IMG/VR virus record: IMGVR_UViG_3300003323_000257
Span: 1-64,000 of that record
Length of the DNA stretch: 64,000 nucleotides
From: a virus
Reading direction: 5' to 3' (one strand)
Positions 1 through 64,000 of the stretch are shown piece by piece (position 1 is the first letter of the stretch; the number at the start of each line of letters is the position of its first letter). A program made the translations under genes and the position numbers. The notes under the pieces are model-generated. The model had not been told where the DNA came from and made no database searches. It worked only from the letters and a program-made list of their open reading frames with translations.

Positions 1-148
1 AAGTAACACCGTGATGGAATTGAATGAAGACCGGATTGGTGCAGTGCATGAACTCCTTCAATGCCTTATGGCTTTTATGGTCCAAGCGAACTACTGCATG
101 AACGGTGTCGGCATCGAGAACGGTTTTAAGGTTTACTTGGAGTGTCAT
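1..148 (-). CDS. hypothetical protein, 3' part cut by window edge
   Basis: Open frame running off the left edge; 49 codons are visible. It starts MTLQVNLKTVLDADTV behind a purine-rich AGGAAAAGAG ribosome site at good spacing. The visible part is soluble-looking, with two His-rich stretches. A candidate promoter (211-220) and a 15-bp tandem repeat lie between it and the next gene upstream. No family recognised. Confidence 0.6.
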   Translation of the reverse strand, partial: MTLQVNLKTVLDADTVHAVVRLDHKSHKALKEFMHCTNPVFIQFHHGVT

Positions 149-183
149 GATTCTCTTTTCCTTTTCATAGGGAAGTTTTGGAG

Positions 184-213
184 GTTACTGCTTTTTATGT
201 TACTGCTTTTTAT
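184..213. repeat. 15-bp perfect tandem duplication in an intergenic leader
   Basis: The unit GTTACTGCTTTTTAT occurs twice head to tail (184-198 and 199-213) in the gap between the genes at 1-148 and 237-728. On the minus strand it falls just downstream of the promoter-like AGTAAATA box, so it would lie in the 5' leader of the partial gene. Confidence 0.8.
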
Positions 214-220
214 TTACTAC
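211..220 (-). promoter_or_regulatory. AGTAAATA-type promoter-like motif
   Basis: Minus strand reads GTAGTAAATA, 63 nt upstream of the start codon at 148 and downstream of the stop of the gene at 237-728. It is one of thirteen boundary copies of this motif in the window. A promoter role is inferred. Confidence 0.5.
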
Positions 221-236
221 TGGGCGGATTGTATTT

Positions 237-728
237 CTATCTACTTGTACAAATGAATGCGATCCATACAGGATTTTTACCAACCATTCGACCTTCTATT
301 TCCATCTTTACTACAGTGGTTCGCGTAGCACGCAGTAATTGCTCGCGCACCTTGGATTGAATCAGAGCGCGAATGATGGGTTCCCACTCATCGCGATGGA
401 ATGATCCCCATACGAGTTCACGACAGGTAGCAGGTCGATTACCAGTCAGTTCATGAACTCCGAGCTTAGCGTCATACGCAGGATCCGATTGATAAATCCT
501 GTTGATGGAATCCAGGTTCTCGTCGTAGAGAAAGCGAAACTGACCTTGGAATGGAATATACAGATAACCTTCAATCTTCATTGTGAGTCCTTCGATAAAT
601 TTACGAGCCTCGTTAAACGCAACGGCGAACTCTCCTTTCGAATGCAAATCAAGTTCTGCTCGGAGCTCCTCAGGAGATAATGTTTCCATTTCAGACAGAA
701 CTTGATTTAAATCGTCTTGCAAGCTCAT
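237..728 (-). CDS. hypothetical protein (163 aa)
   Basis: Start taken at the ATG whose ATGA overlaps the stop of the upstream gene (725-946); an in-frame TTG two codons earlier is less likely. The N-terminus is acidic (DDLNQVLSEMETLSPEEL), which suggests helices. The middle contains aromatic-rich segments, and the C-terminal half contains a basic helix around IQSKVREQLLRATR. No membrane segment or family signature. Confidence 0.8.
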   Translation of the reverse strand: MSLQDDLNQVLSEMETLSPEELRAELDLHSKGEFAVAFNEARKFIEGLTMKIEGYLYIPFQGQFRFLYDENLDSINRIYQSDPAYDAKLGVHELTGNRPATCRELVWGSFHRDEWEPIIRALIQSKVREQLLRATRTTVVKMEIEGRMVGKNPVWIAFICTSR

Positions 729-946
729 ACGCAAACCTTGGAAACAAAGAGTGCGTCGATTGCATCTTGGTTGCGCTGGTAGTGGTTGGCGAACCGCATC
801 AGCACCTCGTCTTCGGACAGGCCGAGCACCTCAGCCAAGCGGCCGATAAATTCCCGGGTTTCACTGCGGTTAGGCAGTTCTTTGGATGGTATGAGAACCC
901 GCATCTCATCGACTGCCATGGCAATTTCGTCGTTGGTTGGTTTCAT
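725..946 (-). CDS. hypothetical protein (73 aa)
   Basis: Small, acidic, mostly helical-looking protein (ETREFIGRLAEVLGLSEDEVL). The spacing of hydrophobic residues suggests a compact three-helix domain. AGGAAATATAATAAG precedes the ATG. It is translationally coupled to the 163-aa gene downstream through an ATGA overlap. Function unknown. Confidence 0.8.
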   Translation of the reverse strand: MKPTNDEIAMAVDEMRVLIPSKELPNRSETREFIGRLAEVLGLSEDEVLMRFANHYQRNQDAIDALFVSKVCV

Positions 947-970
947 CTTATTATATTTCCTTGTTTTATT

Positions 971-1741
971 TTAGAATTCGTCCTTAATGCTACGATTCAG
1001 CCTGCTGATGGCCACCTCAATCAGTTTCTTATATTCGCGATGAATCTCTGGATTCTTTTTACTATGATCATTCAGGCTAGCCTGAATGAACTCAGCAGTC
1101 GTACCCACGAAGCATCCGCGAGTACAGTGGAAAATTGGTTTACCTTTGATCGGATCATAGTTGGCCCGGAAGACTGTTAAGGTTCCGCCTTCACTGCCGA
1201 CGTTGTTGAACGTCACAAAATGGTCAAGGGATTCAATGAAGGCACTGTTGACCCGCGTACGGCCTTCGATCCTCACTCGCCCACGGATTCGGCTGTTCCC
1301 GTCCACGAGGACGCAATCGGAGATTAAAACATTTCCGAGGACCTCGCTAGAGCCAGTGACCCTCGCATTGCCTTGAATCCGACAGGCGCCACCAACGTAG
1401 GCATCCATCCACAAATTAGCTGCGTCACAGATGACCGCAGACCCTGCTGCTTTGGACTCGTTAAACATCTTTGCACGATCTTTCAGGACTGCGAAACCAA
1501 ACAGCTGGGAGTTGTGCGTCATGACGGCATCGTCAATTACCTGCGCATTTTCGTATGCCATGGCGTCATCTTCGATCCAGCATGAGCCGTAGTGAGACAG
1601 ATTGCGAGCGTGTTCAATCCAGCCGCCGAGATCACCTTCATCTACGCGATTTCCGACACGGCGTAAAGCACGGATGCGCCTCAACTTACGACCTTCGTGA
1701 ACTTTGATTTCACCAGTGAATGCGTATTTTCTTTTACTCAT
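971..1741 (-). CDS. YdcK-like left-handed beta-helix protein
   Basis: 256 aa. After a basic N-terminus with the GDLGGWIE signature (about residues 37-44) the chain becomes a series of short imperfect repeats ending in I/V-x-x-x-A/G/S-x-V (residues about 50-165). This pattern is expected for a solenoid of the hexapeptide/left-handed beta-helix type seen in E. coli YdcK and many phage homologues. The C-terminus (about 195-256) has a Cys pair and a helical tail. No acyltransferase active site is evident, so a binding or scaffolding role is as likely as catalysis. It is coupled to the gene upstream (ATGA overlap at 1738-1741). Confidence 0.75.
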   Translation of the reverse strand: MSKRKYAFTGEIKVHEGRKLRRIRALRRVGNRVDEGDLGGWIEHARNLSHYGSCWIEDDAMAYENAQVIDDAVMTHNSQLFGFAVLKDRAKMFNESKAAGSAVICDAANLWMDAYVGGACRIQGNARVTGSSEVLGNVLISDCVLVDGNSRIRGRVRIEGRTRVNSAFIESLDHFVTFNNVGSEGGTLTVFRANYDPIKGKPIFHCTRGCFVGTTAEFIQASLNDHSKKNPEIHREYKKLIEVAISRLNRSIKDEF

Positions 1742-2061
1742 TTTCCATCCTCGTAGACATAATCGACTGTTACGTGAGTGAAGTCCAGTTGCTTGTACGG
1801 TGTCTTAGACTTCAGGAGTTTTTTGCATTTGTCTTGGTCCAAGACCAAGCGGTGTCTGCTGCGAACACTCACCTGCTTCTGATAAAGGGCGCCATTGAAC
1901 TGCCACGACTTACCCTTATTTACTTTCAGCAGAAAGGCTTCCAGCTGTTCGGCCTCCTTCTCCAGTTCGCGTAGTGCGGCCTTGCGTTTGGTGATTTCCT
2001 GGGACAGCTTTTGGAAGCGCTCAGCCCAGTCCTTGGGTTGTTTGTCGGATACGAACTTCAT
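1738..2061 (-). CDS. hypothetical coiled-coil protein (107 aa)
   Basis: Residues about 10-50 (WAERFQKLSQEITKRKAALR onward) have the heptad-like pattern and high E/K/Q content of a coiled coil. A basic C-terminal part ends with YVYEDGK. It overlaps the YdcK-like gene by 4 nt. No recognised domain. Confidence 0.75.
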   Translation of the reverse strand: MKFVSDKQPKDWAERFQKLSQEITKRKAALRELEKEAEQLEAFLLKVNKGKSWQFNGALYQKQVSVRSRHRLVLDQDKCKKLLKSKTPYKQLDFTHVTVDYVYEDGK

Positions 2062-2073
2062 GGTAGTTCTCCT

Positions 2074-2274
2074 TTAGTGTTTGTCAGATACATCCAGCTC
2101 TACGCTTTCCAAGGAAGCCCTGAAGTAGTTAGCGCCAGCTGTGAATCCTTCAGCAAGGAGTGTGGCCACAACGTTATCGTTGATATCTGCGAGAAGATCA
2201 GGATGATCTCGTTTTGCGTTGTCCATTAGTTGCTTCAAAATCTCATCAGACTTCTTGGTAGTCTTTTTGCTCAT
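2074..2274 (-). CDS. hypothetical protein (66 aa)
   Basis: Short helical protein with a lysine-rich start (MSKKTTKKSDEILK) and acidic end. It is preceded by a TAGGAGTAAAAA ribosome site. It lies 12 nt before the coiled-coil gene in the same operon. No family recognised. Confidence 0.75.
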   Translation of the reverse strand: MSKKTTKKSDEILKQLMDNAKRDHPDLLADINDNVVATLLAEGFTAGANYFRASLESVELDVSDKH

Positions 2275-2283
2275 TTTTTACTC

Positions 2284-2511
2284 CTAGAAATTTATCTGAA
2301 TCTTCCAGTAACTCGTCCAGCCATTATGCCACGACCAGTATTCGGCGCTGAACTTTCGGTATGGATTCTCGTTCAGACCTTTACCGTCCTCGCCTGCCTT
2401 GTAGCCTTCGACGGCTGCTTCCTTTTTAAATGGAGGATTCAACACCTCCACCTTGGTGATGATCAACTCGCATGACGAGTTCATGTTAGGGATACTCCAT
2501 GCTGTAGCCAT
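2284..2511 (-). CDS. RMF/CrpP-like small protein (75 aa)
   Basis: Start chosen at the ATG behind AAGGAGATAGAA; longer in-frame extensions would run through the neighbouring gene. The C-terminal half has the spacing of the ribosome modulation factor family: EGYKAGEDGK, then NPY, then W-x-x-G-W-x-x-x-W. RMF binds 70S ribosomes and drives dimerisation; CrpP-type relatives occur on mobile elements. The N-terminal 30 residues are an extra segment absent from RMF. The next gene upstream (2525-2728) is a paralogue. A ribosome-directed or host-takeover role is inference. Confidence 0.6.
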   Translation of the reverse strand: MATAWSIPNMNSSCELIITKVEVLNPPFKKEAAVEGYKAGEDGKGLNENPYRKFSAEYWSWHNGWTSYWKIQINF

Positions 2512-2524
2512 TTCTATCTCCTTC

Positions 2525-2728
2525 TTACACGTAAAGAGGAAGGCCTTTGTAGAGCGGCCCTTCGTGAACACTGAAGTACTGCTCTTCCTTCCAGTAGTCG
2601 AGCCAGCCGCTGCGCCACGCAAAGTATGCGGCTTGGTAATCACGCTGGGACCACGGATTGTTCTCCAGCTTTTTGCCCTCTGCGCAAGCACGGTAGCCTT
2701 CGTTGGAGATTTCTTTGAGATCGGCCAT
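2525..2728 (-). CDS. RMF/CrpP-like small protein (67 aa)
   Basis: The N-terminal 45 residues match the RMF layout: EGYRACAEGK, then NPW, then W-R-S-G-W-L-D-Y-W. It is a paralogue of the adjacent 75-aa protein, with the domain placed at the N-terminus and a different tail. Start supported by AGGAAAAATCAA just upstream. What it binds cannot be read from sequence. Confidence 0.6.
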   Translation of the reverse strand: MADLKEISNEGYRACAEGKKLENNPWSQRDYQAAYFAWRSGWLDYWKEEQYFSVHEGPLYKGLPLYV

Positions 2729-2740
2729 TTGATTTTTCCT

Positions 2741-2974
2741 TTAGTGGGTGTTGTGTGGCACCTTGAAGAGGGGATTGAGCACGCGCTCGGTGAACTCGCT
2801 AGGAGCACTATCCGGCCAGTCCAGCAGGACTTGATTGGCGTGTCCAGTTACGACAAACATATGTGACCGTACAGGATCGCACGCCTCCTTCTGGATCAAA
2901 TAATTGTCGTTGTCGATGTGTTCAAAATCCCAGCCGGCGTCGACCAGGTCAGCACGATTGAATTCGAGTTGCAT
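2741..2974 (-). CDS. hypothetical protein (77 aa)
   Basis: Acidic soluble protein opening MQLEFNRADLVDAGWDFEHI. Beta-rich middle (HMFVVTGHANQVLLDW). It sits between the RMF-like pair and the 77-aa gene upstream with short gaps on each side. No known domain. Confidence 0.75.
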   Translation of the reverse strand: MQLEFNRADLVDAGWDFEHIDNDNYLIQKEACDPVRSHMFVVTGHANQVLLDWPDSAPSEFTERVLNPLFKVPHNTH

Positions 2975-2985
2975 GATCGTTCCAA

Positions 2986-3219
2986 TCAGAGAAGAAATTC
3001 TTCGTCGGAAGAATCGTTGACGTTATGGAAGCGTTCGACATCAACGTGTTCGCCGCATTTTTCCCATTTCGTTACAGATATGGAATAACCTTCTTCCTTC
3101 GGGAAGGCTTTGAAAAACACAAGCAAGATTTTCTTGAGTTGAAGGGGATTGGTGACGCTGCGTTCCGCGGTAGCAAAGAAATGCTTACCATCCAGGGCAA
3201 CATTGATTTCGTAATACAT
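2986..3219 (-). CDS. hypothetical protein (77 aa), first gene of its transcription unit
   Basis: Alternating hydrophobic strands (YYEINVALDGKHFFATA) followed by a helix and a further strand, then an acidic tail ending SSDEEFLL. The ribosome site AAAGGAGCC precedes the ATG. It is the first gene after the extended -10 promoter at 3313-3324, so probably an early gene. Function unknown. Confidence 0.8.
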   Translation of the reverse strand: MYYEINVALDGKHFFATAERSVTNPLQLKKILLVFFKAFPKEEGYSISVTKWEKCGEHVDVERFHNVNDSSDEEFLL

Positions 3220-3269
3220 GATGGCTCCTTTTCATAGGGAGTGGAAACGGTATAAATCGTTTCAGTGGA

Positions 3270-3293
3270 AGTGCCTAAAAATCAGGCACTTTT
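3270..3293 (+). terminator. hairpin AGTGCCT/AGGCACT, terminator-like on plus strand
   Basis: A 7-bp stem (3270-3276 with 3284-3290) and 7-nt loop is followed by TTTT on the plus strand. Its GCCTAAAAATCAGGC core is the reverse complement of the core of the hairpin at 3370-3392. On the minus strand it would sit in the leader of the gene ending at 2986, just after the promoter at 3313-3324. Confidence 0.5.
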
Positions 3294-3312
3294 GGACAGG
3301 TACTGCTGTGTA

Positions 3313-3324
3313 CATTATATCACA
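3313..3324 (-). promoter_or_regulatory. extended -10 promoter (TGTGATATAATG)
   Basis: Minus strand carries TG-A-TATAAT, a perfect extended -10 box for bacterial sigma70. No convincing -35 is seen, which extended -10 promoters tolerate. It lies 94 nt upstream of the start of the gene at 2986-3219 in one of the few real gaps of the left arm. The same 12-mer recurs at 14112-14123. Confidence 0.65.
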
Positions 3325-3367
3325 TTCCCGGCGCTCCTTGTAGGGTAGAGTCGGAAAAACAACACCT

Positions 3368-3392
3368 AAAACTGCCTGATTTTTAGGCAGTT
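3368..3392 (-). terminator. rho-independent terminator after the 3392-4921 operon
   Basis: On the minus strand an 8-bp stem (AACTGCCT/AGGCAGTT, 3370-3392) with 7-nt loop begins inside the TGA stop of the gene at 3392-3736 and ends in TTTT. It closes the upstream operon immediately before the next leftward promoter. Confidence 0.75.
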
Positions 3393-3736
3393 CATTGTCT
3401 ACCAGTGAGATAGGCCAAGCTGAATACTGCGAACATTTTGTGCCTTTGCCAATTCTGTAGTCTGTGGGCTTCTACCTGCGCAGCGTGCTGCGACGTGTGC
3501 CTATAGGGGTCGGTAGAGAACTGCACACGTTGGTCTGACCTTATCTTCCCAACTATGTGATAGTTGGAGAACGCTGTTGGAAAATCTCCTATTCGCTGAG
3601 CGTCAATAACCGCTGCCTCGATTTCAGGGCTACTCAATCCACGTTCACGTAGTAATGCCAATGTAACCAATACTTCACGCGCTACGGTTGGGTAGTCTTT
3701 CAACACACCTGCCACGTGTTTAAGGTCCACGTTCAT
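3392..3736 (-). CDS. hypothetical protein (114 aa)
   Basis: Start placed at MNVDLKHVAGVL, whose ATGA overlaps the upstream stop; an upstream in-frame ATG would add 18 unlikely residues. Helical N-terminus, a Pro-free middle and a His-rich C-terminal half (YRHTSQHAAQVEAHRLQ). No recognised family. Its stop codon is part of the terminator stem. Confidence 0.75.
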   Translation of the reverse strand: MNVDLKHVAGVLKDYPTVAREVLVTLALLRERGLSSPEIEAAVIDAQRIGDFPTAFSNYHIVGKIRSDQRVQFSTDPYRHTSQHAAQVEAHRLQNWQRHKMFAVFSLAYLTGRQ

Positions 3737-4065
3737 TTCGATGCCTCTCGACTTGGATTGAATGACGATACTTGTTGGTAGACTGCGCATATAGCGCCGG
3801 TCTTCAAAGCTTGATCACGTTGCGCTGCGCGTGCCTCATCCTTGAATGCGAACGTTCCTACTTCAGGTGGAAAACATGGATTGCCATTATGAATTTCTGC
3901 GATCACGAATGTACCGCGAGACGGCGTGTAGTTGGTACCTGCTTTAAACGCCGCCCATAGTTTCTGCGTCATGGGATTAATATAATGACCATGACGATCC
4001 GTAATACATTGATCTGTGGTTAGACGCAATGCGTGTTCGAATGCTAGGCGAGTAAAGCTTTTCAT
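3733..4065 (-). CDS. hypothetical protein (110 aa)
   Basis: Opens MKSFTRLAFEHALRLTT with an amphipathic helix, then GHYINPMTQKLWAAFKAG, a pattern seen in many small phage proteins of unknown role. Coupled on both sides by 4-nt overlaps (4062-4065 and 3733-3736). Confidence 0.75.
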   Translation of the reverse strand: MKSFTRLAFEHALRLTTDQCITDRHGHYINPMTQKLWAAFKAGTNYTPSRGTFVIAEIHNGNPCFPPEVGTFAFKDEARAAQRDQALKTGAICAVYQQVSSFNPSREASK

Positions 4066-4343
4066 TTTGAACCTTTGAAAGATTTGAGAGACGGGAGTCC
4101 GAGTATTGCTTTGATGGTATGAATTGGAATACCTGACATCTCGTGGAATCGAATGATCAGAGCAGGCCCCATGTTTTGAACATTGTGTCTCAGATGGGAT
4201 ACGTATGCAGGAGAGGTACCCATAGTACGGGCAAGTTCGCTGTCAGAATCGATATCAAGGCGTTCCTTAACAAGGTCGATAATGTCGGCTTGCGCTGTAG
4301 GGCGTGGCGTGGAGGAGGGAGGAGGGAATTGTATGGGGTTCAT
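4062..4343 (-). CDS. helix-turn-helix DNA-binding protein
   Basis: Start taken at MNPIQFPPPSSTP because GGAAGACCTGAC precedes it; a further upstream ATG would overlap the neighbouring gene. Residues about 18-85 form an XRE-like HTH: IDLVKERLDI, then SELARTMGTSPAYVSHLRHN as the recognition unit, then MSGIPIHTIKAILG. The last segment parallels the WSGMPL...IEALAG ending of the three HTH proteins at 22.7-23.7 kb, so it is probably a distant paralogue. Predicted transcriptional regulator; target unknown. Confidence 0.7.
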   Translation of the reverse strand: MNPIQFPPPSSTPRPTAQADIIDLVKERLDIDSDSELARTMGTSPAYVSHLRHNVQNMGPALIIRFHEMSGIPIHTIKAILGLPSLKSFKGSK

Positions 4344-4344
4344 G

Positions 4345-4563
4345 TCAGGTCTTCCTATTGAAACGTTCCCACATATACTGGACATGCGGGTTTTTGTATT
4401 GATAGTTGCTGTCAATTTCCAGCGTACCGTCTCCAGTAGTGCAGTGGGTTATTTCTCTGATGAGTTTTTCAAAAGAGACTCGCACAAAGACCTTACGGTC
4501 AGGAGCGTCACGTAAAAATTTCAAATAATTTAGTGAACTCGTGTTCGTGTTCTTTTTAATCAT
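4345..4563 (-). CDS. hypothetical protein (72 aa)
   Basis: Start chosen at MIKKNTNTSSLNYL behind GTTTCAATAGGAAGGCAC, the same leader sequence as the HTH gene downstream. Longer in-frame openings to 4848 lie antiparallel to another gene's codons and were not accepted. Basic protein, beta-rich (KVFVRVSFEKLIREI). No known domain. Confidence 0.65.
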   Translation of the reverse strand: MIKKNTNTSSLNYLKFLRDAPDRKVFVRVSFEKLIREITHCTTGDGTLEIDSNYQYKNPHVQYMWERFNRKT

Positions 4564-4582
4564 GTGCCTTCCTATTGAAACA

Positions 4583-4921
4583 TTAGCGACGCATCCTCGC
4601 AATCTCTTCTGCTGTTCGTTGGTCGAACACAGGAGCATAATTACTCTTGTGAAGTAACGCCACGCCCAATACCTTATCCCCAGTATAGTGCTGTTGCTGC
4701 TTTGGCGCCGTTGAAGTGTATCCTGTATCCAGGGAACGTTCTTTGTTGACACGTGTTGATTCAAGCAACGGAGTACCACGCTTTGATACAGGTACTGCAT
4801 TCGAGGCAACTGCTTTAGCTTTCGCACCTCGTTCCAAAGGTTTAGCATGTTTCTTCAGTAAAGCTTCGAAATCGGCTTGCAGTTGCCGCTGTTTTACATT
4901 GAGCTTCTTTGGCTTTTTCAT
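4583..4921 (-). CDS. hypothetical basic protein (112 aa)
   Basis: Lys/Arg-rich N-terminus (MKKPKKLNVKQRQLQADFEA), a low-complexity linker, then a C-terminal motif HKSNYAPVFDQRTAEEIARM that recurs in small phage proteins of unknown function. First ATG overlaps the upstream stop by 4 nt (4918-4921). Confidence 0.75.
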   Translation of the reverse strand: MKKPKKLNVKQRQLQADFEALLKKHAKPLERGAKAKAVASNAVPVSKRGTPLLESTRVNKERSLDTGYTSTAPKQQQHYTGDKVLGVALLHKSNYAPVFDQRTAEEIARMRR

Positions 4922-5187
4922 TTGATGAAGGATCGTCCGAGTTGGCGAAGGATCTTTGCCGTATCGATACTTGGAACATACGCCCAGTAATCGATTTCGT
5001 CAACTTCGAACCAGCCTCCGTCCGAGTCGAATGAGTTCGAATGTGGATTGTAGATTGCTACGTGAACGCTATTTGACGGCTGGTCGGAGTCCAGCACGAA
5101 CACTTGCGAGCCTTCAACAGGTAGTTCAACTTTTGGATCTTTTGCATTGAACAGTGTTCGAAACATCAAACGTTTTACGATTCTCAT
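4918..5187 (-). CDS. hypothetical protein, DUF551-like appearance (89 aa)
   Basis: The start at MRIVKRLMFR follows a near-ideal AAGGAGGTAAA site. The C-terminal half has the GGWFEVDEIDYWAYVP pattern (tryptophan- and acidic-rich strand before a YVP) that resembles phage DUF551-type proteins. That assignment is weak. No catalytic residues apparent. Confidence 0.7.
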   Translation of the reverse strand: MRIVKRLMFRTLFNAKDPKVELPVEGSQVFVLDSDQPSNSVHVAIYNPHSNSFDSDGGWFEVDEIDYWAYVPSIDTAKILRQLGRSFIK

Positions 5188-5188
5188 T

Positions 5189-5467
5189 TTACCTCCTTGA
5201 GTTGGACCTCGATGGTTTGACTGGACGACTATCATAAGTGTACCCGATGGTCACGGAAATGCCGAACAGCGTTATGCCCTTAACAGTGTGACCATCGTAG
5301 CGTACGTCTACCTTCTCAAACAAAGGTCGAGAGAAACCGATTCGGAGATTGGATTCCTCTTCGATAAACCACAACTCGTTGTCGAAGTGCTTGTTCAGAA
5401 AATGCTGATGGCGTTTCCACCAGGTCAGCACGATTCCACACGAATGGAACTCGATTCGTTTATTCAT
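5189..5467 (-). CDS. hypothetical protein (92 aa)
   Basis: Starts MNKRIEFHSCGIVLTWWKRH after AAAGGACAGTC; ATGA overlap with the upstream zinc-ribbon gene. Strand-rich after residue 45 (FSRPLFEKVDVRYDGHTVKG) with a basic tail. No family recognised. Confidence 0.75.
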   Translation of the reverse strand: MNKRIEFHSCGIVLTWWKRHQHFLNKHFDNELWFIEEESNLRIGFSRPLFEKVDVRYDGHTVKGITLFGISVTIGYTYDSRPVKPSRSNSRR

Positions 5468-5832
5468 GACTGTCCTTTCTTTGCTGCCTTTCGGGCGTCT
5501 ACTTGTTGGTTCCATTCTTTGATGGATAAGACTGGAGGCGGTCCAACAAATTCGACGTTGAGATTGCCGTTGTAGTGTGTGAGATTCCAGTTCATCTTGT
5601 TACCGCACGTAGGGCATTGGAAGCCCCAGGGCTTGCGACGTGTGCGACCGCAATTGGTGCCGAAGCAGTACGGCACATACTTGTCGTCGCTCAGTTTGTC
5701 CATCATGGATTCGTCAATGCTGTCACCACTACGGATCAATACCTTTGGATGGGGTACGATCTCATCAGGTTCACGATGCTTTTCGGCTAAACGCGCGGCC
5801 ATGGCCAGAAGTTCTGGAGAGAGATTATCCAT
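5464..5832 (-). CDS. zinc-ribbon protein (122 aa)
   Basis: Residues about 56-80 contain C-x4-C, a basic turn (GRTRRKPWGF) and C-x2-C (CPTCGNKM), a probable single zinc ribbon. The C-terminal EFVGPPPVLSIKEWNQQ is typical of phage proteins that carry such ribbons. It may bind nucleic acid or protein. It is coupled downstream by ATGA and its ATG touches the stop of the upstream gene. Confidence 0.75.
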   Translation of the reverse strand: MDNLSPELLAMAARLAEKHREPDEIVPHPKVLIRSGDSIDESMMDKLSDDKYVPYCFGTNCGRTRRKPWGFQCPTCGNKMNWNLTHYNGNLNVEFVGPPPVLSIKEWNQQVDARKAAKKGQS

Positions 5833-6230
5833 TAGTCATCTTCTCCAAAAGCAGAGTTGCCGACTTCAATGACCTTCAATGAATCTTCAGAAAAGCCACA
5901 GCACATCGCCCCGTTATAAGAAGCTTTGAGAGAAGCTTTGAGGAAATCATGCCTTGGACTTTCGGGTTGATTTTTCAACTCTTCGTATTTACGACAAATC
6001 GATTTATCGAAAGACAACGTGTACAGAGGAGTACCATCGCAGTCTCGCGCATGAGCAACAACCCACAAACGCAATCCTGCGTGATGATTCGACTTGTAAT
6101 CAGTCGGACTGTTCTCACCAAGCACTTCCACCAAAGACAACAAAGGTATTTTGTGTTGGGTCTCCAGATTGTTTTCCCTTCTGGTTTTACCGTTTGCCTC
6201 TACTTCGTTATAAACGATATTGATTTCCAT
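5832..6230 (-). CDS. hypothetical protein (132 aa)
   Basis: Start at MEINIVYNEVEANGKTRREN after AAAGGACAAAAC. Beta-rich middle (GLRLWVVAHARDCDGTPLYT) followed by a helical section and a C-C pair (AMCCGF). No known domain; predicted cytoplasmic. Confidence 0.75.
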   Translation of the reverse strand: MEINIVYNEVEANGKTRRENNLETQHKIPLLSLVEVLGENSPTDYKSNHHAGLRLWVVAHARDCDGTPLYTLSFDKSICRKYEELKNQPESPRHDFLKASLKASYNGAMCCGFSEDSLKVIEVGNSAFGEDD

Positions 6231-6290
6231 GTTTTGTCCTTTAGTATTCATCATATTGCGCAAAGCTCTGTGATAAATTGTATGGATTAT

Positions 6291-7013
6291 TCATTCGGTC
6301 TCCATGTTCAGAACGGTAAGCGCTTGGCGGATTTGGATTTCACTGGCGGCAGGGAACAGCTCCAGTAAGGCTTTGAGTTTCGAACTCAGTCGATCAGTGT
6401 CGGTTGATTCCGGACCGTTTGTCTCACGATTCGGAAATTCAAGATATCGATCAACCAGTGCCTTGTGGTCTAAGCGCACCCAATATCCGTCAGGCTTCTG
6501 ACCACCTCCGGTATTTAATGAACCGAGATAGTTGCGCGCCCACTCATGGAGTAAGGTATACTCGCGTTCATTCTTGATCTTCTTGATGAAGACAGCATCA
6601 GGGTTGATGTGATCAGGGCTTTGACGGAAGCTTACGTTTGCTTTGTCAAAAACACTTGTTCCGAACAGGCCGGAGAGGCGATCCATCTTCCACCGCCAAT
6701 TGTCGTATTCGTCACCCTCTTTTTCGTCCTCGACCTCAGTGTCAGGTTCATCGCCAAAAGTGGGTTCCTGGATTTCGAGAGCCTTACCTACGTGACGTAA
6801 CAAAGAGTTTGGGATGCCTTCTATTGAAAGAAGCAAGGTAACTGCACGTTGCAACGCTTCGATCTGTGCCTGCTGGGCAATGATAACTTCGCGAGCCGTA
6901 GTGTCAACAGCAGTCATGCCCGCGGAGCGGGTTCGTTGTTCTTTGAGCGACACGCACATCCGAGACATATTGCGCATAACGCCTTGATACCAACCTTTAA
7001 AATCTTTAAACAT
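6291..7013 (-). CDS. hypothetical protein with acidic linker (240 aa)
   Basis: A basic helical N-terminus (residues 1-75) is joined by a Glu/Asp-rich linker (about 85-105, DTEVEDEKEGDEYDN) to a second domain whose end looks helical (KLKALLELFPAASEIQIRQA). The two-domain build suggests protein binding; no family recognised. It is preceded by a leader with a 24-nt palindrome at 7060-7083. AGGAGAACCT supports the start. Confidence 0.75.
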   Translation of the reverse strand: MFKDFKGWYQGVMRNMSRMCVSLKEQRTRSAGMTAVDTTAREVIIAQQAQIEALQRAVTLLLSIEGIPNSLLRHVGKALEIQEPTFGDEPDTEVEDEKEGDEYDNWRWKMDRLSGLFGTSVFDKANVSFRQSPDHINPDAVFIKKIKNEREYTLLHEWARNYLGSLNTGGGQKPDGYWVRLDHKALVDRYLEFPNRETNGPESTDTDRLSSKLKALLELFPAASEIQIRQALTVLNMETE

Positions 7014-7059
7014 AGGTTCTCCTGTTAATTAACACATCATTTCTACTAGTCTTTACTAT

Positions 7060-7083
7060 CTCGGTCGTGCCGGCACGACCGAG
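7060..7083. promoter_or_regulatory. perfect 24-nt palindrome in the 7014-7087 gap
   Basis: The arms CTCGGTCGTGCC and GGCACGACCGAG are exact reverse complements with no spacer. On the plus strand it is followed by CTTTTC (terminator-like); on the minus strand, the direction of the genes, no T-run follows. Just beyond it on the minus strand is ATAGTAAAGA, a near miss to the promoter-like AGTAAATA motif. It may be an operator, a cruciform, or an antisense terminator. Confidence 0.6.
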
Positions 7084-7087
7084 CTTT

Positions 7088-7519
7088 TCAAAGGTCTTCA
7101 CCTTCGAAGTACTCTTGCTCATTGTAGTCATTGTAGGAATCCGACAAAGGGCCATCCTCGTCTACAGTACCGAGACCTCGATCAATACCCATTGCTTCGT
7201 CCATGAGATCGCAGTCCAATTCCCATTCGCGACTGGCCGCCAATATGTTAGGATGGAGGCCATCCATGATTTCCTCGGCGAACTTGTCGGCCTGCTTCTT
7301 CTTGGTGAAGTAAGCACCATAGGTCCCGTTCAGATTATGAGCGGCAATGCCTGTGTACTTGTGACGGCGTTTGCCTTTGAATACCTGGCGGTCAGAATAG
7401 AATTCCAGACGTTCAGTAGGAGGATTGGTGAAGCGATTAACATGAACATGGCCCCACACACGATAAAGAATGCGGCCGCTCTTGGCGTACTTCAGCGCCT
7501 TTTCGTAAGAAAGTCTCAT
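7088..7519 (-). CDS. hypothetical protein (143 aa)
   Basis: N-terminal part basic (ALKYAKSGRILYRVWGHVHV), then a domain with KKKQADKFAEEIMDGLHP, then an acidic tail (GEDL end). AGGAGATTTTAA precedes the ATG. The stop codon lies 5 nt before the palindrome at 7060-7083. Function unknown. Confidence 0.75.
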   Translation of the reverse strand: MRLSYEKALKYAKSGRILYRVWGHVHVNRFTNPPTERLEFYSDRQVFKGKRRHKYTGIAAHNLNGTYGAYFTKKKQADKFAEEIMDGLHPNILAASREWELDCDLMDEAMGIDRGLGTVDEDGPLSDSYNDYNEQEYFEGEDL

Positions 7520-7672
7520 TTAAAATCTCCTTATGAATTCAAGGATAACGGTTAATACAAGAGGCACAGGTAAGAGTAGCCACATGACGGTGTCCCAAAA
7601 TTGCTCGCGCTCCCTGCGCTTGGCTTCTTTGCGTGCCTCTTCAAGAAGCTCAGCCAATTCAAGGTCTGTCAT
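7520..7672 (-). CDS. small single-pass membrane protein (50 aa)
   Basis: Short frame with a charged helix (LEEARKEAKRREREQF) followed by one membrane segment (WLLLPVPLVLTVILEFI) and a basic end. The start codon overlaps the stop of the upstream gene by ATGA (7669-7672), and the stop abuts the next start, so the reading frame fits the operon exactly. N-in topology suggested by the charged N-terminus. Role unknown. Confidence 0.7.
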   Translation of the reverse strand: MTDLELAELLEEARKEAKRREREQFWDTVMWLLLPVPLVLTVILEFIRRF

Positions 7673-8028
7673 TTGAGCCTTTCCAGGTCTTGCTTGACCA
7701 CGGTATCGTACGAGTACCAGAGACTAAGAATTTCCAGTGTCTCCTTTTTCAAAGTAACAGGAGTGTCACCTTCCTCATAATCTTCGAGAGCCTCTGCCCA
7801 CCATTCTGGTTTTAAGTCTTCGAGTTGTTTGACCAAGATTTTTAACGACTTTCTGGACATGGTGAATTTACTCAGATCATTTCCGTCACCTAACATGACA
7901 GGAAGTTTATCGATTTTGCCGAAATTGGCAAGGAGTAACGCCCACATGTAGCCCTCAGTGTCCTCGCAGGTTGCGATGTACGAATTGGTGTTAGTGAGTT
8001 CCCGTTTAACGGAGGTTATGTGCTTCAT
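7669..8028 (-). CDS. hypothetical protein (119 aa)
   Basis: Acidic protein with a strand-rich start (SYIATCEDTEGYMWALLLAN) and helical C-terminal half rich in L/E/K. No membrane segment. Preceded by CAGGAGAAGTAA. No recognised family. Confidence 0.75.
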   Translation of the reverse strand: MKHITSVKRELTNTNSYIATCEDTEGYMWALLLANFGKIDKLPVMLGDGNDLSKFTMSRKSLKILVKQLEDLKPEWWAEALEDYEEGDTPVTLKKETLEILSLWYSYDTVVKQDLERLK

Positions 8029-8068
8029 TTACTTCTCCTGGAGAGATTGATGAACGTCCGACTGATTA

Positions 8069-8410
8069 TCAGCCGAGGTTATCTGCCAGTTGATTGATTA
8101 GCATTTGGAATGCTAGGCCTGGACGAACGTTGTGTTCCTCGACGTAGTGCAGAAAGCCTGACGGCCAGCGCCATTCGATCTTGCCGATTTTCAGCACAAA
8201 CTCCTCGTGGCCGTTCTTCGCACCACAGATACGACATTTCGAATGTCCTCGGAAGGCTTCAATTTCCACCTTCTTACTGTTCTGCACCTTGGTTAGTGCG
8301 TCCATAAATTCACGGCGACCTAACCACTTGGTCGTGCGCGCTCGTGCCAACGGATAGTGTTTCTCGGATTCGGAAGGGCCTTTGAAATAGCCTTCGTAGA
8401 TGACGTACAT
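8069..8410 (-). CDS. conserved phage protein with CxxCG-x-xNGH motif (113 aa)
   Basis: Residues about 58-70 read CRICGAKNGHEEF, then a WPSGFLHYVEEHNVRP segment. This Cys-Cys-G...NGH, then W-P-x-G-hHYV-xxH-xV-R arrangement is a recurrent phage/bacterial family of unknown function. The cysteines and histidines may bind a metal. A related C-x-x-CG-x-x-NGH motif occurs in the gene at 37985-38368. Confidence 0.7.
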   Translation of the reverse strand: MYVIYEGYFKGPSESEKHYPLARARTTKWLGRREFMDALTKVQNSKKVEIEAFRGHSKCRICGAKNGHEEFVLKIGKIEWRWPSGFLHYVEEHNVRPGLAFQMLINQLADNLG

Positions 8411-8471
8411 GATGATTCTCCTTTAAGATAAAACGATTGCTACTTGCCGACTGTTACTTGTGATGGGTTTA

Positions 8472-9443
8472 TTATCGGTGATGCTTCATTTGCTTCTCAA
8501 CCCGAGCATCCATTTCAGGATCGGCTTCACCTTCAGGCGTGTCCGCAAAGCCTTCGATAGTTTTCTGGCGCACGCGCTCGCCGAGGCCACGATCATCGAA
8601 ACGTTCAACACGAATCGATGGGCCTGAACCAAAGAAGCCGTGCGACACATAGAAGCCGTCAGCACGACCATCGCGGATAGCCGTCAATGCCTCCGCACGA
8701 GTCCATAGGTAGAGATCGTCGCGCCGAGGATTGCGCACTTCATTTACGGCATGAAGGATTTTGGCCAACTTAATCTCGTCATGAATATCAGCGAACTTGA
8801 GTTGGTCGCGCTGGCCGTTGTGATACTTCCAGAAGTTACCGCGTTCGACCAATTCCAGTTTGTCGGCACTAAGATAAACTTCACCGGTGGTGGAACCATC
8901 AGGGAAGGTGCCACCGACTGCATAAGTCAGAGTTTGGTCGTCGAGGTACTGATTATAGTTAATCCGATGAACAGCGAAGATTGGAGCACTCAGTGGAACA
9001 AATTGAAGCCTATTTGCCCAATGATTTGGGTCAATGACTCGCACCACATCGTATTCCCAAAGATCAGTGTACGGCAGATCGCCGATGCGTTTCACTTCTT
9101 TAACGCGATTGTCGTAATCTTTGCCGCCTTCGCTGCGTTCGATCCGACGAGCTTCCTTGATCGTAGGATCAACCCAGACCAGATCGTGTGGGCTGAGTTG
9201 AACTGTGGTCTGCCCATCAGGGAATTGAATGAGTGGGGAAGTGCGGTGACTGTAGATGCCTGGCTCCATGAGCCCCAAGCGGTCTTCGATGAAGGTCGAA
9301 TAATGGAACCCGATGATCGTGCCTTCTTTGCCGTCAGGCAGATTCTTGTAACGATCACTGCACCAGCCGCGGGTTTCTGGATCGACTTGCACCTGAACAC
9401 GGTCGCCAACCTTCATGAATACGTCGAGAACAATCTTTTCCAT
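8472..9443 (-). CDS. hypothetical protein with SH3-like N-terminal segment (323 aa)
   Basis: One of the longer left-arm proteins. Residues 8-60 (FMKVGDRVQVQVDPETRGW, then GTIIGF) look like a small beta-barrel of the KOW/SH3 kind. A second VVRVIDP...AVHRI segment follows near residue 135. The C-terminus is acidic and ends with a charged helix. No enzyme motif. AGGAGATTTAAA precedes the ATG. Confidence 0.75.
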   Translation of the reverse strand: MEKIVLDVFMKVGDRVQVQVDPETRGWCSDRYKNLPDGKEGTIIGFHYSTFIEDRLGLMEPGIYSHRTSPLIQFPDGQTTVQLSPHDLVWVDPTIKEARRIERSEGGKDYDNRVKEVKRIGDLPYTDLWEYDVVRVIDPNHWANRLQFVPLSAPIFAVHRINYNQYLDDQTLTYAVGGTFPDGSTTGEVYLSADKLELVERGNFWKYHNGQRDQLKFADIHDEIKLAKILHAVNEVRNPRRDDLYLWTRAEALTAIRDGRADGFYVSHGFFGSGPSIRVERFDDRGLGERVRQKTIEGFADTPEGEADPEMDARVEKQMKHHR

Positions 9444-9493
9444 TTTAAATCTCCTAAGTTTAGATACTACGATTGATACAATGAATGCTTTCC

Positions 9494-9712
9494 TTAATCT
9501 GGCTCTTCGCCGATATCGATTGCCGGAATGATTATCGCAGTGAACGGCCGCTCATTACGAAACCATTTTTTATTCATGACCCTGACCTCCAAATCATCAC
9601 TGAGCGCTTCACAGAATTCACCACAGTGACCAACTGCACCAACCGGTGTGTCGTCAGGCAACGCTTTTACTTCAGGTGAATTGATAAAGTCGCGTAATTC
9701 CTTGAGATTCAT
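9494..9712 (-). CDS. hypothetical protein (72 aa)
   Basis: Start at MNLKELRDFINSPEVKALPD behind an ideal GGAGGTAAT site; an upstream in-frame ATG would read through the previous gene's end. The pattern LPDDTPVGAV...GEF resembles small phage proteins that occur in host-takeover regions. The end is acidic. No domain known. Confidence 0.7.
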   Translation of the reverse strand: MNLKELRDFINSPEVKALPDDTPVGAVGHCGEFCEALSDDLEVRVMNKKWFRNERPFTAIIIPAIDIGEEPD

Positions 9713-9713
9713 A

Positions 9714-9908
9714 TTACCTCCATTGCATGTCACATGCCCAATTGTTTTCGTCACGGTGACGATTGAATCCGGCCTTCCAGGCTTCTGCTAGATGCTTTGC
9801 CTTCTCGCCTTTATAAATCTCTGGCATAGGGCCGTATGGGTATGCGTCGTATCCTTCTTTGTCCGCGATCTGCATCGCTTGTTCACGTACTGTCAAACGA
9901 ATATTCAT
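9714..9908 (-). CDS. hypothetical protein (64 aa), weakly RMF-like
   Basis: Contains EGYDAYPYGP, then AEAWKAGFNRH. The G-Y ... A-W-x-x-G-F spacing vaguely recalls the RMF/CrpP pattern at 2.3-2.7 kb but lacks the NPY element, so the link is doubtful. AAAGGAATCAA precedes the ATG. Confidence 0.65.
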   Translation of the reverse strand: MNIRLTVREQAMQIADKEGYDAYPYGPMPEIYKGEKAKHLAEAWKAGFNRHRDENNWACDMQWR

Positions 9909-9920
9909 TTGATTCCTTTC

Positions 9921-10196
9921 TTAGTCACATTTAGCATATACGAGATCGTAGAAGGCTTGAGGATGATTCACGATGTACTCTTGACCAAACAGGTTCTTCA
10001 GTTCAACCACGCACCTGAGCTTACGTTCGTGAGCACCGGCAGCTGAATTAGCTTTGTCGAGGGCCACCTGTGCTTCAATCTTTGCGATCTCCACATCGTA
10101 TTGGTTCGTCGGTGTCATTTTGTAGTGGGTGATCAGAGTGCCGCAGACAAGAGCGACGGCAGCTCCAACGGCGAGGATTAAAAATCGCTTGTTCAC
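9921..10196 (-). CDS. membrane-anchored or exported small protein (91 aa)
   Basis: N-terminus MNKRFLILAVGAAVALVCGT is a signal-like or anchor segment (positive start, about 16 hydrophobic residues). It is followed by a helical, Ala/Lys-rich periplasmic-looking part with two cysteines. Likely inserted in the inner membrane with the bulk outside. It is not obviously a lipoprotein (the C lacks a proper lipobox). Confidence 0.75.
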   Translation of the reverse strand: MNKRFLILAVGAAVALVCGTLITHYKMTPTNQYDVEIAKIEAQVALDKANSAAGAHERKLRCVVELKNLFGQEYIVNHPQAFYDLVYAKCD

Positions 10197-10207
10197 TTTG
10201 AGTTCCT

Positions 10208-10441
10208 TTAGTAGATTGTGGTTCGGCGCTTCTGAGATTTCGGGAAAAAGACCAACTGAGTTACTGGGTATTGAATAGGTTGGTCAGCTTTCGTTACTGG
10301 TTCTCCGTTTAATAGGATCATGCCACCACTGTTGCACCAGCGGCGCACTTCACTATTCGAAGCTGGTTTACCTGGATGCTCCGAAGAATAAGGCAGCATT
10401 GGTCGCAATGAGATTAAGAAATCGAGAACAGTCTCTTCCAT
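10208..10441 (-). CDS. S4-like RNA-binding protein (77 aa)
   Basis: Residues about 27-70 read ASNSEVRRWCNSGGMILLNG, then EPVTKAD, then VTQLVFFPKSQKRRTT. The S-x-x-R-R-W-x-x-x-G-G-x-x-h-N-G core is the S4 alpha-L RNA-binding motif used by ribosomal protein S4, tyrosyl-tRNA synthetase and pseudouridine synthases; the FFPKSKRRTT ending is common in phage copies. Stand-alone S4 domain with no attached enzyme; probable RNA or ribosome ligand. Confidence 0.6.
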   Translation of the reverse strand: MEETVLDFLISLRPMLPYSSEHPGKPASNSEVRRWCNSGGMILLNGEPVTKADQPIQYPVTQLVFFPKSQKRRTTIY

Positions 10442-10443
10442 GA

Positions 10444-11001
10444 TTACGCCTTGTTGATCTCGTTGAGGAGACCAATGAAAGCCTTGAAGTCTTTGTTCTC
10501 CAAATCCTTTAAGAAACGACCGACGAATTTCTTTGCTTCCTTCTTGAACTGTTTCAGCGTGGTTATACCGAACTCTTCAGTGTATTCGCAATCGATAAGC
10601 GAATTGTGCGCACATAGCTCCACAAGAACCTCGATGCTATCGCTACTTCCCTCGTCATAAAGTAGTTCGAACGTGAAGTTGAGATTACCAGACTTCGTCG
10701 TCCAAACAAATTCTTCGTTCGGTTGACCGTCTCCAACAAAACCAAGGCCCTCCAAGTAGTCCGCGATTTCTTTTTGAGCCGTAGCCAGTTGCTGTGATTT
10801 ACTCTGACGGTATTTCAGCTTAGCTGGCGATGTCAGATTAGATTCGCGTACCACGACAAGTTCATCCACACAGTGGAGTTCATGATCCTTGATTTTTACC
10901 AAGACCAGGTTTTCACCGATTACGTTGGGAAGGTCCTGCACTTTAGTGCACTCCAGACCTTCGTAGGAAGCCAGTTTGTTTTTCAGGTTAATGAGGTTCA
11001 T
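10444..11001 (-). CDS. hypothetical protein (185 aa)
   Basis: Strand-rich N-terminal half (NLVLVKIKDHELHCVDELVV) and a helical lysine-rich C-terminus (LKQFKKEAKKFVGRFLKDL). AAGGAAATAAG precedes the start; the stop lies 2 nt from the next ATG. No recognised domain. Confidence 0.75.
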   Translation of the reverse strand: MNLINLKNKLASYEGLECTKVQDLPNVIGENLVLVKIKDHELHCVDELVVVRESNLTSPAKLKYRQSKSQQLATAQKEIADYLEGLGFVGDGQPNEEFVWTTKSGNLNFTFELLYDEGSSDSIEVLVELCAHNSLIDCEYTEEFGITTLKQFKKEAKKFVGRFLKDLENKDFKAFIGLLNEINKA

Positions 11002-11002
11002 C

Positions 11003-11290
11003 TTATTTCCTTTTCTTGAGTTTGAGAGCCTTCAGGTATTCATCTGAAGACTCGTCCAATTTACTGAGTGTAGTCCACAGCAGAATCTCGTGGTCCGTGA
11101 AGTCCTTACAGGCCTTGAGACATTTGCGATAGCCTGCAGCGCATTCTTCCGCGTATTCGCGCAACGTATCCAGATCAACATACTCAGAGTCTGGATTATC
11201 ATGCATGGCCCTACGTTGCTGTAGGACGAAATGGGCAAGAATAATTTCTGCGGCACGATCTAGTGTTTTTGGGCCGAGCGATTGAACCAT
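11003..11290 (-). CDS. hypothetical helical protein (95 aa)
   Basis: All-helical look (AAEIILAHFVLQQRRAM, then a YAEECAAGYRKCLKACKDF segment) with four cysteines in the middle and a basic C-terminus (KLKKRK). It overlaps the upstream gene by 31 nt in another frame, the largest overlap in this arm; a start at the internal MHDNPD would remove it. GAGG at suitable spacing favours the longer form. Confidence 0.65.
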   Translation of the reverse strand: MVQSLGPKTLDRAAEIILAHFVLQQRRAMHDNPDSEYVDLDTLREYAEECAAGYRKCLKACKDFTDHEILLWTTLSKLDESSDEYLKALKLKKRK

Positions 11291-11442
11291 GGTGTAGCCT
11301 CATTAGCAATCATGCTGACTGCCAGATGCCATCGCACCTGCGCAAGCCTAGCTTTGGATGCGTTGGGCATTTCAGAGGCCAACGCTTTCTCTATGTTGTG
11401 TAGCAAAGTAGCGGCCACACTAACTGTTCGTTTTACTCTCAT
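11260..11442 (-). CDS. hypothetical basic protein (60 aa)
   Basis: Short helical protein opening MRVKRTVSVAATLLHNIEKA behind AGAGGAGCGAAC. Its 3' end overlaps the next gene by 31 nt. No family recognised. Confidence 0.65.
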   Translation of the reverse strand: MRVKRTVSVAATLLHNIEKALASEMPNASKARLAQVRWHLAVSMIANEATPWFNRSAQKH

Positions 11443-11452
11443 GTTCGCTCCT

Positions 11453-11812
11453 CTAGGTGCACGCTAAGGCCAAGATGGCCAGAGCGGCGTTCCAATCGTC
11501 TTCGTCTGGATGACGTTTTACGAAATGATCCGAGTACTCAAGCTGCTGAGCAATCATGTACGCCCACAGTTTGGGATTTGCATCCTTGAGATGCACAACA
11601 CTTTCCGGCTTTTCCACAACTTGGACTGGTTTGGTATCTCCAATTTTCAACTGAAGACCAATAGCTGTATACCAGCGGCTTTCTCTTTGAGACGCTGCTT
11701 TGATGAATTTCGGCTCGGTGTTAAAGACCATAACGTCGCCATTGGTTTGTGCTACCACATATTTGGCCCAACTAGGTGCGTCAAACGTTTGGTTCTTGTA
11801 CAGGATAATCAT
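11453..11812 (-). CDS. hypothetical protein (119 aa)
   Basis: Starts with strands (MIILYKNQTFDAPSWAKYVV) and ends with a helical segment (WNAALAILALACT) too short and polar for a clear membrane anchor. AAAGGAATAAAA precedes the ATG. No known domain. Confidence 0.75.
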   Translation of the reverse strand: MIILYKNQTFDAPSWAKYVVAQTNGDVMVFNTEPKFIKAASQRESRWYTAIGLQLKIGDTKPVQVVEKPESVVHLKDANPKLWAYMIAQQLEYSDHFVKRHPDEDDWNAALAILALACT

Positions 11813-11835
11813 TTTTATTCCTTTATTGGATTAGA

Positions 11836-12090
11836 TTACAGTCGAACAATTATGCTTCGACGAGGTTTACGTCTGTTCTTAAGACGGTGCACAACTCGCT
11901 GTCTGAGGCTAAGCGAATTATTTGGTGAGGCTTCGCGATTGAGTGACCACCAATTAATGGCTGGTATATAGGAAAGCTTAGCCCATTTAGAAGCACCGCG
12001 TTTATGCTTTTTCGATTGAATGCCAAATCGCAGCAAGTTGTTGCGTATTCGCTTTGGCGGTACGCGCTTACATTGGACACCTTGGTACAT
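11836..12090 (-). CDS. hypothetical strongly basic protein (84 aa)
   Basis: Start at MYQGVQCKRVPPKRIRNNLL behind AAAGGATCAATT. Arg/Lys are spread along the whole length (RRKPRRSIIV near the end), giving a high positive charge compatible with nucleic-acid binding. No recognisable fold. Confidence 0.65.
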   Translation of the reverse strand: MYQGVQCKRVPPKRIRNNLLRFGIQSKKHKRGASKWAKLSYIPAINWWSLNREASPNNSLSLRQRVVHRLKNRRKPRRSIIVRL

Positions 12091-12101
12091 AATTGATCCT
12101 T

Positions 12102-12353
12102 TCAGTAGAGAGTTACGTGATAGCTGTACCCGCACCGATTGCAGTGCAGACTTACGCAGCCGGTTTCAGGGCCACCGTAGGAATTGTCCTCCAGCTTGTG
12201 GCCTACCTTGGCACACTTGCGCTTACCGATGGCTTGCATAAGTTCACCCATCAAGACTTCGCGCCGGGCGTCCTGCCGTGAGATGTTTTCACCAAACATG
12301 GTTTCGTCAATGTACATTTCGCGGAATTGAGATTTAGCGTAGTGCATATTCAT
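12102..12353 (-). CDS. zinc-ribbon phage protein (83 aa)
   Basis: The C-terminal half contains C-x-x-x-G-H-K-L, then GGPETGC, then C-N-R-C-G-Y and the terminal HVTLY. This C...GH...GPxxG...CxRCG...LY layout is a recurrent small phage protein with one zinc site. N-terminus helical and acidic. Function unknown; may act as a protein or RNA adaptor. Confidence 0.75.
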   Translation of the reverse strand: MNMHYAKSQFREMYIDETMFGENISRQDARREVLMGELMQAIGKRKCAKVGHKLEDNSYGGPETGCVSLHCNRCGYSYHVTLY

Positions 12354-12511
12354 TTCGGTTCCTTTTCTTTTGGGATTTCAAAGAATCTGCGAGTGCGGGC
12401 TACCTTCTCTTCAGCAGACATTTCACGGAGACGCATCTTCCGCAAACCTTCCTCGATACGCTGGCGAAGTTCCTCACCACTGTTCTTATACCTATCGTGA
12501 CGGTTGCCCAT
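12350..12511 (-). CDS. hypothetical charged protein (53 aa)
   Basis: Start at MGNRHDRYKNSGEELRQRIE behind GGAGGATTAAT. Highly charged single helix with EEKVARTRRFF. Stop overlaps the zinc-ribbon start by ATGA. No family recognised. Confidence 0.65.
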   Translation of the reverse strand: MGNRHDRYKNSGEELRQRIEEGLRKMRLREMSAEEKVARTRRFFEIPKEKEPK

Positions 12512-12512
12512 A

Positions 12513-12776
12513 TTAATCCTCCAGGTAGACACGCATTTCATCATGCTGAATCCAATCGATTGGATTCAGCTCGTCATACATCTTCTTCGCCTCGGCGCGG
12601 CTAATACGTTTAGCTTTTACGAAAGCTGGTAATGATCCATCGTCATACTTGCTACCGGCTAAACGCATTTTTCCGTATTCCGCGGCATTATTCAAACTGG
12701 TAGCTGTCGTCAGCATGTCATCGTGCACGACATCACTGGATTTGTACTTATAGTAGATGCGGTAGAAGCTCAGCAT
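12513..12776 (-). CDS. hypothetical protein (87 aa)
   Basis: Starts MLSFYRIYYKYKSSDVVHDD. The middle has SRAEAKKMYDELNPIDW; the end is acidic. Overlaps the upstream gene by 7 nt. A role in host takeover is only suggested by position. Confidence 0.75.
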   Translation of the reverse strand: MLSFYRIYYKYKSSDVVHDDMLTTATSLNNAAEYGKMRLAGSKYDDGSLPAFVKAKRISRAEAKKMYDELNPIDWIQHDEMRVYLED

Positions 12777-13057
12777 TTCGAGTCTCCAACATTGATAAGA
12801 CTGATTATGGAATGCGTGGAGTAAGAAGTAATGATGACCCGTCCGAGTACGCGACGGTTCTCCACGGCGAAGAATTCTTGAACGTCTGCGTGTGCGGTGC
12901 TGTGTTTTGTGATCGACGCGAAACGAATATTGCGCGCCTTAAGTTTCTTCCTCGCTACCTTCATGGTCTCGGCCACGAATAATTCCACTGCATCGGATCG
13001 AACTCGTTTGACTTCAGTGAAGCCTAGATCGGTGAGAAACTTTACGAATGCGTTCAT
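12770..13057 (-). CDS. hypothetical protein (95 aa), GTTTCAATCGGA leader
   Basis: Alpha/beta protein: helix (NAFVKFLTDLGF), strand-helix-strand, then VLGRVIITSYSTHSIISLI. The order resembles the proteins at 13076-13396 and 13752-14054 (N-terminal helix, LGR-x-x-V strand, final strand). All may be diverged copies. Leader contains GTTTCAATCGGAATTCATC. Confidence 0.75.
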   Translation of the reverse strand: MNAFVKFLTDLGFTEVKRVRSDAVELFVAETMKVARKKLKARNIRFASITKHSTAHADVQEFFAVENRRVLGRVIITSYSTHSIISLINVGDSKC

Positions 13058-13075
13058 GATGAATTCCGATTGAAA

Positions 13076-13396
13076 CTAGTAGGAGAATTGGAACAGAGTT
13101 ACTACAGGAGGGAGATTGCCGCACACGCTGACCTGCATGCGACCAAGCAGATTGCCAGAGTGAGATGCACGAACTTCGTAGGTGTGAGCACCTTCACGAG
13201 CGCGCTCTTTTCGGCACCACTTGAGTAAGTCTTTTACGAGAGGGGATTTGGGGCTGACAGTGAAAGTCGCAGTGCTTTCACTGCAATAGGTGAAGTGAAC
13301 ATTGCTGAAGTCCCAGCTCTCCAACAGAGAGACACAAGCTTTGATGAAATCACCAGGACTTTCGAGGCTTTCGAGGGTGTGAGGAACAGTTTTCAT
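13076..13396 (-). CDS. hypothetical protein (106 aa), GTTTCAATCGGA leader
   Basis: Alpha/beta layout: GDFIKACVSLLESW helix, ATFTVSPKSP strand, basic helix LLKWCRKERAREG, then LLGRMQVSV and a last strand VVTLFQFSY. Possible paralogue of the 95-aa protein just downstream. Its leader has GTTTCAATCGGAGTACATC followed by a duplicated GGAGTACATC directly before the ATG. Confidence 0.75.
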   Translation of the reverse strand: MKTVPHTLESLESPGDFIKACVSLLESWDFSNVHFTYCSESTATFTVSPKSPLVKDLLKWCRKERAREGAHTYEVRASHSGNLLGRMQVSVCGNLPPVVTLFQFSY

Positions 13397-13454
13397 GATG
13401 TACTCCTGATGTACTCCGATTGAAACAAATTGATCCTAGTTTTGGAAGGAAGGA

Positions 13455-13649
13455 TTAGAACCAATCACGGCTACCGTGCGTGGCTTGTTGGCCATCGTAG
13501 GTACCTTTGAGCTTTTGCTCGTCCTGTTCGATGTGCCAGAGGAGGGAATGATGGACTTCGTGATCCTTCCGGCCGACCATCTTGTCTGCTTCGTACATGA
13601 AGTAGTTTTGAGTGGCCGCAGTCGGGAAGGTGTATTCGACGTTTTTCAT
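13455..13649 (-). CDS. hypothetical protein (64 aa), GTTTCAATCGGA leader
   Basis: Starts MKNVEYTFPTAATQNYFMYE, His-rich middle (HEVHHSLLWHIEQDE) that could bind metal, ending in DWF. The leader GTTTCAATCGGAGTATC is nearly identical to those of the two genes downstream. Role unknown. Confidence 0.7.
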   Translation of the reverse strand: MKNVEYTFPTAATQNYFMYEADKMVGRKDHEVHHSLLWHIEQDEQKLKGTYDGQQATHGSRDWF

Positions 13650-13715
13650 TTTAGATACTCCGATTGAAACGATTTGAGAGAAGGTACTACCCGTTAGTTT
13701 TTATAAACGCAAAGC

Positions 13716-13744
13716 GGGGCGGCTATTTGTTGTTGGGCCGCCCC
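13716..13744 (-). terminator. GC-rich hairpin after the 13752-14054 gene
   Basis: Eight-base arms GGGGCGGC and GCCGCCCC enclose a 13-nt loop. It begins 7 nt after the stop of the gene at 13752. The minus-strand downstream flank GCTTTGCGTTTATAAAAAC is moderately T-rich, so it is a plausible but imperfect terminator. Confidence 0.6.
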
Positions 13745-13751
13745 AGGTAGA

Positions 13752-14054
13752 TCACTGATGCACCACGGTCAGCAGATCATGGTTGCCGACATGGGACAGA
13801 GTGATCGTCATGTCCCCGCCGCCTTCCTTCTTCGGAAGCGTGTACCGGAAGACGCTGGCCTTTGCGGATTCCTTCAGGAGCTTGCATGCGCGGCTGCTCA
13901 GCAGATTGGTCATAACGGTCCGGGCGTTTTGGATTTCGACCTTCGTAGTCTTGCCCTTGGTTTTCATTACGAAGCCCTGTTCGTCGTGAACGATGCGAGC
14001 TTTGAAAGTTGCGCGGAGCCAGATGCGAAAAGCGCGTTCAAAAGAGATAGCCAT
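13752..14054 (-). CDS. hypothetical protein (100 aa)
   Basis: Alpha/beta protein opening MAISFERAFRIWLRATFKAR, with KTKGKTTKVEIQNARTVMTN and a C-terminal strand pair (DMTITLSHV...DLLTVVHQ). Layout parallels the 95- and 106-aa proteins nearby. It is the first gene after the extended -10 promoter at 14112-14123 and has its own GC-rich terminator, so it is likely an abundant early transcript. Confidence 0.8.
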   Translation of the reverse strand: MAISFERAFRIWLRATFKARIVHDEQGFVMKTKGKTTKVEIQNARTVMTNLLSSRACKLLKESAKASVFRYTLPKKEGGGDMTITLSHVGNHDLLTVVHQ

Positions 14055-14111
14055 GATGTGTTTCCTTTCAATGAGAAAAGTTAAGAGTAGCCAACCATTG
14101 GACTACGTCTT

Positions 14112-14123
14112 CATTATATCACA
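14112..14123 (-). promoter_or_regulatory. extended -10 promoter (TGTGATATAATG)
   Basis: Identical 12-mer to the one at 3313-3324, with the sigma70 extended -10 TG-A-TATAAT on the minus strand. It is placed 57 nt upstream of the gene at 13752-14054. No good -35 hexamer. Confidence 0.65.
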
Positions 14124-14300
14124 AAACTCACCAGAATTGACCTTTCTTGCTCTGAGAAACATCAAGAAAACACCAGAAAATGATCAAAAAGCAACACTTT
14201 TTCTTGCTCTATGAACAGAGCTTCGTAACCAGCAAAAACAAGGGGATTTTAACGGCAGAAATACGCCAAAAACGCACGGAATAGACGATCTTCCAGACGT

Positions 14301-14338
14301 AAAAAAGCCTGCTCAAATCCAGAGGAAAAGAGCAGGCT
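14301..14338 (-). terminator. rho-independent terminator
   Basis: On the minus strand AGCCTGCTC pairs with GAGCAGGCT (14306-14338, 15-nt loop) and is followed by TTTTTT (14301-14306). It starts 24 nt after the stop of the gene at 14362-15087. Confidence 0.8.
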
Positions 14339-14361
14339 AAAAGCACCTACCTAGTTAAATC

Positions 14362-15087
14362 TTATTTCGACATTTTGGACAGCGAGCTGTTCACCATGGT
14401 AAGCGAGTTGGTGAACGAACGAGGCAGCGAGCGTTGGAGATACCGCAGTTCAGCAGCACTGAACTTGCGACGGCTCTTGATATCGTTCTTGGCCAGTACG
14501 TCTTTGCTCAGGCACAAGCGATCCACCCACATTTTGAAATTCACCGAAATGCCAGGCTCTACGTCTTCAACGCCCTGCGCGGCTAATTCCGCCATGTTGG
14601 TATTCTCGTTATGATCAATGACCACGGTCTTGTTACGACCGGTTCCATGCTCATCATCGTCCTCTTCCACTACCCCGTCAGCGCGGCGAATTTCGGTCTT
14701 GGTATCTGACAGGGTACGAGCCGCACCAGCCTTGCGAATTTGGCGAGCACGTTCCCTGAGCTTTTCCTGTTCCTCGCTTGCACCATCCTGACGCAGCAGC
14801 CTTTCCGCGTCCTCCCTACTAATCAGACCAATCAGACCTTTGTCCACTGCGTTTCGGAATTCAACCGCATTGAGAAGACGGCGACGATTGATCACCCGGG
14901 TGAGTTCCTGAGGCAGCCAGGTCTGAGGCAACAGCAGTCGATCAGGCTGACCGCCGTTCTGACCTGGGATTGAAATCAGGATTTCACCGACTGCACCGAT
15001 ATCCGATTCAGCAGCAATATTGACGCCCCAGATAGGATTGGTCGATTTTGGGTTCTTTTCGAAATAAGAGACTGGTAAAAACTTCAT
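14362..15087 (-). CDS. hypothetical protein (241 aa)
   Basis: Start at MKFLPVSYFEKNPKSTNPIW behind AAAGGAAAATATC; upstream in-frame ATGs lack a ribosome site. The N-terminal domain (about 1-60) is strand-rich. A charged coiled-coil-like middle (about 85-125, REDAERLLRQDGASEEQEKL) leads to an acidic stretch (EEDDDEHG). The C-terminal domain ends with a basic helix and SSLSKMSK. The strong terminator and isolated position suggest high expression. Family unknown. Confidence 0.75.
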   Translation of the reverse strand: MKFLPVSYFEKNPKSTNPIWGVNIAAESDIGAVGEILISIPGQNGGQPDRLLLPQTWLPQELTRVINRRRLLNAVEFRNAVDKGLIGLISREDAERLLRQDGASEEQEKLRERARQIRKAGAARTLSDTKTEIRRADGVVEEDDDEHGTGRNKTVVIDHNENTNMAELAAQGVEDVEPGISVNFKMWVDRLCLSKDVLAKNDIKSRRKFSAAELRYLQRSLPRSFTNSLTMVNSSLSKMSK

Positions 15088-15166
15088 GATATTTTCCTTT
15101 CGTGCAGTGCACATTGTTGTAATGGACCTCAACAGGGCAGGGAGTTAATGGCTGCTCATCGCAGTC

Positions 15167-15394
15167 CTAAACTTGTTCACGAATGGCTTTAATCAATTGT
15201 TGTTCGATGGCTTGTACGTCCTGGCTCTTAGGTATCGGTAGACCTACGAGTTCGGCGTGGTCGGCTATCGTCAAGTCTTGATCACTATACTTGCAAAAAT
15301 TGGTTTGACGGTGTTGCCAAGTACAGTGACCTGGCGGGAGTGGACAACGCGCCACCACCAGCGGCTGTCCAACTACTACGCAGAAGACTTTCAT
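15167..15394 (-). CDS. hypothetical Cys-containing protein (75 aa)
   Basis: Opens MKVFCVVVGQPLVVARCPLP with four cysteines and two histidines in the first 35 residues (possible metal site), then a helical acidic C-terminus. GCAGGAGGTACC precedes the ATG. It follows an AGTAAATA promoter-like box at 15411-15420. Confidence 0.7.
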   Translation of the reverse strand: MKVFCVVVGQPLVVARCPLPPGHCTWQHRQTNFCKYSDQDLTIADHAELVGLPIPKSQDVQAIEQQLIKAIREQV

Positions 15395-15410
15395 GGTACC
15401 TCCTGCACTT

Positions 15411-15420
15411 TATTTACTAG
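15411..15420 (-). promoter_or_regulatory. CTAGTAAATA promoter-like motif
   Basis: Exact CTAGTAAATA on the minus strand; its TAG is also the stop codon of the upstream ATPase gene. It lies 17 nt before the start at 15394. One of thirteen boundary copies. Confidence 0.55.
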
Positions 15421-15959
15421 TACCCTTCGAAATCTCTTCTGGCTTTGATTGGATCTTTGTCGTACAAATTTCTAAGCAAGGCGCAATCCCTTGTAAGAGT
15501 TGGATTTATTTCCCAACTAGCGTAGGAGTGACCTTTCAGTAATTGCCAGCGTTTGTCCTCCGTGTATTCTGGTCCATTGGAGCTAACAACAATAACATCT
15601 ATATTTTCTGCTCTGGCACATTCAAACATCGTGTAGGAACCTTTTATAAACATGGCTTCGTCTATGATCAGCAGATCATAATATTCCAAAGGGTGCGTCC
15701 ATCTATAAAAGATTTCTAGATCAGAAGGTACAGCTATTTCCTTGCGTAGCAACCTCTCTTGGGTCTCCATGCTAGTAGGGTCAGGATCAATTGCAGTGAT
15801 CCACCGTACACGTTTATAGTTTGTGCGACCAAGTAGGTTCCAAACCATTACAGATTTACCACTACGTTGTCCACACTTCAGAAATGAGTAATGTTGTTTT
15901 TCCAGATCGTTAACCATGAAGCCAACAATCTTTGACTGCATTGGATATAGAGTAATCAT
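15417..15959 (-). CDS. stand-alone terminase-like P-loop ATPase (180 aa)
   Basis: Walker A KCGQRSGKSV (residues 28-37) has the G-x-R-x-GKS form typical of large terminase ATPases. Walker B is YYDLLIIDEAMF (about 93-104), and a VVSSN strand follows as the coupling motif. The end, NPTLTRDCALLRNLYDKDP and then KARRDFEGY, matches the close of the ATPase half of terminases. No nuclease domain follows. It is therefore either a relict of TerL or a dedicated DNA-translocating or helicase-like ATPase. It is coupled (ATGA) to the Cys-rich gene upstream, which is followed by an Mre11-like nuclease gene. Confidence 0.65.
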   Translation of the reverse strand: MITLYPMQSKIVGFMVNDLEKQHYSFLKCGQRSGKSVMVWNLLGRTNYKRVRWITAIDPDPTSMETQERLLRKEIAVPSDLEIFYRWTHPLEYYDLLIIDEAMFIKGSYTMFECARAENIDVIVVSSNGPEYTEDKRWQLLKGHSYASWEINPTLTRDCALLRNLYDKDPIKARRDFEGY

Positions 15960-16498
15960 TTCTCTACCTTTGCAAGTTGTTTATCGCGTTGAATGATGTC
16001 GGTGCAATCTTTAACACCATGGCAACATTCATCAGGCATTCCTGATGGGAAGCTTTGGCAGCAGTCACTGCAAATCCATGCGCATTCACCTCGTGCAGCT
16101 TTCATATCCCAGTTGGTAAGACTATCCACACTATCCAAAGCTGTTGCCATTTTCGTTCGCTGCGGCATCACAGCTTTTGGAGTATCTGTAGCTTTGGCAA
16201 CCAAAGCTCTTAGATTTATTCGATCATACAAGTTATTGTTCGCTTCTTGTATTGCCTTATTAAACGCCTCAGTCACTTTGCAGGTAGTACGTATGGTCTC
16301 ATCTCGATTATTAAGGGCCTTAAGTCCGGCTAAAATGCCGTCATCAAATTCATCAGCAAAGAACGAATCGGCGCGCACTCTGAGCTGTTCTTCTGTTTCT
16401 TCGCCACGTAGCAAAGCACCAACTGCATAATTGAACCCGGTTTCGAAACGACAGCGTGCAGCCTGTTCTTTACGTTTAGCCAACCATTTAAAAATCAT
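15956..16498 (-). CDS. protein with Cys-rich C-terminus (180 aa)
   Basis: Helical basic N-terminus (IFKWLAKRKEQAARCRFETG), then an Ala-rich helical middle. The C-terminal about 45 residues carry eight cysteines (CAWICSDCCQSF, DECCHGVKDC), probably a zinc-binding module. It sits between the Mre11-like and terminase-like genes with overlaps on both sides (11 and 4 nt), suggesting a joint function. Confidence 0.7.
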   Translation of the reverse strand: MIFKWLAKRKEQAARCRFETGFNYAVGALLRGEETEEQLRVRADSFFADEFDDGILAGLKALNNRDETIRTTCKVTEAFNKAIQEANNNLYDRINLRALVAKATDTPKAVMPQRTKMATALDSVDSLTNWDMKAARGECAWICSDCCQSFPSGMPDECCHGVKDCTDIIQRDKQLAKVEK

Positions 16499-17507
16499 TG
16501 CGTGCTCCTTTGAGGATTCGTTCTCTTAACTTAGCAGTCTGCTTTTTCAATCGCTGCGGAATAGATTGAGAAGCTAGCCACTCATGGAAAAATTCAGCAG
16601 AGTTTAAAACCAATTCCTGGCCGTGCATAAGATCCTCGGTTAGAATCTGTGTTAAGTCAGCCTTGGTCTTGAAAGATTTATTGATCACTATGTTTGGACG
16701 CGCCGGCACATCCAAATCTGCTCCGTCTTTGACCACCAACTTGATGAGGTGATGAGGATCAGTTGGAAGTGCGTCGATATCAGCGCTGGTCTCCACAACA
16801 CAGTTAAAGAGTTTGTATTTCGGATCGAATGGAATGGAGTTGATTTCGAAATCGTCTGGGCTTGTGTACTTTATGTGGTGAAAGAATTTCGGAAGCGCCT
16901 CACCAAAGTTCGTTTGATATAGCGTACCACTATAGTAGGTGTTTCGTACTTTGTGATTGGTGTGTAGGTGTCCCATGGCAATCACTGCCTTAGACTTTGG
17001 AAGCTCCTCTGCCTCACACTTACGGCCTGAATCCAGTTTGGACCCAAAGACTTCGGTGTGACCGAAATTCAAACAACGAGGATCAAACGCAGTAGAAGGC
17101 CACGGACATATCTTTACTTTTTGCTTACCGAATTCTAGGTAAGTGTCCTCTGTGAAAATGCGAAGGTTCTTCAATCGCATTCTCTGAAGTATTTGAAGTG
17201 AATGACCTTCGTTGGACTCTCGGGCAAGCTTATCGTGGTTGCCTAGATAGACAATAAAGTCCAGGTCCTTGTTGCGTCGAACACCTGCCTCGAAAGCCAA
17301 CATGGCTGCGTAGCTCATGCGAGGATTTTCACAAATGTCACCGTACAGAATTACGTTTGAGATATTGCGCTTGCGCGCCCACGCACATACTCTGTCTACC
17401 TCGCTCCATACATAGTCGTCAGGTGACTCAATATATTTGGCGAGCCCTCCGTGCCCTTTGTCATCGGTTTGATGAAGATCGCCGATCCCACAAGCTTCAA
17501 ATGTCAT
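16488..17507 (-). CDS. Mre11/SbcD-like metallophosphoesterase
   Basis: Start at MTFEACGIGDLHQTDDKG, whose ATGA overlaps the previous stop and which follows AGAGGACAGCAA; upstream in-frame codons are basic read-through. 339 aa. Calcineurin-like phosphoesterase motifs appear in order: D-L-H (10-12), GD (56-57), GNHD (89-92) and GHLHTNH (179-185). Homologues such as SbcD and T4 gp47 are Mn-dependent DNA nucleases working with an SbcC/gp46 ATPase. No SbcC-like gene is in the window, so the neighbouring lone P-loop ATPase is a possible partner (inference). The C-terminal 100 residues are a helical extension. Confidence 0.85.
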   Translation of the reverse strand: MTFEACGIGDLHQTDDKGHGGLAKYIESPDDYVWSEVDRVCAWARKRNISNVILYGDICENPRMSYAAMLAFEAGVRRNKDLDFIVYLGNHDKLARESNEGHSLQILQRMRLKNLRIFTEDTYLEFGKQKVKICPWPSTAFDPRCLNFGHTEVFGSKLDSGRKCEAEELPKSKAVIAMGHLHTNHKVRNTYYSGTLYQTNFGEALPKFFHHIKYTSPDDFEINSIPFDPKYKLFNCVVETSADIDALPTDPHHLIKLVVKDGADLDVPARPNIVINKSFKTKADLTQILTEDLMHGQELVLNSAEFFHEWLASQSIPQRLKKQTAKLRERILKGARNDF

Positions 17508-17695
17508 TTGCTGTCCTCTGCGGCTTTCAATTCGCGAAGTTCGTGACTTTCTAATCCGTGCACGTCCTCGTATTCCACGAGTTTCTTTATCAAGTGATTT
17601 ACGTAATCTTGATCGTTGCTGTTCTGAGGTGGATGAGCAGTGAACCAAGCAGCCTCGGTTAGAGCTATCTGGTAGTCCGATTCGGATTCAAACAT
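17504..17695 (-). CDS. hypothetical acidic protein (63 aa)
   Basis: Acidic helical protein (MFESESDYQIALTEAAWFTA ... VEYEDVHGLESHELRELKAA) coupled by ATGA to the Mre11-like gene. No known family. Confidence 0.7.
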   Translation of the reverse strand: MFESESDYQIALTEAAWFTAHPPQNSNDQDYVNHLIKKLVEYEDVHGLESHELRELKAAEDSK

Positions 17696-17709
17696 TTGTA
17701 GGTCTTTCT

Positions 17710-18099
17710 TTATGATCGGCCCAAACGATCCTGGAGTTCACGCACCATTTTGGAGTGCATTACTAAAGAGCCGTTCACGTGATAAATAGGATATTCCAGT
17801 CCGAAGAATTCACGCATCCATTGATTGGTCTTTTCAACCAGTTCAGGATGTTGTAGGCGTTTAAAATCCTTGCTTGGATTCATGCGTTGGCGAACCGAAT
17901 AATTATCGACTACCACGCGTAGATTACCAACGTATCCAACTACCCGAGGTTCCATACTGTCGAATGAAGCACACTGGAAAGTAGGCATCTCGGTGCCGGC
18001 AAAAACCGGCTGTTCGACTTGAGAACCTATCACACGATTATTACGAATCTTTACTGATTCAAGAGCCTTTAGAACTTCCTCAAGGGTTAGCAGTTGCAT
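17710..18099 (-). CDS. hypothetical protein (129 aa)
   Basis: Mixed alpha/beta with helical start (LTLEEVLKALESVKIRNNRV) and a beta-rich middle (VVGYVGNLRVVVDNY). The C-terminal half ends in a basic helix. Translation start MQLLTLEEV follows AGAGGCGATA. No domain recognised. Confidence 0.75.
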   Translation of the reverse strand: MQLLTLEEVLKALESVKIRNNRVIGSQVEQPVFAGTEMPTFQCASFDSMEPRVVGYVGNLRVVVDNYSVRQRMNPSKDFKRLQHPELVEKTNQWMREFFGLEYPIYHVNGSLVMHSKMVRELQDRLGRS

Positions 18100-18114
18100 T
18101 ATCGCCTCTTTGGT

Positions 18115-18957
18115 TTACCATGATGCATCCTTCATCGCGTATTTAGCCAATCCATTTAACACGACATGATCTTTGCCAATTAGGAAAGTAATTTGGCCTG
18201 TGCGTCGTTCCATAACTGCTGGAACACCGAAAAACTCTTTTAATAATTCACAAGCCTCCGAATCCTTACTGGCGCGGACATAGGCTTGTACCAAGTCCTG
18301 CATCTTGAGGGCCGCATCAAATGCCTTCAACATTGATTGAGCAGAATGGTATTCAGCCTCAAGACGCGCAGATAGATCGGAAATAAGTTTGAACGCCTCC
18401 TCGCTAGTGTTGGCATTTTGAACATCTCGCCAGAGATTCTCTGCGTGAACGTGGACCTCGACTGGGTCTTGGCACAGCAATTGGTGTTTAGACTCGTTAA
18501 CCCTGAAGGTATGAAGACAGGTTAAATCTTTTGGGTTTTCAAACGAAAGGTCCGAATCACTACCATAGAAGGAGCTCAGCCAATATACGACTAATCCAGA
18601 TTGTTTGTAGGCCACAAAATCCAGGAGCATGACAGTCCGCCCTGTGTCGTTCTGTGATGGATATTCCAAACGAGGTTCACCTACATGCATCTTATATTTG
18701 AAATCTGGAGAAATGGACTCTGCAATCGAAAGAGCGGACACAAATTTTTCGGCCACCGAGTCAGGCGTGTCATCGTCCTTCAGATACAAACGTAAGGTCA
18801 TTACCTTCATATCGGCCACTGCGCTGGAGTAGCCTGGTTTCAGGAAGTCCAACTTCAGTTCTTCGGTATTAGGAGCTAATCGCGGTATGTTTGGCCACCG
18901 TTCAAGTAGAGCTTCATTGAACTCCGTGTTTATCGCATCAAGGATATTGATGATCAT
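18115..18957 (-). CDS. hypothetical protein (280 aa)
   Basis: GGAGGTCTCCAA directly precedes the ATG. Helical N-terminus, a strand-rich middle (RTVMLLDFVAYKQSGLVVYW) and a long helical C-terminal half (residues about 165-245) with coiled-coil character. No catalytic motif seen. The neighbours are all small unknowns. Confidence 0.75.
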   Translation of the reverse strand: MIINILDAINTEFNEALLERWPNIPRLAPNTEELKLDFLKPGYSSAVADMKVMTLRLYLKDDDTPDSVAEKFVSALSIAESISPDFKYKMHVGEPRLEYPSQNDTGRTVMLLDFVAYKQSGLVVYWLSSFYGSDSDLSFENPKDLTCLHTFRVNESKHQLLCQDPVEVHVHAENLWRDVQNANTSEEAFKLISDLSARLEAEYHSAQSMLKAFDAALKMQDLVQAYVRASKDSEACELLKEFFGVPAVMERRTGQITFLIGKDHVVLNGLAKYAMKDASW

Positions 18958-18971
18958 TTGGAGACCTCCAA

Positions 18972-19337
18972 TCAGTATGATTTGGACATAGCATCGCGAA
19001 TACCAGCCACGATCTTCTCGACCACGATTACCCTGTTTTCTTCAGCGAAGATTTTCTGAGCAGCTTCATTCACAAGGGCACTCATCTTCTCTGCGAAGTC
19101 GGAAGTAGACACAACCTCTTCAGCGAACTTACGAGCTTGTTGGAAAACAGCGGCCTCAAAGGCTTGTTCGATTGGACTAATGTGGCGAGCGTTGAAATGG
19201 CTACTTTCAGGCTTCTTGGTAACCAGGTGAGTCAACGCCGTACCAATCAGTGCGTCCTTGCCTTGCTGATCCATTGCCTGCACCAAGGCAGTACCGATAA
19301 GTTTTTGCAGTTGTTCGTCGTTAAACTTGAGTTCCAT
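18972..19337 (-). CDS. hypothetical helical protein (121 aa)
   Basis: Entirely helical appearance, Ala/Glu-rich (FEAAVFQQARKFAEEVVSTS). Its 5' end overlaps the upstream gene by 17 nt. No known family; probably a cytoplasmic binding protein. Confidence 0.75.
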   Translation of the reverse strand: MELKFNDEQLQKLIGTALVQAMDQQGKDALIGTALTHLVTKKPESSHFNARHISPIEQAFEAAVFQQARKFAEEVVSTSDFAEKMSALVNEAAQKIFAEENRVIVVEKIVAGIRDAMSKSY

Positions 19338-19521
19338 TTTGGTTCCTATTTATAAATTGGTTGATGGTAATCTTTAGCAATTGTTTTTGATCTTCGGTCA
19401 ACGATAGATTGTTGTCGATGGCCACCATATCGACCCTCGTTTCGTAGATCAACCGCTTGGTAACAGGACGATCCACATACTTAACGTTCAAGCGTTCGAC
19501 TTCGGATTCGAATTCGTCCAT
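19321..19521 (-). CDS. hypothetical helical protein (66 aa)
   Basis: Two predicted helices with acidic start (MDEFESEVERLNVKY) and SLTEDQKQLLKITINQFI. It overlaps its neighbours by 17 nt (downstream) and 34 nt (upstream) in other frames. The end of the upstream 130-aa protein (TPTDRLIVVNQLDDEI) is similar in pattern to LTEDQKQLLKITINQF here, so the two may share an ancestral helical unit. Confidence 0.65.
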   Translation of the reverse strand: MDEFESEVERLNVKYVDRPVTKRLIYETRVDMVAIDNNLSLTEDQKQLLKITINQFINRNQNGTQV

Positions 19522-19880
19522 GCCTTCTCCATTTTGTGGATTTCATCGTCAAGCTGGTTCACAACAATTAATCGATCGGTAGGAGTAAGTTGATCGTCAC
19601 GGATTGCTCCCATGCGCATCAACTTAAGTTGGGCCAGCAATGCGGTGCTGTCGATACTCATGGACAACACCATACGAATTGTTTCCTGCGTGTGTTCCAA
19701 GTACGATTTCTCATTCAGGTATCCAGCAAGTCGCTCTCCATATTTACGAGCCTCAGGATCATCATCGTTATGGAAATTCCCTGAGATGAACAGCTTGACT
19801 CCATTCGTGTTCTCAATGTAATAGGTGTGCAATGCCTGATTTGGATTTGAATGGAATTTCCAATCATTGGTGTCAAACAT
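19488..19880 (-). CDS. hypothetical protein (130 aa)
   Basis: Start at MFDTNDWKFHSNPNQALHTY behind AGAAAGGACTAAA. An N-terminal beta portion (YYIENTNGVKLFISGNFHND) is followed by helices. It overlaps the next gene by 34 nt. No recognised domain. Confidence 0.7.
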   Translation of the reverse strand: MFDTNDWKFHSNPNQALHTYYIENTNGVKLFISGNFHNDDDPEARKYGERLAGYLNEKSYLEHTQETIRMVLSMSIDSTALLAQLKLMRMGAIRDDQLTPTDRLIVVNQLDDEIHKMEKAWTNSNPKSNA

Positions 19881-19881
19881 T

Positions 19882-20454
19882 TTAGTCCTTTCTGTAGCTA
19901 ACCTTCTTGAGTGCTTGTGGATTGGCATGAAACCAACGAGGCTCTCTCCTGGATTCCAAATGCGTTTCGCCATCATAGGTCCAACACATGCAGTACTGAA
20001 TGGAGAATCCAAACTTGAATCGATCTGCCTTACCGATGTTCCACAGATTAGGTCCACGCCAAAACACTACTGCCTCATCCTCGGTATGAAACAGATCATG
20101 TTCGATTTGAGCCAGTCGATCAAACAATCCGTTGTCCAACTGCTGAGAGGACAGGTGAGAGTGTTCAATCAAATAGGACTGAGAACCGTTGGAATGTTCA
20201 ATCCTAGGATGGTCTCGGTTAGGCCAGTACACGAATTGAGTATTCTGCAGACGCTTCCAACGAGTACGATCCAATTCATGGAGAACCGCATTGATGTCCA
20301 TTGAATGGTTCTTTAATGCGTCCTCTGTCTGTTCAAGAAGTTTGGAAATCTCCTGTGCTGTTTCGGTCCAATCAATGAATCTATTGTCCACCAGTAGTTT
20401 GATCTTTCGGTAAGCCTCTGCCTGAATTGAATCGCGTTCGTTGTCGGATATCAT
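19882..20454 (-). CDS. hypothetical protein (190 aa)
   Basis: Helical first 70 residues, then an aromatic-rich domain (FVYWPNRDHPRIEHSNGSQS, VVFWRGPNLWNIGKADRFKF). ATGA overlap with the upstream gene. The many Trp/Tyr/His residues suggest a ligand-binding beta domain, but no family is recognised. Confidence 0.75.
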   Translation of the reverse strand: MISDNERDSIQAEAYRKIKLLVDNRFIDWTETAQEISKLLEQTEDALKNHSMDINAVLHELDRTRWKRLQNTQFVYWPNRDHPRIEHSNGSQSYLIEHSHLSSQQLDNGLFDRLAQIEHDLFHTEDEAVVFWRGPNLWNIGKADRFKFGFSIQYCMCWTYDGETHLESRREPRWFHANPQALKKVSYRKD

Positions 20455-20957
20455 GACTTATATCTTTCAACCTCGGTAAGCTCAAGACATTTAAGGATCA
20501 AGGGATCGATGTATCCTGAGGAGTTTATTAAGGTGTTACCTACAAAGTTGATCGTTTTGCTGCCTACAAGGCCTAGCGCACCTGCCGCTGTATTGCCATT
20601 ACCTACTATGTACGTGACTTGATCATCGGCGACCAGTTCTCGAATAACCTTCACACAATTAATGAGCACTGAAATAAAAGGTTGTGGGCTAAGAAACTCG
20701 GGTATAACCTGTGGCTCTCGAATCATCGGATAACTGGAAGTTGGAAAGAGTGCAGGGCTATCGGGAGGTTTACCTAATCTAGTTAGGTGTTCGTCGAGGA
20801 GATCGCGCATCATCGTAATTTGTTTGATTACGTCTTGCTTGGTTTCCTCCTCTGTATTCCCAGCGCCCTCAACAGTATAGTAATGAGTCGAAGAAGGGTT
20901 CAACACGAATTGGCCACGGTAAAGAGGCCATCCGTCAACTTTTCTGTATTTGATCAT
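20451..20957 (-). CDS. hypothetical protein (168 aa)
   Basis: The second half carries a Gly/Asn-rich stretch (YIVGNGNTAAGALGLVGSKT). The N-terminal region has a helix (EEETKQDVIKQITMMRDLLD). No catalytic signature could be assigned. A 28-nt gap separates it from the gene upstream. Confidence 0.75.
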   Translation of the reverse strand: MIKYRKVDGWPLYRGQFVLNPSSTHYYTVEGAGNTEEETKQDVIKQITMMRDLLDEHLTRLGKPPDSPALFPTSSYPMIREPQVIPEFLSPQPFISVLINCVKVIRELVADDQVTYIVGNGNTAAGALGLVGSKTINFVGNTLINSSGYIDPLILKCLELTEVERYKS

Positions 20958-20985
20958 TCAATAGTTCCTCATTCGGCTCTGGCAA

Positions 20986-21351
20986 TCACTTTGCTTTAAT
21001 GAGTTCTTCCACTTGTCGAATAAGGTCTTCACGAGTCATTGAACGATCTCGTTTGATTTTCACACCAAATTCCCTGTCGACCTCGTTAAACAACACGAAT
21101 TGATGATCGCTGAATGGCCGCCAACACGTGTGCTGTCTAACTCGCTTGTCTATTAAAGCCATGCGATTAACAACAGATTCGGAGATGATATCGCGGTCGC
21201 GTTGATCAATCTTTACGGCCAGCATTTCCATCTGTTCAATAGCCACACGACCAACAGCCTCGGCACCCAGCTTCTTTTCAACAGCAGCCATAATAGGCTG
21301 GGTATAAATCACCGTCAGATTCTTAACCTCATCGTCTGATATGAGCATCAT
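20986..21351 (-). CDS. hypothetical protein (121 aa)
   Basis: Helical protein with acidic N-terminus and basic C-terminus (REFGVKIKRDRSMTREDLIR). First of two adjacent ATGs chosen because it makes the ATGA overlap with the zinc-ribbon gene. Function unknown. Confidence 0.75.
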   Translation of the reverse strand: MMLISDDEVKNLTVIYTQPIMAAVEKKLGAEAVGRVAIEQMEMLAVKIDQRDRDIISESVVNRMALIDKRVRQHTCWRPFSDHQFVLFNEVDREFGVKIKRDRSMTREDLIRQVEELIKAK

Positions 21352-21539
21352 TTTGTGGCCTCGTCTGCAACAATAATTTGTTGGTCACATACAGGACACT
21401 TGATGAAGTAGTGTACTTGATTGCGGTGCATTTCCTTACGGGCCTCAATTGGAAGGAATTCCACTTCGGTGTGACAGTAGGTGCAAGTCCCTTGAATAGG
21501 ATTCTGATCAGGTGGCGTGCCGCGTTTAATGATCTTCAT
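21348..21539 (-). CDS. zinc-ribbon protein (63 aa)
   Basis: Two CxxC knuckles, CTYC (about 19-22) and CPVC (about 49-52), with H/Y residues between, form a compact zinc ribbon as in many small phage proteins. Overlaps both neighbours by 4 nt. Likely a protein- or nucleic-acid-binding adaptor. Confidence 0.8.
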   Translation of the reverse strand: MKIIKRGTPPDQNPIQGTCTYCHTEVEFLPIEARKEMHRNQVHYFIKCPVCDQQIIVADEATK

Positions 21540-21907
21540 GGATTGTACTCCGGCACGTGATGTTTCATGTAAAGTTGAAAGAACGGAAGCTTCAAGGAAT
21601 TCTTCCAGTCCAAGGTATAGTTGATATTTACGTCCTTGGTAGGTTGAAATTCCAGGTAGTCAAAGAGTTCGCACAGCAGTTCGGTCGGATCATCACGATT
21701 GACTACGAAAGAAGAAGGTAGAGCATTCCACAACTCATTGAACTTTTCTTCAGCGGACTTAATTGAGGCTTCCAATTTGTCACGTCGTTTGTGGTAGGCG
21801 TCCATAACCTCAACACATCGCTCGGCCAACCTACCTTCAGTTGTGTCTGAACATATAACATCGAGGTCTCTGAATGCTGCTAAACGCAGGGCGTCAAAAT
21901 GATTCAT
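21536..21907 (-). CDS. hypothetical protein (123 aa)
   Basis: Helical N-terminal 60 residues with coiled-coil character (HKRRDKLEASIKSAEEKFNE), then a mixed domain ending LPFFQLYMKHHVPEYNP. Coupled on both sides. No family recognised. Confidence 0.75.
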   Translation of the reverse strand: MNHFDALRLAAFRDLDVICSDTTEGRLAERCVEVMDAYHKRRDKLEASIKSAEEKFNELWNALPSSFVVNRDDPTELLCELFDYLEFQPTKDVNINYTLDWKNSLKLPFFQLYMKHHVPEYNP

Positions 21908-22344
21908 TTTAGTGCCTCCCTAATTTTGGCCAATACACCGTCTTGATTTGGATCGTTGATAAACTTACGGATTTTATTTAAGGTCTCTGAATCTTTACGC
22001 AGAACCTCCAGAGACATTGCATTGACTTGATAGTCAGCTTTTGGCAGTTTGAAGCCAACAACGTCGGATTCAACGTAGGCTACAGGTGAATCCACACTGG
22101 CGACTGTTTCAAATTTCTTGAAGACCTGGGCCAGCTTCGCCTTCTGTTCCTCAGTAATCTTTGGCATTGGGAATCCTACACAAGCATGAAGGCCTGAAGC
22201 TCCGCACACACCACACTTGGCGGCCAATCCAGTGTTGGCTTCACTTAAGGTTTTCACCGATGCCCATTGAGGACACTTGTCACACCAATTGCTTGGATTC
22301 GATCCGCACTCAATGTCCTTCTCATCACATACATAAACTGTCAT
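21904..22344 (-). CDS. Cys-rich zinc-binding protein (146 aa)
   Basis: The first 55 residues carry seven cysteines and a histidine (CDEKDIEC, WCDKCPQW, KCGVCGASGLHAC), likely two zinc sites. The remainder is helical (LAQVFKKFETV; LRKDSETLNKIRKFIN). The architecture suggests a zinc head with an oligomerisation tail. Function unknown. Confidence 0.75.
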   Translation of the reverse strand: MTVYVCDEKDIECGSNPSNWCDKCPQWASVKTLSEANTGLAAKCGVCGASGLHACVGFPMPKITEEQKAKLAQVFKKFETVASVDSPVAYVESDVVGFKLPKADYQVNAMSLEVLRKDSETLNKIRKFINDPNQDGVLAKIREALK

Positions 22345-22354
22345 GTCAGTTCCT

Positions 22355-22657
22355 TTATTGTGCAGTCTCTTTAAGAGTAGAAGTCAAGCCTTTGCTACCG
22401 AGGTATAGGTTGATCTGAAGTTTGAGCATCTTTTCAAAGTCTGGAGTGTCCACCCAATCGTGAACCTTCTCGGTAAGGTCGTGCACAATAGCGCGTGCCA
22501 CACGCTCTTTGCTTTGGAGCATAACACCTTTGATTCTTTCCTTAAGTTCGTCAGTAATCGGAAACACATGACCGTCCTTGAGGAGTTCATTGGCGTAGTC
22601 CTTCAGCATGTTATCGGTGATGAAGGAGCCTACGGTTAAAGTTGGATGAAAAACCAT
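22355..22657 (-). CDS. hypothetical protein (100 aa)
   Basis: Helical, amphipathic protein (LKERIKGVMLQSKERVARAI). AAAGGAACTTAA precedes the ATG. It is the gene next to the HTH triplet and probably co-transcribed with it. No domain recognised. Confidence 0.75.
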   Translation of the reverse strand: MVFHPTLTVGSFITDNMLKDYANELLKDGHVFPITDELKERIKGVMLQSKERVARAIVHDLTEKVHDWVDTPDFEKMLKLQINLYLGSKGLTSTLKETAQ

Positions 22658-22669
22658 TTAAGTTCCTTT

Positions 22670-23008
22670 TCAGGGTTTCATATAAGGTTGGACATCAGAT
22701 TCAACTCCAGCGAGAGCTTCAATATCTCTGAGTGGCATTCCTGACCATACGTGTAGCTTGATCAACCAAATGTTAGGCATCTCACGAATGTCGTGCTTGA
22801 CCTTGGAGACATGAGATTTGGTAATACCTAAGGAGGCTTCCATTTCTTTTGGAAGCAGTCCACCTCGTATGCCCCTTCCTACAGCTCTATCGGTATAGCC
22901 AGCGTACAGTTTGCATTCGCTGATTAACGCCTCAATAGCGGTATCGTATTCACGGGTACGTCCGTCCTTGTGAACGACAACGTAATGCTCATTGTGGACG
23001 ACCTGCAT
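22670..23008 (-). CDS. HTH regulator, tandem paralogue 3
   Basis: N-terminal strands (YVVVHKDGRTREYDTAIEAL) lead into ISECKLYA, then an HTH-like unit LPKEMEASLGITKSHVSKVK (about 52-71) and the family ending WLIKLHVWSGMPLRDIEALA, then SDVQP. Start supported by GGAGGCTAA; its 5' end overlaps the previous paralogue by 20 nt. It is predicted to bind DNA, possibly at the repeat units at 23733-23820 (inference). Confidence 0.75.
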   Translation of the reverse strand: MQVVHNEHYVVVHKDGRTREYDTAIEALISECKLYAGYTDRAVGRGIRGGLLPKEMEASLGITKSHVSKVKHDIREMPNIWLIKLHVWSGMPLRDIEALAGVESDVQPYMKP

Positions 23009-23363
23009 TTAGCCTCCAGTGTGGTTGAATTTCGGATTCAATGCCGGCTAAGGCTTCGAGGTCTTTCAAAGGCAACCCTGACCAGATGTGCAGCTTGATA
23101 AGCCAGTGATTGGGCATTTTCTCCTTACCGTTTTTGACCCGTGACACACTGGACAATGGAATCTGTGTCTCGATCTGCATTTGTTTCGGCAGTAAACCTC
23201 CGCCTGGATGTTTGTTCTTCGCATCCACTGAAACAAATTTGGCCGCCAGCTTGCATTCGCTGATTAAGGCTTCCACTGCTGTAGGGTATTCGCGGGCCTC
23301 ATTGTTAACCCTAACAACTACTCGACCTTTTCGAACACCTTCGGTTATGTGTTGGACTTCCAT
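22989..23363 (-). CDS. HTH regulator, tandem paralogue 2
   Basis: Start at MEVQHITEGVRKGRVVVRVN behind AGGAGTCTTTAAA. Same plan as its neighbours: strands, AVEALISECKLAAKF, HTH unit LPKQMQIETQIPLSSVSRVK, then WLIKLHIWSGLPLKDLEALA and SEIQPH. 124 aa. The copy with the most extended linker (KNKHPGGG). Confidence 0.75.
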   Translation of the reverse strand: MEVQHITEGVRKGRVVVRVNNEAREYPTAVEALISECKLAAKFVSVDAKNKHPGGGLLPKQMQIETQIPLSSVSRVKNGKEKMPNHWLIKLHIWSGLPLKDLEALAGIESEIQPHWRLNAGRPQ

Positions 23364-23364
23364 T

Positions 23365-23685
23365 TTAAAGACTCCTATGAGGTTGGACATCAGAAACAGT
23401 GCCCGCTAGTTGTTCAATATCTTGAAGAGGCATACCGGACCACACGTGAAGCCTTAACAACCAGTCCTGTGGAATTTTAATCCTGCCTCGTTTGATTCGT
23501 GCTACCTGTTCAGCGTTAATTTTCGCAGCCACAGCCATTGTTAGCGGAACCGTTCCCCGGTGCTTCACCTTGTAGTTAAGGAACAGTTGAATCTCTTCCA
23601 AGAGGGCTTCGATATGAGTCTGATACTCACGGTAGGCCGTTCCAACGTAGACTCGCACTTTACGGTCAACGACTTTAACTTCCAT
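23365..23685 (-). CDS. HTH regulator, tandem paralogue 1
   Basis: Promoter-proximal member of the triplet, 106 aa. EVKVVDRKVRVYVGTAYREY strands, HIEALLEEIQLFL, HTH unit TMAVAAKINAEQVARIKRG, then WLLRLHVWSGMPLQDIEQLA and SDVQPH. It is transcribed leftward from just beyond the AGTAAATA box (23725-23732) and the two palindromic units (23733-23820), which suggests autoregulation. Confidence 0.75.
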   Translation of the reverse strand: MEVKVVDRKVRVYVGTAYREYQTHIEALLEEIQLFLNYKVKHRGTVPLTMAVAAKINAEQVARIKRGRIKIPQDWLLRLHVWSGMPLQDIEQLAGTVSDVQPHRSL

Positions 23686-23724
23686 TTCTATCCTTATTTG
23701 TATGAGTCATAAACGATTTCGTTC

Positions 23725-23732
23725 TATTTACT
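23725..23732 (-). promoter_or_regulatory. AGTAAATA promoter-like motif abutting operator repeat
   Basis: Minus strand AGTAAATA directly follows the CTACGCAG arm of the first palindromic unit, 40 nt upstream of the start at 23685. A protein on the palindrome would overlap a polymerase bound here. Confidence 0.55.
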
Positions 23733-23820
23733 CTGCGTAGGATGACGTGTCGTCGACAATAAAATCTACGCAGCTTCAGACTGCGTAACATGACGTGATG
23801 TTGACAAGTAATCCTACGCA
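23733..23820. repeat. two tandem 41-bp palindrome-flanked operator-like units
   Basis: Unit 1 (23733-23773) is bounded by CTGCGTAG and CTACGCAG; unit 2 (23781-23821) by CTGCGTA and TACGCA. Between the arms both units share ATGACGTG, GT and GACAA at identical positions. The start-to-start distance is 48 bp. The units lie between the GIY-YIG-like gene, whose last codons overlap unit 2, and the HTH triplet. Operator, replication or recombination site are the options. Confidence 0.75.
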
Positions 23821-24704
23821 ACACCTGAGTGCTTTTGAGGCCGGGCAAATCCCTGTTCATTCAAAAGAATAAAATGATAGAGTCGTTCAAATCTCCAAAT
23901 TGCAGAATTATGTTTTCCCATAGACTTGGTTATTTTAGGGCGCTTATCTCGATGACCTAAGAACCATAATCTAAGTTTTTCGTCTGTCTTATTAAGTTTA
24001 GAACTTACCTGACCATGAACAAAATAACGATGCATGTAGGAGCAAAAGTCTTCAACTGACTTACAGGTAGCCAATTGAATAATGCGATCTATCTTATACT
24101 CTCCAAATGCGTAGTAGTTCAGGTAATTGGCAATACGCGAGTATGCATCAAGACTTGGATCATCACTTGGCATAGGAGCGTCGTGATTTAAGTTTTGCGT
24201 TTCATACCGAGATGCTTTTATGTTCTCATCGTCTTCGTCAATCACAGTCTGCAGGTCGTACCAACCTTTGATTTTAGAAGGCACAAAATTCCATCTTCGT
24301 ATTAGGTAGCGTAAGGTTTCTTCATAATCAAACGAGTCGCCTTCTTCCGCCTCTATACTTCTGTATTCAGCCCAGAATTCAGCTTCTTCAGTCTTTCGCG
24401 TATTGTCGCGCACTTGGCCTGATTTCTCTATCCTAAGATTACAGAATTGAGGCAGTTTAACCGTGCTCGTTTTGTTGAGGACTGTAGTTCGGTGTTGGTT
24501 GATCAGAATAGCTTCTACCAGATATGCTGCACGACGTTTGAGCTTTCGGGCAACAATAGAAATAGCTATACTGTCATAGTCCTGAACCCTTACATAGTTA
24601 TGACCTGCTATGTTTTTAGCTCTTAGAAACTTCTCTCCGTCTTCTGATCCTATTCCTACATACACCACCCTATCATTTACAGTATAGGTATAAACGTAAT
24701 TCAT
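23814..24704 (-). CDS. GIY-YIG-like (LEM3-type) nuclease
   Basis: 296 aa. N-terminus VYTYTVNDRVVYVGIG (residues 4-19) matches the paired-strand GIY-YIG signature of the LEM3-like branch (FYVY...VFYVGIG). It continues with IAISIVARKL, then RRAAYLVEAILINQH, whose Glu (about 64) fits the metal-binding glutamate before a basic loop. The remaining 220 residues are a separate helical domain without a recognised fold. Predicted Mg-dependent DNA endonuclease; free-standing homing or host-DNA-degrading roles are both possible. ATGA overlap links it to the Rep-like gene upstream. Confidence 0.55.
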   Translation of the reverse strand: MNYVYTYTVNDRVVYVGIGSEDGEKFLRAKNIAGHNYVRVQDYDSIAISIVARKLKRRAAYLVEAILINQHRTTVLNKTSTVKLPQFCNLRIEKSGQVRDNTRKTEEAEFWAEYRSIEAEEGDSFDYEETLRYLIRRWNFVPSKIKGWYDLQTVIDEDDENIKASRYETQNLNHDAPMPSDDPSLDAYSRIANYLNYYAFGEYKIDRIIQLATCKSVEDFCSYMHRYFVHGQVSSKLNKTDEKLRLWFLGHRDKRPKITKSMGKHNSAIWRFERLYHFILLNEQGFARPQKHSGVA

Positions 24705-25894
24705 ACCAACCCCATGTCCAGCTCCATCTTATATGGGTGCGGATTCAAATTCAATTTGGTGTCCAGTGCCCTGGAGTCCCACAGCTTGGCAAACTCTTGG
24801 TCATCCAGCTCTTTCAATGTCCGCGCCCGCATTAAAGCCATGTAGACTCTGCGGGTCACCAACTTGTTTGCTTCCCTTTCCTTCCCGTCCTTACCAAGAG
24901 TTTTGAACTCCGGTAATTCACCCGCCATCACTTTCTTGTAATCGAACGACCACATATGGAGCATGAGAGTTCGGTGCAACGCCCAGTCAAACTCAACCTT
25001 TAGCCATGCATGCCATTTACCATCATAGTTCTTCTCTACGTAGTCCCGAAGGTCCGCCAAAGTTTGAATCTTTCGCCCATCTATTCTGTGTGATCTAAAC
25101 CACCCGTAGTTCAAATTCAGATCAAATCGAATTCGGTTCTTAATATCTTTCGGCACTTCCAGCAGAGATTCCCCGGCTACCGCCCTACGTTCATTGGCAT
25201 CTAGGAGCTGCTGCTCTTTATCATATGCTTGGAACATTGCCTGTTCTTCTCCAGAGGCACTCAATATCCTCAGGCATACACTTGACTTATGCGTCTTATG
25301 TTTCCTTCGCATCTCTAGGTCCAACATATCTAGAAGAGTCTCTGTTTGATTGATGCCATTCTCGTCTTTCTCTACAGAGTGCCCAATTCTATACGCCGTG
25401 GCCATGTCAAGTAATAGCTGCTTCTTGTTCTTTATCTTGTTGGTGTACGTCGCAAACTCCAGGGTATGCAGGTATATATTCAATGCGCGTATCTGGTCTT
25501 TTATTCGACTTGGAATCTCCAACTTACATGAGGTCTCTATCTGCTTTATTGCGCGTATAAACGAGGCCACGATTAATCTGTCTGCTTCAGGGAAACCGTA
25601 TGTATTCTCACCTGTTAGGAACGCCACTGGATTACCACGAATATTCAGGAAGTATATGTTATCTTTCCGGTGATCTCTTGTTAGAGAAACCTCTAGTCCT
25701 GATTCTTCGTTTAACCCGTATACGTTCACATACATCTTATCTCCATCTTGTATTCCTCCTGCTTTTAGTAGAACTCTACGTACTATAGCTGCCTCGGAAT
25801 CTCTTATCTCCACTGAACCATTTAACTTAGATCCTCCCAATAATCCATCCAGCGTTACCTTACGTTTTTTCAGTTTCTTCTGTGGGGTCTTCAT
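24701..25894 (-). CDS. replication protein resembling filamentous-phage/plasmid gpII (Phage_CRI)
   Basis: 397 aa, first gene of the leftward arm. Residues about 83-101 read LNIRGNPVAFLTGENTYG, close to the G-x-P-x-x-F-L-x-G-x-N-x-x-G signature of gene II/X replication proteins. Further on, FQAYDKEQQLL (222-231) matches that family's Y-x-K-x-x-E element. These proteins start replication by nicking the origin. The DNA beside it (25895-26088) holds iterated repeats, as an origin might. By-eye family match only; tyrosine nucleophile not assigned. Confidence 0.5.
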   Translation of the reverse strand: MKTPQKKLKKRKVTLDGLLGGSKLNGSVEIRDSEAAIVRRVLLKAGGIQDGDKMYVNVYGLNEESGLEVSLTRDHRKDNIYFLNIRGNPVAFLTGENTYGFPEADRLIVASFIRAIKQIETSCKLEIPSRIKDQIRALNIYLHTLEFATYTNKIKNKKQLLLDMATAYRIGHSVEKDENGINQTETLLDMLDLEMRRKHKTHKSSVCLRILSASGEEQAMFQAYDKEQQLLDANERRAVAGESLLEVPKDIKNRIRFDLNLNYGWFRSHRIDGRKIQTLADLRDYVEKNYDGKWHAWLKVEFDWALHRTLMLHMWSFDYKKVMAGELPEFKTLGKDGKEREANKLVTRRVYMALMRARTLKELDDQEFAKLWDSRALDTKLNLNPHPYKMELDMGLV

Positions 25895-25939
25895 TTTCTA
25901 TTGATTTTCTCCATTGAATGGTGATGTTACGTAAAAAAC

Positions 25940-25977
25940 TACGTGACAGCTATGCTCATAATATACGTGACAGTTAT
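25940..25977. repeat. direct repeats TACGTGACAG(C/T)TAT
   Basis: Two 14-bp copies (25940-25953 and 25964-25977), 24 bp start to start, differing at one base. A palindromic TTACGTAA lies just left at 25927-25934. They stand in the divergent region next to the Rep-like gene and overlap the leftward promoter-like box. Iteron or operator. Confidence 0.7.
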
Positions 25978-25984
25978 TTACTAG
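25975..25984 (-). promoter_or_regulatory. CTAGTAAATA promoter-like motif, leftward
   Basis: Exact CTAGTAAATA on the minus strand, 80 nt upstream of the Rep-like start at 25894. Together with the plus-strand copy at 26056 it flanks the divergence point, each copy facing the genes it would drive. Confidence 0.6.
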
Positions 25985-26009
25985 TGATCGCATAGCTCGT
26001 TTGTCATAC

Positions 26010-26033
26010 ATCATCTAGCAATCTATCATCTAG
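26010..26033. repeat. direct repeats ATCATCTAG, 15-bp period
   Basis: Exact 9-mers at 26010-26018 and 26025-26033 between the two divergent promoter-like boxes. Possible regulator binding sites. Confidence 0.6.
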
Positions 26034-26055
26034 TCATTCGTTTGTTACGCCTAGA

Positions 26056-26065
26056 CTAGTAAATA
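26056..26065 (+). promoter_or_regulatory. CTAGTAAATA promoter-like motif, rightward
   Basis: Exact CTAGTAAATA 23 nt before the first rightward start codon at 26089. A ribosome site AAAAGGAG lies between. Confidence 0.6.
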
Positions 26066-26088
26066 CAGTACGAAAAGGAGACCCAGGG

Positions 26089-26247
26089 ATGAACAACGTA
26101 ATCGACCTGAAAGAATACAGAGAACGTAAGCGCCTACAGAACGTAGCGGCTAAATCCACAAAGTGGAAAAGTTACTACTGGGTGAGCCTTACATTTCCTA
26201 AGACTACCATAAAGAAGGATACGCATGCAGATACAACCAATAAATAA
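26089..26247 (+). CDS. hypothetical protein (52 aa), first rightward gene
   Basis: ATG 12 nt after AAAAGGAG. MNNVIDLKEYRERKRLQNVA is a start common in small phage and plasmid proteins (V-I-D-L-x-x-Y-R-x-x-K). Aromatic middle (WKSYYWVSLTF), basic end. It overlaps the next gene by 23 nt. No function known. Confidence 0.7.
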   Translation: MNNVIDLKEYRERKRLQNVAAKSTKWKSYYWVSLTFPKTTIKKDTHADTTNK

Positions 26248-26578
26248 ACGCATCACTCTTGAGTCCATGAGAACCAGCAAGGCCTTGGTCTGGCCATCGA
26301 ACATCACGTGGATGGCAGGTGATAAACCTCTGCCTAACCCGGAGAATGTCGAGTTCTTCCGCGTGCATACCTCGTGGGATGGATACACATCGGTGATTGC
26401 GATGCCTAAGCCAACCTCTGGAGGCCTTCGTAGGAATAAACCTCGTATGTGGTGGTGCACCACGGATCGTCTCTGGAAATGTCAACGAGGTTTTATACAA
26501 GGGAGAGGCACCACTCAGTCCTACGCCTATCATGACTGCGTAGTACAGACCACCAAGAGGAACCTATGGCACTGGTAA
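26225..26578 (+). CDS. hypothetical protein (117 aa)
   Basis: Trp/Arg-rich basic protein (ALVWPSNITWMAGD, RMWWCTTDRLWKCQRGF) with three cysteines. AAGGATACGC supports the start. No family recognised. Confidence 0.7.
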   Translation: MQIQPINKRITLESMRTSKALVWPSNITWMAGDKPLPNPENVEFFRVHTSWDGYTSVIAMPKPTSGGLRRNKPRMWWCTTDRLWKCQRGFIQGRGTTQSYAYHDCVVQTTKRNLWHW

Positions 26579-26588
26579 GGAGACTAAC

Positions 26589-26798
26589 GTGATTGTAATA
26601 TGGTTATATGTTGTACCTGCTGTGATAATGTTGATTGGAATGTGTTCAGCATATTTTCGTGGCGAGTATCAAACATGGAGCTGGCCTTGGGCATTCGTAC
26701 CTATCTATAACCTTATCATCTCCGTATTGGCGCTTCTTGGTATCGTGCTGACATTGGTGACCGATCCAAAATATTTCTTCAAGAGGTGGCCTAAATGA
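26589..26798 (+). CDS. small membrane protein, two TM segments (69 aa)
   Basis: Hydrophobic segments at about 2-21 (IVIWLYVVPAVIMLIGMC) and 34-58 (WAFVPIYNLIISVLALLGIV) are joined by a short polar loop, and the C-terminus is basic (FFKRWPK), so both ends probably face the cytoplasm. AAGGAGACTAAC precedes the ATG. Role unknown. Confidence 0.8.
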   Translation: MIVIWLYVVPAVIMLIGMCSAYFRGEYQTWSWPWAFVPIYNLIISVLALLGIVLTLVTDPKYFFKRWPK

Positions 26799-27013
26799 TT
26801 GCTTCAGTACCCGAACTGATGACCAAGCCTCGAATTACCATAAGCTTTCGGCTTAACGATAGGTGCATAATATGGCATTGCAGGACCGCGCGTTTTAGTC
26901 TTGGCGATTGGGGACCAAGTGAATTTACAGGAGTTGGAATAACGCCTAAAGCCGCATGGGATGACCTTATGCTACGCTTACAAGTATCAATTGGCCACTG
27001 GAGCTTTGTATGA
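26795..27013 (+). CDS. hypothetical protein (72 aa), paralogue of next gene
   Basis: Beta-rich: RITISFRLNDRCIIWHCRTA, then GVGITPKAAWDDLMLRL. The W-x-C ... G-x-G-x-(S/T)-P-K-x-A-W-x-x-L pattern recurs in the protein encoded immediately downstream. ATGA overlaps on both sides. Function unknown. Confidence 0.75.
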   Translation: MIASVPELMTKPRITISFRLNDRCIIWHCRTARFSLGDWGPSEFTGVGITPKAAWDDLMLRLQVSIGHWSFV

Positions 27014-27297
27014 GCCTTCACAGCAGATTACCTAAACCTTACGGCGGTTGTTTCAATCCGCGCACAATACGAAGTAAACTAGAACACCAACTCGATGAAT
27101 TCACGCCAGAGAAATTACCAGAACCGTTCGGCCGGCCGAGATTTCGAAAGCGTAATAGATCGTGGAGATGTGAATTGCCTTGTCAGCTAAGCAGATTTGA
27201 TTCCGTTATCCCGGTGATTATTGTTGGTACTGGGAGTTCACCAAAGGAAGCTTGGTTAATGTTGGTAGCAGATATTCTTAATCAGAGGATCGTATGA
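27010..27297 (+). CDS. hypothetical protein (95 aa), paralogue of previous gene
   Basis: Basic N-terminal 55 residues, then WRCELPCQLSRFDSVIPVII and VGTGSSPKEAWLMLVADIL, matching the layout of the 72-aa protein before it. Tandem duplication with an added N-terminal part. Confidence 0.75.
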   Translation: MSLHSRLPKPYGGCFNPRTIRSKLEHQLDEFTPEKLPEPFGRPRFRKRNRSWRCELPCQLSRFDSVIPVIIVGTGSSPKEAWLMLVADILNQRIV

Positions 27298-27338
27298 GAC
27301 CCAGAAAAATCTTGACCTTGTGTGGGTTCTTACCATGA
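27294..27338 (+). CDS. candidate 14-aa coupled ORF
   Basis: MRPRKILTLCGFLP begins at an ATGA overlap with the gene before and ends at an ATGA overlap with the ATG at 27335. It could serve only to carry ribosomes across the gap; coding significance is doubtful. Confidence 0.25.
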   Translation: MRPRKILTLCGFLP

Positions 27339-27622
27339 CCGACAAAGCAGACAATGACAAGGTGAGGACTTTCTTTCATGCCGTAATGCACGCGAAGCAG
27401 GAGAACAACTACGATACAGTAAATCGGTTGATCAACGAGTTAGTGCCATCTCAGGAAACCTCTTGGGTGTCGATAGCTTATCTGCGCGGTTCCTCCTCAA
27501 TCAAGACCAAGATCATAAAATGGGACGAAGTGTTTCGCACCGTCGAAGTCTTGCTAACCGACAGAGGAGAGAACGCCTGGACCTTGCTGCGTGGCCTACA
27601 CAAACTATTGGAGATCGAATGA
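27335..27622 (+). CDS. hypothetical protein (95 aa)
   Basis: MTDKADNDKVRTFFHAVMHA opens a helical protein with a strand pair near the middle (SWVSIAYLRGSSSIKTKIIK). A GTG five codons upstream is an alternative. No strong ribosome site, so translation may depend on the 14-aa ORF in front. No family recognised. Confidence 0.65.
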   Translation: MTDKADNDKVRTFFHAVMHAKQENNYDTVNRLINELVPSQETSWVSIAYLRGSSSIKTKIIKWDEVFRTVEVLLTDRGENAWTLLRGLHKLLEIE

Positions 27623-27870
27623 TTGAATACCTGAAGGTTGGCCTAGCCTTATGGGCCACGAAGTTCTTGGTGGCCTTAGCCATCTTCCTGCTGATCGTAT
27701 TAGTCGGCGTACTCGCTGGTCTATGGACCGTATTTAAGCAGTGGCGATGCCTTCATGCCAACAAGTTCGAGAACATGCAGTGTGACTACATTTGCCGTGA
27801 CTGTGGCAAGAATCTAGGCTTCGTAGGATCCTACGAGAAACGAAAACGAAAGGTAGAATATGACGCTTGA
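27619..27870 (+). CDS. membrane protein with C-terminal zinc knuckle (83 aa)
   Basis: Start at the ATG overlapping the previous stop. One or two membrane segments cover residues about 5-36 (VGLALWATKFLVALAIFLLI). They are followed by CLHANKFENMQCDYICRDCG, a C-x2-H ... C-x3-C-x2-C arrangement likely to hold zinc on the cytoplasmic side. Basic tail. Unknown role. Confidence 0.7.
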   Translation: MIEYLKVGLALWATKFLVALAIFLLIVLVGVLAGLWTVFKQWRCLHANKFENMQCDYICRDCGKNLGFVGSYEKRKRKVEYDA

Positions 27871-28186
27871 TGAAAAACAGATTGACGAAATTTGGGAAGA
27901 ACTCGGTGGCCTTGATCAGTGGATGAAAACTTTTGGCTACCAGCAGTTTGCTCGCCGAATTGAGGAGCAGCTTAATAAGTCCACGGTACCTACCGTTACT
28001 ATGGATGGTCACCAATTGAAGGAAGCTCTTGAATTTATCAACCCAGACGATACGACGGAACCTGATCAACTGGATGACGAACTAACGTTTGGCGTGGTTA
28101 AACACATCGACGATGATGGTAAGGTCTCCAATGGCTTGTGCTGCTGGAATGACGATACCGATGGCGTCTATCCATTACACACCTGA
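27860..28186 (+). CDS. hypothetical acidic protein (108 aa)
   Basis: MTLDEKQIDEIWEELGGLDQ: acidic helical N-terminus, then a strand-rich acidic C-terminal part with paired cysteines. Overlaps the membrane-protein gene by 11 nt. No family recognised. Confidence 0.75.
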   Translation: MTLDEKQIDEIWEELGGLDQWMKTFGYQQFARRIEEQLNKSTVPTVTMDGHQLKEALEFINPDDTTEPDQLDDELTFGVVKHIDDDGKVSNGLCCWNDDTDGVYPLHT

Positions 28187-28193
28187 GGCCCTG

Positions 28194-29069
28194 ATGAATA
28201 CCTATGAAAAGGATTTACCTCCTGAGGTGGTGAAGGCAGCCAAGACTTTAACCGAGTGGGCCGCTAATGCTAACCTGAAACACTGGCGTGTTCTTGGCGT
28301 GCAGGGTGCCTACTCAGTGGACCATGGTTACTTTCAGAATCCAAACTATAAAATCGAAGACTACTCTGTCGACCAATGGTGGATTAAATCTCTGGAAGAA
28401 TTGTGGGCTCACCGCAAAGTTAGTGACGATACGTACAGGGCGGCACGCGTGGCTCTAAACTTTTCTCACCTTGTGTTGAATCCCAAATCACCTCAAAGAT
28501 ATATCGCCCCATCGGAAGTTATCATCATGGGACGCGCCTGGGATGGCAAGACTGCCGACATTGAACTTCCTATCTTTGGCGATGGCTCTTCCCAAGGCCG
28601 ACGTTTGTTTGTCGTGGCCCTGCCAAAACCTGTGGAGCAACCTGACGAGTCAAAGCCTCATTTCTACTGCAGGCCTTGCCATTCATACGAACGTCCTTCG
28701 CCAATATGCTGGAAGTGTGGTGCAGACTGCAAACTGGTCAACACAGAGGAATGGCCGTTGCTCAAGAATCCTGACGTTGAACTGATCAAGGAGCTGGCCC
28801 GTCAAGTAGGATACTGCGTGGCTGAACACGGCTCAAAACAAACCGATATAGATTTGGTTGCTATTCCATGGACGGAAGATGCAGTGTCTCCAGTGGATCT
28901 GTGCTTCCATCTTCAAAACGGATTGCTAAACGATAATGGGCAGGCGCGCTTGTTCCCGTTTGAAAAGAAACCACTCGGCAGATTGGCAACAAACATCCAA
29001 GTAAATGGATGGTATAAGCTAATCGATCTTTCCATCACTCCAAGGGTAAAAGATGATTCCCAAATCTGA
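28194..29069 (+). CDS. nucleotidyltransferase-like phage protein with zinc ribbon (291 aa)
   Basis: Start at MNTYEKDLPPEVVKAAKTLT behind GAGG. Three parts: an N-terminal domain (1-150), a Cys4 ribbon (CRPCHSYERPSPICWKCG, about 161-178) and a C-terminal domain. The last part reads ARQVGYCVAEHGS, then TDIDLVAIPW, then LGRLATNIQVNGWYKLIDLS. This HGS...D-x-D-L-h-A-h-P-W pattern is a recurrent phage family whose GS...DxD resembles the nucleotidyltransferase active site. Activity not established. Confidence 0.65.
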   Translation: MNTYEKDLPPEVVKAAKTLTEWAANANLKHWRVLGVQGAYSVDHGYFQNPNYKIEDYSVDQWWIKSLEELWAHRKVSDDTYRAARVALNFSHLVLNPKSPQRYIAPSEVIIMGRAWDGKTADIELPIFGDGSSQGRRLFVVALPKPVEQPDESKPHFYCRPCHSYERPSPICWKCGADCKLVNTEEWPLLKNPDVELIKELARQVGYCVAEHGSKQTDIDLVAIPWTEDAVSPVDLCFHLQNGLLNDNGQARLFPFEKKPLGRLATNIQVNGWYKLIDLSITPRVKDDSQI

Positions 29070-29397
29070 AATGAAGGACCAGCAGTGGTACTGGGGTAAC
29101 GGATATAAATCTAACGTAGGTCAATGGGACGCAACGAATAAATTGTTCTTATTCGGCGTCCCCTCTCCTATTAAAAATCAACCTCCTATGTATATGCGGG
29201 AATTCCATGTACAGGACGAACATGACGGTTGTGTCGGCAAATGTTTTACGCCACTCCTGGAGATTGCCGGACCTAAAGGTGTATGGGAGCCTAAGCAAAG
29301 CATCGACCTTGAAATCAACATGGCTACCATACTAGGAGAGCCGCACCAGCACCTACCTGATAAGGTACAATCATTGTTAGGTGATATAAATGACTGA
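29053..29397 (+). CDS. hypothetical protein (114 aa)
   Basis: MIPKSEMKDQQWYWGNGYKS; beta-rich, aromatic, with a Cys pair (DGCVGKCF). AAGGGTAAAAG precedes the ATG; overlaps the previous gene by 17 nt. No family recognised. Confidence 0.7.
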   Translation: MIPKSEMKDQQWYWGNGYKSNVGQWDATNKLFLFGVPSPIKNQPPMYMREFHVQDEHDGCVGKCFTPLLEIAGPKGVWEPKQSIDLEINMATILGEPHQHLPDKVQSLLGDIND

Positions 29398-29623
29398 TGA
29401 CGAAATCATTAGACACTTCCACGATAACGGGGTTACTGTCATCAAGGACGAACTCATGGTCAGCGTAGGCCGCGCCATTGTGAACGCAAAGGTGGAGGAA
29501 ATGAACAATACCGCAGCGCGTCTGATGGCATTGCTGACTTCACACGAAAACATTAACGAGTTACTTAATCGATTGGAAGAAGGAATCAAAGATGGAAACG
29601 AAGATCACCGATATCAGGGTTGA
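29390..29623 (+). CDS. hypothetical helical protein (77 aa)
   Basis: MTDDEIIRHFHDNGVTVIKD; helical, acidic, with a long predicted helix (ARLMALLTSHENINELLNRL). Its 3' end overlaps the next gene by 32 nt. Confidence 0.7.
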   Translation: MTDDEIIRHFHDNGVTVIKDELMVSVGRAIVNAKVEEMNNTAARLMALLTSHENINELLNRLEEGIKDGNEDHRYQG

Positions 29624-30629
29624 GATTGGCGAGCACAACGTATCTATAGAGCAATTGGTCCAAGCCTATCAAGGAAGTCTACATAGTATTCCCGCTGAAG
29701 CATCAAAGTGCTACGCAATGTACAAGACCAACGAAGGTCCTGAATACATGGTTTCTGCTATGTGGCATCCTGATACCGTACCAGGTCAAGGAGAACGTTT
29801 GGTGCCTGGCTTCTTCATTCCTGACTCAGTGGTAAAAATCCCATCTCTCGACGAAGTAGTAGAGGATCTTATAGATTACGTAGAGGATAAATATTCAGTT
29901 TCGGATGCCATGAAGACTTATCTCTCCTCTGGTTTTCGTTCTGCTTTGAAAAAGAATCTGCCTCGTATTGATGAATGGAAGCATGCACTGCGAGAAGCCT
30001 GTCACCGAACAGGTATGGAAGAATTCTTCGTTGATAACGATCCTGCGCAGACCATCAAGAATCTGGAAGCATGGCACGAGCATATGGCAAATCCTGTTGA
30101 TAGCTCACGTTTTCAGTCCACCTCAGAACCTGAATCAGGAGAATTGTATCAACACGTAGACGGTGGTATCTACCGATTCGTTATCATGACCAAGGATGTT
30201 GAAGATCAATCCCCTCGTGCAGTATATGAACACCTGTGGCCTTTTGAGACCGCAGTCTGGGACCGTCCATTTGATGAGTGGCGCAAAAAGTTTAGGAAGA
30301 TTCTACCAGAGGTGCTAGTGGAAGCCACCAAGGAAGACCGTGAAAAAGCTCAAAAGAAGGTAACAGAGGCAAAATCTAGACGGCGCATGCAAGAGGCTTT
30401 GGCTTCCACTGAAGTTCTTTGTACGCTTGAAAATAAACCTGTGTTTGAAGGTTCTGTTCTGTACGGTGATAACGGTCGAAAGTTCACGGTCTGTAGAGGA
30501 CAGGGTAGATATCCGCTGTCCTTAAACCCTAATGATGGAAGTGCTGTCCGTTACTTTGCGAAACCTTATCACGATAATGGACAGCAGGCATTATATTGGG
30601 AAGATCCAACCTTAGGGAAAATAAAATGA
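29592..30629 (+). CDS. multidomain protein with DUF1653-like segment (345 aa)
   Basis: AAGGAATCAAAG precedes the ATG. Residues about 185-235 (ELYQHVDGGIYRFVIMTKDV, then SPRAVYEHLWPF, then WDRPFDEWRKKF) match the DUF1653 pattern of Y-x-H-x-x-G-x-Y-x-V...VVY...W-x-R-P-x-x-x-F. A basic coiled-coil follows (about 245-270). The C-terminal 70 residues form another strand-rich domain. Function of DUF1653 is unknown. Confidence 0.65.
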   Translation: METKITDIRVEIGEHNVSIEQLVQAYQGSLHSIPAEASKCYAMYKTNEGPEYMVSAMWHPDTVPGQGERLVPGFFIPDSVVKIPSLDEVVEDLIDYVEDKYSVSDAMKTYLSSGFRSALKKNLPRIDEWKHALREACHRTGMEEFFVDNDPAQTIKNLEAWHEHMANPVDSSRFQSTSEPESGELYQHVDGGIYRFVIMTKDVEDQSPRAVYEHLWPFETAVWDRPFDEWRKKFRKILPEVLVEATKEDREKAQKKVTEAKSRRRMQEALASTEVLCTLENKPVFEGSVLYGDNGRKFTVCRGQGRYPLSLNPNDGSAVRYFAKPYHDNGQQALYWEDPTLGKIK

Positions 30630-30892
30630 GCACATGGTACGCTGCTGACTTTGAAGGTGCTCCGCCTACTATGTCCTCTGGTGATCCGACTTTGCGTAAA
30701 GCCTTGGATCATTTCCTTAAGAATTCTACGGATCAAACCCAGATCACAGAGGACGCATGTAAACCAGGTCCCGATCTCAGCGATCCAAAACAGAACAAAC
30801 GTGACCGTTCTGGAAGTAAGAAGCGCACGTATAAAAACGAGAATCGCAAGAAAGCCAAAGCTGCGCGTAAGGCTAGAAAGGCTAATCGATGA
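30626..30892 (+). CDS. small protein with basic [10 protein letters not shown] tail (88 aa)
   Basis: Start at MSTWYAADFEGAPPTMSSGD, ATGA overlap. The last 20 residues are Lys/Arg/Ala-rich ([16 protein letters not shown]) and nearly identical to the tail of the next protein. The acidic or neutral body is unrelated. The tail suggests nucleic-acid or ribosome binding. Confidence 0.65.
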   Translation: MSTWYAADFEGAPPTMSSGDPTLRKALDHFLKNSTDQTQITEDACKPGPDLSDPKQNKRDRSGSKKRTYKNENRKKAKAARKARKANR

Positions 30893-31326
30893 ATCATTCT
30901 TGTGGTTACAATGTTGATCCATACTGTGAGGTTTGTAAAGGCGAAGGTACGGTAGATGAAAATCTTCCAATTAAGAGCGACCTGGCAATTGATGGTAGCC
31001 AGTTAGTACAGGGGCCGGCTTGGACGATAGAGCTTTCGCAACCTGAAGGTCAACTAAATGGTATCTATACAGTCTCAACTAGAGACTGGACTAGACCTCC
31101 AGTTGCCGGTGATAGGCTATTGGTTACAAAACAAACTGATCCAAGACTGGATGGAGTCTACGTGATAGGCAGAGGAGACGGTAATTACATATCAGAGCTA
31201 AAGCTTACCGAGGCAAAGCGTTACTCACCAACTCGCAATCGTTCTGGTAACTCCAGCACATCAAAAGACAAGAACCGCAGGAAAGCCAAGGCAGCTCGTA
31301 AAGCCAGAAAGGTATCAAGAAAATGA
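30889..31326 (+). CDS. protein with zinc-knuckle start and basic [10 protein letters not shown] tail (145 aa)
   Basis: [20 protein letters not shown] gives three cysteines and a histidine near the N-terminus. A beta-rich middle ([20 protein letters not shown]) follows. The C-terminus [17 protein letters not shown] duplicates the tail of the preceding protein. No catalytic motif. Confidence 0.65.
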
Positions 31327-31763
31327 CACACGTAACAGCATGCGCAGTAGTGGTAGTGGCAAGACGGCGCGAAATGAATCAGGTGCTACTCGGTAAGCGC
31401 AAGAAAGAAGAAGGCTTCGGCCTGTGGTCGCTACCAGGTGGCAAAATGGATGAAGGTGAAACGCCTAATCAAGCCGTCCGAAGGGAAGCCCTTGAGGAGG
31501 TTAATTTGCAACTGGTCGATCCTCTTCCAGTCTATTTTGAGTTTAATAAGGAAGACCCTAACTACCAATATCTGATGCTCTATTGGATCGATTACATTGA
31601 CGATACCAAACACGATATCAAAATCAAAGCCGATCACGAATTTAGTGAACTGCGTTGGTTCGATATGGAGTGCCTACCTGAAGAAATGTGGGCGTCCGAC
31701 CGTCGCGCAATTCAGCGTGCCGTGGAATACAACTATGACCATATCGGCTCTAATCTACCTTAG
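31323..31763 (+). CDS. Nudix hydrolase
   Basis: 146 aa, the usual single-domain Nudix length. Nudix box at residues 40-62: G-x5-E-x7-REALEE, with Asn in place of the late Gly (EEVNL). The metal-binding E55, E58 and E59 are present. [13 protein letters not shown] precedes it in the standard position. Substrate could be a nucleoside diphosphate derivative, dinucleotide polyphosphate, ADP-ribose or capped RNA. The neighbouring Tpt1-type enzyme makes NAD/ADP-ribose chemistry worth testing. ATGA overlap upstream. Confidence 0.9.
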
Positions 31764-31775
31764 GATGCGGAGATC

Positions 31776-32150
31776 ATGACTGAAGACCAAATAGCGTTGT
31801 TGAAGATGGCGGTGGCCTCGATGCATCGTGAGATACAAGAGGTAACATCCGAGGGTCTCATAATAAAGCAATTGACAGGCGGAGGTGGTCCAGAAACACC
31901 AGTATTATTCAACTCCTGGGTTTCCATTGAAGATGCTATGGCGCTGGCTATCTACCACAAGATGGACATCGGCCACGAGCACCATCCTGTTGGACGAACA
32001 GCCATAACAATCAACATCAGAAACAACGGTGGGCTAATTTACACAGCCTTGCAATCAACTGAGAAAATGAGCGAACACCGGGCGATCTGCAAGGCTGTTA
32101 CTGAAGCTGCTGTTTGGTGTGGACGCCGATTTAAAGGACCTAACGAATGA
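31776..32150 (+). CDS. hypothetical protein (124 aa)
   Basis: Helix at the start (EDQIALLKMAVASMHREIQE), Gly-rich loop, NSWVSIEDAMALAIYHKMDI, then a TAITINIRNNGGLIYTAL strand pair and a final helix (AICKAVTEAAVWCGRRF). GGAGATC before ATG. It lies between Nudix and Tpt1 genes and is coupled to the latter. Not recognised. Confidence 0.75.
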   Translation: MTEDQIALLKMAVASMHREIQEVTSEGLIIKQLTGGGGPETPVLFNSWVSIEDAMALAIYHKMDIGHEHHPVGRTAITINIRNNGGLIYTALQSTEKMSEHRAICKAVTEAAVWCGRRFKGPNE

Positions 32151-32722
32151 CTCAATCAAAACGATTAACCTCAATTAGCAAATTCATGAGTTACGTGCTG
32201 AGGCACAAACCAGAATCTGTAGGCCTAAAGTTATCTCCAACTGGATGGGCAGATATCGATGAATTGGTAAAATGCGGTAACCAATCTGTTGTACATGGAC
32301 AAACGTTCACCAAAGAGGACGTATTGGAAGTGGTACGCACGTGTGAAAAGCAACGCTATGCCTTGTCAGAAGACGGTTTGCTTATTCGTGCCAACCAAGG
32401 GCACTCCACAGACGCCGTGGTTCTTGATCTTCCTATCGTTGTTCCTCCTGGCAGGCTTTACCATGGAACTGCTCTTCACCACTATGCCACAATATTGATT
32501 GAAGGCATCCGTTGCATGAATCGGCACCACGTTCACCTTAGTTCTGATTACGATACTGCTCTTCAGGTAGGCCAGCGTCACGGAGAACCATGCGTATTGG
32601 CTATCAATACTGCACGTATGGCCGCAGATGGTGTACTGTTCATGAAATCAGCTAACAGTGTATGGCTAACTGAATATGTCGATCCAAAATACATTCTAAA
32701 ACCAATAAAGGAAAACGCATGA
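32147..32722 (+). CDS. kptA: RNA 2'-phosphotransferase (Tpt1/KptA family)
   Basis: 191 aa, normal family length. Signatures in order: LTSISKFMSYVLRHKPESVG (R19-H20), GWADIDEL, KQRYALS (R70), RANQGHS, YHGT, HHVHLS, VGQRHGEPCVL (R144) and SANSVWLTE. The four residues R19, H20, R70 and R144 correspond to the essential Arg-His-Arg-Arg set. The enzyme moves an internal RNA 2'-phosphate to NAD+, giving ADP-ribose 1''-2''-cyclic phosphate and nicotinamide; bacterial members can also ADP-ribosylate nucleic-acid ends. In a phage it could undo RNA damage or consume NAD-linked defence signals (inference). ATGA overlaps both sides. Confidence 0.92.
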   Translation: MTQSKRLTSISKFMSYVLRHKPESVGLKLSPTGWADIDELVKCGNQSVVHGQTFTKEDVLEVVRTCEKQRYALSEDGLLIRANQGHSTDAVVLDLPIVVPPGRLYHGTALHHYATILIEGIRCMNRHHVHLSSDYDTALQVGQRHGEPCVLAINTARMAADGVLFMKSANSVWLTEYVDPKYILKPIKENA

Positions 32723-33219
32723 TTACAATCTACAATGATATGGACGGGGTCTATGTGGACTTTGATGCCTTCATCGACAACGAGTTAAGCCTCGGTGCTC
32801 GCAAAGACGACGCCAGAATGTGGAAGGAACTACAGGCGATACCGAACGTTTATCAAAAGATGAAGCCGACTCCATATGCTCGCAAACTGTGGAAAGCAGT
32901 AATGGGCACTGGACTGCGACGTAAGATGCTGACAGCGATTCCTCGCGTTACTTCCATCCCTAGTGCGGAAGAAGACAAACGTAATTGGGTGGCCTTCCAT
33001 AAAGATTCAGTATTCTGCGGCGAAACTCCAGAAGTTTTGATCGGCCCTTACTCCAGAGATAAATGGCGTCATTGCGAACCTGGAGACATCCTGATCGATG
33101 ATCGTGCGGACAACTGCGCTGCGTGGACCACAGCAGGTGGGTTCTCCATTCTGCATGAAGGTGATGTTGATAAGACTATCGAACGCCTAAACTTTTTGGT
33201 CAAACACATAGTAGGATAG
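32719..33219 (+). CDS. 5'(3')-deoxyribonucleotidase-like HAD phosphatase
   Basis: 166 aa. HAD motif I is DMDGVYVDFD (residues 7-16). A T-A-I segment (about 72-74) fits motif II, a conserved Lys-rich helix region follows, and motif III is ILIDDRADN (about 130-138) as in the NT5C family. Such phage enzymes dephosphorylate dNMPs to adjust pools. Last gene before the terminator at 33225. Confidence 0.8.
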   Translation: MITIYNDMDGVYVDFDAFIDNELSLGARKDDARMWKELQAIPNVYQKMKPTPYARKLWKAVMGTGLRRKMLTAIPRVTSIPSAEEDKRNWVAFHKDSVFCGETPEVLIGPYSRDKWRHCEPGDILIDDRADNCAAWTTAGGFSILHEGDVDKTIERLNFLVKHIVG

Positions 33220-33224
33220 AACAA

Positions 33225-33253
33225 GAGGAGCTACATAGTGTAGCTCCTCTTTT
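33225..33253 (+). terminator. rho-independent terminator
   Basis: GAGGAGCTAC pairs perfectly with GTAGCTCCTC around a 5-nt loop and is followed by TTTT; it starts 6 nt after the stop at 33219. Confidence 0.92.
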
Positions 33254-33262
33254 CGTTTGCAC

Positions 33263-33270
33263 AGTAAATA
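33263..33270 (+). promoter_or_regulatory. AGTAAATA promoter-like motif
   Basis: CAGTAAATA between the terminator at 33253 and the ribosome site AAAGGAGG at 33278, the expected place for a new promoter. Confidence 0.6.
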
Positions 33271-33289
33271 TGATGTGAAAGGAGGATGT

Positions 33290-33346
33290 ATGACAGCACT
33301 TGAAATATTGGAATCAGCCTATTGTTTGCGGAGATTTCCTACATGA
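33290..33346 (+). CDS. candidate 18-aa leader ORF
   Basis: MTALEILESAYCLRRFPT starts 4 nt after GGAGG, the best ribosome site here, and ends in an ATGA overlap with the next gene. Either a real small protein or a coupling leader. Confidence 0.4.
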   Translation: MTALEILESAYCLRRFPT

Positions 33347-33591
33347 TCCTTTACTACTCGTACTATAATTCCAAACAACAGGTTGCTGTGGAGCGATTGC
33401 TAGAGGACCTCGGCTTTTCGTGCCCAGTAGAAAATAATGTTCGTATGCTGATGGAAATGTCCAAAGGTAAGGCTAATCCGGTGCATGGTTTTGTATTCGT
33501 CCCTCCAGAGAGCCTACCGTTTGATCGCCCTATTACATCAGCCTGGGATTTCTTTGAATGGGTAAAACTTCACGGACTGGTGCCAACCTAA
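33343..33591 (+). CDS. hypothetical protein (82 aa)
   Basis: MILYYSYYNSKQQVAVERLL; mixed alpha/beta, with FVFVPPESLPFDRPI and a Trp-rich end. Start chosen at the ATG overlapping the 18-aa leader rather than the TTG at 33322. No family recognised. Confidence 0.7.
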   Translation: MILYYSYYNSKQQVAVERLLEDLGFSCPVENNVRMLMEMSKGKANPVHGFVFVPPESLPFDRPITSAWDFFEWVKLHGLVPT

Positions 33592-33592
33592 A

Positions 33593-33865
33593 ATGCAAGT
33601 TCCAATCTTTTTATTCCTTAATGAGACCCTCGACGAAGTTGAGGCCAAGCTGCGTGCCGAAACACGTAAGCTAAACACCGACCACGAAACGATCTCGTTC
33701 ATTCTGTTCAGTCACAAAACTTCCAACACCGTGGCCAGTATGCAAGCTGCTTTGTATGATCTTCACCATCACGATTACGCGAAAGCTCTTGTTCTACTAG
33801 GCTATGCCTGGGAGCGTGTAGTAAAAGCACCTACAGGGAAAATACCACTAAGGAGCATCACATGA
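33593..33865 (+). CDS. hypothetical protein (90 aa)
   Basis: MQVPIFLFLNETLDEVEAKL: strand-helix start, His-rich middle (YDLHHHDYAKALVLLGYAW). One base separates it from the previous stop. No domain known. Confidence 0.75.
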   Translation: MQVPIFLFLNETLDEVEAKLRAETRKLNTDHETISFILFSHKTSNTVASMQAALYDLHHHDYAKALVLLGYAWERVVKAPTGKIPLRSIT

Positions 33866-34215
33866 ACTGGAACTATATAGGGATCGACGACGACCCGCCT
33901 AAACGAACAAAACTACTGCTGCTGTTGCCAAATCAATTCGTTACGGTAGGTACTGCAAATCATCCTAACTTGGTTGCGTGGCAGCCATTGAATTTCGACA
34001 GCGACCTTGAATGGTTGCAGCAAATATTGCGAGGACTACCTGAACTGAAGATGATCGGATGCATTCGCAAAGATCCTTTTATTCTAAATGAATTAAAGAT
34101 CGCCCTTCTGCACTACGAAGAATCTAACCTTGCTGATTTCACTGACATCATTAGAGCATTGGACAAGAAAGCTCATAATGACGGTGTCCCATGCATCCCA
34201 CATTTCCATCGATGA
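33862..34215 (+). CDS. hypothetical protein (117 aa)
   Basis: MNWNYIGIDDDPPKRTKLLL. The leucine-rich LLLLLPNQFV is a strand rather than a membrane segment. Helical C-terminal half. Coupled to the preceding gene by ATGA. Unknown. Confidence 0.75.
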   Translation: MNWNYIGIDDDPPKRTKLLLLLPNQFVTVGTANHPNLVAWQPLNFDSDLEWLQQILRGLPELKMIGCIRKDPFILNELKIALLHYEESNLADFTDIIRALDKKAHNDGVPCIPHFHR

Positions 34216-34222
34216 GATTAGT

Positions 34223-34495
34223 ATGCTATCCGATAAACAAGCCTTCTGGTTGTATCGCCATCGAGTTACATTGGCATGCGTATTTGCTACCGTAATCTGC
34301 CTAGTGGTGGTGTTACCAATAGTAGCGTTCATCTATTGGATATTTGGCGGAGAATTCCACCGCGGAGCATCATTCGGCATCTACATAATCTTTAACCTTT
34401 ATATCCTCATCGAGGTCTTCCGTATCGTGCTAAAGAAACACCAAGATATGTCAGAGAAGGCACGCCAAGAAGATGAGTTATTAAATCTTAAGTAA
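34223..34495 (+). CDS. membrane protein, two TM segments (90 aa)
   Basis: Hydrophobic segments at about 14-38 (TLACVFATVICLVVVLPIVA) and 50-68 (GIYIIFNLYILIEVFRIVL). Both ends are charged and probably cytoplasmic. Start uncertain: the ATG at 34178 in the same frame would overlap the previous gene by 38 nt. Role unknown. Confidence 0.7.
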   Translation: MLSDKQAFWLYRHRVTLACVFATVICLVVVLPIVAFIYWIFGGEFHRGASFGIYIIFNLYILIEVFRIVLKKHQDMSEKARQEDELLNLK

Positions 34496-34498
34496 ATA
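34491..34498 (+). promoter_or_regulatory. AGTAAATA promoter-like motif
   Basis: AAGTAAATATAG overlaps the TAA stop of the membrane-protein gene and precedes the GTG start at 34527. GTTTCAAT follows it, recalling left-arm leaders. Confidence 0.55.
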
Positions 34499-34526
34499 TA
34501 GTGTTTCAATTCTCGAGGAGTAGAAG

Positions 34527-35060
34527 GTGACAATCAAGCAGGCGTACGAGGTCTACTCGCTTACAGGCGGTGGTTACAACAAGCGGCACCTCCATGGATA
34601 CGCGTGGACAAAAGCTGACGCAAAGGCGTTGGCGTTAGAGGTCTCACCTAAGCGTTATCACATAGGAGTGGTTCATCTGGTAGAAGTCAATGGGCGCTGG
34701 CATAGAGTTAATGTCCATCCAATCGATGAGGTTATCGGAAATGTAGAAGAGGCAGAGACCTCGAGAATCGAACTAGACAATCTACCTGCCCGGCCAATCC
34801 CTGGAATATGGATTCAACTCGAAACGTTTCAGCCTCAGCGTCTTGGCCTAAACATTGAGAAGGCTATTGACCTGATAGCCCTAAAATCTGAACAGCGTAC
34901 GTGTAGGCTCTATACCTTGCGCACAGGCGGATTGCTGCCTGTTACCTTTAAGATCGCAGACTTTCTAAAGTCCTCGAAACTGCAGGAGCAGATTTTCTTC
35001 TGGCTAAAGCACGAAATCGAATACCGAACATCACGAGGAGAACAAGATGACCCTGCCTGA
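34527..35060 (+). CDS. hypothetical protein (177 aa), GTG start
   Basis: GTG behind CGAGGAGTAGAAG. Opens TIKQAYEVYSLTGGGYNKRH. Basic N-terminal domain with HLVEVNGRWHRVNVH strands; the second half has RTCRLYTLRTGGLLPVTFKI. No known family. Overlaps the Tad2-like gene by 14 nt. Confidence 0.75.
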   Translation: MTIKQAYEVYSLTGGGYNKRHLHGYAWTKADAKALALEVSPKRYHIGVVHLVEVNGRWHRVNVHPIDEVIGNVEEAETSRIELDNLPARPIPGIWIQLETFQPQRLGLNIEKAIDLIALKSEQRTCRLYTLRTGGLLPVTFKIADFLKSSKLQEQIFFWLKHEIEYRTSRGEQDDPA

Positions 35061-35262
35061 AGTACTTGATGCAATCTTTGCGACTGACCATGCAATAAGC
35101 CGTCCAGCTCTGTGTGATGATCGTAATTCGTACATCACCTACGAAGGTGAACACTTGCCGATGAAGCTGCGGCGCTTCAACATGCCGCTCCAAACCGACT
35201 GGGTACCGTCTCCGAAAGAATTGATTGCAACTGATTGGTTTGTGGTGCCTATGGGAGACTAA
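35047..35262 (+). CDS. Tad2-like protein (DUF2829; Thoeris anti-defence 2)
   Basis: 71 aa, typical Tad2 length. It starts MTLPEVLDAIFATDHAISRP, matching the M-x-F-x-E-A-L-x-A-L-x-x-G-x-x-h-x-R opening. It ends WVPSPKELIATDWFVV (residues 52-67), the W-x-P-S-x-x-D/E-L-x-A-x-D-W-x-h-V signature of DUF2829. Known Tad2 proteins sequester the cyclic ADP-ribose isomers made by Thoeris ThsB. The usual K-x-x-R-x-G-W element is weak here, so ligand specificity may differ. AGGAGAACAAG precedes the start. Confidence 0.6.
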   Translation: MTLPEVLDAIFATDHAISRPALCDDRNSYITYEGEHLPMKLRRFNMPLQTDWVPSPKELIATDWFVVPMGD

Positions 35263-35263
35263 C

Positions 35264-35395
35264 GTGTTGCGCAATGCCTTGATATACGTTGGGATGTTTC
35301 TTCTAGGGACAATAATACGATACCCAATCGAGCATCTTATATACGAGAAGGTCTGGCCTTTGACTATGGTTGCTAAATGGTTGGGACTTCACTGA
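35264..35395 (+). CDS. small membrane protein (43 aa), GTG start
   Basis: GTG after GGGAGACTAAC, one base past the previous stop. MLRNALIYVGMFLLGTIIRY provides one membrane helix, then a basic/aromatic tail. Stop TGA merges with the AGTAAATA motif. Small and unsupported by homology, but the frame fills the gap exactly. Confidence 0.55.
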   Translation: MLRNALIYVGMFLLGTIIRYPIEHLIYEKVWPLTMVAKWLGLH

Positions 35396-35402
35396 GTAAA
35401 TA
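35395..35402 (+). promoter_or_regulatory. AGTAAATA promoter-like motif
   Basis: TGAGTAAATAG directly after the stop of the 43-aa gene and 21 nt before the start at 35423; AAAAGGACTT ribosome site between. Confidence 0.6.
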
Positions 35403-35422
35403 GAATTTTTAAAAGGACTTAT

Positions 35423-36007
35423 ATGGACAATATTTCTCAAAACTTTCAAGTTCAAATCATTCGATTTGAAGGTGACACTGCAGTCACAGTAGCCAAAGAC
35501 CTGGCAGCAGCCATCATTACATGGGAACGCGAAATTGATGATGACGAAGAAGATGAAGACGACAAGGACGACGGCTTCCTTGTTCCTGATCACGTCACGC
35601 TTGACGCGGCTGATGAAATCGAGGTGGAGGACTCAGAAGAGGAGCCTGAGGATGAAGACTCTGACGAAGACGACTCCGATGAGGACTCTGATGCAGACGA
35701 AGACGAGGATGACGAGAGCCAGTCTAAGAAATCCAAAGGCGAAGATGTTACTGGTACCCTGTACCTGACCACTACGGTTAACAAGGGAGTGCTCGCTGAT
35801 CTGCGTGACATCCAGGACAGTAACGAAATGCACAGGATTCGCTTTACCTATGGTAATAGCACGGTAGGTTCCATTACACGCGAGTTCACTGTTTATCCTG
35901 ACTTGTTCGTAAGCATGACCGAGGGTAATCGGAATGGATTCCCTGAGGAACAGCCCCTCGAGGTCACTGTATCTTTCGACGTCAACGATTCCGACATCAT
36001 CTACTAA
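35423..36007 (+). CDS. protein with extreme acidic linker (194 aa)
   Basis: N-terminal 37 residues form strands and a helix (NFQVQIIRFEGDTAVTVAKD). Residues about 38-104 are almost all D/E/S (EDSEEEPEDEDSDEDDSDED). The C-terminal 85 residues are beta-rich (GTLYLTTTVNKGVLADLRDI, REFTVYPDLFVSMTEG). Acidic linkers of this type occur in DNA mimics, chaperone-like and virion proteins. It is placed directly before the AAA+ gene under the same promoter-like motif and could be its substrate or adaptor (inference). Confidence 0.75.
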   Translation: MDNISQNFQVQIIRFEGDTAVTVAKDLAAAIITWEREIDDDEEDEDDKDDGFLVPDHVTLDAADEIEVEDSEEEPEDEDSDEDDSDEDSDADEDEDDESQSKKSKGEDVTGTLYLTTTVNKGVLADLRDIQDSNEMHRIRFTYGNSTVGSITREFTVYPDLFVSMTEGNRNGFPEEQPLEVTVSFDVNDSDIIY

Positions 36008-36013
36008 TACCAA

Positions 36014-37702
36014 ATGGAAATTCCAATTACAGTAGCCTGCTATAAGGCAGCTAAAGCCAAAATGGGGGATGACCTCCCAACGTTATTCACCCACCGCAAG
36101 AAAGACGGCGACACCATTACGTTGCCTATCTACGATCTTGATCTGGACAAGCTAACGACTCTTACAGGATTCCTGAAATCACACAAGGATGATTCGTATT
36201 CCAAAATCGCCAAGCTGTGCAGGTCGCTAAAGGACCCGACCAACAAAAAGATCGAGGCCTTGGAGGAGCTACCTGCTTTGATTATTGGCTTCCTCAAGGC
36301 ACAGGACACCAAGACTCTTCATTCGTTGCACGCGGAGCTGCGTGGCGTGGCCTATCTTCCGATGAGTGTGAAGTTTCATCCGGAGGTACGTGAGGGTAAG
36401 TACCAGACGCGACGTGAAGCCTATGTAGAGTTCGAATACTGCTATAACTCTCGCCATGGCTACTCCACTGATTCGTTCACTGTGCGTAAACGTGATGCCT
36501 ATGGTACAGTCCCTGAATTGTTTAGGCGCCATAACCTGATGGCTCCTGATGAATCAATGGTCGAGGACTATGAGAAGATCAAGAAACGATATCTCAAATA
36601 CTCCGACATGCACGGCGAACAATTCGAGTGCCGCGGTAATGCGTTCGCCACTGGCGGGGCTCACTGGTGGCGAGAGGACGAGCTTGAACTGACCATCTTC
36701 GGAAAGCCTTCAAAAGGTGTGTTGGACACCGAACATGGCATAAACAAGTACAACAGAAACTACGCGAAGAATACAGTCCAATCCGAAATCTATGACAACT
36801 CCTGGTGTGCGCCGCCTGTACACCCGGTACTTCCAGTGTTCTCGTTGGTGCATCATCGCACTGTATGGGTAAACGTAGGTAACATGCGTCCTTACGAGTA
36901 CGATGACAAGGTTCAGGACAAGTTGATTCTTCCAGATACACACCGTCGGTTGGTCAACGCACTGGTCTCCAACCTAGAAGCCTTGCGTGATGAATCCGAA
37001 GGTAACGACAAATCAAAACTCATTAAAGCCAAGGCATCTTCATCTGTCATTCTGAATTACGGTCCGCCCGGTACAGGCAAGACTTTAACTGCTGAAGTTT
37101 ACGCTGAAACTATTGAGCGTCCTTTGTATGAGATTCAATGCGCACAAATCGGTAGTAATCCAGAGGACATCGAAAAGAATCTGTCAAAGATTCTGGAACG
37201 TTCCTTGCGATTGAAGATGCCGTTGCTGATTAATGAAGCTGACGCATTCGTTGGTGCACGTGGTAAATCAATCGAACAAGATGCTATCGTTGCTGTGTTC
37301 CTGCGCTTGCTGGAGTATCACACCGGTCTGGTATTCTTGACGACCAATCGTGACCAGGACATTGATGACGCTATCAAGTCCCGTTGTATCGCCATGATTG
37401 AATTCAAAGCGCCGGCACGTAAGGAACGCCTCAATCTGTGGAAAATGCAGCTCGAACAGTTCAACCTGGAACTCAGCAAACCTGATCTGCTGAAGGCCGT
37501 CAGAGCTTTCCCTACCATCGTAGGACGAGACATCCAAAATCTGATCAAGTTGACTTCTCGCGTGTGCAAGGCAACCAAGACAGAATTCTGTTTTGAGGAG
37601 CTGCGCTATAACGCAGTCTTCCGAGGCATCAAGGTTCTGACCGATGCAGAAATGGTTGCTGAGCGTGAAAAGGAAGAAGCCGCCAAAGAGGTGAAAGACT
37701 AA
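36014..37702 (+). CDS. AAA+ ATPase (562 aa)
   Basis: The N-terminal 340 residues have no recognised fold. AAA+ module: Walker A GPPGTGKT (350-357), Walker B PLLINEAD (Asn407 in place of the usual Asp, Glu408 kept), sensor 1 VFLTTNRD, arginine-finger region IKSRC, and a C-terminal lid helix region (FPTIVGRDIQNLIKLTS). The single AAA module with the NEAD variant resembles stand-alone remodelling ATPases. The substrate is unknown. The acidic protein encoded 7 nt upstream is a candidate partner. Confidence 0.88.
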   Translation: MEIPITVACYKAAKAKMGDDLPTLFTHRKKDGDTITLPIYDLDLDKLTTLTGFLKSHKDDSYSKIAKLCRSLKDPTNKKIEALEELPALIIGFLKAQDTKTLHSLHAELRGVAYLPMSVKFHPEVREGKYQTRREAYVEFEYCYNSRHGYSTDSFTVRKRDAYGTVPELFRRHNLMAPDESMVEDYEKIKKRYLKYSDMHGEQFECRGNAFATGGAHWWREDELELTIFGKPSKGVLDTEHGINKYNRNYAKNTVQSEIYDNSWCAPPVHPVLPVFSLVHHRTVWVNVGNMRPYEYDDKVQDKLILPDTHRRLVNALVSNLEALRDESEGNDKSKLIKAKASSSVILNYGPPGTGKTLTAEVYAETIERPLYEIQCAQIGSNPEDIEKNLSKILERSLRLKMPLLINEADAFVGARGKSIEQDAIVAVFLRLLEYHTGLVFLTTNRDQDIDDAIKSRCIAMIEFKAPARKERLNLWKMQLEQFNLELSKPDLLKAVRAFPTIVGRDIQNLIKLTSRVCKATKTEFCFEELRYNAVFRGIKVLTDAEMVAEREKEEAAKEVKD

Positions 37703-37727
37703 TCATGGTCACGTGCAGAGGATTGCT

Positions 37728-38063
37728 GTGAAGACTTCTGAACCCTTGATCCTACATCCTGATCTTGGACAGGATCTTTTAGTCCTTCCACATAACAAAC
37801 GAGGGAACAAACTTCGCAAGAATGTGGCAACAGGTCGACTTAAAGTAAGCGAAGGGCATCTAGGCACTGTTCAAGGCATGACAATCAAACTTCCGCCTGC
37901 TCGCATACTAACCTGTAGCTTTTCTATAAGCAAGGAAGACTTGGACGGCCTTAATCCTTTTCGCACAACTATGGAGATCGTGAAATGGAAGAATCCAAAG
38001 AACGAAATCTTGAAGTTCAACAAGCGCAAGAAGCAGAAACGTCAGCGCACTGGCCGCAGGTAA
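37728..38063 (+). CDS. hypothetical protein with basic tail (111 aa), GTG start
   Basis: GTG preceded by AGAGGATTGCT; the GTG at 37713 is an alternative. MKTSEPLILHPDLGQDLLVL; beta-rich, ending in a strongly basic tail (FNKRKKQKRQRTGRR). An 8-codon ORF at 37705-37731 ends at this start. The last 79 nt overlap the next gene in another frame. Confidence 0.65.
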   Translation: MKTSEPLILHPDLGQDLLVLPHNKRGNKLRKNVATGRLKVSEGHLGTVQGMTIKLPPARILTCSFSISKEDLDGLNPFRTTMEIVKWKNPKNEILKFNKRKKQKRQRTGRR

Positions 38064-38368
38064 CAAGTCGTCAGTGGTCTACTGAACAGGACGGGCCGCA
38101 CGATAGGCCTGTCGACATCTGGTACAACGGCAGTTGGGTGCCTGCGTTCTTCAAAGACATCAAGGCAGGAGATTTCTTTCTGATCTTGGATCATAACCTG
38201 GACCCAGGTAAATGCTTTCACGCAATGTCTGACTGCAAACGCTGCGGCACCGCCAATGGCCATTCAAACTTTATCATCATGAAGGGTATGGAGATTGTGC
38301 AGGCTCCGACCATTAAGGACATTACTGCATTAAACCTAGAGAATCACAAACCAAAGGAACTTAAATGA
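37985..38368 (+). CDS. protein with C-x-x-CG-x-x-NGH motif (127 aa)
   Basis: Acidic N-terminus (EESKERNLEVQQAQEAETSA), a beta middle (VDIWYNGSWVPAFFKDIKAG) and C-F-H...C-K-R-C-G-T-A-N-G-H near 77-92. The CxxCG-x-xNGH element also occurs in the left-arm gene at 8069-8410. GGAGATCGTGAA precedes the ATG. Overlaps the previous gene by 79 nt. Confidence 0.65.
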   Translation: MEESKERNLEVQQAQEAETSAHWPQVTSRQWSTEQDGPHDRPVDIWYNGSWVPAFFKDIKAGDFFLILDHNLDPGKCFHAMSDCKRCGTANGHSNFIIMKGMEIVQAPTIKDITALNLENHKPKELK

Positions 38369-38859
38369 GTCAATTAAGTCAAGCTGTACAAGAGGCAATT
38401 CAGAAGGACCTTCCAGGTCTTGCCGCCGGAGAACTGAAGACCTTTATTGCAAAGGCGGAGCAGACCGAAAAAGAATTGACTGAAGCCAGGGCGCTTCTAG
38501 TAATTCGAAATAAGACCATCGCGGAGCAAACGGTTCAACTTGAGCAACATAAAGCGTTGAACGAGCGCCAGGCTGAACTGAATAAATATAGCAGCGAGCT
38601 TCAACAGAAAGAATTAGCGCTCCTGAAGCGTGAGGCCGTCCTGGAAGCAAAGATCGCAACAGCTGAACTTAATGGCGTCAAGGAAACTATGGATGCTTTC
38701 CTTAAGAACACCACTGTGCGCAAGACAGTCATTGCCGATGTATCGAAGCCTGTTGACGGCATGCCTTCTTCGCAATATGCCTCAGGCTCTGCAGGTACGC
38801 TGCAACGCAACTACGACGGCCGTCCTGATACCACAACCACCACGGAGACTGAAGAATGA
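38365..38859 (+). CDS. coiled-coil protein (164 aa)
   Basis: Residues about 25-110 form a long coiled coil (KAEQTEKELTEARALLVIRN ... ELQQKELALLKREAVLEAKI). The C-terminal 50 residues are Ser/Thr/Gly-rich and disordered (DTTTTTETEE at the end). No domain beyond that. Possible structural or scaffolding role. Confidence 0.75.
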   Translation: MSQLSQAVQEAIQKDLPGLAAGELKTFIAKAEQTEKELTEARALLVIRNKTIAEQTVQLEQHKALNERQAELNKYSSELQQKELALLKREAVLEAKIATAELNGVKETMDAFLKNTTVRKTVIADVSKPVDGMPSSQYASGSAGTLQRNYDGRPDTTTTTETEE

Positions 38860-39191
38860 GCAATTCACTGACTCGATTGGATCCTAATGCCGTAAAGGCT
38901 ATGATCACCAGCACTACCTATCACCGCAGCCCTTCCGGTAAAGCCATCATCTGCGAGATCATGATTAATGGTGGATACTCCTGCATCGGCATCGGTCGCG
39001 TTATTGACATGGATAACGATAACGAAGAGATCGGAAAGCAAGCCGCACATGCCGAGGCTATGGAAGAAGTGTTTTCATATGCCGCTGTTGTAATGGCTGA
39101 ACGTATGCGCAATGACGAAGTTCCAAATGCCAATGTCGATCTACTGCAAGCCTATGCTAATACCCATGGGGGTCAACCCCGCCTCATCTAA
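38856..39191 (+). CDS. Gp49/gp66-like phage protein (PF13876-like)
   Basis: 111 aa. AMITSTTYHRSPSGKAIICE, then INGGYSCIGIGRVIDMDNDN, then EEIGKQAAHAEAMEEVFSYA follow the N4 Gp49 / Sf6 gene 66 family order (metal-free strand, NG-a-x-x-x-G, E-I-G-x-x-x-A-x-x-x-A). Family function unknown. ATGA overlap with the coiled-coil gene. Confidence 0.65.
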   Translation: MSNSLTRLDPNAVKAMITSTTYHRSPSGKAIICEIMINGGYSCIGIGRVIDMDNDNEEIGKQAAHAEAMEEVFSYAAVVMAERMRNDEVPNANVDLLQAYANTHGGQPRLI

Positions 39192-39205
39192 TCAGAAAGA
39201 ATAAA

Positions 39206-39712
39206 ATGCCTGCAAAGAAAATCAAAGCTCAAACCGAAACTGCTCACCTGAATGCTAATCCAAAGAACGCAGCACGCCTTCAGGAGTCGATTGGACAGGT
39301 TAAATCGAACAGTAAGCGTAAAACCGTCAGCTTGACGCCAGGTAGCATCGATATGGATGACCTGGCCCGACGAGTTGCGCGAATCCAAAGTGGTCCTATC
39401 ATTGGACAGACAAATGAAAAGTCAGTGGTCTCTCCTGCGTACGCGGCATCGGACATTCCAGGGAAAATGTCTCCTATTGATGGTGCATTTGAAGACCTGT
39501 TCTTCAATATGAATAATCTGGAGGCGGCAACGAGTGAACTTTTGTCCTCCATTAACTCTGTTCTTCTGTATCCAGCAACCGACGATGAAGCTAAATGCGG
39601 ACCTGATGAACCTACCGTATCTTCGGTGCACCAACAACTTCGCAACATCACTCAGCGAGTACGTAATGTTACGCAACGTTTAAACGACGCACGCGGAGCA
39701 GTCCAGCTGTAA
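39206..39712 (+). CDS. hypothetical protein (168 aa)
   Basis: Basic N-terminus (MPAKKIKAQTETAHLNANPK), a central linker, then a helical C-terminal half (MNNLEAATSELLSSINSVLL; VHQQLRNITQRVRNVTQRLN) with coiled-coil periodicity. AGAAAGAATAAA precedes the ATG. Last gene before the terminator at 39721. Confidence 0.75.
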   Translation: MPAKKIKAQTETAHLNANPKNAARLQESIGQVKSNSKRKTVSLTPGSIDMDDLARRVARIQSGPIIGQTNEKSVVSPAYAASDIPGKMSPIDGAFEDLFFNMNNLEAATSELLSSINSVLLYPATDDEAKCGPDEPTVSSVHQQLRNITQRVRNVTQRLNDARGAVQL

Positions 39713-39720
39713 TCAAACAA

Positions 39721-39744
39721 GGGAGCCCAATTTGGGCTCCCTTT
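39721..39744 (+). terminator. rho-independent terminator
   Basis: GGGAGCCCAA and TTGGGCTCCC form a 10-bp stem with minimal loop followed by TTTG; 9 nt after the stop at 39712. Confidence 0.85.
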
Positions 39745-39752
39745 GTCATTTG

Positions 39753-39761
39753 TAGTAAATA
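39753..39761 (+). promoter_or_regulatory. TAGTAAATA promoter-like motif
   Basis: Stands between the terminator and the start at 39789, with TTAGGAG ribosome site in between. Confidence 0.6.
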
Positions 39762-39788
39762 ATAGTGTTAATCATTTAGGAGATGGTC

Positions 39789-40298
39789 ATGAAGATGCTA
39801 TACGTGGTCCCTTACCTTCCAGGAGACATACAAGATGACAACCACTTTAGGGTCGAGCACCATCACTCCCTAGGACTGAGTGGCACTACCTGCATTCTCA
39901 GTGGTGGCCGCGAACGAGAAGTGCGATGTACCTCTAGGAAAGCTCTTAACTGGGAGATGCACAAGTGTGAAACCATCCTTGTGCACTTGAAGCCGTTACC
40001 AAAATCAGTAATCCTTAAATATCAGTTAAAGAATCTGGACACACTCGATATTTTGAAATGGCTCTCCAAATATCCTAGTTCTCTAGATGAATTGCGTAAA
40101 CAGATTCCTTTAAAGCCTTATGGTCAAGAACCTAACCCATTTTGTTCCATCATTGGTCCGTCGAAATTGATGCATAAGAAGTTGACTAAATTATGGAATC
40201 AAGACTTGATATGTTTTCGCACCAAGCATGGAAGAATTCTATACGAGTTGACTAACAAAGGTCGGTACACACTAAGTCAATTACTGGAGGTAAAATGA
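39789..40298 (+). CDS. winged-helix protein (169 aa)
   Basis: Start at MKMLYVVPYLPGD, 6 nt after TAGGAG; an ATG two codons earlier is too close to it. N-terminal half strand-rich. Residues about 78-165 look like a winged helix (DTLDILKWLSKYPSSLDELR, LMHKKLTKLWNQDLICFRTK, YELTNKGRYTLSQLL). The next protein has the same closing pattern, so they may be diverged paralogues. Predicted DNA-binding regulator. Confidence 0.65.
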   Translation: MKMLYVVPYLPGDIQDDNHFRVEHHHSLGLSGTTCILSGGREREVRCTSRKALNWEMHKCETILVHLKPLPKSVILKYQLKNLDTLDILKWLSKYPSSLDELRKQIPLKPYGQEPNPFCSIIGPSKLMHKKLTKLWNQDLICFRTKHGRILYELTNKGRYTLSQLLEVK

Positions 40299-40798
40299 TC
40301 GAACTAAAACGTGTTCCATTTGTAGGGGATGAGCGCATCTTGAATATGGTAGATACAATCCGTCCACGTACCAAGATCAAGGTGGAGCATACCGCTGATG
40401 TATTCACAGGTAACATCGTTGTCATTGAAGGAACAGAATACAAAATTCGTTCAGTGAATCCTCACGGTCCTGTCTCCAAGGGCAACTGCTTCATTCGTGT
40501 TTCTCGCACCTCAAAAGAGAAACGTCTACAGGCGAAGGATCTGTGTGTCTACACGATCCTAAAGTTTCTTGCTGTTGCAAAGAAACCTGTGACGTGGTCT
40601 ATGGAAGTTCCAAAGGAAGATACCGTTGCCTATGCACTAACTGAGATAGATAGCACAAACGTTAAAGTTTTGCTCCGTAAGATGGCTAGCTTAAAAAGGC
40701 AAGGATACGTTAGCGGTTGTGCGTGTGGGTGTCACGGACGTTTTGAAATAACGGATCAAGGACATGCAGCATTAATTGAACTTCAAAACGAGATTTAA
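40295..40798 (+). CDS. winged-helix protein (167 aa)
   Basis: GGAGGTAAA precedes the ATG, which overlaps the previous stop. N-terminal beta domain (TGNIVVIEGTEYKIRSVNPH), then VYTILKFLAVAKKPVTW, VKVLLRKMASLKRQGYVSGC and FEITDQGHAAL, a winged-helix ending. C-A-C-G-C-H in the wing could bind metal. Immediately precedes DNA polymerase. Confidence 0.65.
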   Translation: MIELKRVPFVGDERILNMVDTIRPRTKIKVEHTADVFTGNIVVIEGTEYKIRSVNPHGPVSKGNCFIRVSRTSKEKRLQAKDLCVYTILKFLAVAKKPVTWSMEVPKEDTVAYALTEIDSTNVKVLLRKMASLKRQGYVSGCACGCHGRFEITDQGHAALIELQNEI

Positions 40799-40799
40799 T

Positions 40800-43700
40800 A
40801 TGCTTGAAACCAGATTTTTATTCCCGTTTGACCAAGAAGGCGCCTACGAACTAAGCATACCTAAATGTGCTTCCTGGGAATCTTCCAAGACCAAGATTTT
40901 GGTCTTGCTGCAGACGGTTGATGGGCGTGATCTTAAAGCCAAAGGTATGCTGGCCGACAAGATGGTGCGACAATGCTTCACCAATGCACTGAAATACGCG
41001 CAGACCTACGCACGGACCTACAAGGAGGAATTGAAGCAGTCTGCTTATGTGGTTGCTCCGTTCAATCGCAAACGCCACCTGAACCTTAAAGGTGCGGCTC
41101 GAAAAAGCGCTGAACTAGAATTCGCAGAACACGCCCACAAGCTGATTAAGAAGCTAAAGCCGACACACGTTCTGATTTCTGGTGACGAGGCGTTTCATGC
41201 CATGTGGCCTAAAATAGAACACCACACCTACAAGCGTGGCTGGGTTCATGATCTTGAATCGAAAGGTCATAAGGTAAAGGTTACATCGACTCTTGACTTC
41301 TCTCGTCTGTTGGAGAAAAAAGGTGAATACGCTAACCTGTTAGGTTTCTGGTGCAGGCACTTCGCGCACCTAATGCTCGGCCGTCACCCTCATTCGTTAA
41401 AAGGATTAGAACCTACCGTAAGGTACGTGGACACTATCGAGAAGTTCGACCGTCTCATGGACCGTATGGAAGACGAGTCTGAGTTTTCGACTGACACGGA
41501 GACACGTGACCTCTCTGTGCTAGGTAATGCCATCTATACGATTCAATTCGCCTTGGGGTCCAACCCAAGTGTTGGATACGTGATCCCAGTGGACCATCCT
41601 CTGCAGGATTGCTGGACCAAAGAACAGCGCAAGCATATCAAAAAACGACTGCGCAAGTTGTTTGCGTCTAAAAAGAAAAAGCTTATCGTCGGCATGAACA
41701 TCATGTATGACCTTAGGGTTATCCGCAGGTGTCTAAAGATTCCAATCATCTGGCATGACGTATGGGAGATCACCGCAGGTGAGCATGACCTGGACGAGAA
41801 CATTACAGAACTTGCCAACTTTAATTCCAAGCCAGGTAATCTGGCGGCCATCTTAGGTTCGTACGAATGTTCCTTCTATTGGGACAACTCTTTTGGTAAG
41901 GAAGATCGTTCAACCATCGCTGCTGTTAAGCCTACAGATAAAGGCTTCCAGCGATACGGAGCAATGGACGTTGTTAGTCTTCTGCACATCAAGCCACAAC
42001 AGATTAAAAGGGCGGCGCACCAATTCATCGAGGGACAGTCCTATAAGCCTTATTACGTAAGGCACATGATTGACCAAATGGGTGACACCGCCCATCAATT
42101 GTCACACCTTCGTGAAGACGGATCCTTGGTGGACGTTAATTATCTTCGACACCTGGTCTCCCCAGAAAGTCCTTTGAAGACTGAGATGAAACGACTGGCC
42201 TCGGAGTTTAGGCTGTTCCCTGAGGTGCAGGAGGCTAATCAGCGAATTCTTGGCGAATCTGGAATGAAGGCCAAAGGTTTGTTCGGAAAGTCCAAGGCTG
42301 CCGCCAAATGGGCGCTTTCGATGACCAAGCCTGCCCACCTTAGGGTTCTGTTCTTTGATGTGATGGGTATGGAGCCTGTCAACGAGACTGTCCAAGGAGA
42401 GAAATCAGTAGACAAGGCGTTCGTCACCGAAAACGAGGCGCGTAATCCTGTGGTGGCTGCTTATGGTGAGCACGCAAAACTTGGCAAATTGCTGTCAACC
42501 TATGCCAAGGGTTGGTTGAAGAAATTACGTTCCAATCGCGACTCAGCGGAAGATCAACATTTACGTGCTGACTATTCCTTCTTTGACGTAGCAACTGGAC
42601 GCCTGAACTCCAAGAATCCTAACCTGCAACAAATTCCTTCGCGTGGCAAGCTGGCAAAGATCATCAAAAAGATGTTCGTGGCCAAGAAGGGTACATTGCT
42701 GGTTCGTTACGACTATTCTGCACACGAGGTTCGTGTGTGGTCCTACGTAGGCAAGGATCAAATCCTCGCGGGCATCTTCAAGGTCGGTCAGAAGCTCCGA
42801 CAGCAATTCATTGTTGATCCCTCAGAAGAAAACGCGAAGGCTATCAAACTCAAGGGTGACATTCACATTCTGAACGTCAAACGGTTACTCGGCAAAATTG
42901 TCGATAAGAGCCATCCACTTCGAGACGCCATTAAAGCTGTTATCTTTGGTCTGCTGTACGGCAAGTCTGCTGAGACTTTAGGTGAGGACACGAAGCTCGG
43001 TGACAAGCAAGCTCTGATGAAAATCATCGGAGACAAAGAGGCTGACGTTAAGGCAAAGAAGGAAGCAGAGAAAAACCTGCGCGCACTTATGGCAGAGGAC
43101 CGCACTTCTTACGCGCAAGGTCTGATTGATAAGGTCTTCCAAGAATTTAAGGGAGGAGCCAAGTGGACCAACAAAATGAAAAAGTTGGTCGAGACCGAGT
43201 ACTACGTTTATAGCCCTATTGGAAGGATGCGCCGTCTGTACGCAGCAATGACTGGCGATCGCGGTATCGTTAATCAGCAGATTCGTAGGGGCTCTAACGC
43301 ACCTATTCAAGGGTTCGCTTCTGAGATTGGCATCAAGGCTGGCCGTTTAATTATGGAACTCTACTACAAGGAGCTGCCTAAGTTTTGTGAGTTCCTCGAT
43401 ATAGAATACGACGACTGGGAGTTGCGTGTTCCTTATAATCGAGTTGTCCATGATGCATCATACTATTCCGTTATGTATTCGATGGTAATTCCATTCACTC
43501 ACATATTACAATATGCTGCGACTTATGGAGTAACTGAAGTCTACGCAAAGGAGTTCAACGTTGAATTTCCTGTAGAGCCAGAGATCGAGATGGAATTTGG
43601 GGTCCGTGACGATTCCACCCACAAGTGGGACTGGAGTATTCCTAACATTGTTGACTCTATCGTTAAGTCAATTGACCAAGCCGAGGAACTGAATTTGTTG

Positions 43701-43871
43701 GAAGGTTCAAAAGATGAAGTCTTGAAGACCATTTTCGAACCATGGCGGAATAAGAAAATGAGGACTTACCTGCAGTCGAAATATCCGTTGCTAGGTGTAA
43801 AAAATCTTGACCGTCAGATAACAGAGGCACTTACCGTGGTTTATGGAAAGAAAGGGAAGGAGACTGCCTGA
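40800..43871 (+). CDS. family-A DNA polymerase with 3'-5' exonuclease
   Basis: 1023 aa. Residues about 30-195 form an extra N-terminal domain (KILVLLQTVDGRDLKAKGM ... THVLISGDEAFHAMW) that resembles the uracil-DNA-glycosylase fold found in front of some phage polymerases (weak). The exonuclease begins at TDTET (231-235). The polymerase has RADYSFFDVATGRLNS, NPNLQQIPSRG, motif A DYSAHEVR (638-645), motif B RDAIKAVIFGLLYG (708-721) and motif C HDA (884-886) with the catalytic Asp885 kept but the usual Glu replaced by Ala. An insertion after motif A (about 660-700) holds GDIHILNVKRLL. Start is the ATG 2 nt past the previous gene. Confidence 0.95.
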   Translation: MLETRFLFPFDQEGAYELSIPKCASWESSKTKILVLLQTVDGRDLKAKGMLADKMVRQCFTNALKYAQTYARTYKEELKQSAYVVAPFNRKRHLNLKGAARKSAELEFAEHAHKLIKKLKPTHVLISGDEAFHAMWPKIEHHTYKRGWVHDLESKGHKVKVTSTLDFSRLLEKKGEYANLLGFWCRHFAHLMLGRHPHSLKGLEPTVRYVDTIEKFDRLMDRMEDESEFSTDTETRDLSVLGNAIYTIQFALGSNPSVGYVIPVDHPLQDCWTKEQRKHIKKRLRKLFASKKKKLIVGMNIMYDLRVIRRCLKIPIIWHDVWEITAGEHDLDENITELANFNSKPGNLAAILGSYECSFYWDNSFGKEDRSTIAAVKPTDKGFQRYGAMDVVSLLHIKPQQIKRAAHQFIEGQSYKPYYVRHMIDQMGDTAHQLSHLREDGSLVDVNYLRHLVSPESPLKTEMKRLASEFRLFPEVQEANQRILGESGMKAKGLFGKSKAAAKWALSMTKPAHLRVLFFDVMGMEPVNETVQGEKSVDKAFVTENEARNPVVAAYGEHAKLGKLLSTYAKGWLKKLRSNRDSAEDQHLRADYSFFDVATGRLNSKNPNLQQIPSRGKLAKIIKKMFVAKKGTLLVRYDYSAHEVRVWSYVGKDQILAGIFKVGQKLRQQFIVDPSEENAKAIKLKGDIHILNVKRLLGKIVDKSHPLRDAIKAVIFGLLYGKSAETLGEDTKLGDKQALMKIIGDKEADVKAKKEAEKNLRALMAEDRTSYAQGLIDKVFQEFKGGAKWTNKMKKLVETEYYVYSPIGRMRRLYAAMTGDRGIVNQQIRRGSNAPIQGFASEIGIKAGRLIMELYYKELPKFCEFLDIEYDDWELRVPYNRVVHDASYYSVMYSMVIPFTHILQYAATYGVTEVYAKEFNVEFPVEPEIEMEFGVRDDSTHKWDWSIPNIVDSIVKSIDQAEELNLLEGSKDEVLKTIFEPWRNKKMRTYLQSKYPLLGVKNLDRQITEALTVVYGKKGKETA

Positions 43872-44581
43872 TGCAGCCTTTATCTTCACAGGAAAGAGAG
43901 CTGTCCCCTATTGAACTTCGCAAGCGTCGACGTAAGATAGTAGTAGTTCTAGGTTTTCGTCGCAGTGATTTTGAACTCTGGTTAAGGAAATGGAAAACCT
44001 TTTGCTATTGGGCCGAGGAACGAACTTCCATTAACAAGCTGCATTTTCCTCTGTACCTAGTAAAAGCACACGAGGCTGGTATAAAACGTCCTACGCAAAT
44101 AGGAAGAAAGCGCAATCAATTCCAACTTGGACGGATAGGAGATAAAGGTGGCTATACCAAAGCTAATTGTCGATTCATAACAGTCCAACAGAACCAGGAA
44201 GAGCGCAAGCTTAATGGTGGAACTGCTATAGCAGTTGAGAAGGCAGCAAGAATACGAAGAGGACAAACGAAAGAGACCGATGAACACATAGCATCCATGG
44301 CTGAAAAGTTACGTGGGCGCTCTATGCAGGATCATGAGTACCTAGCTGCGGCCGGTAGAAAGCGAGGTCGTGCCTTTAAAGTAAAATCACCCTCAGGAAA
44401 ACGCATTACAGGTCAAAGTTTAAATGCTCTCTGCAAGGAATATGGATTAAATCAATCCATGATGAGCAAACTTTGTCGCGGGGATATTGAAACGTATAAA
44501 GGTTGGACTGGTAGGTACACCGAGCCGTTAAAACCATGGTATCGTATAAAGGAGAAGGGATGCAAGAAAGCCGCTACGTAA
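43871..44581 (+). CDS. free-standing HNH-type homing endonuclease
   Basis: 236 aa. Residues about 84-110 (FQLGRIGDKGGYTKANCRFI, then N and E) match the L-x-R-I-x-x-x-G-x-Y-x-x-x-N-x-R core of HNH homing nucleases. Residues about 170-215 (SPSGKRITGQSLNALCKEYG, LNQSMMSKLCRG, KGWTG) match a NUMOD/helix-turn DNA-binding module. The gene begins one base inside the polymerase stop codon, a classic insertion site for a selfish nuclease. Its long overlap with the next gene (22 nt) suggests it is established. Confidence 0.75.
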   Translation: MQPLSSQERELSPIELRKRRRKIVVVLGFRRSDFELWLRKWKTFCYWAEERTSINKLHFPLYLVKAHEAGIKRPTQIGRKRNQFQLGRIGDKGGYTKANCRFITVQQNQEERKLNGGTAIAVEKAARIRRGQTKETDEHIASMAEKLRGRSMQDHEYLAAAGRKRGRAFKVKSPSGKRITGQSLNALCKEYGLNQSMMSKLCRGDIETYKGWTGRYTEPLKPWYRIKEKGCKKAAT

Positions 44582-44919
44582 TGCAGGCTTTTGATGAACA
44601 AACATGGTCGATCTTGGATTCTGAAACCAACAAGGTGTATGCGTTGGCTTTGACTGAACTGGCGAATTTTAGAGTCCACATTGCACTAGCTGAAGTATCC
44701 CTGAATTCTCACACAGCTCGTTATATGATGTACCTGCGTGAGATTCTAGGGGTGCACCTTCAAGTAAGCGATCAAAACGTAGGTCGTGATGTTTTGACCT
44801 ACGTGCTTCAAGAACTTCAGCTAGGTGCTGATATCGCAAACCCTGTTGAAATGGCTATTCGATTATCTGCTGATCTTCACGGACAGCCTATTGAGTGGCC
44901 TGTTTCACCATCTCATTAG
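44560..44919 (+). CDS. hypothetical protein (119 aa)
   Basis: Start at MQESRYVMQAFDEQTWSILD behind AAAGGAGAAGGG. Beta start, then helical (ALALTELANFRVHIALAEVS). No domain recognised. Confidence 0.7.
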   Translation: MQESRYVMQAFDEQTWSILDSETNKVYALALTELANFRVHIALAEVSLNSHTARYMMYLREILGVHLQVSDQNVGRDVLTYVLQELQLGADIANPVEMAIRLSADLHGQPIEWPVSPSH

Positions 44920-44930
44920 AGGCCTCACAA

Positions 44931-45611
44931 ATGACCATTCTAGGTTCCCTTGTTTTACATTCAGACCGACCTGTCCCTGAATTCGAATTGCCTGAACTTA
45001 AGGGACTACATAAGCGAGAAGGGCACCATGTCGGGTCCCGACACAACGGAAGCTTCCGAGAGTACTTCGACCTAGAACCCCTTGAACTGTTGGTTCCACA
45101 GAGATACAAACGTATGACTGTTCTGGCCTCCGACAACGTGAAACACGAATTGTCTGCTGAGCTTTCTACGCTGGACTCGCAGTTCGAAGGTGCTCGTCAA
45201 TTATTCAAGCTCCAGAAGTTGTTGGACCGCTTTCAAGGCCAATGGTTCTCGGTAGTCAACGTCTCCAATTTTGGTGCTGATGGTACGGCCCAAAGCGGTG
45301 GATTCTATCTATTGAGTTCAGATCATCCTCTGCACATCGCACTGGTCTTCGATTCCAATTCAGGATCAGTTCAATTGGTGTGGGCAACGTTTGATTTCAA
45401 ACGTTCCTTAAGAGAGCAACAAGGCTTCAATTATTCCTTCTTTCTCCTACCAACTGAAAGGCGTATGCCCTTGTTTGTGCCCTCTCAAGCCTTATGTAGT
45501 AAATGGTGGAGACTAACGCAAAGTTTTGATGGCCAACGGTACGGACTGTTAAAGGCCTGTAACGCCATCGAAATGATCCTTTACAAAAATCCTCACGCCG
45601 CAAAGCTATGA
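44931..45611 (+). CDS. hypothetical protein (226 aa)
   Basis: Start at MTILGSLVLHSDRPVPEFEL behind GAGGCCTCACAA. Mixed alpha/beta; helical middle (LDSQFEGARQLFKLQKLLDR), then strands (HIALVFDSNSGSVQLVWATF). No catalytic motif. It is coupled to the primase gene, so a replication role is possible. Confidence 0.75.
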   Translation: MTILGSLVLHSDRPVPEFELPELKGLHKREGHHVGSRHNGSFREYFDLEPLELLVPQRYKRMTVLASDNVKHELSAELSTLDSQFEGARQLFKLQKLLDRFQGQWFSVVNVSNFGADGTAQSGGFYLLSSDHPLHIALVFDSNSGSVQLVWATFDFKRSLREQQGFNYSFFLLPTERRMPLFVPSQALCSKWWRLTQSFDGQRYGLLKACNAIEMILYKNPHAAKL

Positions 45612-46615
45612 ACTATGTCGAAACTCAGTCCAAGTTAGATTTCGTACGTAATCAACTGTCACAGTACGCTGGCCCTAAAAAGGAGCAAAGTGGATCGATC
45701 TTCGTCCTCTGTCCCTTCCACTCCGAGCGCACTCCATCGTTCAGGATTTTCGTAAACGAGACTACCAAGAATCCTGGATATGGAAAATGCTATGGCTGCG
45801 GCCAATACGGAGGATGGGATAAATTGGCTCCAATGTTAGGCCTCAAACCTTTCAAAAAGGAGAAGCCTACTGAGGAGTACGCTAATTTTAGGTTACTTCC
45901 TGACGAGGAGGCGGAAGAAGAGCAGGATTTCGTTCAGGAGCCGATGAAGTTTAGTGATCTTCCGAAGAACAAACGTTGGCGTGGCATATCAACTAATCTG
46001 CTGATTGACTTAGGTGCCCGAGTGTGTCGACCGATCAATAAAGAATATGGCTTGCTGAAACCACGTCTGTGGTTACCTGTTTACATTAACGAAGAACTTA
46101 GGGGCTACATCAAAGCCCGCTTCAGGAAACATCCTGATTGGCCGTCATACATAAATGCCAAAGGTCCGTGGTCAAAGACTCACGGCCTATTTCCTTTTGA
46201 CCACTCCATCAAGCTAATGCGTTCCCTTGAGTCCAAGACTATGGTTCTCGTTGAGGGTCAACGAGATGCATTAAGATTGATCTCTCACGGTATACCTGCT
46301 TTGTGTATTCTAGGCACTCAAAGTTGGAGCTCCTCTAAGGCCAAATTGTTGGAGCTCGCTGGAGTGGAGAAGCTTATCCTTCTGTTTGACGGAGATGATG
46401 CAGGCAAAGAAGCGACTGAACTTATTTTACCAAAGGTGCAATTCATGTTCAGTGTGAAGACCCTAAAGCTGTGGTCTATGAAGGGTAGTCCTTACATTCA
46501 ATTCAAAGACGAGGAGCATCCTAGCAAGGCCGCAAAGAAGGCAGACGTAACCTTGTGGGACCCTGGCAATATGCCAGAATGGATAATCAACAAAATCAAA
46601 CGAATATATTTCTAG
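45608..46615 (+). CDS. DNA primase (CHC2 zinc finger plus TOPRIM)
   Basis: 335 aa. Zinc motif C35-P-F-H38 ... C61-x2-C64; TOPRIM signature VLVEGQRDAL (Glu216) and LLFDGDDAGKEA (D261, D263). It lacks a helicase domain, so the helicase must be separate. It makes RNA primers for the polymerase encoded 1.7 kb upstream. ATGA overlap with the previous gene. Confidence 0.92.
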   Translation: MNYVETQSKLDFVRNQLSQYAGPKKEQSGSIFVLCPFHSERTPSFRIFVNETTKNPGYGKCYGCGQYGGWDKLAPMLGLKPFKKEKPTEEYANFRLLPDEEAEEEQDFVQEPMKFSDLPKNKRWRGISTNLLIDLGARVCRPINKEYGLLKPRLWLPVYINEELRGYIKARFRKHPDWPSYINAKGPWSKTHGLFPFDHSIKLMRSLESKTMVLVEGQRDALRLISHGIPALCILGTQSWSSSKAKLLELAGVEKLILLFDGDDAGKEATELILPKVQFMFSVKTLKLWSMKGSPYIQFKDEEHPSKAAKKADVTLWDPGNMPEWIINKIKRIYF

Positions 46616-46625
46616 GAGTACCATC

Positions 46626-47204
46626 ATGTTTATGGCCGCTAAGTTATTCTTCTCTACCTCATTAGGTAAATCTCTTCTATTGGTTTTGGCCTTCGCGCTC
46701 ACAGTGTTCGCTGCTTTCGAGTTAGGATCCAGCCACGGTTACTCCGATGGACACACGAAAGGCTTCAATGAAGGTCGAGCTTCACGTGATCCTGAAGTGC
46801 AGCACCTGCAAGACAACGTGGTAGCCTTATCAAAACTGATTAACGATGAACGCCTAGCTCAGGCCACCAAGATTGATAAACTGCAGTCTGATGCCGCCAA
46901 TCAAGCTGTGGAGACCTCTAAGAAACTCAATCAGCAAATACGCGAACGTGACAAGATTATTCAGAACTACAAAAATCAAGTACCTCCAGAGATTCAGCAG
47001 CACTGCGCGCTTTCCATGGAAACAGTTCAGGCCATCAACAAGTTAATTGACAATGCAAATGGAGTTCGAAATGAAGGACCTGTCCAAGGTGATACTGCTA
47101 CTGATAATAGTTCCTCTGGTCCTCCTGTGGATAGCCCTCACGCTAGCAACGGAGGACGAACAAATACCGATTCAAATAATAAAGGTCAAGGAGAAAACAA
47201 ATGA
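46626..47204 (+). CDS. i-spanin (Rz-like)
   Basis: 192 aa. One N-terminal membrane helix (SLLLVLAFALTVFAAFELG, about 16-34), then a periplasmic coiled coil (about 58-122, LQDNVVALSKLINDERLAQA onward), then QQHCALSMETVQAINKLIDN, the C-x-L-x-x-x-T/V-x-x-x-N ending typical of Rz. A disordered Ser/Asn-rich tail extends beyond the usual length. It pairs with the lipoprotein encoded next to disrupt the outer membrane at lysis. Confidence 0.8.
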   Translation: MFMAAKLFFSTSLGKSLLLVLAFALTVFAAFELGSSHGYSDGHTKGFNEGRASRDPEVQHLQDNVVALSKLINDERLAQATKIDKLQSDAANQAVETSKKLNQQIRERDKIIQNYKNQVPPEIQQHCALSMETVQAINKLIDNANGVRNEGPVQGDTATDNSSSGPPVDSPHASNGGRTNTDSNNKGQGENK

Positions 47205-47494
47205 ATAGGATTAGTTTGTGGCTACTGGCTCCCTTGCTTTTGGTAGGCTGTGCGGATCAACCAGTCAAGCAAAAACCTTTGGAAGACGTGGTGCTAGTGC
47301 CTGAGAAGAAGACGGTATCGATCCCTGACGAGACATTACGAGAGTGCGATCCTCTGCCAAAAATGGAGGAGCGAAAGTACACAGAAGCTGAAACGCTTGA
47401 TTTTATGCAGTCCCTGGTTACCAACCAATCCGACTGCCGCAAAAGGAAGAGCGACGAAACGCAAACTCTAAAGAAGGCGTTCAATAGTAAATAA
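47201..47494 (+). CDS. o-spanin lipoprotein (Rz1-like)
   Basis: 97 aa. Signal peptide with lipobox LLVGC (Cys17 would carry the lipid), Pro-containing linker, then LRECDPLPKMEERKYTEAET and SDCRKRKSDE, the C ... C-x-x-K layout common in o-spanins. It follows the i-spanin by a 4-nt overlap. Its last codons (AAT AGT AAA TAA) contain the promoter-like motif at 47485. Confidence 0.85.
   Translation: MNRISLWLLAPLLLVGCADQPVKQKPLEDVVLVPEKKTVSIPDETLRECDPLPKMEERKYTEAETLDFMQSLVTNQSDCRKRKSDETQTLKKAFNSK
47485..47493 (+). promoter_or_regulatory. TAGTAAATA promoter-like motif
   Basis: Overlaps the stop of the o-spanin gene, upstream of the QueD start at 47570. A terminator-like hairpin (47507-47542) lies between it and that start. 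Confidence 0.5.
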
Positions 47495-47506
47495 TTGGTA
47501 TCAAGG

Positions 47507-47542
47507 AGCCTTACAGAACTCATACCGAACTGTCAGGCTTTT
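47507..47542 (+). terminator. terminator-like hairpin with T-run
   Basis: AGCCTTACAG and CTGTCAGGCT pair with one mismatch around a 13-nt loop, then TTTTC. It sits after the spanin operon. If the motif at 47485 is a promoter, the hairpin is in the 5' leader of the QueD operon and may attenuate it. Confidence 0.65.
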
Positions 47543-47569
47543 CTCACCTTCGTTATGGAGTTCCTTTAA

Positions 47570-48019
47570 ATGCATTATTCGACTAAGACGTATGGGCATG
47601 AGATCGGCCTATCCTGTGTATTTCGTCAATGGAGGGCTGAAAGCCATTGCCGTTTGGCCCATGGTTATGCACTTTCCTTTAAGTTCATATTCGCTGCTGA
47701 AGAATTAGACCACAGAGGGTGGGTTTGCGATTTTGGAGGACTGAAACCTCTAAAAGGTATTCTTGAAGACACCTTCGACCATACTTTCCTGGTAGCTGAA
47801 GATGATCCTAAGTTCGATGTAATAATGGATCTTGATCGAGTTCACGGTATTGCAAAAGTAGTGCCTGTCCCTGCGGCTGGATGTGAACGCACTGCCGAAA
47901 TGGTCTACGAGGTGGCAGAACAATGGCTCAAGGATGCAGGGTACAGTCCTCGCGTTCGCTTGGTATCTGTGGAAGTTTCCGAACACGGTGCAAACAGCGC
48001 CATTTACACGAAAGATTAA
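47570..48019 (+). CDS. queD: 6-carboxytetrahydropterin synthase (QueD, phage type)
   Basis: 149 aa T-fold protein. FRQWRAESHCRLAHGYALSF, then DHRGWVCDFGGLKPLK, then LEDTFDHTFLV and the terminal SVEVSEHGANSAIY give the order of the QueD family. The metal site is the phage variant H-C-x-x-x-H-G-Y instead of H...HGH; the catalytic Asp-His (FDH) and Glu (VEVSEHG) are present. It turns dihydroneopterin triphosphate (made by FolE, 53657) into 6-carboxytetrahydropterin, the QueE substrate. Confidence 0.85.
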   Translation: MHYSTKTYGHEIGLSCVFRQWRAESHCRLAHGYALSFKFIFAAEELDHRGWVCDFGGLKPLKGILEDTFDHTFLVAEDDPKFDVIMDLDRVHGIAKVVPVPAAGCERTAEMVYEVAEQWLKDAGYSPRVRLVSVEVSEHGANSAIYTKD

Positions 48020-48020
48020 C

Positions 48021-48377
48021 ATGGGAAAGAAACTAGTTTGGGTAACCTTTCAGCGCAAAGGCTTTCACTTCTATCCAGGTGCACCTAGTGAGGTAGCATA
48101 TCTGCAGGATCGTCATCGCCATTTATTCAAGTTCAAGGTGAAGATTGAAGTCTTCCACGATGACCGTGAAATCGAGTTCCACATGTTCCTGAACAAGATC
48201 GAAAGCTGGTACGACAGCGGAGCACTGGAACTCAATCATAAGTCCTGTGAAATGCTGGCAGATGATCTGCACGCCAAGCTTAACAAAGAGTATGGCGGGA
48301 CCGGCAGGCCTCGCGAGTGCGTTATCGAGGTGTCTGAAGATGGGGAGTGTGGCGCTGAGTGCCACTACATGGTATGA
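48021..48377 (+). CDS. second T-fold (QueD-like) protein (118 aa)
   Basis: Start at MGKKLVWVTFQRKGFHFYPG, 1 nt after queD. PSEVAYLQDRHRHLFKFKVK, EVFHDDREIEFHMF, LNHKSCEMLADDL and VSEDGECGAECHY follow a phage/bacterial family annotated as QueD-like. HRHLF stands where HGH is in QueD. It may be a paralogue working with QueD or may act on a different pterin. Stop overlaps the next start. Confidence 0.65.
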   Translation: MGKKLVWVTFQRKGFHFYPGAPSEVAYLQDRHRHLFKFKVKIEVFHDDREIEFHMFLNKIESWYDSGALELNHKSCEMLADDLHAKLNKEYGGTGRPRECVIEVSEDGECGAECHYMV

Positions 48378-48919
48378 AAGACAGCTCCGCCGTAAAGGAC
48401 TTTACTGGCTTAAAGTTTCCGCCTGCATCGATTGAATACGCAATGTTCGAGGGCTTTGAGCAAGAAGGTCCGTTAAAAGGAAAGTTCACGTTGTTCATTG
48501 TAGGTCCTATGCCTTATGAAGATATCCTGGCTCAACTGTCCATTAAGGACTATGACCAAATTTATTTCGGTGCAGGTGGCCGCTTCGATTACCACCCAAA
48601 ATCTGTTGAAGTCGTTTACAAGAATATCAATTCGGACGTTATCGTTACTGTGGAGAATCCAGTAATAGATTTTGACTTGATGGACTCCTGCGAGAACTTA
48701 CATTGGATGTGCCCTATGGTCTGGCATGGTGAAGCTGTTCCGAATGCGATGGCATCTTTGGCCAAGCTCAGTGAAAAGCCACGCTACTATGATGACACCA
48801 TTATAGTGAAGATTGACACTGGGTTGGCCACCTATTCTGCTTACTACGGCGCTTTAAAGCACTCCAGCTATGGTGACTACTCTGCTGACAAGCTGATAAT
48901 GCAAAAGGAAAGACAATGA
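48374..48919 (+). CDS. unknown protein in the 7-deazaguanine cluster (181 aa)
   Basis: MKDSSAVKDFTGLKFPPASI; alpha/beta protein with QIYFGAGGRFDYHPKSVEVV, NPVIDFDLMDSCENLHWMCP and a Tyr-rich end (TYSAYYGALKHSSYGDYSAD). ATGA overlaps on both sides bind it tightly to the QueD-like and glycosyltransferase genes, so it probably acts in the same pathway. No family recognised. Confidence 0.75.
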   Translation: MKDSSAVKDFTGLKFPPASIEYAMFEGFEQEGPLKGKFTLFIVGPMPYEDILAQLSIKDYDQIYFGAGGRFDYHPKSVEVVYKNINSDVIVTVENPVIDFDLMDSCENLHWMCPMVWHGEAVPNAMASLAKLSEKPRYYDDTIIVKIDTGLATYSAYYGALKHSSYGDYSADKLIMQKERQ

Positions 48920-50085
48920 AGATTTTTTACATGGGACTAGAGAAGGTAGAGTCTCGCTACAGTCATCAGCTCACTGATTGGAACACCTCGGAATTCGAAC
49001 GCCTAGGTGTACCTTATCGAGTTGTGACTGGCTCGGAAATTCCAGCAGTGCAAGGTCAGATCGTTAATGGTTCGGTTCTTGATGCACACGGACGTACCTA
49101 CTATGCGATGACTCAAATGTCTTCCTTGGTAGCGATGATGCAAGCTGGCGAAGTAACTGAAAACGATGTGGTCTTCTTTGAGGACATGTTCACACCGGGT
49201 ATCGAAAGCCTGGCGTACATTATGGCCCAAACACCAGATAAATATCGGCCACGAGTGTACGTTCGTTGTCTGGCTCAAACTATTGATCCAGACGATTTCG
49301 TTCATCGTACTGGCATGTTTGATTGGATGCGACATTTCGAACTAATGTTGGATTCCTTCATCACTGGTATCCTGGTGGCTTCTGAAGAAATGGTTGCCCA
49401 TCTTCGTATCGCAGGATTCAAGTCCAACATTTATGTTACAGGTCTCCCGTTCGGCAAACAGGAAGTTCGTTCGCGAGTACCTCACTTGAAGGCTCTGTCC
49501 GATCGCCCTAAAGTTGTGTCATTCGCTTCACGCTGGGACGATGAAAAGCAACCATTCTTCTTCCTCCAAGTAATGGATGCGGTAAAGCAGTTGGATCCCT
49601 CTATCCAATTTCAGATCCTTACTGGAAACAAGACACTGAAGTCCAACAACGAGAAGGCCTTGCATGCTGCTAGGTCGTACGATAACAGTTGGCTTACCAT
49701 CAAAGAAGGTCTGACCAAGAATGAGTACTATCAGGAACTGGCAAACTCACGCTTGCTTATGAATACCGCACTCCAAGACTGGGTGTCAAACACAATCTCT
49801 GAAGCGGACACCCTAGGGTGTATGACTTTGTTCCCTGCGTATAGGTCCTTCCCTGAAACAGTCGGTAACCGTCCAGAGCACCTATATCTGCCATGGTCTG
49901 TGGAAGATGCTGCAGCAAAGCTGGTTAAACTAATTAATCTGGAAATGACCCAGCCTGACATTGGTAAGATTTCAGATTATCAAGACCGCTCAATTGTGAG
50001 GACAGTGAAAGTACTAAAGGGCGGCCAATCATGGGCGCGCAATACCTTAGGTTACCGTCAGCACGTCGCACGTACCAAATTCTAG
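48916..50085 (+). CDS. glycosyltransferase (GT-B fold, GT4-like)
   Basis: 389 aa. N-terminal Rossmann part with DVVFFEDMFTPGIESLAYIM and RVYVRCLAQTIDPDDF. The C-terminal half has KVVSFASRWDDEKQPFFFLQ (sugar-nucleotide domain start), ILTGN, YYQELANSRLLMNTALQDWV and NTISEADTLGCMTLFPAY, where the E-A-D...G-C pattern corresponds to the E-x7-E donor site of GT4 enzymes. Located inside the DNA-modification cluster, so a glycosylated 7-deazaguanine is a reasonable hypothesis. Confidence 0.7.
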   Translation: MKIFYMGLEKVESRYSHQLTDWNTSEFERLGVPYRVVTGSEIPAVQGQIVNGSVLDAHGRTYYAMTQMSSLVAMMQAGEVTENDVVFFEDMFTPGIESLAYIMAQTPDKYRPRVYVRCLAQTIDPDDFVHRTGMFDWMRHFELMLDSFITGILVASEEMVAHLRIAGFKSNIYVTGLPFGKQEVRSRVPHLKALSDRPKVVSFASRWDDEKQPFFFLQVMDAVKQLDPSIQFQILTGNKTLKSNNEKALHAARSYDNSWLTIKEGLTKNEYYQELANSRLLMNTALQDWVSNTISEADTLGCMTLFPAYRSFPETVGNRPEHLYLPWSVEDAAAKLVKLINLEMTQPDIGKISDYQDRSIVRTVKVLKGGQSWARNTLGYRQHVARTKF

Positions 50086-50091
50086 TAAATA
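50082..50091 (+). promoter_or_regulatory. CTAGTAAATA promoter-like motif
   Basis: Exact CTAGTAAATA overlapping the TAG stop of the glycosyltransferase gene; a terminator-like hairpin follows at 50101-50129 before the next start at 50148. Confidence 0.55.
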
Positions 50092-50100
50092 GAGGTACCT

Positions 50101-50129
50101 AGGCTGAGCCAGTCAAGGCTCAGCCTTTT
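50101..50129 (+). terminator. rho-independent terminator or leader hairpin
   Basis: AGGCTGAGCC and GGCTCAGCCT pair perfectly with a 6-nt loop, then TTTT. It lies downstream of the promoter-like box, so it could end the upstream operon and also stand in the leader of the next. Confidence 0.85.
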
Positions 50130-50147
50130 CCTACCTATGAGGTTCAA

Positions 50148-50948
50148 ATGGACGCACCAAAAATTCGTAAATTCGGCATTATCGGTACCTCTTGTGCCGG
50201 TAAGACCACTCTGGCCCATACCTTGGTCGGCCGTCTTAAGTCATACGGTATCCTTGCTGATGGCTTGTTTAGCCAGGACCGGAAGTTCTCGTTTGATAAA
50301 AAATATATCGAAACAGAGGAAGCTCAGAATTGGATGATCTGCAATCTGATCGCGAAAGAGGTGGACCTGAGCCTACATGGAGACGTGGAAGTGTTGATCA
50401 CTGATAGGACTCCTATTGATCTGTTTGCCTACTACTCTCACCAACATAACACGCGATTGAGCGAAGCTTGCTGGAACTACGCTAAAGAGTGGGCTAAGAC
50501 CTACGATGCCTTGTACTTTCTGGAACCTCTTCCTTACCAGGATGATGGAAAGCGCCCATCGGATGATTTCAGGCTGGCTGTAGACGCGGAACTTCGTTTC
50601 CTAATTAAGATGATTCCTAACGTGTATCAGTTAGGACGGCATGAAGTTATGAATGACATCCTAAAGAGGATTGGCTTTAAAAAGCCTGGAGTGAAGATGG
50701 ACTTTACTCCCAAGGATGCTCAGACTCTGGCCAACCATATTCAACGCTCCTTGGTGGTCAAGCGCTCGGAAATAAAGGATGCACTTTCTGATTACGACGT
50801 GTGGATCTTAGCAGGATTGGACTTCAACATTCAATCTGTAAGATCCTATGCATCAGGTCTGTTTGGAACTTTCGTTCCCCTGGAAATCAACCTTGCTGTT
50901 TCTACGGAAACTCTAACTTTTGAATTCGACCGTTATGACCCAGAATAA
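50148..50948 (+). CDS. P-loop kinase/ATPase (AAA_28-like)
   Basis: 266 aa. Walker A GTSCAGKT (13-20), ITDRTPIDLFAYYSHQHNTR as the lid-side motif of the AAA_28/NadR-type kinases, and Y-D-A-L-Y-F-L-E-P-L-P-Y. The C-terminal 60 residues are an extra domain. First gene of the DpdA operon; may phosphorylate a nucleoside or pathway intermediate. Not specific to any known modification step. Confidence 0.75.
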   Translation: MDAPKIRKFGIIGTSCAGKTTLAHTLVGRLKSYGILADGLFSQDRKFSFDKKYIETEEAQNWMICNLIAKEVDLSLHGDVEVLITDRTPIDLFAYYSHQHNTRLSEACWNYAKEWAKTYDALYFLEPLPYQDDGKRPSDDFRLAVDAELRFLIKMIPNVYQLGRHEVMNDILKRIGFKKPGVKMDFTPKDAQTLANHIQRSLVVKRSEIKDALSDYDVWILAGLDFNIQSVRSYASGLFGTFVPLEINLAVSTETLTFEFDRYDPE

Positions 50949-52359
50949 TAAAAGGCGGCCCTTTGGATACGTGTTGGCTGCCATAACTGCGCGCTCTCCA
51001 TCGTCTTTCATTGGCGTCAAATACGAAGACAACTCTAAGAAGCCGTATCTGTGGAAGCGAACACGCTTTAACGGATTGACCACTCATTGGACTCCTGATC
51101 GCACCATCTACTATGGCTCGCCTGGACCAAGGGCGAACGCTATTCCTACTGTTGACCTGGACGTAGTGTTTCCAATTAGCGCTCCGACAGAACCAGAGGT
51201 ATTGGTGAACGCCGGATTCGACTACGCTATGGCCTCTCCGCACCATGTTAGTGCTGGATCGGAGACCCGGAGAAACGATAAGGTAAAGCTGTTCTGTGAC
51301 TCAGGTGGGTTCCAGTTAATCAGTGGAGCCTTGGACTGGGTGGACATGGATGAATTGGCAGACACGTACAACAGAACCATCGATTACGGAATTGGCCTAG
51401 ACATACCTACGCCAGGTGAGCTACAGAAAGACTTCCTGATGCGTATGTGTGACGTGATGATCAAGAACAATCGCTATCTACGCAGCAAAGTTGTACCTGA
51501 AGTAGAGATTTATGACGTGAGTCACGGTAACACCTTACAGTTGAGAGCCAAGTTTTTGGATCGCGTATTGGCCGAAAAGAAGAAGGAACGTCGCGATGGT
51601 CAAGGATTGGCGATCGGTGCTATCGCGCAAAACTTTAAGGATGGCGGTCAGCGCCAAACTGTGGTTACTGGGTCGGTTAATCTCATATACACACTGTTAA
51701 AATCCAAAGGCCTGTACGAGAGATATCACGTATTAGGAACAACGAATTCGTTTTTTCAATTTCTGTACCACGTGCTTCTCCATTATGAAGTGGCCCCACA
51801 CATTACGGCGGACTCGACGTCCTACGTTTTGCCTGCGACGTATAATCTGATGATCGCCAACAAATTGGCTCCAGACCATTCCTTGTTATCGTTGGAGCTT
51901 CCAAAAGAGGAGCGCTCCTATACGTTGAACTGTAACTGTCCTGTGTGTTATCACGTAAAATATGCGCGTGAGTACCAGCTAATGTACATGACTAATACCT
52001 TACATGGTATGTATGCAACGGCCAACCAACGCGACCGAATCGAGGAAATAGCAGGAGAATACTTGAGGGGACGTATTGGACTAAATGAAGCGCTCTCGGT
52101 GTGTACCGGTGAACCTGCTTCGTCTCTCAAGGTGTACACAGCCATCGTAAAGTTTGCTATCGAGGCCGCCGAAAAAGGTTTTAAAGAAGCCTGGCTTTAC
52201 CATGAGAAAACATTGAATGGCTTAATGCGAGGTTCAGTCTCCACAGGCGGTTTGTTCAACAAAGGCACCAAGGCAATGTCTTCTAAGGCTAAGCGACTGG
52301 ACTCCATCCTTACTCGCTTTGAAGAGTTCCATGCAGCTAAAACAAAGGGACGCAAATGA
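50935..52359 (+). CDS. dpdA: DpdA-like DNA 7-deazaguanine transglycosylase
   Basis: 474 aa, related to tRNA-guanine transglycosylase. FCDSGGFQL (Asp122 as in the TGT D-S-G-G-F-Q motif), GIGLDIPTPG (Asp156), QGLAIGAIAQ, and a zinc site C333-x-C335-x2-C338 ... H357. DpdA enzymes swap guanine in DNA for a 7-deazaguanine base. Start at the ATG 14 nt inside the kinase gene. With QueE/QueD/FolE next to it, DNA rather than tRNA is the likely target. TGT-like phage proteins differ from DpdA subgroups, and the subgroup cannot be set by eye. Confidence 0.85.
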   Translation: MTQNNKRRPFGYVLAAITARSPSSFIGVKYEDNSKKPYLWKRTRFNGLTTHWTPDRTIYYGSPGPRANAIPTVDLDVVFPISAPTEPEVLVNAGFDYAMASPHHVSAGSETRRNDKVKLFCDSGGFQLISGALDWVDMDELADTYNRTIDYGIGLDIPTPGELQKDFLMRMCDVMIKNNRYLRSKVVPEVEIYDVSHGNTLQLRAKFLDRVLAEKKKERRDGQGLAIGAIAQNFKDGGQRQTVVTGSVNLIYTLLKSKGLYERYHVLGTTNSFFQFLYHVLLHYEVAPHITADSTSYVLPATYNLMIANKLAPDHSLLSLELPKEERSYTLNCNCPVCYHVKYAREYQLMYMTNTLHGMYATANQRDRIEEIAGEYLRGRIGLNEALSVCTGEPASSLKVYTAIVKFAIEAAEKGFKEAWLYHEKTLNGLMRGSVSTGGLFNKGTKAMSSKAKRLDSILTRFEEFHAAKTKGRK

Positions 52360-52847
52360 AGATACTCAAGGTTCGTAATCTGTACGGCTACCCTTCGTAC
52401 ACCGACGCCATTGTGGAGTACAGCAAGTCCATAGGAGCTTCTCTTATTCTGGATCGCACTTCTTTGTTGAAGGCTCCCAAGGAGTGGAGGATGTCCAATA
52501 AGCCAAAAATCTTGGTCGACTCCTTCACGGCCTTCCTGCAAAGCGAGGTTCCTATCATTGGCTACAAGAATGATAGAGGTGTGTATCTCAAGGATTCGCG
52601 ATTACCCCATCGAGAGCATTTGGTAGACAACGTATGTCAGGTGAAGATACCTTCCAATCTGAAGCGCGTTCCATCTAAAGTGCTGGCCTCCGCTTTGAAA
52701 GCCAAGGTCAAAAAAGACTTCCTGGACTCTATTGATCCTGAGGATCCTAACTATAAAGTGGTCAAGGGCATGATAACGATTCACCTCCCTGCGTCCTTAA
52801 AGGACCCATTCACCAAAGTAAATAAGAAGACAAAGGAGAACACATGA
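52356..52847 (+). CDS. unknown protein between dpdA and queE (163 aa)
   Basis: MKILKVRNLYGYPSYTDAIV; alpha/beta N-terminal half (SKSIGASLILDRTSLL, KILVDSFTAFLQSEVPIIGY), basic C-terminal part (KVLASALKAKVKKDFLDSI). ATGA overlaps to DpdA upstream and QueE downstream. No family recognised; position argues for a role in base insertion or tailoring. Confidence 0.75.
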   Translation: MKILKVRNLYGYPSYTDAIVEYSKSIGASLILDRTSLLKAPKEWRMSNKPKILVDSFTAFLQSEVPIIGYKNDRGVYLKDSRLPHREHLVDNVCQVKIPSNLKRVPSKVLASALKAKVKKDFLDSIDPEDPNYKVVKGMITIHLPASLKDPFTKVNKKTKENT

Positions 52848-53647
52848 AAACCATCATGATTCAAAACCAAGATCGAAATATGAGTGCACGAGATTACCCG
52901 GACTCCACATTTCTACGTGTAACCTCAATGTTCCGAACCCTGCAAGGTGAAGGTCCATTCGCAGGCTTTCCAGCCGTGTTCCTTCGACTATCTGGATGTA
53001 ACTATGGTAGCAAAACGGATATGTGCACCTGGTGTGATACTTCCTTCCAATTTGACCATGGGCAGCTGCATACGATTGACCAGGTAGTAGCAGAGCTAAA
53101 TCATTTGGAAGGACGTCAGCCTTCTGACATTCTGGTAATCACTGGAGGGGAACCAACTCTTCAAAAAACTTTGCTAGGACTGATTTCAAAGGTATGGGCC
53201 AACAAATATTTCAAAACCATTCAAGTGGAAACCAATGGTACGCAGCCAAAGTTCTTTGAAGATGCTGAAGAGATGGGTCTCCTAGGTAAGGATAAAGTCA
53301 CCTTTGTAGTCTCACCGAAAGCTAACGAACGGCTCAAGAAATATCCTCAGGTTCACCCTAAGGTTAAATGGTGGGCGGATTGCTATAAGTTTGTCCTGTC
53401 TGCTGAAGAAGGTGACGCGCATCACGAAATTCCTGAATGGGCATTAACCGAGAAACATAAGCCTGTGTATGTAAGCCCTATGACAGTATACCTAAAACCA
53501 TATCAGGGTGAGGTGTCCTCTATTTGGGACGCTGACCTGGTGGATCAGGAACGCACCGCAGCAAACTACGCATACGCCGCTGCTTACGCCTTAAAACATA
53601 ACCTGCGTCTGAGTGTGCAAATGCACACCCTGACTGCCATAGCTTAA
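52844..53647 (+). CDS. queE: 7-carboxy-7-deazaguanine synthase (QueE)
   Basis: 267 aa. Radical-SAM enzyme with QGEG (34-37), cluster cysteines C52-x8-C61-x2-C64 (CNYGSKTDMCTWC), GGEP (101-104) and ETNGTQ. The long loop in the cysteine motif is the QueE variant. Converts 6-carboxytetrahydropterin to CDG. Ends with QMHTLTAIA as in family members. Confidence 0.93.
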   Translation: MKTIMIQNQDRNMSARDYPDSTFLRVTSMFRTLQGEGPFAGFPAVFLRLSGCNYGSKTDMCTWCDTSFQFDHGQLHTIDQVVAELNHLEGRQPSDILVITGGEPTLQKTLLGLISKVWANKYFKTIQVETNGTQPKFFEDAEEMGLLGKDKVTFVVSPKANERLKKYPQVHPKVKWWADCYKFVLSAEEGDAHHEIPEWALTEKHKPVYVSPMTVYLKPYQGEVSSIWDADLVDQERTAANYAYAAAYALKHNLRLSVQMHTLTAIA

Positions 53648-53656
53648 AGGACAAAC

Positions 53657-54325
53657 ATGAGTAAGACCAACGCTCAACTGGGACAGCAGATACACAAACA
53701 CCTGGAGGTGCTAGGTATCGAGACCCCTATGTTTGAAAATTCTCCGTCCGACCAGCTTAATATGATTACCAAGCTGGATCGCGTAGAGAAGCATTTTGCG
53801 GAGATCATGAAGTTACTCCAACTTAATCTTAATGATGACTCTCTAAGAGAGACACCAAGGCGAGTGGCAAAAATGTTTTTGAACGAGATTTTCTCCGGTC
53901 TTGATTACAATAATTTCCCTAAGTGCACCGTGATCGATAACAAGATGGGTGCTGACGAAATGGTGATCGAACGTAACATCACCATGAACTCCACTTGTGA
54001 ACATCATCTGTTGCCTATTATCGGGAAGGCACACGTAGCATACATTCCAGGTGCTAAGGTACTTGGTCTGTCCAAGATGAATCGGATTGTTCAGTTCTTC
54101 GCTGCACGTCCTCAAGTTCAGGAACGGTTGACTCTGCAAATTCATGCCGCCCTGTGTTTCATTCTTGAAACCAAAGACGTTGCGGTGGTAATCGAAGCCG
54201 AGCATATGTGTGTAAAGACCAGGGGCGTAGAGGACGCTTGCAGTGACACAGTGACTTCCAAAGTAAGTGGTGTATTCCGTAACCCAGTAACTCGTAATGA
54301 GTTCATCACCTTTACACGAAAATGA
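53657..54325 (+). CDS. folE: GTP cyclohydrolase I
   Basis: 222 aa. [24 protein letters not shown] (C114, H116/H117), [23 protein letters not shown] (C185) and the terminal R-N-P-V-T-R-N-E-F are the FolE signatures, with complete zinc ligands. It supplies dihydroneopterin triphosphate to QueD. Ribosome site AAAGGACAAAC; coupled to the HAD gene downstream. Confidence 0.95.
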
Positions 54326-54843
54326 GCATACACATAACTGAACACGGCCGTGATCTGGTGATCCTAGATATCGACGGCTGTTTATTGGACTCGGACTCGC
54401 GTCTACCGCATTTGCTGGCAGGTGATCGTGAGACCTACGACTCTCTCCATCCCACGGATCGTACGTGGCCGGCAGGCCATGCAGTGTACCGCATGTTTCA
54501 ACGCCATCCAGACGTAACGGTGTTGTTCGTTACTGCTAGGCAGGAAAATGCCAGGCACTATACAATGGAGCAGCTTAACCGAGCATTAGGTAGCAGCTCT
54601 CCTGTTATGCCTTGGCAACTGCTGATGCGCCCTACAGGGTGTTCCGATCCAGATATTATCTTGAAGCCTCGTTTGATAGAGGAGGCTGGATGGTCTTTGG
54701 AGCGTATTCTTGTGGTAGTTGAAGACAGCGACGCCACTGTTGCTATGTGGCGATCCAAAGGAATTGAATGTTGGCAGCCGCGTTCAAGCACCCACAACAT
54801 AAACACAGTGCAGCTGGCAATCGATTTAAACACTAGTAAATAA
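54322..54843 (+). CDS. HAD-family phosphatase
   Basis: 173 aa. Motif I DIDGCLLD (16-23), motif II VTAR, motif [23 protein letters not shown]. Resembles the phosphatase domain of T4 polynucleotide kinase/phosphatase and related phage phosphatases. It is the last gene of the deazaguanine operon and could act on a nucleotide or pterin phosphate or on DNA 3' ends. Stop overlaps the motif at 54833. Confidence 0.8.
54833..54842 (+). promoter_or_regulatory. CTAGTAAATA promoter-like motif
   Basis: Exact copy overlapping the stop of the HAD gene, 37 nt before the next start (54880). Confidence 0.6.
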
Positions 54844-54879
54844 CTTACGTACCACCCAACATCAAACGAGGATACACAA

Positions 54880-55845
54880 ATGACGACTGACCAAGATTTC
54901 AACATCGCTGATTTGAATTTTCTGACCGAGGGATCGGTTTTCACCCGAGAGGACGGTCGGATGGCTCGCTTCCTGTTCCTGACCAACCAATCTCTGTCGG
55001 AAAAAATGAAGCAGAAGTTTCCACCGCAAGTGGTTTATGCAGACGAGAACGATAATATTCTCAGCTGCGACATCGACCGTTTCCTGGCTAAACGCAAGTT
55101 TGTTAATGTCATTCCTGAGTTGGAAGAACGCCTGCTCAATCTGCTTGCTGCCACCTCTTCGGAATCTGAAGAAACTCTGGACCTGGACTCCGATGATGAC
55201 CAACTGATCATCGAGGATACAGAATCGAGTGAATCCCAAGAAGGCGATCAACCTGCAGGAGACGATTTCATTGACAGCGATGAGAAACCTGTGGTTACTT
55301 TGCTTGCATCTCGTGATGATCTGCCTGTGGTAATCAATGTGGACCAATTTACTCAAGCCGTGTCGTCCTATCAGCAGAATCCAGGTGTCGAACCAGGCAC
55401 GCTGCAGCACACGCTGTTTATCCGCGAAGAGCCAGGCATTAGCAGCGAAACCATCTACGCTGCATTTAGCCCTACGCACGCGGACAAGAACGTTACCTAT
55501 GAGTTTCAAGTGGAGTACGAAGGTGAGAAGCGCACCGTCGAATGGGATACTTTCGCAGGTATCTATCCTGCAATCTTCTTCGGAAGCCGTATGTTCCAAG
55601 TGATCTTCTACGGTCCGCGAGTTCCTGCTGCAAGCTTGGTGGCCGCCGAGGAGTTGGCTCAGGAAAACACTGAGGTTATTACCGCTGCACCTGACGTGGA
55701 AATTCAACAAGGTCAACTGGTAGCCATCAATGAAGCCGGTCAAGCGGTTCCGGCGCAAGCTATTTCTAATCCTGCGGCTCAACCTGTTCAAGTGCAGGTA
55801 CAGCCTGTGGCGCAGGTTCAAGTCCAAGTGCAGGCCGCACAGTAA
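54880..55845 (+). CDS. multidomain protein with acidic linker and QV repeats (321 aa)
   Basis: N-terminal domain (1-90) helical. Acidic linker about 93-130 (ESEETLDLDSDDDQLIIEDT). Middle domain 135-255 beta-rich (GTLQHTLFIREEPGI, YEFQVEYEGEKRTVEWD). The C-terminus is a low-complexity run of Q-V-Q-V units (about 295-321). The plan recalls the acidic protein at 35423, and both sit directly behind promoter-like motifs. A structural or abundant late role is possible. A long open frame on the opposite strand is a shadow. Confidence 0.75.
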   Translation: MTTDQDFNIADLNFLTEGSVFTREDGRMARFLFLTNQSLSEKMKQKFPPQVVYADENDNILSCDIDRFLAKRKFVNVIPELEERLLNLLAATSSESEETLDLDSDDDQLIIEDTESSESQEGDQPAGDDFIDSDEKPVVTLLASRDDLPVVINVDQFTQAVSSYQQNPGVEPGTLQHTLFIREEPGISSETIYAAFSPTHADKNVTYEFQVEYEGEKRTVEWDTFAGIYPAIFFGSRMFQVIFYGPRVPAASLVAAEELAQENTEVITAAPDVEIQQGQLVAINEAGQAVPAQAISNPAAQPVQVQVQPVAQVQVQVQAAQ

Positions 55846-55854
55846 CATACACAA

Positions 55855-55894
55855 AGCCCAGTCATGGTCCTAAGAGCTGTGGCTGGGCTTTTTC
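55855..55894 (+). terminator. rho-independent terminator
   Basis: AGCCCAGTCA pairs with TGGCTGGGCT (one G-T pair) around a long loop and is followed by a T-rich run; 9 nt after the stop at 55845. Confidence 0.85.
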
Positions 55895-55910
55895 TTTTTA
55901 GGAGTACAAG

Positions 55911-56930
55911 TTGAAAGTACGCAAAGGTGATTACTGTGTGGCTCGTCAGGAGCAAGGAAAAGACTACCTGTTCAAGGCCCTAGCTGATTCCGATGCCAAA
56001 TCGGTTGAAGCTGTGTTGGAAAAGGACTGCCATATTCAAGGCATGCGACACACTTTGACTGTCGCTTTGTCTGATGTGGTGGTCAATCTTGGTCCTGATC
56101 CACATCCAGGTAAGGTCTACGGCCACGATGTAGGGTCCGTGCATCGTAAACGTGTAACCCACAAAGCATTTGGTGATGTACACTTCTTTTATCGGCCAGA
56201 GAAGCAGGTCATTACCGACCTCAGCGAAGCGATGACCAAAGTTGGTGCGGCCTTAAAGAAACAAGGGACTTCCTTTTTGTTGTCCAACGTGGTATTCGAA
56301 GTCCTGCCTTTTAATGGTGAGAAATACGCAGGTCGATTCATGATGTCAAAGAACGACAAAATACCAAAGCGTATTCAGATTCGTCCAGAAATTATGCCGG
56401 CCTCCGAATATGCTTACGTGCTATATCATGAGCTTGGCCACAACCTGCACATGGATTTTTGCAAGGCCTCAAAGAAGTTGAACGCTCAGTGGCTAAAACT
56501 GTTCAACACCTCTATTAGGGTAGAAACCATTAAGAAGGATAAAAGCCTGCACTTAATGAATGCTTTGATGGCAGGCGAAGAGTGTCCTTCTGACTTTAAA
56601 CGAGGTCTGGACGAGGACGACGCCTTGGCCTTCAAATGGATCATTCGGACGATCCAGCAGGTAAATGGGTTAGCCATTCAAGACCTAGACACCTTGTTTG
56701 AAGCCGATATGAAGGAGGAGATCGCCAAGGTATGGCCAGTGCGCAACATCCCTCGAAAAGAATTGGCTCCTATCATCTCTGATTACGCTGCGGTGAGCTT
56801 TAAGGAGACGTTCGCTGAAGCCTACGCATTCTACATGACAAAGAAGAAACTGCCTGAATCCATCGTTAAACTTCTTGAACGCTCCATTTCCTACGCAAAG
56901 GCCAATCATGACAAAACTGGCGAAAGCTGA
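55911..56930 (+). CDS. zinc metalloprotease-like protein, TTG start
   Basis: 339 aa. TTG 8 nt after TAGGAG. Zincin motif YHELGHNLH (H173, E174, H177); downstream KETFAEAYAFY (about 300-310) offers the third glutamate. The N-terminal 100 residues are a separate domain. A cytoplasmic protease of this kind could process phage proteins or attack a host factor. Substrate unknown; no signal peptide. Confidence 0.75.
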   Translation: MKVRKGDYCVARQEQGKDYLFKALADSDAKSVEAVLEKDCHIQGMRHTLTVALSDVVVNLGPDPHPGKVYGHDVGSVHRKRVTHKAFGDVHFFYRPEKQVITDLSEAMTKVGAALKKQGTSFLLSNVVFEVLPFNGEKYAGRFMMSKNDKIPKRIQIRPEIMPASEYAYVLYHELGHNLHMDFCKASKKLNAQWLKLFNTSIRVETIKKDKSLHLMNALMAGEECPSDFKRGLDEDDALAFKWIIRTIQQVNGLAIQDLDTLFEADMKEEIAKVWPVRNIPRKELAPIISDYAAVSFKETFAEAYAFYMTKKKLPESIVKLLERSISYAKANHDKTGES

Positions 56931-57156
56931 TATTGACGCAGAAGATTGGGAACCGAGTCTTTCTTATCCAGAAAATGAAGTAGAGTGCATGCAAGGTCAT
57001 CGGTTTCTTAGTCATTCCAAATTTAGCGGACGTTTGGTTGCTATCGTCTCCCGTAATCCGTGCCCTGTGTGTCGTGGCTACATGCTGAGGGCTTCCCATG
57101 GCGTACCAGAGCGCCAGAGTCTGACTCGTAAAGACGTAGGTGACATCGATGGATAA
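56908..57156 (+). CDS. zinc-binding protein (82 aa)
   Basis: Start at MTKLAKADIDAEDWEPSLSY inside the protease gene's end (23-nt overlap). C-x-x-G-H then C-P-V-C form one zinc site. Basic end. Unknown function. Confidence 0.7.
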   Translation: MTKLAKADIDAEDWEPSLSYPENEVECMQGHRFLSHSKFSGRLVAIVSRNPCPVCRGYMLRASHGVPERQSLTRKDVGDIDG

Positions 57157-57592
57157 GAACTATATTGATTGGGTGATCAATTCATCCAAATGGTTGTTTG
57201 AGGAAACGGAGAAACGTTTGAAGTACTCTCCATTTGACCACAATCAATTCCACTGGTGGTTGATTCATTCCAAAGGACCTCACTTCTTTGCTCTCCGTGA
57301 TCTCCTGAGAAAAGATGGATACACCTTCTTCGTCACTGCTGAACCTATTGCTCTTACTACCTTAGAGAACTCTGTTGTATTGACGGCCTTTTGCGTAAGT
57401 GAATCCACAGCACAGGTTAGAGTTCGCGGTCAATGGTTGCCTCGTAGCCAAATGCCATTGTATGTGGAAGCAGGGCAATGGGATTGCCCTCAGATGAATC
57501 CTCTGTTTGATTGGACAGAAGATCAAGCCTGGGCCTATCTCATTGATCGTAAGATCGTCCTACCTGAAGATTTTGGTAAGGAGATCGAATGA
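57149..57592 (+). CDS. hypothetical protein (147 aa)
   Basis: MDKNYIDWVINSSKWLFEET; Trp-rich alpha/beta protein (HNQFHWWLIHSKGPHFFALR), ending WAYLIDRKIVLPEDF. Overlaps its neighbours by 8 and 4 nt. Not recognised. Confidence 0.7.
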   Translation: MDKNYIDWVINSSKWLFEETEKRLKYSPFDHNQFHWWLIHSKGPHFFALRDLLRKDGYTFFVTAEPIALTTLENSVVLTAFCVSESTAQVRVRGQWLPRSQMPLYVEAGQWDCPQMNPLFDWTEDQAWAYLIDRKIVLPEDFGKEIE

Positions 57593-57756
57593 AGCTATTT
57601 AAACCACAAAACGCTGAGGATTTTAATCGTGATCTTCTGGAAGAAGCACAACGAGAAATAGTTAAACACCTGGCTGCAGTGGAGTATAGCCAGGCAATGA
57701 TCAAGTTGTACCAAGAGCGTATTACACGACTGGAGCCTAGCCATGCTAAGAGCTAA
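57589..57756 (+). CDS. hypothetical small protein (55 aa)
   Basis: MKLFKPQNAEDFNRDLLEEA: single charged helix with coiled-coil character. Starts in an ATGA overlap and ends 14 nt inside the next gene. No family recognised; frame fit supports it. Confidence 0.65.
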   Translation: MKLFKPQNAEDFNRDLLEEAQREIVKHLAAVEYSQAMIKLYQERITRLEPSHAKS

Positions 57757-58216
57757 CTTCATTGAAGTACGAGTCCGTGACGCGGTACGCGATGAGATGC
57801 GCAAACGATTGGCTTCAAGAAAATATCTGTCGAAATCGTATCGAGCATACCTGAGTCGTTTTCGTCGTCTTCATTGTCTGGAGTACCGTCAAGAAGGTGA
57901 AACTCCAATAGAGGCTTTCGGTCGGGTAATGAACGAACACCTTATCATGATGGCTAGCCGTCCTGGATTCGCGAGGCTGATGTTGGATAAAGACAGTCTG
58001 ATGATGCAGCAGTACAGAGAGGATCAAGCGAAGATAAAAGAAAAAGTCGACCACATTCTTGCACAGTTGCTTCCGTATGACCGTCGACTCAACTATGATC
58101 GTCACTGCATTGGCGGCCACATCACGGACATCGATAAAGGCTTTAATCCAAGGTACGGCACTTCTTTGACGGAAATCATCCTTGGTAGAAGTTATTCACC
58201 TTGTCCGGAGACGTAA
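57743..58216 (+). CDS. hypothetical basic helical protein (157 aa)
   Basis: MLRANFIEVRVRDAVRDEMR; Arg-rich N-terminal helices (RAYLSRFRRLHCLEYR), a second helical part (EDQAKIKEKVDHILAQLLPY), then a His/Gly-rich stretch (RHCIGGHITD). Possible nucleic-acid binding. No family recognised. Confidence 0.75.
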   Translation: MLRANFIEVRVRDAVRDEMRKRLASRKYLSKSYRAYLSRFRRLHCLEYRQEGETPIEAFGRVMNEHLIMMASRPGFARLMLDKDSLMMQQYREDQAKIKEKVDHILAQLLPYDRRLNYDRHCIGGHITDIDKGFNPRYGTSLTEIILGRSYSPCPET

Positions 58217-58540
58217 ATGGAAACTATCGATTTCACTCCTCATGATATCATCAAGGAAGTTACCAAAATAGGTGACGTTTCTGAGATTAGCCTCAGCAAG
58301 GATCTATTGAAACGATTAACCAATGGGCTGCATAAGCAGAAGGGTAATCCATTCGATAACTACTTCGATTACAACCATATGGAACCTAGTCGAAGGGGGT
58401 CAAAGAAAGTCCCTGTAGGCTATATGTTCGGTATGTTAGTCCTTGTCGACACCGACCTCATCGACAAAACTTTGATTCTCACTGGAGGACAAACTCAAAT
58501 GCGATTCATCGTTCGAGACCTACCATGTCCAGAATCCTAA
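58217..58540 (+). CDS. hypothetical protein (107 aa)
   Basis: METIDFTPHDIIKEVTKIGD directly after the previous stop. Mixed fold with a C-terminal beta section (GYMFGMLVLVDTDLIDKTLI). No domain recognised. Confidence 0.75.
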   Translation: METIDFTPHDIIKEVTKIGDVSEISLSKDLLKRLTNGLHKQKGNPFDNYFDYNHMEPSRRGSKKVPVGYMFGMLVLVDTDLIDKTLILTGGQTQMRFIVRDLPCPES

Positions 58541-58749
58541 CTGACACCGAAGCTCTTCACCGACTTTCCATTGGTGAAACCTTATACGTAGGCATCTGGG
58601 CGTACACGCGAAGTAGCCGCTACATGACGTGTGGGTGCTGCGACGACTCGGACGACTTCGAGGACATTGACGAGGCTATGGACAGCCTGCGCAAATGCAC
58701 CGACAACTTCACTCAATCATTCATCAATCTAAAGGAAGACAATGAGTAA
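58525..58749 (+). CDS. hypothetical protein with Cys cluster (74 aa)
   Basis: C-G-C-C near residue 36 followed by an acidic stretch (DDSDDFEDIDEAMDSLRK). Overlaps neighbours by 16 and 8 nt. May be a small metal-binding protein. Confidence 0.7.
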   Translation: MSRILTDTEALHRLSIGETLYVGIWAYTRSSRYMTCGCCDDSDDFEDIDEAMDSLRKCTDNFTQSFINLKEDNE

Positions 58750-59668
58750 CTTACTGACCGACCGTGAGAATCAAATCAAAGTTAAGATCATCGCTGATTC
58801 CGTGGCACCGAATGGTGCGCGAATCACAAGCTACGAACTGGAATACCATCGCTACATTCATGCTGAATTCATGACGCACCGTGTGTTCTCCAAGAATGCG
58901 GCATCGTCGCGAGCTATCCCTGCCGCCAAACTTCTTCAATTGGTGCGAGATGAACCTATGCTGCCTGTACACCTCGGTATGAATCAGGGCGGCATGCAGG
59001 CTCAGCAGGAACTTCCGCCTGACGTACAGCAACGCATTCTGGATGTATGGGAAGAACTGGGCGGCATCATCGCTGACAAGGTGGAGTACTTGGCCTCGTT
59101 GGGTCTGCACAAGCAGGTTGTAAATCGTCCACTGGAGTCCATGCTGCCGATCAAGGTAATCGCCACAGGTACCGAGTACAACAACTTCTTCGAACTACGC
59201 GATTCCCAATATGCGCAGCCGGAGTTTCGCGTCCTGGCGCACAAGATGCGTGTGGCACGTGACGAATCAACTCCTACTCCATTAGCATACGGCGAATGGC
59301 ATCTTCCATACGTTACTACTGAAGATCGCCTGTGGGCAAAAATCAATGTTAAGAATGTCGACCGTACTCTTTGCTGGCTTTCGTCTGCGCGTTGTGCCCG
59401 TGTAACCCACGCACTAGGTGGCCTAACTTCCAAGACAATTGAGGAAGAGATCGGAAAAGGCAAGGAGTTGTTTGCTGTCAAACATATGAGTCCGTTTGAG
59501 CACATTGCTACACCTGCAGACTTCAGTACAGCTACTGAAGATGATGTAAAGGCTCTGATTGACCACCTGGCAACACCTGAATCAACTTGTCCTGCTGTCT
59601 TCGACGTACGCAATCTGCGCGGTTGGCGCTCCATGCGCTCCTACATCGAAAACGGTGAACTTCAATGA
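58742..59668 (+). CDS. thyX: flavin-dependent thymidylate synthase-like (ThyX)
   Basis: 308 aa. MTHRVFSKNAASSRAIP (44-60) is the ThyX R-H-R-x7-S counterpart (here T-H-R...S-x-N-x-x-S-S-R). The Q/R-rich substrate region and HMSPFEHIATP follow; NLRGWRSMRSYIE is the typical C-terminal signature. It makes dTMP using methylenetetrahydrofolate, NADPH and FAD. Slightly divergent motif and longer than the usual 220-250 aa. Confidence 0.88.
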   Translation: MSNLLTDRENQIKVKIIADSVAPNGARITSYELEYHRYIHAEFMTHRVFSKNAASSRAIPAAKLLQLVRDEPMLPVHLGMNQGGMQAQQELPPDVQQRILDVWEELGGIIADKVEYLASLGLHKQVVNRPLESMLPIKVIATGTEYNNFFELRDSQYAQPEFRVLAHKMRVARDESTPTPLAYGEWHLPYVTTEDRLWAKINVKNVDRTLCWLSSARCARVTHALGGLTSKTIEEEIGKGKELFAVKHMSPFEHIATPADFSTATEDDVKALIDHLATPESTCPAVFDVRNLRGWRSMRSYIENGELQ

Positions 59669-59958
59669 AAACCGTATTACATATCAAGGTGGGTTCAGAC
59701 GAGTATCCAGATCCAACTCCTGAGGATCTTGTGTCCGTCTTGGACGAATACACGGCACTATCAGAGACTCCATGGCCTACAGAAGAGTTTCATCTTAGTT
59801 CTGGTGAAGCCTTACTTTGGAAGATTCCAGATACCTACTCCGACGAGGAGCGTGCACATCTAAAATCTATGGTGGACTACGCACTCCGAGATACGCGAGG
59901 TGCCACCATAGTTACAAAACGAGATATTCAGTTCTATAAGAAAGGGGAAAAGCAATGA
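59665..59958 (+). CDS. hypothetical protein (97 aa)
   Basis: MKTVLHIKVGSDEYPDPTPE; acidic, with EALLWKIPDTYSDEERAHLK. Coupled by ATGA to ThyX and to the next gene. No domain recognised. Confidence 0.75.
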   Translation: MKTVLHIKVGSDEYPDPTPEDLVSVLDEYTALSETPWPTEEFHLSSGEALLWKIPDTYSDEERAHLKSMVDYALRDTRGATIVTKRDIQFYKKGEKQ

Positions 59959-61088
59959 GTGACTTGAAAGATGGTGAACCAACCGGTCTGTTAAATCACG
60001 ATGGTAGCATGATGGAGGTTAACTGCTACGTGCACGATCAAACAGGCGAAAAGCATCGCTGTGGTGTTCGTTGGGTGCCTATTACTGATGAAATAAAAGA
60101 AAAAATCATCAACGGTAATACTCAAACAGTAAGTATGGGTGCCATTGTGTCCGACGACATGAAAGCACGTATGCCAACGGAAGACCATCTAGCTGAAGTG
60201 GAAGCTAAAGCATGGAACAAACCTGACAAGTGGCCTTATATTGAAATAGGGAAAGAAGTCATGATACATGATGGTGGTGTTTGGACAGCTGCGGTTAAAG
60301 ATCGTGTATCACTGATTAACGTGCCTCCAGGCACAAATCATCAAAGGGCTAAGGAATGTCTGGCCGCCCACGAATCCTTAATTAAGGGTAAAGGTCTAAC
60401 CACCACCAAGATACCTGAGCCAGGACCAAATTATGGAACTGCAGACAATCCATTGTTAGCCGAAGCTACAAAGCAAACGGTAGAAGAAAATTCTGTAGGA
60501 AGCAAAGGCACCATACACTCTCCGTTTGAACGCGGTGCACAGTCCTTGTGGTCAAAGAAAATCAATAATGAGGTCGTTGGATTTCAACCGGACTCTGTAA
60601 GCTTGACTACAGAAGGCGTTCAAATGTGCGGGCGCGGTTTCGTGAACACTGGTACCAGTCATTTAGAAACCGAAATCACTGTAGGTCCAGGCTTAACGTC
60701 TCCAGATAGCGTTGTTACTTACGATCCGACACCAGAACAGCGTAAGGAAATCGCACGCGAATACGCGCTGTCGATTATCACTGAATTTGAGTTCCGTGCC
60801 AAGGCTGCAGAACATTCTGGACACAACGTCAATTACTACTCGGTCCCTGTGCGCAATCCAAAACGTCCGGAGCGCCTTCCATACATCTTCGAAGTCGAAG
60901 ATTTGATACAAGCGCTCCGACTGAACTTCCATGAAGGCACAGTGTTGAAATCGTTGATTCGCTCTGCTACTGAACGAGAACTCGGTTTGGTTAAACAAGG
61001 AGGTGACTCCATTCGTGATGCAGAGAAAATGATACATAGTTCGCAGGAACTTCTGCGAGATCGTAAGTTGACACGAGATTCGAAATGA
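59955..61088 (+). CDS. protein with C-terminal DUF3310-like domain (377 aa)
   Basis: The N-terminal 270 residues are unrecognised and Gly/Thr-rich in the middle. Residues about 290-365 (YYSVPVRNPKRPERLPYIFE, VEDLIQALRLNFHEGTVLKS, LIRSATERELGLVKQGGDSI, RDAEKMIHSSQELL) follow the DUF3310 order (Y-x-x-P ... D-x-h-x-x-x-x-L-x-F-x-x-G-x-x-x-K-x-h-x-R ... D-h-x-K-A). DUF3310 is linked to nucleotide-kinase-like phage proteins. The adjacent ThyX supports a nucleotide-metabolism setting. Confidence 0.65.
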   Translation: MSDLKDGEPTGLLNHDGSMMEVNCYVHDQTGEKHRCGVRWVPITDEIKEKIINGNTQTVSMGAIVSDDMKARMPTEDHLAEVEAKAWNKPDKWPYIEIGKEVMIHDGGVWTAAVKDRVSLINVPPGTNHQRAKECLAAHESLIKGKGLTTTKIPEPGPNYGTADNPLLAEATKQTVEENSVGSKGTIHSPFERGAQSLWSKKINNEVVGFQPDSVSLTTEGVQMCGRGFVNTGTSHLETEITVGPGLTSPDSVVTYDPTPEQRKEIAREYALSIITEFEFRAKAAEHSGHNVNYYSVPVRNPKRPERLPYIFEVEDLIQALRLNFHEGTVLKSLIRSATERELGLVKQGGDSIRDAEKMIHSSQELLRDRKLTRDSK

Positions 61089-61522
61089 CTACCAACTACA
61101 GCACCAGAACCCGTCAACGTAACGTAGACTACAGGGCTATCCTAGATTATGTAAGGAAAAATCCTAACGTTACCGCTTCTGCTGTAGTGCAAGCCTTTCC
61201 TCATTTATCTGTGGCCAAAGTTGAAAAAGCAATGACTGTACTTCAACGGATGAACTTCTTATATGTCTCTCGTAAGGAGAAGTCACATGGAGTTTCTTAC
61301 CGCCATTACTATTCGGTAGCAGATTATAGTGAAGAATATTTGGACCAGGAGCTGCCCTTGGAGCGACCAAAAGACTACATTAGGTCATATAAGGTGAAAC
61401 CTAAATCCTATGTGGTGTCTAACGTTGCACGAGATCCATTGGACACCTATTTGATGGGTTCTGGTGAAGCCCCGAGTTTAGCCTTTCACAGGAGTCAATA
61501 TGTCTCTACTGCATCCAAATAG
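61085..61522 (+). CDS. winged-helix protein A of a tandem pair (145 aa)
   Basis: Winged helix about 15-80 (YRAILDYVRKNPNVTASAVV, VAKVEKAMTVLQRMNFLYVS, YRHYYSVA). The C-terminal tail reads ARDPLDTYLMGSGEAPSLAF, nearly repeated in the next protein. Predicted regulator; no helix assignment of target. Confidence 0.7.
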   Translation: MTTNYSTRTRQRNVDYRAILDYVRKNPNVTASAVVQAFPHLSVAKVEKAMTVLQRMNFLYVSRKEKSHGVSYRHYYSVADYSEEYLDQELPLERPKDYIRSYKVKPKSYVVSNVARDPLDTYLMGSGEAPSLAFHRSQYVSTASK

Positions 61523-61994
61523 AAAGCCTACCAAAGCTACGCTGGATCGGCACCACAAATGGATGAAGGCCATTCAGTTTATGGAAGACATGCAGGAGGC
61601 CACCACTGTTGATCTGGCCGTCTATACGGATCAATCTCCATCTGCCGGTAGAAATATGGTTCGAGCCTTTGTGGAGGCAAAACTAATAGAGCATGTACGC
61701 AATGAGCCTGGAGGACGCGGTAAGGAACATGCAGTCTACCGTATCGTAGCAGGAGCCAAGGTAAAAGCCTCGCAACTTTATCCTACAGAAATAGAAGGTA
61801 AGGAATTCGCCCCAAGAGTTCCTACCCGGACTCCAGGTCAGCACCTGATGGCCGATGAGTACCGTCCTCCACAACCTTTGAGTTCAGTGCGTGTGCGCAG
61901 AGATCCTTTGGTAATTGCTTTGTGTGGTCATGGTAGGGCCCCTAGTCTGAATTTCATGGATTCAAATCAGGGAGGTGAAAATGCTGACGCTTAA
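61500..61994 (+). CDS. winged-helix protein B of a tandem pair (164 aa)
   Basis: Winged helix about 22-90 (WMKAIQFMEDMQEATTVDLA, GRNMVRAFVEAKLIEHV, HAVYRIV). C-terminal RRDPLVIALCGHGRAPSLNF matches protein A. AGGAGTCAAT precedes the ATG; 23-nt overlap with gene A. Confidence 0.7.
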   Translation: MSLLHPNRKPTKATLDRHHKWMKAIQFMEDMQEATTVDLAVYTDQSPSAGRNMVRAFVEAKLIEHVRNEPGGRGKEHAVYRIVAGAKVKASQLYPTEIEGKEFAPRVPTRTPGQHLMADEYRPPQPLSSVRVRRDPLVIALCGHGRAPSLNFMDSNQGGENADA

Positions 61995-62406
61995 ACAGTT
62001 CATGACCAAAACAGACGAAGGACGCAAACAGCGCGCTCAGTACGTTCGAATCGTTGGTCTTAAAACCGGCTACCTCAAATCAGGATTAGGATATGTGGCG
62101 TGTAAGTCCTATTCAACTCATAAGGTAAATGAGCAAGGCCGTTTGGTTCGTGTTCCGAACCCTGAGCACCACATTACAGTGATTACGTTTATCGATAAAA
62201 AGCTACACGTACACCATGCGTGTTCTTGCCAAGACAATTTGTTCCGATGGGAGTGGGCGAACACGCAGAAGAATGCATCCGAAATCGAATACTCCAACGG
62301 TGAGCCTCCTACCACTACCAATCCTCGCTTCAAAAACTCTTTGTGCAAGCACGGGGTTGCTCTGGTAGAGAGAATTCGTCCTAAACTTCCTCCTGGTACT
62401 GTATGA
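61981..62406 (+). CDS. SWIM-type zinc-finger protein (141 aa)
   Basis: GGAGGTGAAA precedes the ATG; an in-frame GTG two codons earlier is less likely. CSC (about 83-85) followed by DNLFRWEWANTQKN and SLCKHGVAL gives C-x-C ... C-x-H, a SWIM zinc finger with a long insertion. Known relatives occur in many phages. Probably binds nucleic acid or protein. Confidence 0.75.
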   Translation: MLTLKQFMTKTDEGRKQRAQYVRIVGLKTGYLKSGLGYVACKSYSTHKVNEQGRLVRVPNPEHHITVITFIDKKLHVHHACSCQDNLFRWEWANTQKNASEIEYSNGEPPTTTNPRFKNSLCKHGVALVERIRPKLPPGTV

Positions 62407-63377
62407 GCGCGCAATACGAACACTCTATAGTCTTCCAAAGGATGAAGACTGTAAAAGAAAAAATCCAAACCAACTATACCAGTCTTCAGTATCTACAGAC
62501 GTTAAACCATTTCTTATGGAAAGCCTTGCAACCGATTGCTATTGAGTGTCCTGAATTCTTTAAGGGCTACCTATGCAAGGTAGTAGCTCGTCAGACCATT
62601 AAGGCCAGTGCTAAATTTACTTCCAATGATCGGCAGAAACTTCCTGTACAGCTATTCAATTGCTTAAGGTCTACCGACCAGAAAATGCTGGACCTAGCCA
62701 AGGATATGCACGTTAACCGAGGTTTGCTGTTTGGTTTGATTTCGTTCTTTTTGAACCACGTGGAGACCTATAAAAGGCTACATGAGAAAGCGGCCTTGTC
62801 AGTTCGTACCCGAAGTATCTGTTGGCAAGTGGAACGCCAGCTAGGATTGCGCGACGGAGGGGAACTATATCAGGCTATTCTAGAAGTTGAATACTGGTCA
62901 ATAAAGGCACGAACCTGGAAAGAGCAAATCATCGAGAAGTACACTCGCATGGCCCTTCTGCAGGCACAGGCGACATATAAGGACTACAACCATGTGGTAC
63001 GCTTAGACGACATTGTCCAGATTTACCTTATGGTTGTGTCCAGGGCTATTGATCGATGTGATTCGCGCCACGGGGTTATTACAACCTTCATGCAGTCTTG
63101 GTTCAAGTCTGCCAAATCCGAGGTGGCAAAACTTGCTGAGGGTCATCAGGATAGTTCGTACGAAGGATTAATCGATGAGCACGGCGATGCTGTTCACGAC
63201 ATACTAGGAGTGTCTGCTCCTGATATGTCGTTCGAAATGTGGCAGCACATAGCATATATAGGCAGACAGGTTGACCCTGAGGGACTGGTTCGTACCAAGC
63301 TGAACATTCCTCAGTACGTAAGTCTTAAACATCGGAAGCTATTACAGGAATTCGTCTATGAAGGACCGCCAGGATGA
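62403..63377 (+). CDS. sigma-70-family-like factor (324 aa)
   Basis: Residues about 183-242 resemble sigma region 2: MALLQAQATY, then VVRLDDIVQIYLMVVSRAID (D-D-I-V-Q, as in the conserved D-L-I-Q-x-G-x-x-G-L-x-x-A), RCDSRHGVITTFMQSWFKSA (F-D-x-x-x-G-x-x-F-x-T-Y-x-x-x-W). The N-terminal 180 residues are helical and unassigned; the C-terminus has YVSLKHRKLLQEF as a weak region-4-like helix. A phage late sigma comparable in role to T4 gp55 would fit the recurrent AGTAAATA box. Region 4 is not clear, so certainty is moderate. Confidence 0.5.
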   Translation: MSAQYEHSIVFQRMKTVKEKIQTNYTSLQYLQTLNHFLWKALQPIAIECPEFFKGYLCKVVARQTIKASAKFTSNDRQKLPVQLFNCLRSTDQKMLDLAKDMHVNRGLLFGLISFFLNHVETYKRLHEKAALSVRTRSICWQVERQLGLRDGGELYQAILEVEYWSIKARTWKEQIIEKYTRMALLQAQATYKDYNHVVRLDDIVQIYLMVVSRAIDRCDSRHGVITTFMQSWFKSAKSEVAKLAEGHQDSSYEGLIDEHGDAVHDILGVSAPDMSFEMWQHIAYIGRQVDPEGLVRTKLNIPQYVSLKHRKLLQEFVYEGPPG

Positions 63378-63730
63378 GCAATGACTTAATGACCGCGGCG
63401 CTTCAAGCTCAGGTATCTGATCTCAAGAGGTCGCAGAAGCATGCAAACGAAATGGTTTCACGCTTGATGGCACAGTCAATGACTGAAGAACAGCGCATTG
63501 GGGTCTTCGAGACCGTGATGAAGCATTTGACCGAGAACGATAACTGCAAGGCCAACCAACTGACAGGCATCATACGAACCACTCTGTTTGGTCTTAATGA
63601 TGTTGCGCAGACTACGACTGATGAGGCCACCAAATCACGGCTCATCGAGATGATTAAGGCTCTCAATGTATCCATCGGCTACGAAGAAACTGCGCGTATG
63701 GTCGTCGAGAAATCTCAATCATTGTGCTAG
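63374..63730 (+). CDS. hypothetical helical protein (118 aa)
   Basis: MSNDLMTAALQAQVSDLKRS; helical with coiled-coil character, ending in SQSLC. ATGA overlap with the sigma-like gene. Last gene before the motif at 63727. No domain recognised. Confidence 0.75.
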   Translation: MSNDLMTAALQAQVSDLKRSQKHANEMVSRLMAQSMTEEQRIGVFETVMKHLTENDNCKANQLTGIIRTTLFGLNDVAQTTTDEATKSRLIEMIKALNVSIGYEETARMVVEKSQSLC

Positions 63731-63736
63731 TAAATA
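63727..63736 (+). promoter_or_regulatory. CTAGTAAATA promoter-like motif
   Basis: Exact copy overlapping the TAG stop of the preceding gene, upstream of a structured leader and the start at 63830. Confidence 0.6.
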
Positions 63737-63741
63737 AATCT

Positions 63742-63810
63742 GCGTCATTGAGACGCTTCGCTTCCTGGATGGGCGTCCATCGCCAGGCGTTAGTGGGCAA
63801 CGAAACCACT
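63742..63810 (+). promoter_or_regulatory. structured 5' leader: three stem-loops
   Basis: Three successive hairpins: GCGTC/GACGC (63742-63756), CCTGGATGG/CCAT-cg-CCAGG (63764-63787, GCGT tetraloop and CG bulge) and AGTGG/CCACT (63792-63810). They lie between the promoter-like box and AAAGGAG at the start codon. No known riboswitch matched. Confidence 0.5.
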
Positions 63811-63829
63811 CAACCAAAGGAGAAGTACC

Positions 63830-64000
63830 ATGAAACAAACCAATACCCCAATCGGTCACGAGTTTCTGAATAGGCTGTCGGACGATCAGATCGTCAAGGC
63901 TGTACGACATAATATTCCGATCTTCATGGGAGAGCGTAATAGCAAAGGCGGTCTGAGTTTCAAATGCCCAGCCTGCAAACGCAAACATCATCACGACGCT
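63830..64000 (+). CDS. hypothetical protein with zinc knuckle, cut by window edge
   Basis: 57 codons visible. MKQTNTPIGHEFLNRLSDDQ, then FKCPACKRKHHHD. The CPAC plus H-H-H suggests the start of a zinc-binding module. AAAGGAGAAGTACC precedes the ATG. Function unknown. Confidence 0.7.
   Translation, partial: MKQTNTPIGHEFLNRLSDDQIVKAVRHNIPIFMGERNSKGGLSFKCPACKRKHHHDA

Follow-up and report, generated by a model that had tools for sequence, protein, structure and literature searches.

The modification of DNA with 7-deazaguanines is already known in phages, and variants at the stage of 7-carboxy-7-deazaguanine (CDG) have been considered possible, with regard to phage Bipper (Hutinet 2019, PMC6884629). 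In that paper no glycosylated derivative is described for the phage 7-deazaguanine systems. Systems of the FolE-QueD-QueE-QueC-DpdA type, represented by Enterobacteria phage 9g, CAjan, Rosebush and Vibrio phage nt-1, have FolE, QueD, QueE and the TGT-like protein DpdA in one locus. The same genes stand together in the window, a stretch of 64,000 nucleotides which is part of a 133,922-base IMG/VR record. Unlike the described systems, however, the window has no detected QueC or amidotransferase, and it has a glycosyltransferase (GT), a second QueD-like protein (p17812) and a further protein, u186.

The most direct argument that the base is the target of the GT is a comparison with Achromobacter phage Motura. 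The genes of Motura are arranged in the order QueD, QueC, an asparagine-synthetase-like (AsnB) gene, DpdA, a small gene, QueE, a small gene and FolE. Homologues of QueD, DpdA, QueE and FolE occur in the same order in the window, with identities of 66% for QueD, 49% for QueE, 60% for FolE and 33% for DpdA, the Motura counterpart of which is annotated as ‘tRNA guanine transglycosylase’. In contrast, the slot taken up in Motura by QueC and the AsnB-like gene is held here by p17812, u186, the GT and a kinase-like gene.

No match to QueC (PF06508) was found across the 133.9 kb record, which is possibly incomplete, and among 30 long contigs carrying relatives of the GT, 24 had none and the remaining six gave weak partial matches. 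Since QueC was not found, it is proposed that CDG is not converted to preQ0. With QueC likewise missing from the relatives, weak partial matches aside, preQ0 and preQ1 are unlikely products and CDG or a derivative is expected. Of the two substrates named in the sequence-only reading, CDG and preQ1, the first is thus retained and the second has become improbable. Taken together, the exchange of genes in the Motura slot and the lack of a detectable QueC suggest that the p17812-u186-GT block probably carries out the tailoring step performed elsewhere by QueC and the amidotransferase. The GT itself is considered a probable tailoring enzyme of phage 7-deazaguanine DNA modification, putting a sugar on a CDG-derived 7-deazaguanine, with appreciable room left for doubt; we infer the sugar transfer itself, along with its donor, its acceptor atom and its taking place at the level of DNA.

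Organization of the locus

Table 1. Features of the deazaguanine locus, numbered from the first letter of the window.
Feature	Position	Strand	Evidence
QueD, 6-carboxytetrahydropterin synthase homologue, first gene of the chain	47570..48019	+	PF01242, 61.6 bits (cut-off 22.4), E 8.9e-17; phrog_2389, E 2.5e-41
p17812, small QueD-like protein, 118 aa, phrog_17812	48021..48377	+	
u186, conserved partner, 181 aa, best start ATG 48374	48374..48919	+	
GT, GT4-like with GT-B fold, 389 aa, ATG start	48916..50085	+	AF2 structure, motifs
Terminator-like hairpin with TTTT tail, just past the GT stop	50101..50126	+	folding energy
P-loop kinase-like protein, AAA_28, thymidylate-kinase-like phrog_2107	50148..50948	+	PF13521, 37 bits (over cut-off); phrog_2107, E 4.2e-12
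DpdA-like / TGT-like transglycosylase	50935..52359	+	motifs, Motura TGT, hhalign
u163, between DpdA and QueE	52356..52847	+	weak match to the same-slot Motura gene, 26.6 bits, E 1e-4
QueE, 7-carboxy-7-deazaguanine synthase	52844..53647	+	phrog_2076, E 6.4e-43; radical SAM over cut-off
FolE, GTP cyclohydrolase I	53657..54325	+	PF01227, E 3.6e-62; NCBIfam folE over cut-off

QueD, p17812, u186 and the GT form, in this order, a coupled chain of four genes (Table 1). p17812 begins 1 nt past the end of QueD, the start of u186 overlaps the stop of p17812 by an ATGA, and a second ATGA, at 48916-48919, makes a 4-nt overlap between the start of the GT and the stop upstream of it. It had been claimed from the sequence that this overlap couples the GT to a QueD-like cluster; the overlap and the coupled chain are confirmed, with the correction that the direct neighbour of the GT is u186 and not QueD.

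At least 151 stretches in IMG/VR are homologous to the GT, the best 80 of them with 49-57% identity over the full length, and the open reading frame is therefore not a chance one. Searched with its own profile, the record contains the GT as a single copy; a search of the record with Pfam GT families was insensitive, missing even this gene. A near-identity DNA search of the region against phage records gave zero matches. In cellular genomes only four loci with GT relatives were found, all on MAG contigs. All four are flanked by p17812 and a TGT-like gene, which belong to the phage cassette, and the GT therefore shows no sign of a host origin.

The two genes between QueD and the GT resemble, to differing degrees, enzymes of the CDG pathway. 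p17812, a Zn protein, shares three His (H16, H32, H34) and a Glu (E106) with the T-fold pattern of QueD and has an invariant SCE, but it lacks a counterpart to the catalytic Cys of QueD; its profile comparison with QueD (hhalign, only 61-69% probability) is suggestive only of a relation between the two. u186 matches the cluster-6 profile with an E value of 4.6e-10. Its AF2 model is weak (pLDDT 64.5) and the top three Foldseek matches of this model are all QueE, at non-significant E values of 0.03-0.18. A conserved set of Fe-S cysteines was not found in u186, which is possibly a QueE-derived domain without them.

The hairpin that follows the GT has a perfect 10-bp stem and a folding energy of -20.3 kcal/mol (z -5.85), with none of 200 shuffled sequences being as stable. 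It stands between the GT and the kinase-DpdA-QueE-FolE unit, which counts against the favoured explanation, and is a putative divider of the deazaguanine locus into two transcription units. A scan for promoters and terminators returned fewer sites than in shuffled sequences, and missed this hairpin because its T tail is just four long.

The DpdA reading frame opens at TTG 50920, with ATG 50935 the likelier start. The protein contains the motifs DSGGFQ, LDIPTP and CNCPVC, and is aligned by hhalign with the TGT-like cluster of the GT relatives at 95.5% (E 1.5e-8); in the TGT-like families of these relatives DSGG is present in every sequence (79 of 79). Among the curated families of Pfam, PHROG and NCBIfam none was matched over cut-off. 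The top match in the PDB, and thus the nearest solved relative, is the archaeosine tRNA-guanine transglycosylase 1iq8, at a non-significant E value of 0.067. This resemblance, together with the occurrence of glycosylated queuosine in animals, would be in keeping with a pathway acting on tRNA, where a deazaguanine inserted by the TGT-like protein would be turned by the GT into a sugar-bearing queuosine-like base comparable to mannosyl- or galactosyl-queuosine. Such a pathway is highly improbable here, however, as QueA, QueG and QueH are, according to the literature, not found in phages of this kind, and the phage TGT homologues of such clusters (DpdA) act on DNA (Hutinet 2019, PMC6884629).

Coupled to FolE by an ATGA is a PNKP-type HAD phosphatase domain without the kinase part (54322-54843). 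The same phage encodes a ThyX-type thymidylate synthase (58742-59668; PF02511 over cut-off) and a family A DNA polymerase (40776-43871).

The glycosyltransferase and its possible substrates

The AF2 model of the GT, built with 34 sequences (pLDDT 84.4, pTM 0.84), has a two-Rossmann GT-B fold. Retaining GT4 enzymes match it best, with Z-scores of 23-27 over 297-347 residues, so that the identification of a GT-B glycosyltransferase, made originally from the sequence, is upheld by the structure. BshA, MshA, sucrose-phosphate synthase, SenB and tetrahydrobiopterin glucosyltransferase are among these matches, and since they are tied, the fold sets the class of the enzyme and not its substrate. The score against Pfam Glyco_trans_1_4 (PF13692) is 17.3 bits, below the cut-off of 27; the Pfam gathering cut-off is a threshold of sensitivity, and the class assignment is based on structure and motifs. 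Neither the GT sequence nor the GT profile had a meaningful match in the PDB.

R206, K211 and D288-x7-E296 are invariant in the 34 GT sequences. The R/K phosphate contacts are thereby present, and the donor motif is a D-x7-E variant of the GT4 E-x7-E, which has its canonical form in a sister group typified by the GT of Acidovorax phage ACP17. In an alignment at 20% identity, the catalytic His of the GT4 N-domain falls on Leu119 in the subfamily to which the window GT belongs; the same position is His in the GTs of ACP17, Phosso and PAC2. With Leu119 aligned to this His, activity of the GT is not guaranteed, which counts against the favoured explanation.

Tetrahydrobiopterin glucosyltransferases (5zes, 5ze7 and 9v0l) are among the best fold matches, as are BshA, MshA and SenB. 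It could be argued on this ground that the acceptor is a free small molecule produced by FolE and QueD, for example a pterin or unincorporated deazaguanine, and that the product is a metabolite and not DNA. The cyanobacterial enzymes of this kind glycosylate pterin, and one relative infects Synechococcus elongatus. However, the Z-scores of the cyanobacterial enzyme BGluT (23.6-25.0) are tied with those of many GT4 enzymes and do not discriminate, and no PDB chain of the tetrahydrobiopterin-glucosyltransferase kind matches the GT by sequence. Moreover, nearly every GT locus has QueE and TGT-like genes, for which the making of a pterin glycoside would have no use, and a free acceptor is accordingly judged unlikely.

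A different base in DNA, such as a hydroxymethylpyrimidine modified in parallel to the deazaguanine pathway, is also conceivable as the substrate, given that the known phage DNA glucosyltransferases use hydroxymethylated pyrimidines and that the DNA alpha-GT of cyanophage S-TIM5 is found among the BFVD fold matches, at rank 40. This is nevertheless very unlikely, for the GT is linked to deazaguanine genes and the proteins scanned, which cover part of the record, included no dCMP or dUMP hydroxymethylase. The T4-type DNA glucosyltransferase family is absent among the Pfam and PHROG hits of the GT.

Gene company of the GT in related phages

The best 80 of the at least 151 GT loci were kept and, with Synechococcus phage BUCT-ZZ01 and the window included, were dereplicated at 95% to 53 loci, 32 of which have full flanks. 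No more than 10 kb from the GT, all of these 32 have p17812; FolE is present in 30, TGT-like genes are present in 29 (and those of a second family in 2), QueE and GalE in 27 each, PRTase in 26, a sliding-clamp gene in 29 and a DNA polymerase gene in 28, all counted on the same strand; the GT contigs are mutually related, and these are counts of kin loci. Of the 53 dereplicated loci, 52 have p17812 at a distance of at most 10 kb from the GT, and 44 contain the u186 family. QueE was detected in 30 of 30 long GT contigs from IMG/VR (55-251 kb) at E values of 3e-47 or below. As a yardstick, it occurs in 139, and FolE in 392, of 50,697 phage records searched at BLAST sensitivity.

Because the contigs are interrelated, the independence of gene orders is a stronger argument than the counts. 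The orders differ between BUCT-ZZ01, X1, the PAC2/PA5oct group, ACP17 and Phosso with the company of the GT staying constant, and four of these five lineages (X1, PAC2/PA5oct, ACP17 and Phosso) carry a second GT subfamily, about 20% identical to the window GT. Linkage of the GT to the deazaguanine pathway is strongly supported. The earlier argument that its place in the operon speaks for the base has gained in weight, since the linkage to FolE, QueE, QueD-like and TGT-like genes persists despite varied gene orders and is shared by the two divergent GT subfamilies.

The partnership with p17812 is less even. Of 20 annotated phage records containing a relative of the GT, 16 also have p17812, the others being the Ep032/PhiXhv group; p17812 is present in 27 records overall. 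It is found as well in deazaguanine phages in which no GT was detected next to it, among them phiST, RHph_I1_18, Bakedbeans and MA9V-3, so that p17812 acts before the GT or independently of it. The association is therefore one-sided, and this counts against the favoured explanation.

In Xanthomonas phage PhiXhv-12 a remote relative of the GT stands with a glutamine-fructose-6-phosphate aminotransferase and a GlcNAc-malate deacetylase in a bacillithiol-like arrangement (L004:7138-8852), with a TGT-like gene elsewhere in the genome. Phage GT4 enzymes often target surface sugars, and a weakly related GT that adjoins sugar-metabolism genes lends something to the idea that the window GT acts on a surface polysaccharide of the host or virion and is in the locus by chance. 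Chance, however, fits poorly with a deazaguanine linkage that survives many rearrangements and two divergent subfamilies, in loci where polymerase and clamp genes adjoin, and a surface role is regarded as distinctly improbable.

In most relatives a GalE-type UDP-glucose 4-epimerase, scoring over the NCBIfam cut-off, is coupled straight downstream of the GT (L028:11124-12152, L045:9022-10056), with a median overlap of 43 nt if the longest open reading frames are taken. Since so many relatives have a GT-coupled GalE, the donor is most likely a UDP-hexose, for instance UDP-galactose. A search of the 133.9 kb record to which the window belongs turned up neither GalE nor another epimerase, which counts against the favoured explanation; a UDP-sugar donor would in this phage be supplied by the host.

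GT loci recurrently hold a GMP reductase (L013:14313-15359) and a purine PRTase (L001:9075-9545), which together possibly recycle the guanine freed by base exchange, as well as a queuosine-precursor transporter of the preQ0/preQ1 type (L031:15197-15838), over the TIGR00697 cut-off. BUCT-ZZ01 has a second, distantly related GT of 447 aa in its deazaguanine cluster (L001:11004-12347), as does one further locus (L007); in BUCT-ZZ01 a disaccharide or a second sugar is conceivable. Near the GT in 16 loci, again among the best 80 of at least 151, is a 341-aa protein that looks amidinotransferase-like by eye; the example at L058:17152-18174 has no Pfam or NCBIfam hit and matches only phrog_25854, of unknown function.

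A proposed branch at CDG and its relation to known systems

In the proposed pathway, FolE, QueD and QueE would make CDG, which p17812 and/or u186 would then modify. DpdA would insert the 7-deazaguanine base into DNA in exchange for guanine, and the GT, as a retaining GT4-type enzyme, would move a sugar to the deazaguanine from a nucleotide-sugar donor. Glycosylation would most likely take place once the base is already in DNA, as it does with the T4 glucosyltransferases acting on hydroxymethylcytosine. Candidate acceptors are the C7 carboxylate of CDG and the product of p17812 or u186. Transfer to the carboxylate would give an acyl glycoside; were this group taken off by p17812, a C-glycoside could form at C7 itself. 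CDG is without a hydroxyl, and this counts against the favoured explanation.

Cui et al. reportedly named, in 2023, a CDG decarboxylase DpdL, and also DpdA3. As a lead, p17812, which is present in Cellulophaga phage phiST, might be DpdL. A literature search of incomplete coverage for DpdL or a CDG decarboxylase found none.

It is tentatively suggested, as a possibility extending beyond this phage, that there is a widespread phage hypermodification in which a sugar-bearing 7-deazaguanine replaces guanine by way of a branch off the known pathway at CDG. QueC would be replaced in this branch by a QueD-derived Zn protein, a possibly QueE-derived protein, a GT4 enzyme and often a UDP-sugar epimerase of the phage’s own, with the sugar placed on the C7 carboxylate or at C7 as a C-glycoside.

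To our knowledge, the sugar-bearing bases of phage DNA are pyrimidines, and the known 7-deazaguanines carry small C7 groups only. In a literature search of incomplete coverage, which does not prove absence, no sugar-bearing deazaguanine in phage DNA was described. If the proposal is true, a glycosylated 7-deazaguanine would unite the sugar and deazaguanine strategies, and could by its bulk shield the DNA from restriction and CRISPR nucleases. It would also assign a role to a family of GTs which occurs in many aquatic phage contigs and in isolates, where the annotation is usually ‘hypothetical protein’.

The window GT is predicted to resemble the alpha and beta DNA glucosyltransferases of T4 in being a phage GT-B enzyme that decorates a modified DNA base. 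It differs from them in its expected base, a deazaguanine and not hydroxymethylcytosine, and in having no Pfam or PHROG match to them. With BshA, MshA, SenB and cyanobacterial BGluT it shares the fold over the whole chain (Z 23-27) and donor motifs of the R/K and E-x7-E-like kind, whereas identity is only 8-16%, the N-domain His aligns to a Leu and the gene context is another. The GTs of Acidovorax phage ACP17, Pseudomonas phage PA5oct and Sinorhizobium phage Phosso are annotated as hypothetical protein or plain glycosyltransferase. These are about 20% identical to the window GT and differ from it in a canonical E-x7-E and, as aligned, in having the GT4 His; like it, they adjoin p17812, FolE, QueE and usually a TGT-like gene.
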